From positions 6,703,501 to 6,767,500 of the forward strand of contig NC_090711.1 in the NCBI RefSeq assembly GCF_040954835.1: DNA of 64,000 bases. Reading direction: 5' to 3'. Source of the stretch: Lepisosteus oculatus. Lineage: Eukaryota > Chordata > Actinopteri > Semionotiformes > Lepisosteidae. The position numbers and the translations under genes are program-made. Of this stretch, positions 1 through 64,000 are shown one piece after another (the first letter of the stretch is position 1; each line of letters starts with the position of its first letter). The notes under the pieces were generated by a model, which was given only the letters and a program-made list of their open reading frames with translations, had not been told where the DNA came from and ran no database searches.

Positions 1-719
1 ACTGGTCCAAGTGATTTGACCTCTTTTAGAAGAACAAGAAGGGATAGGAACAAGAGGTGAGCATTCGGTTCATTTGGCTTGTTCACTAGTATCTGACTGA
101 TCTGAGGATCTTGTTCTGCCACTTCATGAAAGAACCAGGCTGTCATCAACAATGTGATTGGATGTCTTGTTTCAGACTCCCACTACCTAAACCTTATTAA
201 AGACATGAATATTTGGACCCCTTTGTATAACATTTATTTTTAAGGAAAGCTCCCACAAAAACGGGTAAAATCCGCATAGATAGGCTGTTCCTGCGTCAAT
301 GACTACTAACGTTTTTTCAAACTACACAGTGTTTAGCCTAACCATACCAAACCTTGAAATGGTGAACACCTTCTTATCACCAAGAGTGAATGTCTTGAGA
401 ATAACAAAATAAATGGACATGAAGGAGCTTCTTTCCAAATGCAGGAAAAGAACAAGAGCACTGCAGTTAAATCTAAAGTTTAGAAAGCGGATGTTCACCC
501 CGTCTCACACTAGTTTGGGTACAGCATTCACAGACCGAAACCTCTGTAGTTTCACATCAAGAAATGTGGTGCAAAACAAATTAGTTTTGGAATAACAACC
601 CCTTGGTTAGGATCATGAATACACGCCTGTGTCTGAGGCTCTTTGATTAACCCTGTAAGGTGTGCCACAGTGCGGTGTGAACTATGCCATTCTTGCTGCG
701 AAATATTGTCTCTTCATTT

Positions 720-1180
720 CTCTGACAGCTCCCTTATTTCTCCATTACAGATTGCTGGCGGCTCCACTCGGCATGCATCATGGTGCGAGGGGCAGGCCTC
801 ATCGCCGCCGCTCTGTCGCTCTCATTTATTACCCAGTTTGTTTGCACTCTTATCCGCGGCCTTGCTCGGCCGCCCCATCCATCACCGGCACATCCGCTGC
901 CTGAGCCATCTCCCCGCTCGGGCCCAGGCTGTCTTCGCGGGACCCCTGCCTCTGCCACAACAGCGCCCTCTGCTGTCAGGCCCCCCGGCGGCTTGTTTTT
1001 GCCGCATTCTCTGGGAAGTGCAGTACATGTCTCGCGGAATTCGTCTTTTATAAAATAACCTCCCCAAAGTGTCCTTTTGGCACATCCCTGTAGGTTTATG
1101 TCAATAAATCCGAATTGCTTCACAGTTCTTCCTCGGATTTACCGTGGTTATACTGTGAATTGACTTCATTTTGCCATGCA
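720..1180. other. GC-rich conserved-element-like island
   Basis: A sharp GC and CpG rise inside AT-rich DNA, with non-repetitive complex sequence (ATCCGCGGCC, GGCATGCATCATGG). Several short frames on both strands overlap and none looks like protein. Candidate regulatory element of the MAFB-side desert, or an unknown CpG island. Confidence 0.35.
961..977 (-). promoter_or_regulatory. CTCF-like motif
   Basis: The minus strand reads ACAGCAGAGGGCGCTG. Against the core CCASYAGRKGGCRSY only the first base differs. Confidence 0.5.
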
Positions 1181-3329
1181 TTCCCACACCACACTCTGCT
1201 TTGCTAGAATTTAACCGTTTTTTAATTCGCTTTGCTATTTCTAGCTAATGTTATTCCATGTTAAACACCTGTGAGCATTGTCTTCTGCAATAAACACATA
1301 CAGAAGGTGACTCTCAGCATCAGAAAATCTGAATTTTGATTCTGTATTGTTTCATAGCTCTCTTATGTTTTCAACACATATCCTAACACCACTGAAACCG
1401 CAGTTCCTAAAAGCACTTCACTCCTGTGAAAGGAAAATTGACTGTTTTCCCATTCTGGAAGACACTGAGATTACACGTGGCTTGGAATTGTTTTGCCCTC
1501 GTAATTTTGAATCCTTATATGTTCTTACAATTCACACTGTCCTATACAGAGCTTTATAGCTGCCAGCACGCACAAGCCTATATATTCCGGTTCCGGTTTT
1601 GTCACTGTATTTAGTATTATAAATGTTGAATGGGATATACCAAGGTAAAGACATAGTAATATGCAGTAAAAAAAACTAAAACCAAAGAAACTGGGAAGAG
1701 GAGTCGTAAACCATTCATGGAAAAAATGGCAGAGCACGGTGATATAAGCCAGACAAAACCATGGAAAAAACTACAAGAAGAGCAGTGTCATTCTTAAGTG
1801 GTCTTTTTCCAGCAAGAACTGATTGCTGTCCTACAGCATAAGTAAGACATTTAAGAAAGGTCTTATGCCAATCTTAAAACAGATACATACATTAGTTTCA
1901 AGAGCAACCACCTGTAACAGCCTGCAAAGAACAGCACAGCACAAAACACAGCCAGTATGGACGCAAGCAAGAAGCAGACAATGACAATTACGCATTCTTG
2001 AAACATCTGAGGCACATTCTGCAATACAAAACAGTTGTTATCCCCTTTGTGAAGAATAAATATTTGTAACCTACTGTAAAGAAAGATTTGTTGCAAATTT
2101 GTTAAAGATTGGGTACAGACTGTTTGCGTGTATATCCACAATAAAAACACTCGCTAAACATTTTCAATTCCTCTGTATTGTGCTAGACTTGAATACACTG
2201 CATTTGGGTTGGATGCCAAGCAGTGAAGAATCTTCCTCCCAATTCACTTGTTATGGTGCTGTCCGAGTGACAAGTATACGTATAGAGTGAGTATTTATTT
2301 CCAGAATGCTTTGTTCCGTTTTCCTGTGATGATGTATGTTTCTTTTAGAAAACCATTGTGGGATTTTAAACCATAAACAATATTTCTCTCTCCGAAGACT
2401 CCTTGTGCAGCAGTCTTGAGAAACCTTGAAATTTCCTTTCCTTGATTTAATGGCTCGTAATTCTTGAAAGGCAATCCTTCTTCAGGCCTGGCCAGCACAT
2501 CCTTCAAGATCCTGAAGAGCCTCGAATTTGAGTTGCAACTCACAAGGTGTAAACCTTACCTATACCCAAGAATCTCCCTTAGACAAGCTCAAAGTATGGC
2601 ATGATGGTGCACATTTCCTGACCAGAAAAATAATGTAGCAATTAGGAATACTGTAAAGAATGCTTTATTTTTAATGTACTAAAATCAGTCAGACTTAAAT
2701 ATCAATGCCTAGACTAGACACTTCTTGTGTGTTCTGAAAATGCACATTAGGAGATCCTCTTCCTTCTCAGATCTTTGATTAGAAAAATACTTGGTCCTGT
2801 ATCCATTTTTGTCTTCTTTCCTAACAATAAAGAAATTGTAAAAGATCTCTTGTACATGAATTCCTAAGTCAGCGTGTCAAGGATATGTAATTGTTTACTC
2901 ATTCTCATGTTTATCCACAAGTGTCTTTCCATTTTCCATTTTGTGTCTACTAATTATGGGCTGATTTTCGCTTCTGACAAAAGGAAGTTTAGGTTTGATT
3001 TTTTTTTGGAGGGGGGGGTGATACTTCTTGAGAAACATGTGCATAACAAAAATGATGATGGAAAAGAAAAAAAGAATTGCAATTTCATTTTTAAATTCCT
3101 TTTTAATGATTCATAAATGGAAACAGTTGACACACAACAGATCACACTGCATCTAGCAAAAGCACATTTACAACTACATACAGTCACAAATGTAATCACT
3201 TAAACACCTAACAGATGTACTGCAACAACTAAACATGGTCTTGGGACTTTACCTATTTTCTCTAAGCATATTTCATCAGCACAACAACCTTTGTTCCACT
3301 TGGATTACTGTTTTTAACTCAGTTTGGGA
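1181..3329. other. AT-rich intergenic DNA
   Basis: No gene, repeat family or regulatory island recognised. Short homopolymer runs only (for example T and G runs at 3000-3018). Confidence 0.5.
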
Positions 3330-3566
3330 GGGAGGTCAGATCCCAACCTCTTCCATGTCTGCTCTCCTATATATATATATCTCCCCTCCTGAAAGTCCCT
3401 TTGCAAATCTTTCTCACACCCCTCCTGTCACTTCATGTACACCCTTGCAGCAGCTCCCTGGCTCATTCCTAGAGAAAGTGAGAAAAGGTACGGTCACCCT
3501 CATCCTTATGGCAAGTTACTGCACACAATCTCTAATGCATTTCGTCTCCATATCACATTTATTATG
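3330..3566 (+). repeat. unnamed dispersed repeat, copy 1
   Basis: Shares blocks in the same order with 15845-16089: CCTCCTGTCACTTC, TACACCCTTGCAGCAGCTCC, TGGCTCATTCCT, then CCTCATCC and GGCAAGT, and near the end CATTTCGTCTCC with CACATTTATTA. A run of TATATA lies at 3370. No coding sense. Confidence 0.55.
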
Positions 3567-5079
3567 ACCTGACAGAAGTACTGAAATGCAACTTGTAGTG
3601 CAGGATGTGGTTAGAAGGAACTGCCGGCAGATTTAATGATACCTTACAAAATAGATCTAGCAAAAGTGAAAAAAAAACCATTTCAGATTTGGAGCCAAAC
3701 ACCTGCAAGGACTTCAAACCCCACCACACCCATTGGCCTGCCACTAGCAGAATACAGGGGGTGTTTTTACTTCATTCCTAATGAACAATGTTGAGTTCAC
3801 CAAAAAAAAAAGATTTCCATGAACCTGAAAGCTTTGAGCCCGATGTCCTCTGAAAAATTCTCAATGGAAAACGGGTACAATTTGTATTGAAGTTCCTCCA
3901 ATAATTTCAAATCTTTGTCACAGGGTCATCTCAATTGGAAGACATTATTGGTGAAAAGTAATTGCAAAAGGTGGGCTTGAGCTTTCCTGCAAAATCAATT
4001 TTGGAGGATAAGCAGAAAGCAGAAACTGGTTTGCGCTGCTATAAAGTTTCTGCACCACTGATCTGGGGCCTGTTGACTTGGGGAATGAACATTGCGCTTT
4101 TGCTCATTTTTAAATTGGCAATAAATATACCCAGTGACCAAAGAAAAAATCATTAGCTCTCTATCTCTAATTGTTTTTTTCTTCTTTCCCCATGCATAAT
4201 CCAAAGTTCCTTACACTAGCTCTCATTAACAATGCATGAATTAATTAGTGCCTCCATAGGATTTCTGCACACTGAATCCATGAGATAAAAAGCATCCCAT
4301 TTCTTTCTCGTTCCTGCTTCCTTTCTGTTCTGTTTTTAATTGTATAGTTTTCATGTCATGTCGATAGGACAGAAGGATTAATTTCACAATACATCAGGCT
4401 TATTGACCCTGCAGTCAATGTATTTTATTTCTTTAAAGTGCTAATTACATGAAACAAGAAAAGTAAATTGCAATTTAACCTGCTCAGTAGTTTTTCCAAT
4501 AAAATAAGACAAATGTTTTCTTTTTTTTTTCTAGCTTTTTAAAAGCTGGAATTCCAGTTCTCTCGTTCGAAGCTTCTTCTGGGTGAGACCCTTTTGTGCA
4601 GCAGTTGATGTACACTCTGGTCTTCACTGCTTTGGATAAGGAGTCTGTTAACTAATTAATAATATTACCTACAGTACGTCTGTGAGATCTAAAATAACTC
4701 CCTGTCAAAGAATCCATACCCCTTGAATTAAGGTAACATAATTTGAGCTTCACTTGGCCCATGGTCTTTATCCTTTCTTATTCACTAATCTGCTATGTGT
4801 GGTTAAGGATAAATAGTAAATAATTCATTTTGATTACAATTACTAAGGTTTGGCACACAATTTTAAACTCAATTGAAGCGAAAATGTCACTAGGAGCTGG
4901 GATAACATGATAGAAAAAGAAGGCAAACTGAATACAGAATGACAAAGGCAGAATCAATGAAGTGAAAAGAGTTAAGCACAAGTTAAGCACACCGAAGACG
5001 AGAATGAACTGTGATAATCCATTGCATTGCATTACTCCAAAAAGTAAACCGCAAACACCTCCTAGCACAACAGCAACAA

Positions 5080-5500
5080 CTGAATCAGAGGTTAGAGATT
5101 TTCTTTTCTAATCTGCGCTATCAGTCCATGTCGATCACACTCCCAGCCTGGTGTGCAGTGATGTGCTGTACAGCGTATGTTCGCCCGGCTGATGCCCCCC
5201 CTCTCAATCCACCTCCCTAATGAACTGAAAGGTCAAACTGCTAATAAAACTATTAGCAGAAACGAATCTCTCCGATGTGTTAATGCACTTTTAATTCCTG
5301 TTAGCAAATTTCATCCCCCAGCAGTTTGCTGCTGCTAATGAGAAATAAAACTGTGTGCGTTCAGCGGGGGCACACCAGGAGGCTGTCAGCTCCCCCCTCT
5401 CTCTCCCAGCCACTTGTGATGTTATTCACGGGCGGAATTTAATTTCCAGCCGCGTGGTTCTGACGGGTTAATTAGGGAGTGAACTCCCATCTGTTCTCCT
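5080..5500. other. enhancer-like island (candidate conserved non-coding element)
   Basis: Contains homeobox-type cores within complex sequence: GGTCAAACTGCTAATAAAAC, TGCTGCTAATGAG, GGGTTAATTAGGG, AATTTAATTTCC. No repeat signature and no credible frame. Conservation cannot be tested here. Confidence 0.35.
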
Positions 5501-6419
5501 GGGCCACAGCGCAAAAACGGTATTTGAACTGCTCTTTTTCCTTTACTTATTTCTTCCTGAAGTTCTAGCGCAAGAAAATGGATAAGGTTGCTTTACAGAA
5601 AAAATCTCGCCATTATGCAGGGGAGATGAATAGAACTGAGCACTATGGTTCACAAGCTCCATATTCTCATTGGTATGACTTAATAAAGTAATTATAATAC
5701 ACAAATTAGGAGATGTGAAGCACATTACAGCACAAGATGTAAAATGTCATGTTCTGTGTAATGTATTTGGATACCTTCATACATTTTCAGGCATAAGGAT
5801 GCTGCACAAACTGTATTAATCTCCAGAAAGGCTCTTACGCTCACCTTAGATTCCAATAGGGAAAGAGGCTCCTATTCAAAAGTTTACCACAGGCCACAAA
5901 ACAGTATATGCCACAAAACAACATAGACCAAATGCTAAAGAGCCAGAGAGCCATGAAAACAGTTTCAAATATGGAAGATCCAACCCTTTTCCCTGCGACT
6001 CCTTTTTGCTCCTAATGATAGGGATGTCAGAAAGTTTCAGTTCCTGTTTCAAAAAAAGGGGATTTTAAAAGAAAGTGTGTGTGTGTGTGGGGGGGTTTAA
6101 AGACAATAGGCACTCTTACATGATGAATACCTCTTTGTTGCTGAAGCATTTTTAAGTTTTATTCTATTCACAAATCTTCAATGTCCCTTTGTTCTTTTTT
6201 TTTTAACGAAGACGTCCCTCTTGGTGCCTTAATGCAGGTGCCAAACCTGTATCTCAGCTGTGCAAAGCACAGGATAGTCTCCCTGTTCTCACTGATACAG
6301 GAGCCTCCAGTCTCCTTTGGCTATCCTCCTGCTCTCCTGTTGTTCTACATTACGAGTCCTGCTCAGGGGAGGAGGGGCAACAACATTCTATTACCAAACT
6401 GCGCCTTTTAATCAATAAA

Positions 6420-6790
6420 GAGATAAAAGATATTTTAATCAAAGACATATTTCCTTGTTTGTGTAATGCCTCCTCGCACATAATCTTTAAACACTGAAAA
6501 TGATGCATAATGCACTCCCAGAGAGCCACTCATCCATATAAATAAAAAATAAGGCAGTCAGCAGAAAAATACACCCAGCGAGCAGACGCACCACAGCCGC
6601 CAAATTGCATTAGGACGTTTATATTAAAGGAAATTGCATCCTGTAAACTTAAATAATATCTCCCTTTACCCACCCTCCATTCGCCACTGCCAATTAGAAC
6701 TCGGGTTATTTGTTCAACACGTAAGCGGCTACTCACTACAGTGATGGCACTGAATGAGATTATCAAGAAACCTGACCCGCCTCAACTGAG
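6420..6790. other. enhancer-like island (candidate conserved non-coding element)
   Basis: AAAATGATGCATAATGCAC, CCAAATTGCATTAGGAC, GGAAATTGCATCC and CTGCCAATTAGAAC are POU/octamer-like and homeobox-like sites packed into 350 bp of low-repeat sequence. Confidence 0.35.
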
Positions 6791-8199
6791 CCCAGCTGAG
6801 CCCATTTTCTGGATAACGAGCAGTATATCAGGGAAGATAGGGTTTCTGTCTTTGGGTTAAAAGGCTCTTGACACCAGGAAACTAAAAGAATACAGCAGGG
6901 TTGTTTTGCCAGTAGTTATTATAAGACAAAAAGTAGTTGTGTCTGGCAAGTTTGTGCACTTGATTGTGGAAGCAGTTATTGCTCTTGAGAGGGCTGGATT
7001 GCATGAAGAAACATGGGATCTGATTTCCCCTGAACTGAACTAGGGGCGAAAGGCATTTGAAACATGTTCACTCTAACTAAAGACAGCAGTTGCATTTGGA
7101 GTTGTGAAATCACCACTTGGTGAAATTCCGACTCCAGATTCATTTCAGATATAGCAACCCAGAGAGTGACCCAGAAAAACAGGTCAATGAATGGAAAATT
7201 TAAAATCTGTTGCCTAATATGCCTATAAGTTTAGGAACACTCTGACTGCATGATCTTCCACTAACCTGACCATGTGATGTTAATGTTCTGCTTTCCAATG
7301 GTTTTCGCTGAAGTAGCATAATTATTTTTCCCAAGCCCAAGTTTACATATATTACTCTTATTGTGCCTTATATTCGTCAGGGCTCTGGACAAGTTCAATA
7401 GCGTAAGCTTTCAAACCTGTAACGACATTTGTTCACTGCATAACATTGTTAACTAAAAAGAAAAAGTGACATGCCAGAAGAAATACATAAGGATGACATT
7501 CATACTAACAATATTGTTTTTATACAGTGCCAAGGCCTCCACTTGATAAATATAAGTGCATCGAGACAATGAAACTGATATCTGTGAAAACCACATTACT
7601 CAGAAAATCCCGGCACCTCTGTTTGATATTATAAATGACTTGGAGGGCCCAAAGCCCTGATTTGAACTCAGCTCTGGCAACGCACTGTGTAACACACAGA
7701 TCTGCACCAAACAAGACGGTAGTTCAGACCTGTGTGAAGAATGGATAATAGCTACTTCTGTAATTAGTGGCAACTGTACATTAATTAAAGAAAACAAATG
7801 TTAGTATTAACTGGAAACAAAGCAAATAATATATTTATAGATGTATTTACATTTACATATCTTATATGTTACAATCACAAAATAAGGTATTTGGACTTGG
7901 AGACCAGCACTAAATATCACAGTTTGTCAGGTTATTTACAGTAAGCTGTTCTGGAGAACTTGGTTACTTTGTGACTGAACATCAGAGAATTATCATTCAT
8001 TGTGATTTGTAAGAGCACCATTCTAAAAGAGTTACAAAAAAATACAGAACAATACTATACCAGTGAGTTATTTTTCAAGACAAAGAAAAGCAAATTCCTT
8101 CAGATACCATGCTTCTTAAAAAACAGATTACATGTTTTTGCAGGTTTGATGCAGTTTTTAGTGACTTACAGGGTCCTAAGGTATTGTGAAATCGGTAGA

Positions 8200-8700
8200 A
8201 AAAGTACCCGGTATTTAATGAGAAAAAATGACAACGAGTCTGTAAAACCAGACATGCAGCACATGAGCTGCAGTCACGAGTTTGGCCAAGACAGTTTCTT
8301 GGTTGTTTGTGGTTAACAGGCCAGCCTTTTATTAATGCAGAGGACGCAAGAGCAAGCGCGCATTATGCCTAGGAAAGGAAACAGCAGCCCTCTAATAATG
8401 ATTCATGCTTTCCGTCAGGCTCCCTGACAGGCCAGGTTCGATCCCTGTTCACAGCACTGTAACGCGATCCCCAGGAACATCATCATAACTGCATGTTGGT
8501 GGTGTTTGGGCGCTGACATATTGATCCACTCTCAGTTAAGAGATTTGATAGATTACGTTCAATGCCGATTGAAAAACTTAAAGGGAGACACAGCAGGAAC
8601 CAGGAGGTCTTTCCAGACAAGTGCACCTCTGATCCAGGCAAAGCATAGGAACAAAGAGCCAAGACCTGCAGCCCGGACAAAGCGCTGGGGCCAACACTGA
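8200..8700. other. enhancer-like island (candidate conserved non-coding element)
   Basis: TTGTTTGTGGTTAACAGGCC (forkhead and RUNX-like), TTTATTAATGCAGAGGACG, GCGCGCATTATGCC and CATATTGATCCACTC lie in complex sequence of moderate GC, unlike the AT-rich flanks. Confidence 0.35.
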
Positions 8701-9099
8701 GTGAACTGAACTATACAAAACCCAGAGCTCCCCTATTTACAGACCCCACAGTATGCTAGACACCCTGGCAAAATGAACTCAAACCCAAGTTAACAACACA
8801 AAATACAATTAAATCATCACCAATTTTAAAAAGAAACTCTTCACGAGTAAAAACTGCATACTCCCACTTCCCCTTTGCAATTCCACTTTCTGTACTTTTC
8901 TTCCTCAGGTTCTGAAATGGAATCTATTTTAATGTTTGAAGTCCAAAAAGTCTTAGCTTATCGAGCAAAACCTCTTAGGGTTGTTTCTGGCACTAAGAGG
9001 AAATCTGTTAAGGTTTTCAGTTCTTTGTGTATTCATCACTACATTATACTATTTGATCATTTTTGTAGGATTAGAAACCGTGTTTTCTTTTGCTGTCCA

Positions 9100-9460
9100 G
9101 CATAAGATAAAACCCTGCAGCCCCTGTAAAGCTCTTGCAGTGTTAATGACTAATTTCACCTCAGATATCGGACAGGAGCTAGTTAGGCCTTTTTGGGGGT
9201 TTCTGTGTCTCCAAGGAGAGTGCCTGAGAGCTGGTGAAATAATCACACTAACTATGGAAGAAACACCAGCAATCAGAGCCCAGCTATTGTTCTGCCAGCC
9301 CCTGACAGGATGTGATTTAGCACCAGAGGGGCACAGAGCTCAGGTCACAGTCTTGCTGTGGGCCCTGAACTATCCTTCTGTAAGATGGCAGAATGAATCA
9401 TGCCTGCCCAGGAGTCAGCCTGCCTGTGCAAACATGACAAATCAGGTGTTTATTTACATT
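9100..9460. other. enhancer-like island (candidate conserved non-coding element)
   Basis: GTGTTAATGACTAATTTCACC, CAGATATCGGACAGG, GAATGAATCATGCC and ACATGACAAATCAGG occur in low-repeat sequence of raised GC. A 160-codon plus frame spans it but has no protein-like features. Confidence 0.3.
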
Positions 9461-9904
9461 TAAAAACCAAAGGAAAAACTTCAAAAAATCAATAGTAAGG
9501 ACAATAGGTGCTCACTTTTTCTATATAAAAACACATACATTGTAGGAATACAGAAGCTGTTATGTGGATTTCCAACAGGAAACTGGAATTTTATGAAGCA
9601 GCTCTTCATTTAAACCTCAGCTTTACAGTGCTCCCAGGTGACTTAACCAATAAAAGCTTCTGCTAACACCACAGGCTGAGCTCTGTAGTCCAGAGATTGT
9701 CATTACCCAATTGCAACTGAGATTTCCCAAAGGGTGTCACACAAGTGGCTGCACACAAGTAGGGTTCAGTGGGTTTGAAGTTAGACAAGCAGCTTGCCAG
9801 TGAAAGCTGCATCTGTCCTTAGTCTGTAATTTGAAGCATGAAACTCAAGAACGTCATGTAAATACTATCCCCAAATTGTAACCAGTTATGGTCACACAAT
9901 ACAA

Positions 9905-10285
9905 GAAAGTTGCTACTGTTGAGGAAGTACAAAAAAGAGAAAGCAGACTAATTACTTGTTTAGGAGTAAAGTCGTACTCAGAGGATCCGAATCTTCTTAG
10001 CCTAGTGCACAGAAATTATATGGGGACTTGATTTGGATGTTCAAAATCCCAAACACCATTAAGTCATCTTGGAGTATTTCTTCCAGATCAGCAGCAATAC
10101 AAAAAGCTAGGGGCAAAACTGGAAAATATGTTTAAGAGCATTTTAGAAAACCTGAAGACTGCTTTAGGGACCAATTCCCCAGTCATGTGAGTGGAGCTGA
10201 CCCCATAGAATGTTTTTTGTAAAGGATTAGGTAAGCAGGCTGTGTGAAATCCTCTCTTTTTTCACATTTCTCATGTTCTTATATT
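9905..10285 (+). mobile_element. 3' end of a non-LTR retrotransposon (CR1/L2-like)
   Basis: AAGAGAAAGCAGACTAATTAC, TTAGCCTAGTGCACAGAAATTATATGGGG, AAGTCATCTTGGAGTATTTC and GGATTAGGTAAGCAGGCTGTG, then CATTTCTCATGTTCTTATATTC, is the familiar end of a fish LINE. The reading frame is decayed and only the 3' end is present. Confidence 0.5.
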
Positions 10286-10292
10286 CTTCAGC

Positions 10293-10307
10293 CCAGCAGG
10301 TGGTGCT
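10293..10307 (+). promoter_or_regulatory. CTCF-like motif
   Basis: CCAGCAGGTGGTGCT matches CCASYAGRKGGCRSY except T for C in GGC. It lies just after a LINE tail. Confidence 0.35.
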
Positions 10308-10309
10308 GC

Positions 10310-12639
10310 TGGGGGCTCACAATGAGAAAAGAAAAAGCTGACCGGATGAATTCCAGCAAGAATGCTTCATGCAGTGTCGTTTTTGTCTCACCTGCCCTCG
10401 GACTAGGGCTGTAGCTAAAGAACAGGTGGTTACAGAGGCACAAACTCAACATTCACTCCAAAATGAGACACTGTAATGCTCTGGCAGTCTAGCTTGCTGG
10501 AAACCACAATTCCACTATATTCCAGTCCAATGATGGTTAGTCAAGACTATCTGTTTTGTATTTCTTCAAAACAATAAGCTGCTGTTTGTCCTTTGTTTAG
10601 AGCCTGTAGGAATCCCAACTTTCCACTGATGAAATCATTGTTTTTCTTTTGATATTTGCTGCAATACAACTTGCATCCTACTGAGCAATGCGAAAGAAGA
10701 TCAATATGACTCTGCTTTGTGTTTGATAAAGACTTTATTCTTTTTATGCTGTGCACACATTCCTTCAGTACGTTGCAGTTCACGTCTGGAAAGTAAAACA
10801 TTCTATCTTAATTTCATTGGGCCAAAATAATGTTTTTAAGAATTATTAGCTTTATCAGAATATTATTTAGCAGGCATTTTTTCAGAAGGGCTATTTGTTA
10901 GGTAGTTACCATGACACATTTCATTGTTGAAACCAATTCACACTGTTAGTGGCAAAAAGCAGTTTGAAAATCTATGGAGAGCATTATTTGTATTTTAGCA
11001 TTTAAAGTGTAAAATTCTTCAACCAACAGTGTCCCTAGATCTGTCAAAGTAATTGAACACTTCTTGATGTTTTCTGTTATACTCCACAACTGCTCTCCAG
11101 CAGCCAGGTTCTGTTTGCTTTGTCTTCACCATGTTAAGATTTGTCAATGACCTTGGTGTCGAGCGCTTCTCTTTTTTTTTCATTGCATACCTTTTCACAG
11201 TAATTGTAATGACTGTTGACCAGTGTCTGAAACATACAATACAATTCATATTAAAGAAAATGGTGTAAATTCATTTTATTGTTACAAGAATAAAGTGTGA
11301 ATTTCATCTTCCATGTTTTGGAATATATAGAGCAAAACATACATTACCAAGTAGGCTAGATAAGCCAAATTCCCTGGTCATTTGTAAATGTTCTTTTGTT
11401 TTTATAATCATCATACTAACTGCAGAAGGAACACGGACATACAGTGCACTCACTGAGACTGTTGTTTTAGACAGTGTCAGACAGTCTTCTATCACTTTTC
11501 CTGGCTACAATAATCCCCACATCTCCGTCTTCCTGAATACTGGTGGGACCATTAGAATATGCAGTTCAGTCCCATACTCCATTACTCCCATTGCATTAAC
11601 AAATGAAGGCCATCCTGCAATGGGATGGGATTCCACTGCTAATGTTTCTTGTGGACTTCATGTCCTGTCTGGAGAGCCATTCATATAATTCTGACAGCTA
11701 ACATTACATTGTATATACCATACACTGACTCCGTGCTGATCCCTATCTATGACTAATGAATGGACTGGGCTTGGGTTGGATACACTGGCAGACTCAGAGA
11801 CATGAGAGAGTGAGCAACTTTAAACCACAGTCAATCAATTCAAAATATGGGTTTCTTCCATCCTAACTAAAAGGACTGATCCATTTATTTCCATTCTATT
11901 TACTTTTAATTCTGTCTAAAGACCCAGCAAGACCAAGACCTTATGTTCTTATATTTGTGTTTTGAATTTTGCATTACCTTTAGTTATGGCCATTATGTAA
12001 AATAATAATTTAATCTCTGTATAGTCTTCTCCCTTGGCCTATACTTATCTGAATGAACAAGGGTCTTAAACGGTGTTGTTCTGTAGCTACTATTGTCATT
12101 TAAAAAAAAAAACAAGATGCTAACTCGTTTTTTTGTGTATATATATCAATCCTGGGAAAAGGTTGAATTGGCTCTTCCAAGGTCAATTCAACCTGTCTGT
12201 GTGAAGGCACAAAAGACAAAATCAACCAGATGGGAAAGCTAATGAAAATCCATGCTTAGATGATCTAATCAAAGTCAGTTCAAAGAGAATTCCAGACTTC
12301 AGTGGCACTTTTAAGGGAACTATTATAGTAGGCAGGTCTCATATACAGTATGTACATGCACATTAAATAGCCAGGTTGATGAATCTATTTCTTTTTAAAA
12401 ATGCATATTGGGTATAATTTAATAAATTATTAATCTATGAGACATCGGGACCATTGTAAATCTACGGTGATGGGTAAATAGGACATGCAGAGTGTACACT
12501 GTATCACACCGCTTTTCTCTTTATTTTTGACAACAAGAAAACAGATTGGGCTTCTTTCAAAAAAAAAAAAAAGCCGTCAAGGATTTTGTCATATCTTACA
12601 TCACTGCCCCATCTCGAGTAAACCAAGCAGTGGCCAAGG
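10310..12639. other. intergenic DNA with nothing recognised
   Basis: AT-rich sequence with short frames lacking protein-like composition. No tRNA or known repeat seen. Confidence 0.45.
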
Positions 12640-13330
12640 ATGAAAGTGCTGGAAAATGGAAGTAATTCTAAACCATTTTCTGCCCAGGAGCCCCCAGCAT
12701 CAAGAAGACAAATGTTCCCAGGCAATGACAGAGTGCCTGGCCCACAAATCACTGCCCGCTGTCCCGTCCAGTCCTCCCCCTGATCGCCCTCCTCCATTAG
12801 TCATCAGCACAGAGAGAGCACCAGCCAGGATCAGTAATTAGACAAGGACAAATAGCCAGCCACAGACACGGATGGCTCTCTCCGCTGAATAAAGGGCCGT
12901 TACCATACCGACCGATGGGCAACACGCTCGGCTTGGGGAGAGAGGCTCTGCCCGCACGATGGCAACTCATTTGTTATCCAAGCTTCTCTGTGCCCCAGGC
13001 CGGACATGCCGACCCCCCGCCCCTTCAAAACTGCCAGAAGAAAATTTGGGAAAACTGAATTTCTCCCATGCCCCAGTCTTTGCCTGGGATGCTCAGAAGT
13101 TTTGGAAAACAGGTGCTCTAGAGCAGGATGGAAAATGAGGACGACATGGGGGACCATAAGGAGCAAGAGTGCTCTCCGCTCTCCTGTGTCCACTTGCTTG
13201 TCGCTCTTGCTGGGAAGATCTTCCTCACACAGGTAGAGCAGGCTGCCTGTGATGGCAGATTTTTCCAACAAAGGCCACCAAGACAAGGCATCTGCTAATG
13301 CCAGGCTCGTGGAAGCCCCAGAGCCCCAGG
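12640..13330. other. enhancer-like island (candidate conserved non-coding element)
   Basis: A raised-GC, repeat-free block of about 700 bp with CCATTAGTCATCAGC, GATCAGTAATTAGACAAGG, GCTGAATAAAGGGCCG and GAGGAGTAATTAATGC. Largest such island in the window. Confidence 0.4.
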
Positions 13331-15844
13331 GGAGGAGTAATTAATGCATCATCTGCACAATCTGCAAGAGCTGTGACGTTATCATAGAAGCCAGGAATGA
13401 TTCGAGTAATAAGACTTATCCCTTCAGGGCTGTAAAATGAGTAAAAGCATGTAGGTCCACTTTTACATTTCTCTGAATCAAACATGAGAGAGCCGAACGG
13501 ATGATGAAAACTCATGTACGGTAAAAAAAATAGTTTTCCCATATAATATTGATTTTTTAATATGTATTGCGTGTAGACTGCGTGAGATACTGCGCGGTTC
13601 TGTTATGCTACTTTTTGAAGGTTGTACTTACAAGATACACATAGAAAAATTGACATTGAGATGTAAAATTAAAAAGTAGTTTAATCCTAAAATATATCTG
13701 GCTTTCTGTTGCACCTCCTAAACTATATCTTCTCAATGCCAAACTACTATATATCTGGCAGTGCCAAACACATTCCTCTACATTTTTGCATAAGTAAACA
13801 GCACAGAATACGTAAATAAATGACAGAATACTAAGTAGTATAATGGGCTGGAATTTGCAAGAAAAGTAGATATTAAATTAAATTTACAGGCTTGTCGACA
13901 AAATATAAATTGCTGTAATATGAAACACTGGAAAACAGAGTCTCCAAGGGATCCCATTTAACGATTGTCCTGACATGCAACACTGTGTCTTAACGGCCGA
14001 GACCCTGGGATCAGAAAAGCTCTGAGGATCCGTTACACACTGTATGGAGAGAGCAAAATCCCAGGGCACATGCTTATTGATCTCTACCATTTCTAATTAT
14101 TTTTATTGGATTTCATCCTTGTAATAATAACATCCCAGAAAGAAAGGACCAAGCAAGAATTTCACTCAACTAAACAGAATTTCAAAATGAATTATTTTAG
14201 CTTAACTTTTACCAATAGAAAGACCTATTTAAAGAAATACAAAAGCTTTTACTCTTACATTTCAAATGGGATGTTCTTACATTTAGCACGTGGTTTTATT
14301 AGGATTTGTTGTACATTCTCATACATGGAGCACCTGATCTTATTTTTTTTCTTCCTTATATTTTTATGCAACATCCTAATATACGACCTTTATTCATTAT
14401 ATTCTTTACGTAAATGAGAGGTAAGAGGCAGGCATACTTTTTTGGAAGACACACAAGTAGTTGAGCATTCTTAATACAATTTTTTAAAATGGTCCTTGGC
14501 TTACAGAAACATGAGCAAAATAATTATATCTAATATCCTATACCCTACTTATAGTCTAGTGACATTTTATGAATATTAATTACCATATCCTGCTACCAGA
14601 ATAGGCATTGCTACAAAAGATTTCATTTGCTCATCATTGTTAATTAGAATTAGTTTGACAATGACGATAATATTTTAATTTGGAGAAAAAAAAACATTTT
14701 AAAAAAGTAGATCCCGCTCAAGACTAAAGACTTTCCAAATGTACAGAATGTGTAGTGTTATGTGTGCTGTAGTACAGAGAATTGTGCTTACAGGTATCTG
14801 TAGGAGGCTAGAAGACACTGACAGCACTTACAGGCTTCAATTGCACTTCAAGTACTGTTCTTTTCTTCGCTTTAAGTCAGGCTTTCTGAAAGCCACAAGG
14901 CAAGCATCGTTCTTTCAGACTTCTTTCCTCTCCTGACTGAGAGGCATGTGTAATCACAAAAAAAAGAAAAGCTTGGGTGATTTTTCACTGTCAGCCAAAT
15001 ACCAGCTTTACTGTTCACTTGAAGACGTCAAAAATCTTCAGCAGCAAAGCATTGGAAGGTCGGACAAGTTCGTGTAAAGATGTGTGGTTGACTCTACTCT
15101 CCAGCAGAGTCAGGTGGATATCAGTGAGAGCACCATTTTGGCAGAGGAGGGGTTAAAAGCCCAGATGAATTGTTTGTATTCTCTTCAATTACAGACAGAG
15201 AGACTGAGTGTGTGTTGGGGGATCACAGTTCGGTAGCAGCAAATTAGGCGTCAGTTCAAGGAGAAAGAAAGAGCAACGGACCATTAAGGCACTAAAGCTT
15301 AGCAGCCGAGAGAATAAAACAAGCTTACACATCTTTGAGGGGCTGACTGGTTATGAAAGATAGCAATGTTCATGAGGAGAAAAAAAATACAATCAACACT
15401 AAGCAGAATTATTCAACTGGACCTTTATTTAACCAGAAAGTCTAACTTGAAATGAAAATCTCTTTTACCTGATAAAAGTTTTGCCTGGTGGCATTGAAAA
15501 CCCATTTCCTTCTCTGTACCCACTTTAAGTGCAGCATTTAAACCTCTCCCGATAATTGCATCGATTACATTTTCAATTTTCAACGTTTTGTTGGGAATTA
15601 TGGTTAAAAATTAGCTGTACTTGTATATAAGGGTTTGTGAATCAAGAATACAAAATTCACCTTTCATATATATTGTATACACGCAGCACACATTATATCA
15701 ATAAGATAAATAATTCATTTCTTATGACTTATCTAATTTGCATCTTTTAGTTTCAGTGCATGTACAGTAAGACTGAGAAGAAAATAATTTCTTTACACAA
15801 AATGGAGTTTAAGTTCAGGAGGAAGGTTAGACACTAATCTTGCC
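13331..15844. other. intergenic DNA with nothing recognised
   Basis: AT-rich, low-complexity stretches around 13600-14700. The block 14990-15250 is somewhat more complex but carries no clear signal. Confidence 0.45.
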
Positions 15845-16089
15845 CATTGCCATTCTCCCGTGTATATGCAGTATATCCTGCACCCGGGACGTCCCTTCAT
15901 GCATGTCTCTCGGACTCCTCCTGCCACTCCCTCTACACCCTTTCAGCAGCTCCGTGGCTCATTCCTCACAATAGTTGGGGGGGGGATTCGGGCAGCCTCA
16001 TCCACACAGCGAGGCTGCCATTTCCTGAGCTTGGCAAGTAATGCCACATACCCTCTACACATTTCATCCCTCGTTCACATTCATTAGGG
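15845..16089 (+). repeat. unnamed dispersed repeat, copy 2
   Basis: Corresponds to 3330-3566: CCTCCTGCCACTCC, TACACCCTTTCAGCAGCTCC, TGGCTCATTCCT, CCTCATCCACAC, GGCAAGTAATGCC, CACATTTCATCCC and CACATTCATTA. A G9 run is at 15976. A MITE-like element follows directly. Confidence 0.55.
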
Positions 16090-16327
16090 CAGGGGTTCCC
16101 AGTCCTGGTCCTGCAGACGCACATGTCTACCAGTGTCACTGTTTTCAGATTTTAAACCTACTAGAGGCAGGCGTTTAACTATTGCATTTGCTAATCAAAA
16201 TCAAATCCCAAACTCTTAAGTCAAAAACAAATACTCGCAAACATTACAAACAAGGGGCTTATTAATTCAATCGAGGCTTCAATTAGGTATTTAAGTTGGG
16301 CTGAGCCTTCCGGACCAGGAACCCCTG
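16090..16327. mobile_element. MITE-like element with terminal inverted repeats
   Basis: The left end CAGGGGTTCCCAGTCCTGGTCC and the reversed right end CAGGGGTTCCTGGTCCGG are imperfect inverted repeats beginning CAGGGGTTCC. Length 238 bp. CAGGG ends suggest the hAT superfamily, but I see no matching 8-bp target duplication. No coding capacity. Confidence 0.6.
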
Positions 16328-16929
16328 TGTTACAGCATACCCAAACTACTGATATGGCTGTAGGAGTCTGGTGCAAATTACCCCCCAGTCTGCTGAAGCC
16401 TATACTTTCAAGGTATAGCTGGATGAATATTCTGGATCTATAAGTTACAACAAATCAAGAGTTTTGAATGCCCTTGTTTTTAGCCTTTCTTGTGTTCTTA
16501 TGTTTGTATTTTTCTTTTAAACTGAAGTCACGGTCAAAAACTGATGACTGAAAAAGGTACAATTGAGAAGTGTGAAATTAATTCAATTTGTCAGCTATTT
16601 ACAAGAACTAAATAAAAAATTACTCAGGCCCGGCAGACATTGATTAAGACAGACTGAAAGTTTATTATGTTGAAGCCATTACAAAACTATGTTGAGAGAT
16701 TATTTTCCAGTCCTCCATCTAGCAGTAATATTAAAACGGCAAATTTCAGAAGCCAAACTCTACAACTGAACTGCTCAACAACTGTGACATGTGGACAAAA
16801 GAGAGGCTAAAAACCTAACTTCTTGGTGGATTTTCTCTGGGCACATCAAGAAGTTGCACTCAAGTTGTTGAGCCAGCAGCCCCGAAAGCTGGAGCAACAC
16901 TGTGTTTGAAATGTGGGAGCACTGGTCAG

Positions 16930-17220
16930 TGCAAGGAGTTTAAATTCCAGTGAAGATGTTTTTGGCCTTGATCACTGGGCGGATCGATCTAGCTGATTCT
17001 CTCTCAGATATGTCTTATTTTATTAGTGGCTTCGGCCTTCTGCAGTCCCATTCTAGTGTGATCAATACTGCCGCTTGGACGGGCTGTATTTTTCTCACTT
17101 TTAGTGCCTTAACGCTGTTTAACCATGTCACCTGATAAACGGCGCACCCTCCTGAAACACTGATTTCCTATTGATTTCTGCCTCGCCTTGCCATCTCTTC
17201 CCTTGTCAGTCTCTCATTGT
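16930..17220. other. enhancer-like island (candidate conserved non-coding element)
   Basis: TTGATCACTGGGCGGATCGATC, TAGTGTGATCAATACTGCC and ACCTGATAAACGGC lie in complex sequence just upstream of the SINE nest. No credible frame. Confidence 0.3.
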
Positions 17221-17349
17221 TTTTATCTCTGGTTATTTCCTCGGGTCTGCCATCTTAAAGAGACAAAGTGCCAATTCCCGCTTGTCTTAGACACTGTGGC
17301 CCTTTCCTTCCCATGTTTCAGACTTGTGGGAGAAATGGCTATGACAGGA

Positions 17350-17597
17350 GGACCGGTATGGTGGTGCAGTAGTTTGCATTGCTGCCCTGTGGTGCTGGGG
17401 ACCTGGGTTCAATTCTGGACCCAGGTACTATCTGCTTGGAGTTTGTTTTACTTGTGTTTGCATGGGTTTCCTTCAGCTGCTCTGGTTTACTCCCACAGTC
17501 CAATATATTGGTACTGTAGGTTAATTTCTTGGAAAACTGGCCCAGGTGTGAGTGTGTTTGCCCTGCGATGGACTGGAATCTCGCCAGGGTGTATTCC
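17350..17597 (+). mobile_element. SINE A (tRNA-headed), 3' end cut off by another SINE
   Basis: Begins GGTGGTGCAGTAGTTTGCA, followed by GCTGCC, GGGTTCAATTCTGG (B-box-like), GGGTTTCC, CTCCCACAGTCCAA and CCTGCGATGGACTGG, the usual order of a common fish SINE. It stops at GGGTGTATTCC, where a 5S-headed SINE begins. Copies on the minus strand lie at 53941-54196 and 57585-57672. Confidence 0.75.
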
Positions 17598-18340
17598 ATG
17601 GCAACCCGCTGAAGCTAAGCAGGTGTGAGCCTGGCCAGTACCTGGATGGGAGACCTCCTGGGAAAGCTAAGGTTGTTGGAAGAGGTGTTATTAACATCAG
17701 TAGGAGCTGCCCACTTTGCGGTTTGGGTGAGTCCTAATGCCCCAGTGTAGGGACGGGGACACTATAGGTGGAGCGGTGGCACTATGGCTAGGGATCTGCG
17801 CCAGTGGCTGGAAGGTTGCCGGTTCAAATCCTGCAGCCGGCAGAGGAATCCTACCCCATTGGGCCCCTGAGCAAGGCCCTTAACCCCAACTGCTCCAGGC
17901 GCGCTGTACAATGGCAGACCCTGTGCTCTGACCCCAGGCTCTCTCCCTGTCTGTGTGTCTCATGGAGAGCAAGATGGGGTATGCGAAAAGACGAATTCCT
18001 AATGCAAGAAATTGTATAGGGCTAATAAAGTGATGTTATGTTATGTTATACTGTAAAAAGGCTCCAACCTTCAGATGAAGCATAAATCAGAGGTCCTGAC
18101 TCTGTGGTGATCAAAAATCCCAGGGCATTCTCTAAAAGAGTAGAGGGAGTAGAACAGAGTTACCCCGGCATTCATTAGCTTCATCAATCTATTCTCCCTC
18201 TCACTGTGTGGCAAACGTACTGATGCTCTAAGGCTGCTGTTGCATCATCCAGGTGGGGCTACACATTGGTGGTGAAGGGGAGTCCCCATTTTCTGTAAAG
18301 TGCTTTAAGTGTGGTGTCCAGAACAGTGCTATATAAGTGA

Positions 18341-18378
<38 letters not shown>
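17598..18378 (+). mobile_element. SINE B (5S rRNA-headed), split by a nested SINE
   Basis: The head GAAGCTAAGCAGGTGTGAGC followed by CCTGGATGGGAGACC matches the box A and box C region of 5S rRNA, the internal promoter of SINE3-type elements. The body runs to 17763, is interrupted by SINE C, resumes at about 18052 with CTGTAAAAAGGCTCCAACC, and ends TGCTATATAAGTG plus an (ATT)n run of about 35 bp to 18378. Rejoined across the insertion the flanks read naturally, CACTATA then CTGTAAAAAGG. Confidence 0.85.
17764..18051 (+). mobile_element. SINE C (tRNA-headed) nested in SINE B
   Basis: tRNA-like head with B box GGTTCAAATCC (17821-17831), then GCAGAGGAATCCTAC, CCCTTAACCCCAACTGCTCC, GTCTCATGGAGAGCAAG, and a 3' end AATAAAGTGATGTTATG with TTATG repeats. 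Other copies are at 24377-24602 (minus) and 57278-57560 (plus). Insertion into SINE B makes it younger than that element; TATA at both junctions may be a short target duplication. Confidence 0.85.
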
Positions 18379-18381
<3 letters not shown>

Positions 18382-20184
18382 TGGTAAGATAGTGATTCAT
18401 GTTGGGCAGTTTCAGTGTTTTTGTAAATCACAAAAACATCTTGGTTGGAGCTAGATTAAAAAAATGTATTGGAATTTTGTTAAGGGGGGTTGTCTTATTG
18501 AAAACAGAGGTCTGAAACAATTAAAAATTCAAAAAGGTGCTGAAAGTTTCAACAAAGTTTACAATCATGGAGATCCTTTGCCTTCTTTTATAAAAAAAAA
18601 CTAAACTGATTTCCTTCTGCTTTTTCTTGCTTTTCTAAAGTGCATAGATGAATGGCAGAGAGCCACTCTCCATGCAGGACATTAGCAGATATAAATGTAA
18701 CTCAATTATATTGTTCTCTTTATACCACAGTAAATATTTTCTAGATTACTCACTTGTCACTCCAGAGGTCTCTTTTTTCATACTTTCTGAGTACCATACT
18801 GTTCTACAGATTACAGGACACAATTATAGCTAAAGGATTTTGATACTACCTGAACATCTATAGAAAGCAGACTTTAAAACATTCTATGGCACTGAAAGAG
18901 TTTCTCTATTCCAGATACAGTTCCAAAATTTTGACAAAAGAGAATGACAACTGACTTTAATTCAATAACCTTCCAAAGTATATATGACGAAATAACACCA
19001 CAATTAACCTAAACATTAAAGTATTATATCCCTGATTATGAAGAGTGGTTTTAAAAATCATAAATGTATTGCATATATGCTAAAGAAGGGAATACAGAAA
19101 CTGGTCAAACTTTGCATTTAGCACTTTTAACTATGCACTGAAATGACACTGGAACTAACCCACATCTTTCCATTTGTGAGTCAGATGCTGTGACACATTC
19201 TATGTAAGACCTGATAAGATGCTGCAGATATCTATGTGTTAGAAGAATGAATATTAAGTAGGTCCTACCATTTCTCAACAGAGTCAAACTGCATAGAGAC
19301 TTCATCAACGAACAAATCTTTCATTGTAACACATGTACATACACGCAATTTATTTAATTAATGCGCAATTAAAATTAATTTAATGTAATACCCTTGATAT
19401 GTGCATACGGTAGATGTAGTGTGGTTTCTTCCACACACCTGTTCACTGAAGAATGTTTTGATTTCTTATTGGCATTTCAGAATCCATTTAACAAGCAGGA
19501 TCAACGGTGAAAAGTCACCATTTTGTACAGACCTTTAACATCAGCCTTCATGCTGTATGACTCAATGGATCATTGCATTATTTATACAAAATTAAACTGG
19601 TTTCTATTTCCAAACTAGAGCACAGCATCCCTTTATTATCCTGTTGTGGACGTGTTTCCAAACATTTCCTGCCTCCAGTCTTAATGTAACTGCATTCCAA
19701 ACCACAACATTGTGTGATTAAGAATTTTATATTATGAATTGTCTCTGAAATACCTGAATCAGGGGGTTAATGGATTTTTTCTTTCATCTTTGGAGTGCAC
19801 TTCACCTAAATGTTAATTCAAATAAGAGTTTACTAAGCTTTGAACTGTCCTTAATACGAACGCTTACTGTATATGTTCTCAGTCACAACATGAAGGACCA
19901 GACCATGTGCAGGTGAGAACAACCTGAGAAATAACATTAACTAAGACAGCAGTGCGCAAGTAGGTTAACACCAACTGGAAAGCTGTGGCTTTAAATTCCA
20001 GGTCAGACACTGACTATTCCTTTGCAAACGTAAATCACTTTTGATAAAAGCGTCAGCCAAGTTAATTGGTAATTATAACCTTATTGATTGCTTTTGAAAC
20101 ACTAAGTAATTTCTTGTTGCTTTGGAGAAAAACATGCGGTAATATGAATATCTTAAAAAAGCAGTAAAAGTTGCAAGTACGAGC
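18379..20184. other. intergenic DNA with nothing recognised
   Basis: AT-rich sequence after the SINE nest. No credible coding or RNA gene. Confidence 0.45.
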
Positions 20185-20300
20185 TCACTTAAATCACGCC
20201 TGAAGAAGACTCCACAGCTAGAACGTTTCTCTTCCTTTCATCATGGAATAAACCTTTACCTGTTCCTTTGCAGCCTACGTATGCTGACGCAGCTACTACT
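20185..20300 (+). mobile_element. retroelement end with CTGAAGA...GAA motif
   Basis: GCCTGAAGAAGACTCC...CTAGAACGTTTCTC, then GGAATAAACCTTTACC, GTTCCTTTGCAGCCTACG and TATGCTGACGCAGCTACTAC, is an arrangement I recognise from fish dispersed retroelements. In other copies the first motif reads CTGAAGAAGGC...GCCGAAACG. Confidence 0.4.
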
Positions 20301-20384
20301 TAAACTTGTTCCAATCTGGTGTCTTATCTCTCACACCGAAACGGAGACTGCTGCACCTTCGTGGATACCTGCAGCCACGTAGTG

Positions 20385-20445
20385 ACGTCAGCGAGAGACG
20401 CACCGCTCTGTCCTACAGCACCCTCGATGACGTCAGGTGGCGTGG
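20385..20445 (+). promoter_or_regulatory. paired CRE sites in a CpG-containing segment
   Basis: TGACGTCA occurs twice, near 20402 and 20429, in GC-rich sequence (GCAGCCACGTAGTGACGTCAG, CTCGATGACGTCAGGTGG). A donor-like GGGTGAGC follows near 20483. Possible promoter or enhancer of an unknown transcript; it may belong to the adjoining repeat. Confidence 0.35.
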
Positions 20446-21499
20446 TGGTGCACGTGGCGTGTCCAAAGACTTAGGGCACTGTGGGTGAGCAGGTCGGAGG
20501 AGTAGGTCGGCTTTTTTCCCGTTTTCCCTATTCACAAGAGCTGCTCCTTAGTCCCTCCCACCCGAAACTTTCATTTCACATCAAATAATAACAACAACAG
20601 AAAAGGTGAATAAAAAAATAATACACTGCCAAAGGTAATTATAAATCAGAATACAGTTAAATTTATTACGTACACCATCTTTCCATCTTATGAGCATTAA
20701 AAGAGGAAGTCGTTTTAGACCAATTTGTTTTGTGAGAATATCTGAAGAGTATCAGTAGCAGAGTAATTATTATTATTTTTCTATATAAAATCTTGGAGCT
20801 GTTGCTATGTGATGAGATTGTGACTATTCCAAACTTCGTTAGTATAAAATAAAAAAACACAAAAATTGACAACGCATGGCTGGTATCCACTCAACTAACA
20901 TCTTGATTTCTCCCATTTTTCAGAATAGGTAACGAGGAGTAAATACTGTACGCTTTGACATGATTTACTTATATTAGACAATCTTACAATATCATACTTT
21001 AGATACTTACTGTACCTTATGTAGAATTTAACACATGGCAACACTTTTTTTATTTTATTGGGTTTTTTTTTTGTGCAATTCTACCTTTTTATTAGGGTCC
21101 AATAAGAATGTCTCCCTGGAGTACAAGTGTTTAGGGAAGACAAAAAGGATTCATAGCTTATTTTTTAATTCACTGTGTACACTTGGATGCTACTCCTCAA
21201 TTACCGCGGTATTTTATTGGTGATTGAGTTTTAATTAAGCCTTTTCTGGACTTTGTATGAAGTTCCGTTACAGGCTTTAACTTTATGGAAGAATTGGAGT
21301 TGTCTGAAGCACGGAAAACATATCGAGGTCGATTTAATGCTTCGGTTAACACTAAGGGAATGTTAACGTTAGACTTGGTGCAGAATTAAAACCAGAGTAC
21401 TTACAGGAAAATACGAAGAAAGCCCGATTACTGTATTTTGCAAGGGCCTGTAGCCTTCAATTCTCTCTTGCTTCGCCGATTTCTGACCTGTGGAGAGTT

Positions 21500-21515
21500 G
21501 GCGCCACCTTGTGGC
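21500..21515 (-). promoter_or_regulatory. CTCF-like motif
   Basis: The minus strand reads GCCACAAGGTGGCGCC; the 15-base core has one mismatch. It sits at the edge of an enhancer-like island and is convergent with the motif at 10293. Confidence 0.5.
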
Positions 21516-22150
21516 AAGACCTCCCCATCACAAAAGGCGACACATTAATCATAGCCAGGGGAGTGTAAAATTCAATCGCCTCCTTCTATCCATTTCAGGT
21601 TGCAGTCTGAAGGCCGGCCTTGTGTGCCTGAAAAAAAGCTCCCTACACTTCATCAGGACCCCTACTTCATAACAAATGGAGTGTCTTTTTCATGGAGTTC
21701 TGCCATCAAAAAACAGCGTTCTCTCTATCCATTTAATTCCAGCTCTGGTGGAGGGGTCAGGGTGGGAGCACCTAGTAACATTGAATACCTGGTGCTTCCC
21801 AGTCACGCAGTAAACTACCTTTTAGGAATTGTTTCTCAATAAGAAATGATCAGTCCATTTATCTGAGCCAGGCGGGCTGTCTCTTTGCCCAGACCTCCAA
21901 TATTTTTCGTTTGACCTGATCAGGGCTATAAACTAGTCTGAGGCACCTTCAATTTGTCACCGGAGCAGAGAGCTTCAACAACTGATTGCATCTCCAAATG
22001 TAAAAATTCCTCCTCCTTGAATTTTTTATTTTTCGCCGCTTTCCGTTTCCTGCAGAACGTTTTTCCATCAGCGTTGAACACTTGCAAAGCATGCCGCACA
22101 ATAGCTCAGACGCACTGAACCAGGGAGCTGAAGACATTTTTATAATAATC
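21516..22150. other. enhancer-like island (candidate conserved non-coding element)
   Basis: CACATTAATCATAGCCAGGGG, AAATTCAATCGCC, CTGATTGCATCTCC and TTTTTCGCCGCTTTCCG occur across about 600 bp of complex sequence following a CTCF-like motif. Frames present are short and not protein-like. Confidence 0.35.
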
Positions 22151-22634
22151 CCAGTGAGGTTGGAAATAGCCTTTTCTAATGTTTATTGATAAGGGAATTT
22201 ATGAAGTGCTTCTCGGGTTGGTGTGTGAGATGTGAATTAAGAAAGTTGGTCAGTTTATTAAAAGTTTGGGTTCTATTTTTTGGTTCGGTTGGTCATCATA
22301 ATGAATTGTACAACACAGCTCGATGCCATTCCAAGATAATGTTACTGTAACCTTTCAAAGTCATTATTAACTACAAAAAGATATTATTGTAAAATGGCGT
22401 TGGACCCTTTGTGAATCTTTGCTTGAAAGATCGTAACCAATGACGTACAGACATTCTATACTGATATCAATAGTTATTTAAAAAAACGTGCGGTGTTCTA
22501 AGTAAGTTGATTAAAGTACAAAAGCAGAAAGAGATGAAATAGGCAAAGCATTCTATTTGTGCCAGGTAAATCAATCTATCTGAGGAGTATCTAACACCTC
22601 AACTTGTGATTCTGCCTTGTACTAATTTATTGGG

Positions 22635-22790
22635 GTGGCACATTTATCTAAGGAAACTTAGATTTTTACTAATTTATTCAGCTGGAATACTTAGGGTGAA
22701 ATCTTGTACCTTGCTGAAGGGTTGAACCCACAACCTCCCATTTTAAAGGTTTTCCAGAAATCTCACTACTGCTTCACACACTGATTGGAA
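22635..22790 (-). mobile_element. old tRNA-derived SINE fragment
   Basis: CACATTTATCTAAGGAAACTTAGA, AATTTATTCAGCTGGAATAC, ACCTTGCTGAAGGGTTGAAC and CCACAACCTCCCATTTTAAAGG, then CACTACTGCTTCACAC, is the usual reversed order of an old tRNA-derived element of fishes. Confidence 0.5.
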
Positions 22791-23699
22791 ACGTTACATT
22801 GCTTATACAGTGGAAACTTAAGCAAAGTGTTAACTCAACCACAGACTCAAATAACAACTGACACAGAGTGACATATACTGTCTATTATACTGTGGATTCA
22901 AAGGTAGTTCAATCTAACATCAGCAGTTAAGGCCCCTTAAGTTTCTTGTGCATTTCTTAAGTTCTCAGTTCTTGCCATTTATCATGTTTTAAGGCCTTAT
23001 ATCACTCTAACATGACCATAACAAATGATATTAATAAGATACACTTTAAGAACACAGTGTAACACATCCGGATGAAAGCCTGGTTTCTTTATTAAACCAC
23101 ATTTCCAGCTTGACATTAAAAACAAAGCTAATCATATTATAAAACACGTAAATGGCAAATGTTTTTCAAGAACACCTCACATGCTCTTTTAAACATTAAC
23201 CAATTGTTTTTCTTGTGAAACCTTTTGCAAACTTTGAACAAGACTAATAATGTAATAAACTTTCTCTAATGTGTAGTCAAGCTGGTTAAACTTTCTCCAA
23301 ACATAAAAACACGAAGTAAACCTTTAAAAAGGAAGAAAAGTCTTAAGACCTCTAGATTTATGTGCCCTTAATCTGTTTACATTAAGTGAAGTATTAACTA
23401 ATCCAGATGTAATGGTTAGAATATTAGTTGTTATATTACCAAATCATTAAGTGATAGGCTTGGTGACCAGTGATTTGAATTCGGTTTTTGTTTTTTAGAA
23501 CTGCTTTTACTTGTATTATGTAAAAAAAATGTTTAAAACTGGATGCAATACAGCTGTATGGAGCAACATAAGAAATGCAACCCACAGCACCGAGCCAAAA
23601 CAGATTCTGAGTTTTTTGGGGCTTAGAGAAAAACAATCCCCTCTGTTCCTCTATGAGCCTAGAATATGCCAGTGTTGGGCAGGATCTCAAACGGGATGA

Positions 23700-23990
23700 A
23701 TCAAATCTGCAAACATTCATGATTAAGATAGTTCTGCCCATCCCACTCTGCATGGCTTGTCTTGGCAGAGGTAATTGAAACACTGATCCACTCTCTCACG
23801 CGGAGTTCTCGCCTCTATTTCCCAGGGGAGCAATGAAGATGTGCTTTCCGCCGCTCAGACCGATTGGAGAGCTAAGCGAGGAAGTCAGCCCCTCTCTCTC
23901 TAACAGCCGGGAGAAGTGTATTTACATTTCCCTTCAAAGCTCCGATCGATGGGCTCGCAGTAACCCTACACCTATCACTGGAGGCACATT
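23700..23990. other. enhancer-like island (candidate conserved non-coding element)
   Basis: GAGGTAATTGAAACACTGATCC, GGGAGCAATGAAGATG, GCTCCGATCGATGGGC and GGAGAGCTAAGCGAGG form a compact raised-GC block between AT-rich flanks. Confidence 0.35.
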
Positions 23991-24376
23991 CAAAAAAAGG
24001 AAAAAAGTAGAATTCAAGAAATTTATCTTTAACCCTTGACTGTTATGACAAATAGCTGGCATTCACGTTAAGATATTCTATCTAATCAAGAATCAACAAC
24101 AACATATGTGTCATGATACCTTTCTGGAATAAATTACTGTAAAACCAGATATTTCCAGTTCTGAGCCAGAACAATTGTTGATTATTAAATACAAAGATGT
24201 GCAATATCAATATGCAGTCCGTGCAGATACAGACTATTAATGTGCACTAACATAAGACAACTGAGTTTGAGCTAGAATTTCTGAACTGCCTTGAAGAACT
24301 TATTTTTAGAAGCCTTCCAAGGGCAGAGTGAGGTGTATGAGGTGTTACTGCAATGAGACTCCTTGACATTTAGAAA

Positions 24377-24602
24377 GATAAGATAAGATCACTTTATTAG
24401 CCATATACAATTTCTTGCATTAGGAATTTGTCTTTTTTCCGCATTCCCCAGCTTGCTTTCCATGAGACACACAGATGGGGAGAGAGAAGCTTGGGGTCAG
24501 AGCGCAGGGTCTCCTGGAGCAGTTGGGGTTAAGGGCCTTGCTCAGGGGCCCAACAGAGTAGGATTCCTCTGCCAGCCACGGGATCTTTACCACTGTGTGC
24601 CA
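24377..24602 (-). mobile_element. SINE C copy lacking its B box
   Basis: Starts on the plus strand with AGATAAGATAAGATCACTTT (the reversed tail) and runs to the head near CCACTGTGTGCC. Compared with the copies at 17764 and 57278, the part holding the tRNA B box is missing between CTCTGCC and AGCCACGGGATC. Confidence 0.8.
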
Positions 24603-25552
24603 GGCTTAAAATGTTCAACAAAATATACTAGAGTGCCTATAGCAGGCCATAGTAACAGAAAGGACAATTCTGGAATTCTAGGTGCATTACATCTAAGCAA
24701 TACAGTGTGCGAGAAGACATATACTTGTAACAATATGTTATCACATTACCAGTACTTATTAGCACTAAGAAAGCAATATCTTAAATTTGTGTTTAAATTT
24801 TTTTTTAAAGTGGGCAGAAAAAGCACACTGTAATCTAACCCCTTTTGTAATCTTCTGAATTCCCAGAAACAGACCTGTCAAGAATCAGCATGTACAGTAT
24901 ACGTGGCTGACAGAAAAATACAATTTAAATATTAAAGAAATCGGTTAAATTGTAAAAAAAAACACAGATGCAAATTTTTAGTCAATGGGTTAATGAATAG
25001 ATGAAAGGTGTGATACTGATGAGTTGCAGTGGATACAAACAAGAAAGACCCTTGATCGGCTGTGCTTTGCCCAGAGTCTGCAGTGTTAAAAGGGGAAATG
25101 AACTGACAGGGATATGACAAAGCTGATACCGACACCTCTTGGTGATTGCAAGAACTGCACTGCTATTTGGCACAACAGTACTTTATGCCGTTTACTGAAT
25201 CTGTCACTTTATCAATGAACATTGAAAAGGATTAAGTACATGGTAAGGTTTCACCTGAAAGTTGGTGGAGCTGCTAACAAAAAAAACAATTGCAAGGAGC
25301 AGGAGAGATGGATCTCCTGGGGAACACAAACGTATTGAAGAAATTGCAATTGCCAGTTGCCACCAGCTGTAAGAAATTATCAAGAGAACACAAGTGTTGA
25401 TAGAGCTCAGCTTCTGTCAACTTTTTACTCCGAGAGTTGCAGGTGTGTGGAACAACCTTCCCAGCCCATTTCAGAAGCTCCTCTTCCACTCGAAGGAAAG
25501 TTGAGTGACGTCTGGAAAGTAATTACTCACCCCAGTAGCCTGGTAAAATTTC

Positions 25553-25738
25553 AAAATCATCCAGGCACGGGCTGCACATTGGAGGTGGTGAATGAGGAGT
25601 CTCCGTTACCTGTAAAGCACTTTGAGTGGAGTGTCCAGCACTATATAAGTGCAAGGATTATTATTATTATTTAAACAGGCCTGATGTGCCAAACGGTCTC
25701 CTCTCTTTTGTAACCGTTCTTATGTTCCAGAAATATAT
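25553..25738 (+). mobile_element. SINE B 3' end followed by a LINE-like tail
   Basis: CATCCAGGCACGGGCTGCACA, CTGTAAAGCACTTTGAGTGG and GTCCAGCACTATATAAGTGC with a short ATT run match the 3' end of SINE B. The next 60 bp (CTGATGTGCCAAACGGTCTC, GTTCTTATGTTC) resemble the 3' end of a fish non-LTR retroelement also present at 10215-10285. Confidence 0.65.
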
Positions 25739-26304
25739 TTCTTAGATTGGACCCTGTTACAGCAAAATAAAGCTTTTTTTTTTAAAAAAAAGTTGTGTTT
25801 TATTCATTTTCTAAGTATACTTTAAATTTGTCTCCTGAGTAAGTAGTGCTATTGACTATTGTGGAATGCCTCTGCTTACTGTAACCTGAGGTCCTGTGCC
25901 ATTGACTGCACACTTTGAGATGTTCAATAGGGAAAATCGCTGTAAAATTAAAACTGAAGTGAATTCCTTTTTTACCCCCGCTATCCGGACAAAAATCCAT
26001 CTCAGGTCTGGACAATCTGACCTTCCAAACGCCCCCCATTAATGCACTTAAAATAATCGATTTCTTACTTCTCCCCCAAATGTGCTGTGTAGTGGGGGCA
26101 GCAGTTCAGTGGTGGGTGAAGTAGGTTTCCTCTTATATGAAAAGCGTTGTACAAGTGCACGGACTTGGAAGTAATAACACCTCTAAAAACCGCCTCAGAT
26201 ATTGTTTCAGCTAAACCATTTTCTGGACTGTAGTAATAAGAGGCCAGTTGCTGTAACACTAAAAATGTTCGTTTCTCTTGGGATAAAACTATAGAACTAA
26301 CGTG

Positions 26305-26332
26305 GACGTCTAAAATAAATATTTTAGACGTC
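26305..26332. repeat. 28-bp near-perfect palindrome
   Basis: GACGTCTAAAATA, two bases, then TATTTTAGACGTC: 13-bp arms. Part of the arm is repeated again just downstream (GTCTAAAATAAATAT, 26339-26353). Confidence 0.7.
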
Positions 26333-26439
26333 TAAGGTGTCTAAAATAAATATCGATAGCGGGTCGATGTAATTAATCTTTTTCTTCGAACTAGACCCTT
26401 ACAGAGGTTGTTCGTCTTCAGAGAAGACGGGATTAACGA

Positions 26440-26585
26440 GCACTGTAGGGACAAAAAAAGTGCTTCGGCTACAACATGTGTTTCCACTGACACCGGAAGC
26501 AGTGACGTTTTTTAAAAACCGGTATTACAGAGAGGGCTAATTGTCTTATTGCTATTGGTATCAAGGTATTTTGAGGTAAGTGCTG
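26440..26585 (+). promoter_or_regulatory. promoter-like segment related to the zinc-finger promoter
   Basis: Contains ACACCGGAAGCAGTGACG (ETS core plus a CRE-like half site, 26490-26507) and a possible donor TTTGAG|GTAAGT near 26577. The block around 26477-26509 aligns without gaps to 29741-29773 (24 of 33 positions by eye). It may be a duplicated or alternative first exon. Confidence 0.3.
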
Positions 26586-26926
26586 TAGATGTGTTTATCA
26601 TTCATAATTTTTAATCATTCTTATTTTTGGTGTAAGGGTATAGTCATGCATGATGTGTGCTGGTAATGCCATACTGCCCAGAACAGCGCCCGGTCAAGTC
26701 CAATTATGTGTGTAAATAAAATACAGAGCACTCATCCACCGGACCCATGCAGAAATAAGAGAAGCATATATGAAGATATAGAAAGGGATAGAAAATTTAA
26801 AGTGTGCTAAATGCTTAGAATATGTTTTTTTAATCGGCTGTGTAACAGTGCAGATATGTTTGAATTTTAAAACAGGTAGATTATAATTTTTATATTGGAA
26901 ATGTGTACTTCCGCCGTGCAACTCAC

Positions 26927-27240
26927 AACCGGCAACCTACTGAAGCTCAATAGGTGTGAGTCTGGTGAGTACCTGGATGTAGGGGCGTAGCCACTGGTGG
27001 GCCTGGTGATTGATCCTAGGCCTACCCAATCAGTCCAAAGTAATTTAAGATTTTTTTTCCACTTGTTTACGTTATATGATTTGCTTTTTTAATGTTACGT
27101 GTTTGATTTTTTCTCCATCGTATGTGATTTGCTATTGGCTCGCTGTATCTTTTGTGACCAATAAGACAATAATGTAAATATCGTGGGGCGGTGCATGCGT
27201 AGCCGTAGCCTAATTGGCTATCGTTGACATCAGACTCTTA
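26927..27240 (+). mobile_element. SINE B head fragment joined to a DNA-transposon-like fragment
   Basis: CTACTGAAGCTCAATAGGTG and GAGTACCTGGATG are a mutated 5S-like head. At 26978 it changes abruptly to TAGGGGCGTAGCCACTGGTG, a sequence I associate with a common fish DNA-transposon end, with GGGGCGGTGCATGCG further on (27184). The second identity is tentative. Confidence 0.35.
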
Positions 27241-27585
27241 GAGCTATCTAGCTCTAGGTTTTTGGTGTATTAGCCAACATGTACACCTGTAGATGACCAG
27301 ACCAGTCCTGAAATAAATAAGACACAGAGTTGCTACAGGCATCTTGGGTTTTAAGGAGTACAACCTGGCTTCCCGAATACAAGTGTTTCTGGACCGCAAG
27401 GGGCAGTGCACACGCGTTTGCTTGTAGCAGCTCGATACATGCTCGACCTGTAGGAGTTCAGCACGAAGAGGTTCTACAATTTCTCCTGTAAACAAATTAC
27501 AAGTTTTGGAAAGCATGAATAGCATTAACATAATATTGACAGAGAGAAGCGAGTGTGCATTTTGCAGATAACTATTCAGATCGCC

Positions 27586-27709
27586 TCTAAATGCCCGACG
27601 TTTAGAGAGCTAAAATACATCCAAAGTACTGTAATACGTCTATAACAATTCAGTGTTTTACATAGCTCTCTAAACGTCGTTCACTTAAAAATACTGCAGG
27701 GCATTTAGA
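27586..27709. repeat. 124-bp imperfect palindrome, MITE-like
   Basis: CGACGTTTAGAGAGCT (27596-27611) pairs exactly with AGCTCTCTAAACGTCG (27664-27679), and TCTAAATGCCC (27586-27596) pairs with GGGCATTTAGA (27699-27709). The two arm pairs are nested with an unpaired stretch on the right side. It could be a small foldback element. Confidence 0.6.
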
Positions 27710-28346
27710 CGGGGTCACTGGAGGTCAAAGTCACCGTGCATAGTCATGTGATCGCTCTTTTACAGTTTAGCTCGTACCCTTAACATTTTAAAGACAATCA
27801 ATATCCATAAACATATGAGCCTCCTTGATGGGAATAATACTAAGATATGACGCATGCCAACAAGTTAACCATCTATGACATAAACCTGTGGTTGTAATGT
27901 ATGTAAAATCATCGTGATTGTAAGATCTATCTAGGTTTTTATTTTCTAAGGCACATTCTGCTTTTCTTTCCCTACCGTGACACGCTGTTGCCAAATGCGT
28001 AACTGTGGGATACCATCGCGACAAGACCTCCCCAGCATGTCATGATAGGAACCTCATATGGCATGTATATTGCGGCAGTGTATATCACGACTGGCGCCTT
28101 GCTTTCATGCCACCCTGGCACTGCTGTGCAATAAAGGTCTCATATCAGGACATGATATACCCAGATAGGACGTGTCATGATATATGGACTTTGTGTCGCG
28201 TCATGGGGTCAGCATATCCTGTCAGGGTATGTCCTATTGCAACATATGGACTCCATGTCGCGACATGAGGGCGGGGCTTTATGAAGGGGTATGTCATATC
28301 TCAATATACGGGCTTCCTGTGGCGACATGGGCATGACAGTTTTTGT

Positions 28347-28745
28347 CATATCGCGATATATGGACTCTATGTCGCGACATGGGGGTGGGGCATTTTTGCC
28401 GGGGCATGTCATATCGCGATATGCGGGCTTCATGTCGCGACATGGGGGCGGGGCATTTTTGCCGGGGCATGTCATATCGCGATATGCGGGCTTCATGTCT
28501 CGACATGGGGGCGGGGCATTTTTGCCGGGGCATGTCATATCGCGATATGCGGGCTTCATGTCTCGACATGGGGGCGGGGCATTTTTGCCGGGGCATGTCA
28601 TATCGCGATATGCGGGCTTCATGTCGCGACATGGGGGCGGGGCATTTTTGCCGGGGTATGTCATATCGCGATATGCGGGCTTCATGTCGCGACATGGGGG
28701 CGCGGCATTTTTGCCGGGGTATGTCATATCGCGATATATGGACTC
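28347..28745. repeat. 63-bp tandem array of TCGCGA-core palindromes (copy 1)
   Basis: Each unit holds two perfect 14-bp palindromes, CATATCGCGATATG and CATGTCGCGACATG, whose starts are 21 bp apart, then a G-rich spacer of 28 bp containing GGGGCGGGGC and TTTTTGCCGGGG. CATAT-type palindromes begin at 28347, 28410, 28473, 28536, 28599, 28662 and 28725; from 28347 the interval is 63 bp. Two units carry CATGTCTCGACATG, which breaks the dyad. The unit length is a multiple of three, so long reading frames run through on both strands; these are not genes. Confidence 0.92.
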
Positions 28746-28928
28746 AATGCCGCGGGAGTGGCCATGACAGTGATGCGCAAATCGCAATGGGTATCGCGAT
28801 GTGATCGTGATGCCCGCACGTCTATGCTATCGAAGTCGTGACTGGAAACCAATGGATGTGTTACTGTATATCCAGCGTGCTCATACAGCACACACGGTAC
28901 ACACAGAACTTCCGCTGTGGCGCTTTAC

Positions 28929-28996
28929 CCAATCAGAGTGTCGATTCTCACTCTTCACCCAATCGCGGCCCGGACTGTTCGGGGGTTTTAGCCAAT
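28929..28996 (+). promoter_or_regulatory. triple CCAAT-box module in copy 1
   Basis: CCAATC occurs at 28929, 28959 and 28992, all on the plus strand, 30 and 33 bp apart, embedded in GC-rich sequence. Co-oriented CCAAT boxes about 31-33 bp apart are typical of NF-Y-driven promoters. No TATA box follows. The module faces the zinc-finger gene 1.8 kb downstream. It is preserved in copy 2. Confidence 0.5.
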
Positions 28997-29639
28997 CACG
29001 GGGCTGAGAGCTGTTCAAGCTAGCAGCGCCAGGTGGATCGGCTTGTTTAATGTCAATGAGAATTGGCTTTTAACAGTGGGTTCATGATTTTTGGGTCAAA
29101 TGTTTTTCTTAACAGGGAATTAAATGAGCGTAGTCAGAAATGTGAGAAAATGCATACACGTACAACACCTACAGGATCAGAGGGGATACTACAGTGTTAA
29201 ATGGTTACAAAAGGAAAAAGAAAAATAGGTTTTCAAAAAGAGAAATCAGCAGGAGGCTCATAGATCTACCTCCTATTTACTCAGTTTTAAGAAGATAACT
29301 CGTCACTACACTCCTAAAATCTCAGCAAGAATTTTTGACTGCAGACACGGTGCTGTCTGTAAATAGAGACGGCTTTTTAAGTAACTCTAAAACATAAAAA
29401 TAAGACTTACAAAGCTTAAGAATCTGTAAATATTAATACAACTAAATGTAGCCTACTCTGAGGTTTACGCATTTCACAGTGCAATTACGAACTGTATGAA
29501 ATTAATGTACCGTTCTGTTTCACGTAGGCATGTTGGTTGCTGGGATATGTAGTTTAGTACAGTAACTCATACATTTGCAGCGCTCAGCAATACAAGATTA
29601 TATCCATAAAATAACCTATCGTAACCTTTATGGGGTAGA

Positions 29640-29940
29640 AGGCAACAGATTGTTTCGTCCCTTCTTGCAAAGTGGCTGTGACCGTTTTCACAAAGAAGCG
29701 CTACAACTAGCTATCTCATACAACTACTTTACAAATGCACGCTGTTTCCTCCGACACAGGAAGTAGTAGCTTTCAAATATGATGTAGCTGCTGCAGCTTA
29801 GATGAATCGTGGAACAGAATCCTCCTGTTATCTGTCTGCTTTACCTAAAATTAAATCGCGTGTTTTAGAAGATACATTTTAGAAGCACAAAAAGTTCTGT
29901 ATGGTGGATGAGATTTACAGTGAAAGTGAGTATAACATAC
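29640..29940 (+). promoter_or_regulatory. probable promoter and first non-coding exon of the zinc-finger gene
   Basis: About 1 kb upstream of the zinc-finger coding exon. It contains an ETS-like core ACAGGAAGTAG (29756-29766) and a possible 5' splice site AAAG|TGAGTA near 29930. The coding exon begins after an AG at 30796-30797, so a non-coding first exon here is the simplest model. The link is inferred from position and motifs only. Confidence 0.35.
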
Positions 29941-30846
29941 ATTATAGCAATTGTTAGAGCAGAGAACAACGCTATAACGGGATAAGTAAGCTAATATCAG
30001 AAATTTGAGAAATACTAAGTATTAAATATGTAATAGGTAGTAAAACGTTAGCGACAGAAAAATGCACATAGGAGTGTAATAAATTATTACCCGTTATGTG
30101 AATAAAATGTAATACAAAGCAGTTAGACCTGTAAATTTCCAGTGATTTGGAGTTCAGGGACTTGTTAACTTGTGTGTGACTTAACCATGTACATGTAACA
30201 TTGTGCTTCATTCAGCAGATGAGCAAAAACGTCCCGAGAGCAATTGGTTTTATAAACCTGGTGCAAATGTAACCTAATTCTTTACTTGCAAAATATGCAA
30301 ATAAAATTTGGGGGTGTTTTATTTTAATTTGTATCCTTTCTCGCCCCCCAAAAAAGGCTTGTTGCTTAATTTCGATTTTAAACGGTTTTCAAACATTTTC
30401 GGAGATGAAGAGTATTAAAGATGCAGGAGATTAGGCAGATTTGTGCTGTCTTCTATGTAAATCTGTGGTCCTAATAGTGTTTACCGTTATTGTAGAATTT
30501 GTTCATGCTGTAAACAGAAAACTGTCAAAGCAGCGCACGTCTTTGCAGATATTAAGACAGATTGCAGATGTGCCTAAGTATACTATTTCATTGTAGTCTT
30601 AGATAACTGTTGCAGTTACAGCTGCTGTCATAACTACAGATGTAGGAGTGGTTTCTGTAAAAACGAACCTTTTTAATGGTGGATTATGTAAATACTAGTC
30701 AGTCACAGTGCATTGTTTCAGACAAGCAAAGTTAATTAAATTCTATGGTTCCTTTGGTGTTTTATACATCTCTGGACATTCTATTTTTTAAATACAGGGT
30801 CGGCAGCTGAAAAAAAAAAGAAGCCTTAAAAATACAGAGGTGGAGG

Positions 30847-31812
30847 ATGGCCCATTTAATTAGAGATGGCATCTCCAAAGGAGTCATTCACCGAAATTTA
30901 TTAGAGGACACAAGAGTGGTAAAAATTAAAGAAGACCCGGATATGGGAGATGTGGGAAACAATTTAGATAAAACCTTGTATCTGTGCACTGATTGCGGGA
31001 AGAGTTTCAGTACAATAGGCCAGCTTGAATCCCACCAACTACTGCATGGCTATGGGAAGCTCCCATTAGGGAATTCTGACTGTGAAGAATCGGTCACTCC
31101 GAGAGGCCCCTCTGGGAAAATCCCTGGATCCCAATCACCGTTTACCTGCAGTGAATGCGGAAAAGGCTTTTCTAAGCGCTGGTACCTGAAAGAGCACCAG
31201 CGGATCCACTCCGGAGACCCCACCCATCGCTGCCTAGTCTGCGACAAGATTTTCCTCCAAGCAGGGGACCTGAGGAAGCACCAGCGCACGCACACGGGAG
31301 AGACCCCCTACAGCTGCCCTCACTGCGACAAGAGCTTTGCCCAGTCCGGGGGGCTCAGGAACCACATCAGGACCCACACCGGGGAGACGCCCTACCGCTG
31401 TGAGGACTGCGGCAAGCGTTTCAGCCAGTCGGTGCACCTGAAGAAGCACGTGCGGATCCACACGGGCGAGACCCCCTACCACTGCGACGTGTGTGGCAGG
31501 AGCTTCAAAAGGGGGGACACCTTCAAGATCCACCAGCGCGTGCACACGGGAGAGAACCCCTACCAGTGCAGCGAGTGCAACAAGAAGTTCAGTCACCTGG
31601 GCAGCTTAAAACTACACCAGAGGGTTCACACACGAGAGACGCCTTATCATTGCACTGTGTGTGGGAAGAGTTTCTCTCAGTCAGGCACACTTAAAAAGCA
31701 CAAGAGAATTCACACCGGAGAAAGACCTTTCATCTGTCAAGTGTGTGGTAAGGCTTTCACTCAGCTGCCACATCTTAAATCACACCTGAAGGTTCACAAC
31801 AAGAAGGCTTAA
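30847..31812 (+). CDS. C2H2 zinc-finger protein, nine fingers, single coding exon
   Basis: 321 aa, intact, presumably a nuclear DNA-binding transcription factor. Residues 1-45 have no KRAB, SCAN or BTB signature but contain VVKIKEDPD, a SUMO-consensus-like motif often seen near the N-terminus of fish zinc-finger proteins. Finger 1 (C47-H67) stands apart, separated by about 33 residues from the tandem block of fingers 2-9 (from C101). All nine have C-x2-C-x12-H-x3-H. Linkers are mostly TGETPY rather than TGEKPY. Helix residues -1,2,3,6 for fingers 2 to 9: KWYE, QGDK, QGGN, QVHK, RDTI, HGSL, QGTK, QPHS. Start: a 3' splice site precedes 30798 and an in-frame TAA at 30826 excludes upstream extension within this exon. 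No orthologue recognised. It sits between DHX35 and the MAFB-side desert, which suggests a lineage-specific arrival. Confidence 0.9.
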   Translation: MAHLIRDGISKGVIHRNLLEDTRVVKIKEDPDMGDVGNNLDKTLYLCTDCGKSFSTIGQLESHQLLHGYGKLPLGNSDCEESVTPRGPSGKIPGSQSPFTCSECGKGFSKRWYLKEHQRIHSGDPTHRCLVCDKIFLQAGDLRKHQRTHTGETPYSCPHCDKSFAQSGGLRNHIRTHTGETPYRCEDCGKRFSQSVHLKKHVRIHTGETPYHCDVCGRSFKRGDTFKIHQRVHTGENPYQCSECNKKFSHLGSLKLHQRVHTRETPYHCTVCGKSFSQSGTLKKHKRIHTGERPFICQVCGKAFTQLPHLKSHLKVHNKKA

Positions 31813-34800
31813 ATGTGTGTCCCGCACAGCTTGTCCTCCAACACTGGTGTGTCCTGGTGCACCAACAGGCTGGTCTCCTGTTACACTAATCAGTATTATT
31901 GGGAGGCCCAGGGGGTTATGGCACAGCTTTGTTTTACAATGTTAAAAGCCCTACTCTGTATGTCTTAGGGACCAGCTCTGTGGGTGCTGTACAGTATACC
32001 TGTATGTTCAAGCACACCAGATATTTTGGATCAAAAAGTTATCATTGTAAAGCAAAGGTGATGGATTTTTACTTTGTGAGAGATTACACAGATAGGACTG
32101 TATTCACAGTGCAATTCACAACTTGTGTCTTGTCCCGGACTATGAAATCAACTTATCTGACCTATGTGATTCAGTTGATTTGTCATTTAATGACCTATCA
32201 GCGAATCAATAATGATGTTCGATCAGAACAATTGTCTGTGTAGGACAGTCGCTGCCAGCAAGCGAACTTCACAGGTGTTATATATTTTAAAAATGGTGTA
32301 TTTGTATTTCAGAAAAGCAACACTACCAAAAAAATACATACCCCCATTATCTGCACTCAACTTAATTTCATTGACAATAGGATTAATAAGCTATCTTCTA
32401 ATGTGCTTGATGAGGGTGAGGAAGCCAGCACTTCAGCAGAGTGGGTCATTGGTATTTTGGTGGCTTATCTTTTATCATGATCATCGAAAGGCCTTTTTGC
32501 AAAAATCCAAAACGTAGGAGTTATTGATGTTTTTCCACAAAGGCAGCATCCAACCAACATCTAATCGAAAAAGGAGCTGATGGATGGTATCATGCGCTAA
32601 TTTTCTAAACAAATGAACAATCAGTCACTACAAATCTTCTAGCAAAACAAATAAGTTCTGCTTAGAAAAAGTGTGTTCCATATTCACGGAGATGCTGTTC
32701 TACTGGATCTTGAAGGTGCCATAAATAACTTCATTAGCAGGAGTGCGACATGCAGAAACCCATCATCGTTAATAGTATAATGCCTTCATGAGTATTAAGA
32801 AATGGTTAATTTCTATGGGAGGCAGAGAAATGCTCTAAAAGATAAGCACCCCTATTAATGGTAAAAAGCTGGCACTTATGATGTAAGTCCTTCTTGAGGA
32901 GGGATGTCCAGTACGAGATGGCATGAACATTTCAAGATCTGTCGAAAACATCAGCATTGGAAGATGTTCAAGTCCAATTAAGTCAGCAGTGAGTTGATAT
33001 AGTTTCAGAACTGAGTAGGAGTGTAACCCTGCAAACACCCACCTCTGCGTTAGAAGGTGCTGCACTTAAAGTGTGCTTAAGAGGGTGCTGAGTCATTCAC
33101 TATCTGAAAAAAAAGTGGTGGAGAATAATCTGGGAATAAAAGTGCTATTTAAAGTATTATAGTGTTATTTTGTGTAGGTGTGTACTGAAAGTTTGTCGTC
33201 ATTTTCAGGTAAAAGGTAAATGTTACAAAATGTGCTGCACAGATATGTAATAACCAGACCCGCGGTATTCAAAGTCTTCCTTTGATAGAAATGGCCATGT
33301 GAAAAGGTTTTATGAGTTTGCTCTCCAAAAATGGCTGGTTTACTTAAGTACCGTTTCTAACTGTTAAGGCCCATCATGGATTTTATGAGTAATATTCATT
33401 TTCTTGTGAAGGAAGCATACACTCCTACCTGTGGTGTAGTTCCACCCTAGTTTAGTATTCAGCTGTCTAGCAATATGTTTAGCGATTTAAAAAAGCCATT
33501 ATTCAACATACAAAAGGGGAGTTCATTTTTATTTCCTTTCAAAACAGCGGCTAATGAAAGTATTGACCTCTAACAGAATCCCAGGATAGAAAAATGCCTT
33601 GTTAAGACTGTTATTCCACATTATTGAGGAGAGTCATACAATAATCCAAACTATATTACATACCTGTACACATTCCGATCTTTTGTTGATGTTGTTGGAG
33701 AAAACCTTGTGGATGAGTAGTGCGCTAGGGCTATAAAGACATTTGAGTATAAAAGACACTACATGGACTGCAACTATTTACTGTAATTGGTATTTTGCTG
33801 TCAATGAGTTATCATAGATTTTACTATAGAACACCTCAGAGCATTAAAGAGCATTATACAGTAGATATGGTAATTATTGTTTCTTATGCACTTTCAGTTT
33901 TCCTTTCAATATAAATTACATTGTCCAATACATTTTCTTAATAGTTATCTAATTGTGTAAGCATGTCAGCTTACAAAGAAAAAAAGTGATGCATATGAAT
34001 CAAATGGTCTTGGATATAATGGATGACTGTGCCATTAAGCCCCTGACCCAACTGCTTCTTTTCAATGACAGCTTCCAAATGGTTTTGTCTTCTGGATTTT
34101 TTTTCTAGCAGGTCTTGACTGCAGCTAAACAGAAAATACTGGATAGAGACTGAGGTACAATTTGACCACACTGGACTATATTTGGTGTCTGTGTGTCTTC
34201 TAATGGGAAGAAGTATGGTTAGGTCATATTGTACCAGTTCTAACACTGTGACTGTGTAAAAATTTAATTAGCCCTTCTTACTTACTTTTTTGGTGTGTGA
34301 GTGAACTTCCATTCTTCATAAACATCTTTTGTATATGTTGTATTTTTTGGTTGCATTTTGGAAAATAAAAATTTGTTTAAAAAAGCAAAGAACATCGTAT
34401 AAGCATGATCTTATGTATTTATTTGATGGTATAGACAGCTCTCTGAAGATACATCATGTATTACAGAAAGGGGTTTAATTAGGCAAGAATTTAGCTGAGC
34501 ACAGTTTAAAGGACACAGAAATGTGTAACTTCTTGCAGGCCACTACTTCATATGATGACCTTTGGGTGTTATTTAGGTTTTTTTCCAACATGCAAGAATA
34601 TGCAATTTTATCTGGTTTCACATTACCATGGTACTCATGTGGTATACAGCAACAGCTAAGTCTAGGAAACAACCAACACATAACCATGCAGACATTTAGC
34701 AATAAAGTTAAATAGGTAACCTTACTGAAATGAAAGCAGGTTTCACTGGAATTGCGATAGTACAACTTCTATCACACTGTTGTTTTCCGAAACTGGGCAC

Positions 34801-36472
34801 CAAGGACTTAATTCTCCATGAAATTACACTAGTAGGTTTAACAAGAAACACAAAGACAGAGGTCATGAAAATAAACACAAACATTCTAGAAATAAAACTT
34901 CAACACTACTGTTTTAACTTGTTTTATGTTTTACGGTTATAAAAGTATAATTTTGCTGTACCTTGCTTGCACTATGCAGTGTACTGGTTCAGTGTCTATA
35001 CTTTTTGTAAGCAAGATGATCCGCACACTGTTGAATCCTGAAGTGGCACACACAGATGTATACTGACTTTCATTTCACATATCTTATGGTGCATGTATGA
35101 TCTTGTCTAAACATCTGTCATTATACTTTCAGTGTATAAACACTTGCTGATGGATTAAAGTGGTAAATGCTAGAGTATCTTCAATTGTTTGGCACTGAGG
35201 ACACACACTGACCGTAGTAAGTGCTTTGCACTTCTTTCAAATTATTCTCAGGTTATCTCTATTAAATAAGGAGCATTGATACCTGATGGAATCTGTTTGT
35301 TAATTGACCTTTCCTTTGTGCCAGAATTTCTCAGTGTGCAGATCATCATATAATAGGTATCTAACACTTAGGAAAATTCTTAAGTAAATTTGATAAAGAA
35401 CACTTTGTGTCTGACTCACAGTGACTACAGATAAATACAACTGTCTCTTAATAGTATAATTCAAGGTGATGTCAAAATAATATCCTAAATTCATGATCAG
35501 GTTATACTTAGGAAATGAACTGTTGACATTGCCCGTTTACTCAAGGTAAACAGCACTGAGGACCGCCTGAAGTTTGGCCTTAGCCTGTGTAAATGTGGCA
35601 CAAAGAGATTAATGTGTTTACTGTCACTTTCAAAAGCCAAAGGGAATTTCTGAAAACAAGTATTTCTTTCTAATAATCAAAGCAGAAAAAAGCTCATTAC
35701 AAAACTCAGATTATAAGGTGCTGGACCTATTTCTTTGCAACACATCTATGGCATGTGTAGCTTGTCCCCAGTAGGGATATAGTTACCATGAATCAGGTGT
35801 ACATCCAGTCCTGAGCCACACAGATCTTTCTCTAAACCAGCAAAGAATTCTTCATCACACTAGGCTGCCCCACCCATCACAGTAGAATTCAACACTAATG
35901 AATGTCTTAGGGGTTATATAACTGTAACAGACTCATTTACTACATGAGCCCTGTTATACATTTAACTATTTTTGCAGTTCCAAATCCATTCATCTCTCTC
36001 CCACTCAGGCTGCATGACAGGATTTGAGGCTGCAAAGCGATGACTCTTGTTTTGAGCTTAATGATACGCAGTAAAACCTGCTTTAAACCACTTCAATGTC
36101 TCCCTTGAAACGCTGAAATGTGACATTTCTCTATATACAGTGCCATCCGTAAGTTAAAACAATAAAAAAAACCTGGGTCCAGTTGACAAGTATTTAGGTT
36201 TTAAAAAACACAGTGTTAGCTAGACTTATTTATCTAGTCATTATATACAGGTGAAAAGAAATGGGAAATAAATATAATACATATCTATATATACAGAGAT
36301 GGTGCTCACCACTGTAGTATTTCTCATTGGCTGTCTTGCCCTGGTACCCCCACACCAAAATCTCTTTTCCATTCCAGGTTTTAATGGTGTAATGTGGGCT
36401 AAAGCAGTGCAACTGCAAGAGCTACAGTCTGCAGCAGGCATCGTGTGGGGTTAGCAGGGCACTGTGCTCACT
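31813..36472. other. intergenic DNA between the zinc-finger gene and DHX35 (convergent 3' ends)
   Basis: Holds the 3' UTRs of both convergent genes. Plus-strand AATAAA signals occur near 33133 and 34364 and could end the zinc-finger transcript. No other gene recognised. Confidence 0.4.
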
Positions 36473-50679
<14,207 letters not shown>

Positions 50680-50770
50680 TTCGGGTCATAAGTCACAACT
50701 ACAAAACTTTATTTAAATCTCAATACAGAGAACACTCGTAAGAATCACTAAGAGAGCCTGCGCTTGGTTG
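50680..50770 (-). promoter_or_regulatory. DHX35: DHX35 5' UTR and proximal promoter region
   Basis: Immediately upstream of the ATG at 50679, whose context GAAATGG is favourable. The sequence is AT-rich, with a TTTATAAA-like stretch near 50777-50784 on the minus strand, and is not an obvious CpG island. The transcription start cannot be fixed from sequence. The dispersed element begins at 50944. Confidence 0.4.
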
Positions 50771-51465
50771 AGGTTTATAAATGCATACCCAAAATACGTC
50801 TTTCAAGGTTTTGCTTTAAGCTTTAGACTTTAGACTTTTTCGGTGTTTCTTCCTTTTTCAATACTTTTTTTTTTGCGTGGCAGTGGTACACCTTCCATTG
50901 AATCATATTTTGAAAGGTGGTTTCAGTGCAAATGGAAATTCGTTTAACATTTTAAGGACAATCAATATCCATAAACATATGAGCCTCCTTGATGTGAATA
51001 ATACTAAGATATGACACGTGCCAACAAGTTAACTATCTATGACATAAACCTGTGGTTTTAATCTATGTTAAATCACTGTGATTGTAAAATCTATGGTTTT
51101 TATTTTGTAAGGCACGTTTTCTTTTTCTTTCCCAACCGTGACACGCTGTTGCCAAACGCGTAACTGTGGGATAACATCCCGACTAGACCTCCCCAACATG
51201 TCATGATAGGGACCCCATGTATATCGCATCTATATCGCGGCAGTGTATATCACGACTAGCGCCTTGCTTCCATGCCACACTGGCACTGCTGTTGCAACAA
51301 AGGTCTCATATCAGGACATGATATACCCAGATAGTACGTATCATGATATATGGACTTTGTGTCACCACATGAGGTCAGCATATCCTGTCAGGGTATGTCC
51401 TATCGCAACATATGGACTGGACTCCATGTCGGGACATGGGGGCGGGGCTTTTTGCTGGGGTATGT

Positions 51466-51951
51466 CATATCGCGATATGCGGGCTTCATGTCGCGACATG
51501 GGGGCGGGGCATTTTTGCCGGGGTATAACATATCGCGATATATGGACTCTATGTCGCGACATGGGGGCGGGGCGTTTTTGCCGGGGTATATCATATCGCG
51601 ATATATAGACTTCATGTCGCGACATGGGCGTGACTTTTTTTGGTCATATCGCGATATGCGGGCTTCATGTCGCGACATGGGGGCGGGGCATTTTTGCCGG
51701 GGTATGTCATATCGCGATATACCGACTTCATGTCGCGACATGGGCGTGACTTTTTTTGGTCATATCGCGATATGCGGGCTTCATGTCGCGACATGGGGGC
51801 GGGGCATTTTTTGCCGGGGTATGTCATATCGCGATATACGGGCTTCATGTCACGACATGGGTGTGACAGTTTTGTCATATTGTGATATATGGACTCCATG
51901 TCGGGACATGGGGTGTGGGCGTTTTGGCTGGGCATGTCATATTGCGATATA
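51466..51951. repeat. alternating 63/53-bp tandem array of TCGCGA-core palindromes (copy 2)
   Basis: CATAT-type palindromes start at 51466, 51529, 51592, 51645, 51708, 51761, 51825, 51876 and 51938, giving steps of 63, 63, 53, 63, 53, 64, 51 and 62. The short unit replaces the G-rich spacer with a 'GGGCGTGACTTTTTTTGG' type spacer. The CATGT-type palindrome lies 21 bp after the CATAT-type one wherever checked. The 63+53 alternation is a higher-order repeat not seen in copy 1, which has only one short-spacer transition (near 28330). Confidence 0.9.
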
Positions 51952-52208
51952 TGGACTCAATGTGGTGGCAGTGATGCTCCAGTCGCAATGGGTATCGCGA
52001 TGTGATCGTGATGCGCGCAGTCCTATCGTGACATGCTATTGGGAGTCGTGAACGCGCTGTGGATGCCATGACATTCTTTGTCTGCTATTACCTCAGTGCG
52101 ACTTCTCTTAGATCGATCAGTAATTGGAAACCAATGGATGTGTTACTGTATATCCAGCGTGCTCATACAGCACACACGGTACACAGAACTTCCGCTGTGG
52201 CGCTTTAC

Positions 52209-52275
52209 CCAATCAGAGTGTCGATTCTCACTCTTCACCCAATCGCGGCCCGGACTGTTCGGGGGTTTAGCCAAT
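52209..52275 (+). promoter_or_regulatory. triple CCAAT-box module in copy 2
   Basis: CCAATC at 52209, 52239 and 52271, all on the plus strand, spacing 30 and 32 bp, in the same sequence context as copy 1. It points away from DHX35, towards 52.3-53.1 kb. Confidence 0.5.
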
Positions 52276-52854
52276 CACAGGGCTGAGAGCTGTTCGAGCT
52301 AGCAGCGCCAGGTGGCTTGTTTACTGTTAAGAGAATCTATTTTTTAAATGCTTTGCAAAATAACTACATCGGCTTATTTTTTAACGTCTTTATTGATTCA
52401 CAATATCCCGTACTCTTCGAAATAAATACATTTTTAAATACATTTTTATTTGCAATATAACTGCTTTCTGTAATAAATCCATGGCATTTGAACAATTTTA
52501 ATCAGATATTTAAGGCAGGGGAAACACCTTCTGATCGTACTTCAAAAATAAATAGAATTGTAAAGTCTGTGATCATTATATTATTGTGCTCGTGCTTTCA
52601 ATTTATTTTTGTATTGTTAAATGATATCGATCTTGAAACTAATACCTAAAAATGTGAATATGGGCTCTCGTGTTGTACCAGTGGTAATTCGAGAACATGG
52701 TTAAAAAATTAAAAGAAAACACCTAACCCAATGAACTAACATAGTAACTTTTCCCTAAATGCAAGACTGTTTTATTTGTGTAAAGGCTGCAAAGTCTGTG
52801 GTCGACTGATCAAAAGATCACAACTGAAAGATCTGGTGGCGTGACTTTGCTGTT

Positions 52855-53058
52855 ATGTACGATCAGACAGACTCGGAAAACAAATTGCCCCCATTGTTTT
52901 CATCACAATCAGGAGTTCCGGTACCGAGTTTGTTGGTACCTATAAACTTCCTTGTAGATAGTTACGTGATAACCCGTAAAACAAGGCGCTATATCTGGGA
53001 AACGAAAGCAGCACAAACGCTACTTACAGCAACACAAACCGGCAAAAACGCAGCATTA
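52855..53058 (+). CDS. possible unrecognised first coding exon
   Basis: An ATG in a moderately CpG-containing stretch opens about 68 codons (begins MYDQTDSENKLPPLF) and reaches a good 5' splice site, GCG|GTGAGT, at about 53067. It lies 530 bp beyond the CCAAT module of the dispersed element, which points toward it. No family recognised, no partner exon found. It may be chance. Confidence 0.15.
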
Positions 53059-53754
53059 ACGATTGCGGTGAGTTTCGTCGTTTGTGCTGTTTGATGGGCG
53101 GGTGGGCAACCACGGAGCAGGACAAGCAAACATGTCTGGGTCATTACATTGCAGACTGCAGAAGACTCGACTTCACCTGAGGATCTAACACAGGCACCCA
53201 CACCTGTGTCTTCAGAGGGCAGGTGTGTCCCACGCTGTATTCTACACCGAGGACTGGCCGGAAACACAAACATACTGTGAGCTCATCGCTTCATGTTTGC
53301 GCATAAGACCCCTGTAAATAAAAACACACGGATAATGACAGTTTATCAAAGAATTCAGATATATGTTCACTTCTGTTATGTGAAAATAAAAAAAAAATGT
53401 TTCCAATATTGCCGCGGTCCGCAGGTGTGAGACGGTGGACTTTCCAGTGTTGCTTCTCTGATGTGTTATTTACTACCCGCGACAACCTTGTACGTAGTGC
53501 TGTTTTTAACTCGCATACAAAACTTGCCAAGGAGTGGAAAAAAATAGATTACAAGAATTTGTAATTCACAAACAATGTATATTCAGGACAAATACAAATA
53601 CAAATTCCCCAAGAAATCAGAGAGAATGTCACTGACTCCCTGGATCCCAGAAGCACAGTCTGCACCTGGTCTTTCCTGGAATGGCATACCCCTAAGGAAA
53701 ACCATGTTGCTGCTTTAATTGGTGTTAATAGGTGGTGCTCTTCTCTGGACCACT

Positions 53755-53935
53755 GTCCAAACCAATTCCCCAGTACAGCAACAGAGGACACTGTGCTGTA
53801 GGAGGTGTTATCCTTCAAATGAGAAGTTAAAGTGAGGTCAAGACATTAAAAGATTTCTTGGCACTGTTAGTGAGTAGAGGTGTTTAACCCAACTTTCAAT
53901 TTGGACTTGCACATTTCACCCAATTAAAGATTCCA
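53755..53935 (+). mobile_element. degraded internal fragment of SINE B
   Basis: CCCCAGTACAGCAACAGAGG, CACTGTGCTGTAGGAGGTG, CCTTCAAATGAGAAGTTAAA and GTAGAGGTGTTTAACCC follow the order of the SINE B body at 17740-18160. It is older and more diverged than the 17.6 kb copy. Confidence 0.5.
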
Positions 53936-53940
53936 CCTTA

Positions 53941-54196
53941 ATCCATCCATCCATCCATCTATCCATTTTCTAACCACTTCGTTCTTTTCAGGGTCACGGG
54001 TTAGCTGAGGCCTATCCCAGCAAGCAATGGGAGCAAGGCAGGGTACACCCTGGATCAACACCAGTCCATCGCAGGGTAGACACACAGGCCTGCACACACT
54101 CACACCAGGGCCAATTTTCCCAAAAGCCAATTAACCTACCAGCATGTTTTTGGACTGTGAGAGTAAACTGGAGCACCCAGAGGAAACCCACACAAA
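53941..54196 (-). mobile_element. SINE A copy with CCAT tail
   Basis: Begins with (ATCC)n, the reversed tail, then GGGTCACGGG, TATCCCAGCAAGCAATGGG, CCAGTCCATCGCAGGG, CACACCAGGGCCAA, TTTTTGGACTGTGAGAG and GAGGAAACCCACAC, the mirror order of the element at 17350. The tRNA-like head is missing. Confidence 0.8.
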
Positions 54197-54199
54197 AAC

Positions 54200-55543
54200 T
54201 GTAGACTATACTCTATATCCACCATAATTAATTTGTAAAAATGCAGATCTGCTGTGGAGCAGGACTACGGGAACAGAATGACTGCCGTGTCTCACCCAGT
54301 TGAGTGCTGTACTTCAATGATGCAAGTCCCTTCCTATATATTAAGGCCTTAAGGATCTTCTGGGATTTAATATAATAAAGAAATTCAAGGAACTGTTATT
54401 TCTGAATATGGACTTGGTGGCCATAGGTTGCAGTCTGTTTGTTGCTGTTCTAATCATTTTTATTTCAAAATTAAATCATTAATGTTTTTAGGTGAGGTGG
54501 AATATTAAAACATTCAGACAAATAGGACAACTGCATATTCAGAAGAAACACAATTACATTTATTTAACACCAAAAATCCATGTCCCTGCAGACTATAATT
54601 CCATTACACGTAAAAAATACCTAATACTACACATACATATATCCGAAAACAAAGAGGGAAGTAAAGTTAAAAGTAGTGAACATTAATTTCAAGCACCTAA
54701 TATAACAAATGAAAGCAGTGTTGTATAGTGTATTGTTCACTACAATTGTGCTGTTTGACACTGTGAATATATTGTGTTTTTTATATAAAAATAGAAGCTG
54801 TATACACTTGGGTACTTGTCACAGCCCTGATTTAAAATCCTTTTACAGTTCAGTTATGGGCTTTGTTTCATCATCTTTGTCAATTCATTTTAAGCCCAAT
54901 TGCCATTACCCATTTGGCCTATTGTTATTCCTTAAACAGTACAATTATCATTGATATTCCTGGAGGAAACAGGCGAGAAGATGTGACTGAAACCGTCATA
55001 AGACCTGCAGATTCAACACACAGACAATTATATTTAGGTTCTCACCACCAAATACATACAGCCCATGACACGCGATAGTTATAACTCTTATAACCATATA
55101 CAACCATTGTGAGTAGTATTGAAGAATACTAAAAAAGTCCAACCTGAAACACCACCACTGCAAGTGGTTTTCTTATCTTGTAATTAGAGTTAAAAGGAAA
55201 AGTAGACACTCTGTAAGTGTTGGAGCAAATTTTTTGGCAGTTGCAAAACATTCTTAGTTTTCAGTGTTACAAGGCAAGTACAGCACTTGTAAACATTGTA
55301 GATGATACACTCTTAAATTGACTGAACATAATGCAGTGGGGGGTGGTCTGTTTTTTAGGTTTAATGTCTGCAATTCAACATAACTCAGATACAACATTAC
55401 TCCCAAGTGAGAAAAGATGAGTCCTTTACATCTGTGTCCCAATATTTGTAATTTAGTATGAACACATACTCTTTGATAGCTCTCATACCCTTCCACAAAT
55501 CTGTCAGTAGTGTTGTTGCTCAAGTACAGTCAGTCTTTTCCAT
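54200..55543. other. FAM83D 3' flank
   Basis: AT-rich sequence that should contain the FAM83D 3' UTR (minus strand). No coding sequence recognised. Confidence 0.4.
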
Positions 55544-58500
55544 TTATTTTAAGCACCTCGATCGTGATAAGGGACCCAAGCGGACCGTCTCCCTCAGTAC
55601 CAGCTGGTGGCGGCCGCACTGCTCCTGTGTCTTCCTGAGCTTGTAGGCGCCAGGGTTCAAGGCCAGGTTGGTGAGGTCCACCAGCTCCCTCCGCTGGGAC
55701 AAGAGAGCTACCATGTGGTCCAGCTTGGAGCGGATAGTGGAGTAGTGGTACTGCCGCTCCTTGGTCAGTTTGTTGAAGCAGTCTCGCAGAGAGCCGTCAG
55801 GGGACGGAGGCGAGTGTTTGACAGGGGACCGTCTGTAGCCCTTGGGTTGCTCCCTGGGAGGAGCGGAAGGCTGGGAACCAGATCCAGAGGAAAATGAGCC
55901 CTTGCTATCCGTTTGGGTGGCACAAGCTGAGAAAGTAGGTGCTTCTTCCTGATTGGCTAGATCAGTCTGCATGCTGCTTTCCACCACAGGAATGAAGGTT
56001 TGTGTGGAGGCATGGCAGGTCACAGGGACACAAGGTTCTCCAGCTGCTGCCACCTTGGCAGAAGAAGGCACAGCAACATCTACACCTGTCAGAGCATTTG
56101 CAGCAGCAATAACATCCTCCATGTGGTTTTCCTCCATCCAGTCATCTCCAATGGTGGACATTTCTGACACTCTGCTGCCTTGGGGGGACAGCTCTCCAGC
56201 ATCATCTTCATCATCTCCAGGCAGCACAGACACTACTGGAGCTTTGCTTGGTGTGCTGGAAAACTGGCTGGTCCTAGGAGGCTCCTGAGCAGGAGGTACC
56301 TTGAGAAGGACGTGGTCATAGATCCCACTGCTCCTGCGACTGGGGGCAAGCTTGGGACTGATGGGTTTAGACTCGGCGTAGAGGACCCGGAACTCTTCGT
56401 CAAAGCTCTCGGAGATCTGGCCTGACAGTTCGATCAAGTTGCTGCTGTTAAGCTTCCCATCCGTCCAATCAAACCTAAGAAAAGCAAGTAATACAAACAA
56501 GAAAAAAAACAATGTTAGTTATCTCTGAACAATCCCTATTCTCCCCCATGACAAAGCAAGATCCCACTGCAGTAATGTGAATCTATTCAACTGAAACAAT
56601 TAAACATTTCCCAACAGAGCCACTCTACTAAAGCACAGGCAAGAAGAAAATAAACTTATAATTACCTGTATGAACCTGTTGCCACCCTGTTTCCATCAAT
56701 CAACATGAACCTCTCGTGAACTTTTCCAACAATCTTTGCACCAGACCGCATATAGAACGTAGCTCCAGTGATGGTTCGTACCCTCATATGCTGTAATATA
56801 TAATGAAAATTAAAAAATCCCTTAAACATAGATAACTTGTTCTTTCATTTACAAAGGGTAACATTTCCTTGGACAATATTGTGTTATAAAAGTTATGACT
56901 CACACTTCATAAAAATCTCCCAACTGGCCAGTGAACTTTCCAGAACATATTTTTAACTTAATCATTAATGCCTTGTCAAAAGCCAAAGTTGATGCAAAAA
57001 TGAAATACAATGATTTGAATGCTAAACTTGTCCTTGATCATTAATCTATTCACTATCAGTAAGTCACTCTACCTGACACTCTGGAACATATCCCAGAACC
57101 ACAGGATGCACAGAGTAAATGAAAGCACATAAGTGCTCTTCCAAATGGGAATTGGGATGCCAGGCCACAGAAAAAGAAACAATTTGGAGTTGTCCGTCAT
57201 CCCAAGACAGCACGTCTCCAGGAGGTGGATGGACAGCCACTGAAAATCTTCACAAGCATTGGGAGCATCCTCTCATGGGGCAGTGCAGTGGCTCTGTGGC
57301 TAAGGATCTGCGCCTGTGGCTGGAAGGTTGCCGGTTCATATCCTGCAGCCGGCAGAGGAATCCTACTCCGTTGTGCCCCTGAGCAAGGCTCTTAACCCCA
57401 ACTGCTCCAGGGGTGCCGTATAAATGGTTGACCCTGCGCTCTGACCCCAAGCTTCTCTCCCTCTCCCACTGTGCGTCTCATGGAGAGCAAGTTGGGGTAT
57501 GCAAAAAGACAAATTCCTAATACAAGCAACTGTGTATGGCCAATAAAGTGATCTTATCATGCTTATGCTGTAAGCTAGCTCAGGTTCACAGTGAGCTGGA
57601 ACCTAAGCAGGTAGAGACAGAGGGCAAGGCAGGGTTACAGCCTGGATAGGACACCAGCACAAATTCACACATTTCCACTTGTAGTTCTCTTGAGTGCATA
57701 AGCAACATCAGTGCCCATCACAGCCTTGACTATCAGTGTTACACAGAGGTAAAACAAGAGCTCGTACTTGGAGATCCTCCAGCTGGACGTCCAAGTTCTT
57801 GCACATCTGCAGGAAGGAAAACACACAGGACTGATCCAACAGGATGTAGACGGGAACCTGACGCTTGATGCAGGCCTCCTGGATGTCTCTGAATATGTCC
57901 ACATCCGTGAAAGAGTCTGTTACTAAGGCAATGACCTGAAATGCCAAGGAAAAGAGTATGGTTTTAGGCTTTGCAAATCGAGATGCCCGACACTGTAAAA
58001 ACTGTAAAATGGGCTGGTCATAATACACTAAGCAGGATTTGTCTTGCTCATCTTACATTAAGCTACATCTAGAGATGAGCCACTGTGAAATGAGGTTATG
58101 ATCCTGGCCACTGTAAAGAGACCTGAAGAAAACATTATGAATGTGTCCATTGGGGGAAATCAGCTTAAAATTAAAAAATTGATTAAGAGTGAAAATATAA
58201 TAGTCCAAGTCTACATCAATAGCTGACAGAGCACATACATCATATTATTTACATTGGGTGTTCAGGATCAGAGGTTATATGAAGAAAAAACCCACACATC
58301 AGCATAATGAGCATAGCTCACCGTCTTCATGAAAACGATCTGAATGCTCAGAGGTCATTCAGGGTTAACATGTTGACAGCTTAGTGTCTGGGGCTCAGAG
58401 AATATCCGAGATGGGGCAGAGAGAGTGGTGGAGTGGCTTATGCAGCAATAAACGTCTTGTTGACATTCACAGACCTGATGGTGGACAACATTTGTCTGGA

Positions 58501-61500
58501 CTTGGAGTAACATGTCGCTCTAGCTGTTGTGTTGTTCAAGGTAACTGCCACCAGGAAGTTCACCACCTGGCAACAGCTGAACAGGGCAGATGGCAGAACA
58601 CCCTACAGCCACCTGGCCAGGTTAGTGTATGAGCGCTCCCAGGACTGGGATAAATCTCAGGAGGTCATACTGGATACATTCTTTGAAATGTTTCATTATT
58701 TCATTCCAGAAGTGAAAATGCATTTGGATTCTTTGGATTGTATTTGCATGGACATGCTCTAAAATTTCATTTGACATTTGTCTAAATATGTTGATTAAAT
58801 CGATTAGAACCAATTGTCTCATTCCTTCTGTGCATCAATATAGCCTCCATGCCTCAACTTGCTTACAGAGCTGGAGTACAATTTAGTCAAATATAAAATA
58901 CCAAATACCAATACTTAAAATATTTTACACAAACCTGAAACTTCCCTCTGTCTTCTTTTATATTCTGAAAATGTTTAGATGTGAATCTCGGCACAGACAA
59001 ATCACATTGAAAGGCAGACTTCCATCTAGTCTTCTAGTTGTGACATTTTTAATTTACTAGTAAAGCACCTGCAAGTAGTGTCCTGTCCATAGTATGTGTA
59101 GACTAAACATATTTGCAAGTGGGAAAAAAAAAATCGCTATCATTTCTGGGGAGTGTTCAGCATGTTGGAACATTTTACTCTTAGCAAATAACTTCTACAG
59201 GAATTTCCAGTCTACTAGTGTTAATATTTTATACCCTTCTGGAAATTTGTTCACTTACTGTACATTCCAGAGAAAAGAGGGAAAAGAATGCATAATCGAC
59301 AATAGACAGCAAAAGACAACTCCTACAAATTCCAAATGTGAAAGTGCTGCAATTTCTGACTTGTCCTAAAATAATAGTGAAATACAAATCATCCATGTAT
59401 GAACGACGGCCTTGACTATAACTGCCTAAGACACTGTGGGCTTTTCATGTTACAGTGCCCTGGGCTGGTAATTGACAATCCAGGTGTCCAGAGTGATGGG
59501 AACACATTCTGTCTGATAAGCAATTGTGATTCATATGGCAGTGAACATGAGGCATGGCACAAATATGTTCAAACATGTCTATACTCCCTTCCTGTCATTT
59601 TTTTAGTCCCACTTTTTATAAACCCTTGCATTTACATCTTAAAACGTTATACAAAGAGTGTGAGCAATGAAAGTCCTTTAAATATGTCACTCACCTACCG
59701 CATGGTTGTTTTGTGCACACAACTTAATAGCACTGAAACTTTTTAGGAATATTTTTTCCACAAATTTTAACAACGAGAATCGAATAGAATGAATAAAAGG
59801 TGGGAAAAAATAGGAATGCTGGTGTATCAGTACAAATAAAGCTTCTCAAGAGTTTGTTGCTGGCAATTTACCAATACTTCAGCACAGAAGTGTAGAAACT
59901 GGGGTTTTTTTTCAAGCTGGCTCCCAAATAGCTATATCATCTAAGCAGAACACGTGTGGTTTTTACCTATGGAGACATCTGAAAGATCATGTATTGACTG
60001 GTATATAGGATTGTTAAAATCGTATAATCATGTTCCATGGTTATAAGAATGGTAAAAAGCACACTGTCTAGGTTTCTGGACAACAACTCCACTGGTAATA
60101 CCATATTCCTTAAAAATACAATCAAAAGCAAAAAAGGTCAAATCAAAATAATCAGAACGTGTTGACAATCATTGTTGTGCCTGATTCCGCGGGATTATTC
60201 TACAGGGAACGCTGGGTGTCATCAGTACAAATTTCAATGTCCCGCTGTCTGTTCTTAAAATCAATGACTTTAAATGCGCTTTATTGACCCATGCTGTTAA
60301 GGCCTCTTCTCCCATCACCATAATCGAGATGCTTGTAACCCGGCACTAATTGAAGTACAGGCCAACTCTTAAGCACATCACCTGCGTGATTTATGAAAAA
60401 TATATCGCGACGATAATGTAGTATTATCACTTCAAACAACGCACAGATAAAATTGCTGCGGCTCATCAAGTGAGAAAGGATTTAAATTTTCCACTGCTCA
60501 TGCGTCTTAACGAGATTTGTTCCTCCAGTGACTACAGGTATTCTGTGAGCTGTAACAGAATATTTAACGTACATTTCTAGGTGAGTGCTAGGGTGTGGGT
60601 TATCCTCCTTGACCTCCGCTGTTATATCGATCCGGATAGTATACAGCAAGGTCAAAAATGACATTTTACAATGCAATATTTGTAAATTGTAAGCGAAGTT
60701 CAAAACCGGTTACAGTATTATTTGTGGGGGTGTCGCGTATCTGTATACTTTAGACTGCACGTCTGTTGTGCATGAGGTCACATTCGTGCGAAACTTTTAA
60801 TTCACATTTACTGTTGCGCCTTGCCCTGGCCCATAAACTCAAAATAGCATTTTCGACCGACCACAACCGGCCGCGATCACAGAAGACGCCGTCTTGACTT
60901 CTCACTCCTTTAAAATCTTCCACGCTCCTTTGGTAAACGTTTTACTGCAGATAGAAACCGGAACTAACGCTGACAGTGTCATAGCGACCACGACTGAGAT
61001 TAGTAACAGTACCACTTAAGCCAATGTGGGTGTTAAATTGTTACCTCTTTTGCGCTTCTTATCATTCGCCTAGCAGCCTCCTTGCAACTATAGATGCATT
61101 CACCATAGCTGGGCTGAAAGTGAGCTACAGCCCGAGTGACTCCTCGGAATGAGCCGGCGGTGAAGGCCGGCCAGCCTATTTCCAAGAGCGGCGGCTCTAC
61201 GTCCGAGACCTCGGGAAAGTAGGTGACAGAGGAGCAGTCCATCGAGCTGCTCACGGACTGCTCCATGCCCGCATCCTCTCCGCTCAGAGAGACGTTTTTA
61301 GGGTGCACAGCCGAGTCCATAATCAGTCTGATTTCATCGCTGGAAAGGAAATTGGGTATCTTCTCTTTCTTTAAAAATTCCACATAGGACTCTTTGCCCC
61401 CAGAGATCAGCTCTTCCAAAGCCAGTCTGTGCGCTTCGCTGTACAATTCCTGGGGACTCAGGTTATTCCTGCACCGGGTCGGGCCCGGGATGGGAAAATC

Positions 61501-61524
61501 GTCGAGGCACTGAGACAATGCCAT
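55544..61524 (-). CDS. FAM83D: FAM83D (CHICA), mitotic spindle and CK1-anchoring protein, 4 coding exons
   Basis: Coding exons on the minus strand: 61524-61045, 57935-57768, 56790-56666, 56474-55544. They join in phase to 567 aa plus TAA; human is about 585. FAM83 proteins carry an N-terminal DUF1669 domain (a phospholipase-D-like fold) that anchors casein kinase 1. FAM83D takes CK1-alpha to the spindle through HMMR. Family landmarks seen: [17 protein letters not shown] near the N-terminus, [60 protein letters not shown] and ESKPISPK. The C-terminal helix [20 protein letters not shown] (from 487) aligns with the conserved C-terminal helix of FAM83D. The middle is Ser/Pro/Gln rich and poorly conserved. 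The ATG at 61524 ([11 protein letters not shown]) was chosen because orthologues begin MAL; an in-frame ATG lies 27 codons upstream (61605). The PLD-like HxK motif reads HERFMLID, with Arg for Lys. Confidence 0.96.
57278..57560 (+). mobile_element. SINE C copy in FAM83D intron 2
   Basis: Full-length by comparison with the other copies: head GGCAGTGCAGTGGCTCTGTG, B box GGTTCATATCC (57332-57342), body CTTAACCCCAACTGCTCC, end CAATAAAGTGATCTTATC. It is in the orientation opposite to FAM83D. Confidence 0.85.
57585..57672 (-). mobile_element. SINE A 3' fragment in FAM83D intron 2
   Basis: GAGCTGGAACCTAAGCAGG, GGGCAAGGCAGGGTTACAGCC and GGACACCAGCAC correspond to the reversed 3' part of SINE A as seen at 54000-54080. 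It directly follows the SINE C copy. Confidence 0.6.
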
Positions 61525-61624
61525 GCTAACTCTGAACCCTACGCTCAGCACAGTATCGCGCGTTACCAGTTTTCTGAGATCATGACTTTTTTTTTTATCT
61601 GGCATTTTAAACTCGAACAAACCC

Positions 61625-61760
61625 AGCCCACGGCAGCCGGCATTGGCTGAGCGAAAGCCGCAAAACCGGTTCCACCAACTTTACACAGGCACATAAGACT
61701 GCCTCCCGCCGGGAATGGGTGATGATCATTGGCTCACGGTTTGAATTTGTAGGCAAACAA
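61625..61760 (-). promoter_or_regulatory. FAM83D: FAM83D promoter with CCAAT boxes and cell-cycle-type motifs
   Basis: On the minus strand there are two CCAAT boxes (61646-61642 and 61732-61728), a TCCCGCC E2F-like element between them (61704-61710 on the plus strand) and a CHR-like TTTGAA at 61740-61745. NF-Y boxes with CHR elements are typical of G2/M genes, which fits a mitotic spindle protein. The start codon is about 120 bp downstream. Motifs are seen; their function is inferred. Confidence 0.5.
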
Positions 61761-61799
61761 CATCGGCCGAAGAATACTGCAAAGGAGTATCATTGCCGG

Positions 61800-64000
61800 T
61801 TACCTGTCGAGACAAGGCGACCTTCTGTTTAATGTTTAATTTTTAACATTAAATAGAGCCTGAGGCAGCGCTGCCTACAAACTATTCTATCTGTAAATCT
61901 CCTTCCTTGTTCCGGTATCTTGTGTTTCTCGCTGCATAATTTGTTACCATTTAAATGATTTGTGTTTTTAAATTTGTGTATAAATAGCAGTATATTTTTA
62001 TTTGGGTATAGCTAGTGAAATGACGTTCACCAAGTCACTTACAAAACATCCTAAGAAAACCTATATAAAAGTACTATCAGAATGGAGTTTTCCTGATATA
62101 CAAAAAGCTGCTAAACAGCTTTTTATCCAGCAGAGAAATTGCTTTGAGCAAAGTATGCTGTCGAATTAGGTTTGTGTATGAACAGATATGAACAATTATT
62201 ACCTAAATTAATAATAGTATTTCAGAAAATGCGTTGTACTATTAAGCAGCGTTTTGTCAACAGAAGAACTGTTTAATTTAAGGAAAATTGAAGATTCCCT
62301 CAAGCAGTTCGGCTGCGGCAGTCACTGATGCGTCTAAAAAAACGGGTTTGGTTTGCATAATTAAATGTTTCAGTTTCTTAAAAATCAAATGCTTCTTCAA
62401 TACAGTTGTCGGTATGCATGCAGATCCAAATTTTTCATTTATAAAGACAAACCTTAACCCACTAAAAATATCTCTTGAAAATAAATTCTAAATGAGTGAA
62501 GTTTCAAGAGGCACTGAAGGACAAAACAAAACATGTCAGAATTTAGACACTTGGAAAAGAGGTCAATTTACTCATCGATGATTAGAAGCATGAATAAAAC
62601 CTGCTGGATGGTGGCTCTGCAGGATCGTGCATGACTATCAGTGGTCTACGGCTTTAAAATGCATGGACTTGTTTACATCTCAGTCTCCAGGACCAGAAGC
62701 CCTCCACCAGCATAGAACAACACCAGCATTAACTGAGGACACGGACAAGCAAATTTCTTAACACGACAATGATTTCAGATGAACAGTAGGTACCATGTAT
62801 AAAAGCTAAATACAGCTCTAAGAAAAATATTCATCAATGTTCATCAACTTTTCTGCATTTCCACACAAAGATAACATTGATATCATAAAACCAACGTGAT
62901 GTCCACAAATATTTGGCAGCCGGACAAAATACTGCAATTATTTCTTACTTATGTGATATGAACAAGAGTAGTAGTGTCAGCTTAAACAAGAAATAAAGTT
63001 CGTTTTTTTTTCTGCCTCAGAAATGGGGAAATCCAAACCTAGGAAGCACATTTGCAATTAAAAAAAAAGCCTACTCCATTTTACAGGATCCTGACTTTTA
63101 ATAACTCTACATTGATCTACAAATTCCAACATTTATTTTTCTAAAATTTATGGAATGACAACACTGGACAAGAGAACAAGTACCAACTGGAGAAACAGTG
63201 CACATATCCCCCAATGCCTGCAGGTGTCACTAATGCCAAGGGGACCTTGGCTGACTCAACCCCACTCAGTCCTTTCCATGTCCTGGCAATTGTGCTGATG
63301 GGGACATGATCCAAGCTTCAACTTGCAATGCTAGGGCCTCCGGGCTCAACCAGCAGTCTATAGGGGCACCTTTACTGACTAAGACTCTTGGAAGCCCCTT
63401 ACATTTGTATCTGAGTGTTTGAAACAACAACACATGGTTTAACACAATTCCAAAGGGGATTATTTCAACCTTAAAAAAACATTTTACACCTGAATCTCCC
63501 CAACTAGAGTGATCCTGCCTCCAGTATATATTGTGTAATAAAGTGTCTGCTTCTATGCCCACATTAACCAAACGGTTTAGAATAGCATCAGAATACCTTT
63601 GGTCAAGTTCTGCAAATTAAACAACAAAATAACAATATACAAACAAATCAGTTTAATACATTTTCTTTTGTTAAGATGAAAATTGTACAGATATTTTACA
63701 GACTCGTTTAAATTAAAATCTATGGACATCCGATTTGATCAAGGAGCTACTTGAGGAAAGCATTATATAAAACAACTACAACTGTGTTTGATACAATGCT
63801 ATTTGTTTATATAAAAAAATTAATCCATGGCTTTTTGGAAAATGTTCAGGATGTAAAGTGTTAGCTTAAAAAACCTGCTGCACAATCTCAGCCTGTGAAG
63901 GCCATTGTCAAATACTCATAATCCACTCCCTCCTGAATGATCATGTGTTATATTGGTAAAAAAACACCTTGGACTTCAAAGTTCTTATTACGTTTCACAT
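61800..64000. other. FAM83D upstream flank, possibly the 3' UTR of the next gene
   Basis: No credible frame. By tetrapod gene order PPP1R16B should lie to the right in the same orientation. Minus-strand AATAAA signals near 63135 and 61999 would suit its 3' end. This is inference from synteny. Confidence 0.3.

Follow-up and report, generated by a model that had tools for sequence, protein, structure and literature searches.

The window analyzed here, a 64,000-nt stretch of gar genomic DNA, contained 29 occurrences of TCGCGA, compared with a mean of 1.85 (sd, 1.09; largest, 5) over 100 shuffles. All but one of these (28 of 29; the remaining one lay at 60405) fell within two homologous blocks, at about 27785 to 29063 (copy a) and 50944 to 52336 (copy b). 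The blocks are larger than, and contain, two arrays of 14-bp dyads. The parts annotated for the two copies are as follows.

26980..27596 (+): left arm of a hAT-like host element, starting with TAGGGGCGTAGCCA, which carries the array element of copy a
27707..27753 (-): fragment of the terminal inverted repeat in inverted orientation; the left end of copy a is rearranged
27754..28005 (+): AT-rich left internal part of the element, copy a
28006..28253 (+): left margin of array a, decayed and with degenerate dyads
28254..28346 (+): edge of array a, made up of older 62- and 52-bp units whose dyads are mainly imperfect
28347..28738 (+): core dyad array, copy a, in 63-bp units with 13 dyads (CATRTCGCGAYATG) at 21/42-bp spacing
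28849..29063 (+): CCAAT/promoter-like segment, copy a, with CCAAT at 28849, 28929, 28959, and 28992
50944..51424 (+): left internal part, copy b, its left end truncated at TTAACATT
51425..51951 (+): dyad array, copy b, in 63- and 53-bp units
52125..52336 (+): CCAAT/promoter-like segment, copy b
52337..52957 (+): right AT-rich part, copy b, without a long ORF
52958..53118 (-): remnant of the right terminal inverted repeat, copy b

Judged against other genomic copies, both window copies are truncated, copy a near 29063. Elsewhere in the window, a stop-free ORF for nine C2H2 fingers was found at 30847-31812, ~1.8 kb past the point where copy a ends, and two open frames matching the SACK1 domain (a FAM83-type gene) were found on the minus strand at 55544-61680, downstream of copy b. 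An ARAGORN call of tRNA-SeC at 44849-44943 (minus strand) had no support from Rfam, for which there were no matches at the gathering threshold, and is probably a chance or repeat-derived match.

TRF delimited the array of copy a at 28344-28737 (63-bp period, 6.3 copies, 96% matches) and that of copy b at 51425-51951 (periods of 63, 53, and 116 bp). The dyad cores are TATCGCGATA and TGTCGCGACA; both dyad types are palindromic, and they differ by one symmetric pair, A:T to G:C at positions 4/11. An earlier note on this DNA had described two perfect 14-bp dyads in each unit. The dyads are present, but their perfection was overstated: of the 13 dyads in 28347-28745, 8 match at 14/14 and 5 at 13/14, and both dyads are perfect in only three of the six full units of copy a, with two units carrying CATGTCTCGACATG. 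The dyads, coordinates, and spacings that it had claimed were otherwise recovered, with centre-to-centre spacings of 21/42 bp all along 28347-28738 in copy a and of 21, 42, and 32 bp in copy b (exceptions, 43, 30, and 41 bp). Its observation that the dyads are spaced at whole helical turns also held within the window: at 10.5 bp per turn, offsets ranged from -1.5 to 0 bp in copy a and from -1.5 to +1 bp in copy b, corresponding to vector lengths (R) of 0.975 (16 dyads) and 0.926 (18 dyads) with the first edge dyad as reference. CpG observed/expected values were 1.29 and 1.43 in the arrays versus 0.44 in the window. A trimeric origin of the unit (63 = 3 x 21) was considered and rejected; the first two 21-mers agree at 17 of 21 positions, their agreement with the third is 4 and 6 of 21, and the shuffle P value was 0.70.

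The arrays belong to a dispersed family. In the searched genome (1.2 Gb, 813 contigs), CATATCGCGATATG was found at 231 exact places and its reversed control at none. The first clusters among the CATATCGCGATATG matches listed were fetched as 20 loci of 10 kb each, and 20 further copies of ~3.3 kb each were picked by similarity to the right part of the element, a search in which 40 of 164 candidate places were scored (identity, 91 to 100%). Together with the two window copies, these form a set of 42 copies, 20 of which were selected for a dyad. The right part was recovered from each of the initial 20 loci; 17 of them also had the left internal part, which was missing in L016, L017, and L023. Dyads lay upstream of the same 3' segment in all 40 fetched copies (20 of them dyad selected), and the number of dyads matching at least 11/14 ranged from 5 to 24 per copy across the 42. 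The dyad-pair pattern had no matches in the viral contigs and genome contigs collections, and neither did the CCAAT-segment pattern in the viral contigs collection. In the available excerpts of the literature, two papers on bacterial MarR contained TATCGCGATA while other matches to the dyad sequences were unrelated, and excerpts on zinc fingers in fish and on transposons and minisatellites (including PMC10547256) yielded analogues only.

The element is enclosed by terminal repeats, between which lie, from left to right, an AT-rich part, the decayed edge of the array, the dyad array itself, the CCAAT segment, and a second AT-rich part. Fuller copies measured 2,271 bp (L014, 4451-6721) and 2,342 to 2,395 bp (three others); their inverted terminal repeats start with AGCTCCGTGAAGTTGCCCC, and the element termini are AGCTCCGTGAAG, the ends being AGCTCCG inverted repeats. 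A 210-bp terminal query matched in both orientations in 24 of the 40 fetched copies and not at all in L028 and L033, and short fetched stretches may have lost an end; genome-wide, the terminal-repeat search returned 828 candidate places, of which 40 were scored. By eye, a 9-bp target site duplication was exact in L014 (CAAGGTAAA) and in L005 (CAGAGAAAC, where the boundary falls one base inward of the anchored point), imperfect in L040 (8/9) and L037 (7/9), and not clearly present in 10 of the 14 copies with both ends anchored. The longest open frames in the four copies checked comprised 135 to 184 codons and ran through the array. Some 500 bp or more separate the array of L014 from either terminus, an internal and not a subterminal position. 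The copies form a dispersed family of non-autonomous DNA transposons, ~2.3 kb in length and bounded by long terminal inverted repeats, with target site duplications of 9 bp; the array is a minisatellite inside them.

Two other assignments of the element were rejected. TTAA ends of the piggyBac/Kolobok kind had been hinted at by the window copies, yet most other copies run on through the TTAACATT point; a promoter of an LTR retroelement with TG...CA ends does not agree with AGCTCCG inverted repeats and, in some copies, a 9-bp duplication. A genome-wide search with a single model of the MULE transposase, PF10551, gave no match at an E value of ≤0.001 (8 of 8 candidates scored), and therefore the element was not filed as a MULE. 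Extra inner pieces of the terminal repeat were present in some copies. Some copies (L017, L010, L009, and L032) carry terminal-repeat copies ending like GGAGCA|GGACAAGC or GGAACA|GGACATG, and such endings suggest that the element also exists in longer or self-nested versions.

Many copies are nested in a second element. A left flank (...GTAAA) was common to 15 of the 40 fetched copies because the array element sits within a carrier repeat, which spans 3428-7346 in L014 and is represented in the window by its left arm. The carrier ends are CAGGGGCGTAGCCA and TGGCTACGCCCCTG, which we take to be of the hAT type. In agreement with CAGGGG...CCCCTG termini and an 8-bp target site duplication, the flanks of the L014 carrier are gtgccaat and gtgccagt (7/8 matching, by eye); this likeness to hAT elements is a feature of the carrier and not of the array element. 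Duplication was weaker in L018 (6/8) and L020 (5/8), also by eye. The array element seems, from the shared flank, to occupy one fixed site in the carrier, the nested composite having been amplified as a unit. The family has spread partly as a passenger within the hAT-like element.

Over nine segments of the element, non-CpG divergence from the segment consensus was roughly uniform, at 0.048 to 0.075. CpG decay, counted as C>T/G>A, varied from left to right: 9.0% in the inner left terminal repeat (ratio to other C/G, 1.7), 3.6% in a left segment with a single CpG (1.1), 11.4% in another left segment (2.8), 11.3% at the array edge (2.7; the zone homologous to 28006..28253, 34 copies), 7.8% after the array (1.8), and 3.9% in the next segment (1.1). 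The lowest value of the nine, 2.1% (17/815; other C and G, 68/2,694; ratio, 0.8), was that of the CCAAT segment, and to its right the values were 5.2% (1.2) and 4.0% (1.1). Decay is therefore low across the whole right half, with the CCAAT segment lowest. The simplest reading of this pattern would be that the CCAAT segment sits in a domain which, like active promoters, escapes methylation in the germ line, a reading made less specific to the CCAAT segment by the low decay further right. Two CCAAT boxes were intact in 37/39 and 38/39 copies, compared with a mean 5-mer intactness of 0.79, and some non-CCAAT 5-mers of the segment were equally intact. Dyad CpGs carried C>T/G>A changes in 64/852 and 66/944 cases (130/1,796, or about 7%), which means weaker protection of the dyads than of the CCAAT segment, at 2.1%.

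The suggestion that dyads are better conserved than spacers was only partly sustained. Non-consensus bases made up ~0.10 of dyads, 0.21 of the 7-bp spacer, and 0.33 of the ten bases after dyad 2, but three subtype columns, shared by descent, explain most of the excess in the 7-bp spacer, and the counts are biased towards intact dyads, which were sought by similarity (partner dyads at offset 21 with a match of at least 7/14; 202/287 and 178/218 anchors kept). Inner A/T positions of the dyads were changed in 14/852 and 19/944 cases versus a flank rate of ~5%, a low figure favoured by the use of an intact partner as anchor and by homogenisation of the array. Within full units of the window copies, the rate for spacer2 (0.055) was close to that for dyads (0.032), which further weakens the claim. 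Changes within dyads were mostly one-sided, yet several symmetric pairs showed double changes above independence: 23 versus 8.4 at positions 1/14 of dyad 2 (20 complementary) and 12 versus 5.0 at positions 7/8 (5 complementary). This excess could stem from shared descent or from decay at CpG.

Whole-turn spacing was borne out across the family, in that 513 of 545 adjacent spacings (18 to 56 bp, 42 copies) lay within 2 bp of 21, 31.5, 42, or 52.5 bp; 18 of the 39 integer spacings in this range (46%) would qualify by arithmetic, and the spacings are not independent data, the units being tandem copies and the elements sharing ancestry. Exact dyad2-dyad1 pairs numbered, genome-wide, 249 with a spacer of 25 to 29, 8 with 19 to 24, and 4 with 30 to 36 (spacers of 19 to 36 covered); in the fetched copies and the window, they numbered 18 (spacer, 16 to 18), 1 (19 to 24), 62 (25 to 29), 4 (30 to 36), and 1 (39).

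The best explanation, to which we assign a probability of roughly 0.55, is that of a minisatellite in a non-autonomous transposon, lying as an upstream activating array before a CCAAT promoter and having inherited its spacing. The CCAAT segment would be the promoter of the element, presumably unmethylated in the germ line, and the dyads would form an enhancer-like array upstream of it. Their putative reader would be a protein recognizing TCGCG/CGCG, with a BEN-domain factor, e.g., BANP, as a candidate; a dimeric CGCG reader may be involved. The 21/31/42-bp spacing may have come about by copying a two-dyad unit in tandem, with long and short spacers that differ by ~10 bp.

Selection may instead have kept the 10.5-bp phase in the lineage, the dyads being required on one helix face by a dimeric CGCG-reading protein, but we regard this as unlikely. 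It would fit the clustering of family-wide spacings at 21, 31, and 41 to 42 bp (of which just three basic lengths are independent) and the finding that spacers diverge by 20 to 25% in sequence from their class consensus while most lengths stay within 1 to 2 bp; by eye, at least two unlike sequence types of short spacer share a length of 17 to 18 bp. Per substitution, net length changes of 3 to 9 bp were also rarer in spacers (8/1,024) than in flanks (17/516), a comparison inflated by spacer substitutions that include many variants shared by descent. Per base, however, phase-changing indels, whose depletion relative to neutral sequence would mark a helically phased regulatory array, were not depleted: 9 of 217 spacers were out of phase (1.65 per kb; six spacers re-joined across pseudo-dyads, spacings of <24 or >55 excluded), compared with 21 indels of out-of-phase size over 10,085 aligned flank sites (2.08 per kb; P = 0.70), the flank figure coming from 24 of the 37 left-part and 39 of the 41 right-part copies placed and setting single indels against net spacer length. 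Random pairs of spacers, with pseudo-dyads still split, differed out of phase in 35, 13, 14, and 14% of cases across four divergence bins, a frequency similar to or above that of flank windows (14, 15, 12, and 3%). With out-of-phase change near the flank rate, ongoing selection on phase is not evident, and the proposal of the earlier note that phase is kept finds no support on this point. In our view the phase comes from inheritance and shows no visible upkeep, although the common length of the unlike short spacers leaves some latitude for constraint on the source lineage. Doubtful to a greater degree is the fuller picture, in which a CCAAT promoter free of germ-line methylation would be preceded by up to ~20 helically phased CGCG dyads, acting as a same-face lattice on which a dimeric CGCG reader keeps the promoter open; if it were true, the many copies, partly spread by the hAT-like carrier, would be ready-made regulatory modules across the genome.

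A lesser but real prospect is that the minisatellite is neutral, expanded by slippage or unequal exchange, in which case the dyads would have no role and the neighbouring promoter alone would matter. The wide range in dyad number, the decay of dyad CpGs, and phase changes near the flank rate all agree with this. Set against it are the presence of dyads, next to the same CCAAT segment, in all 42 copies examined (20 dyad selected and two from the window), the symmetric 4/11 change that leaves both dyad types palindromic, and the symmetric double changes above independence, for which shared descent could nevertheless suffice. It is improbable that the dyads are transposase-binding sites needed for mobility: arrays occur in every copy examined and the family has moved, as its target site duplications attest, but the array of L014 is distant from either terminus and the genome gave no PF10551 match. 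An array serving as the promoter of a zinc-finger gene family, duplicated together with its genes, is scarcely credible. The finger ORF downstream of copy a had raised this idea, which is largely refuted by a C2H2 pattern match in only 3 of the 20 ten-kb array loci, and the ORF list has no finger ORF downstream of copy b.

Comparison with the closest known systems, drawn from excerpts of the papers cited, places the transposon-borne array near several of them. Maize Mu has long terminal inverted repeats of about 215 bp (PMC2774946), and the array element resembles Mutator-like elements in its long terminal repeats and in a 9-bp duplication (exact in two copies); it differs in the lack of a PF10551 match in the gar genome and perhaps in its AGCTCC termini. 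In the U3 region of human ERV9 LTR12, 5 to 17 tandem enhancer repeats of about 41 nt occur with NF-Y sites (PMC11853044). Both are mobile elements in which a tandem array adjoins a promoter, putative in the gar element, and NF-Y/CCAAT sites, whereas the gar element is a terminal-inverted-repeat transposon with CCAAT outside the units and with 63/53-bp units bearing CGCG dyads. The LTR12 of ERV9 is, by analogy, the nearest functional counterpart. The CGCG element, or BANP motif, TCTCGCGAGA occurs in CpG-island promoters (PMC6192621), and a TCTCG-to-TCGCG change reduces binding by the BANP BEN domain slightly (PMC10206803); since the loss is slight, BEN-domain proteins are candidate readers. A CGCG palindrome close to a CpG-rich promoter-like segment is common to both, but the gar dyads are flanked by TAT/TGT and not TCT and are arrayed, not single, and the consensus TCTCGCGAGA is not matched by either dyad core. 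Tandem repeats within, or derived from, an inverted-repeat element are described for a Porphyromonas gingivalis MITE (PMC4596501) and for Tetris (PMC4079207); such minisatellite-bearing MITEs and foldback elements differ in host, and the excerpts mention neither dyad phasing nor a promoter.

Across the dispersed family, dyad number and spacer length vary naturally while the adjacent CCAAT segment stays constant. Should a CGCG reader be recruited by the dyads, the copies would constitute a natural dose-and-phase series with which to test phasing and the escape of a promoter from germ-line methylation; if they recruit none, they would be a case of apparent helical phasing arising from inheritance alone. 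The copies listed cluster in a few megabase-sized regions, at 11.6-13.2 Mb of C8, 9.3-10.6 Mb of C22, and 4.5-7.4 Mb of C16, and also at 38-41 Mb of C5 and 41-46 Mb of C6.
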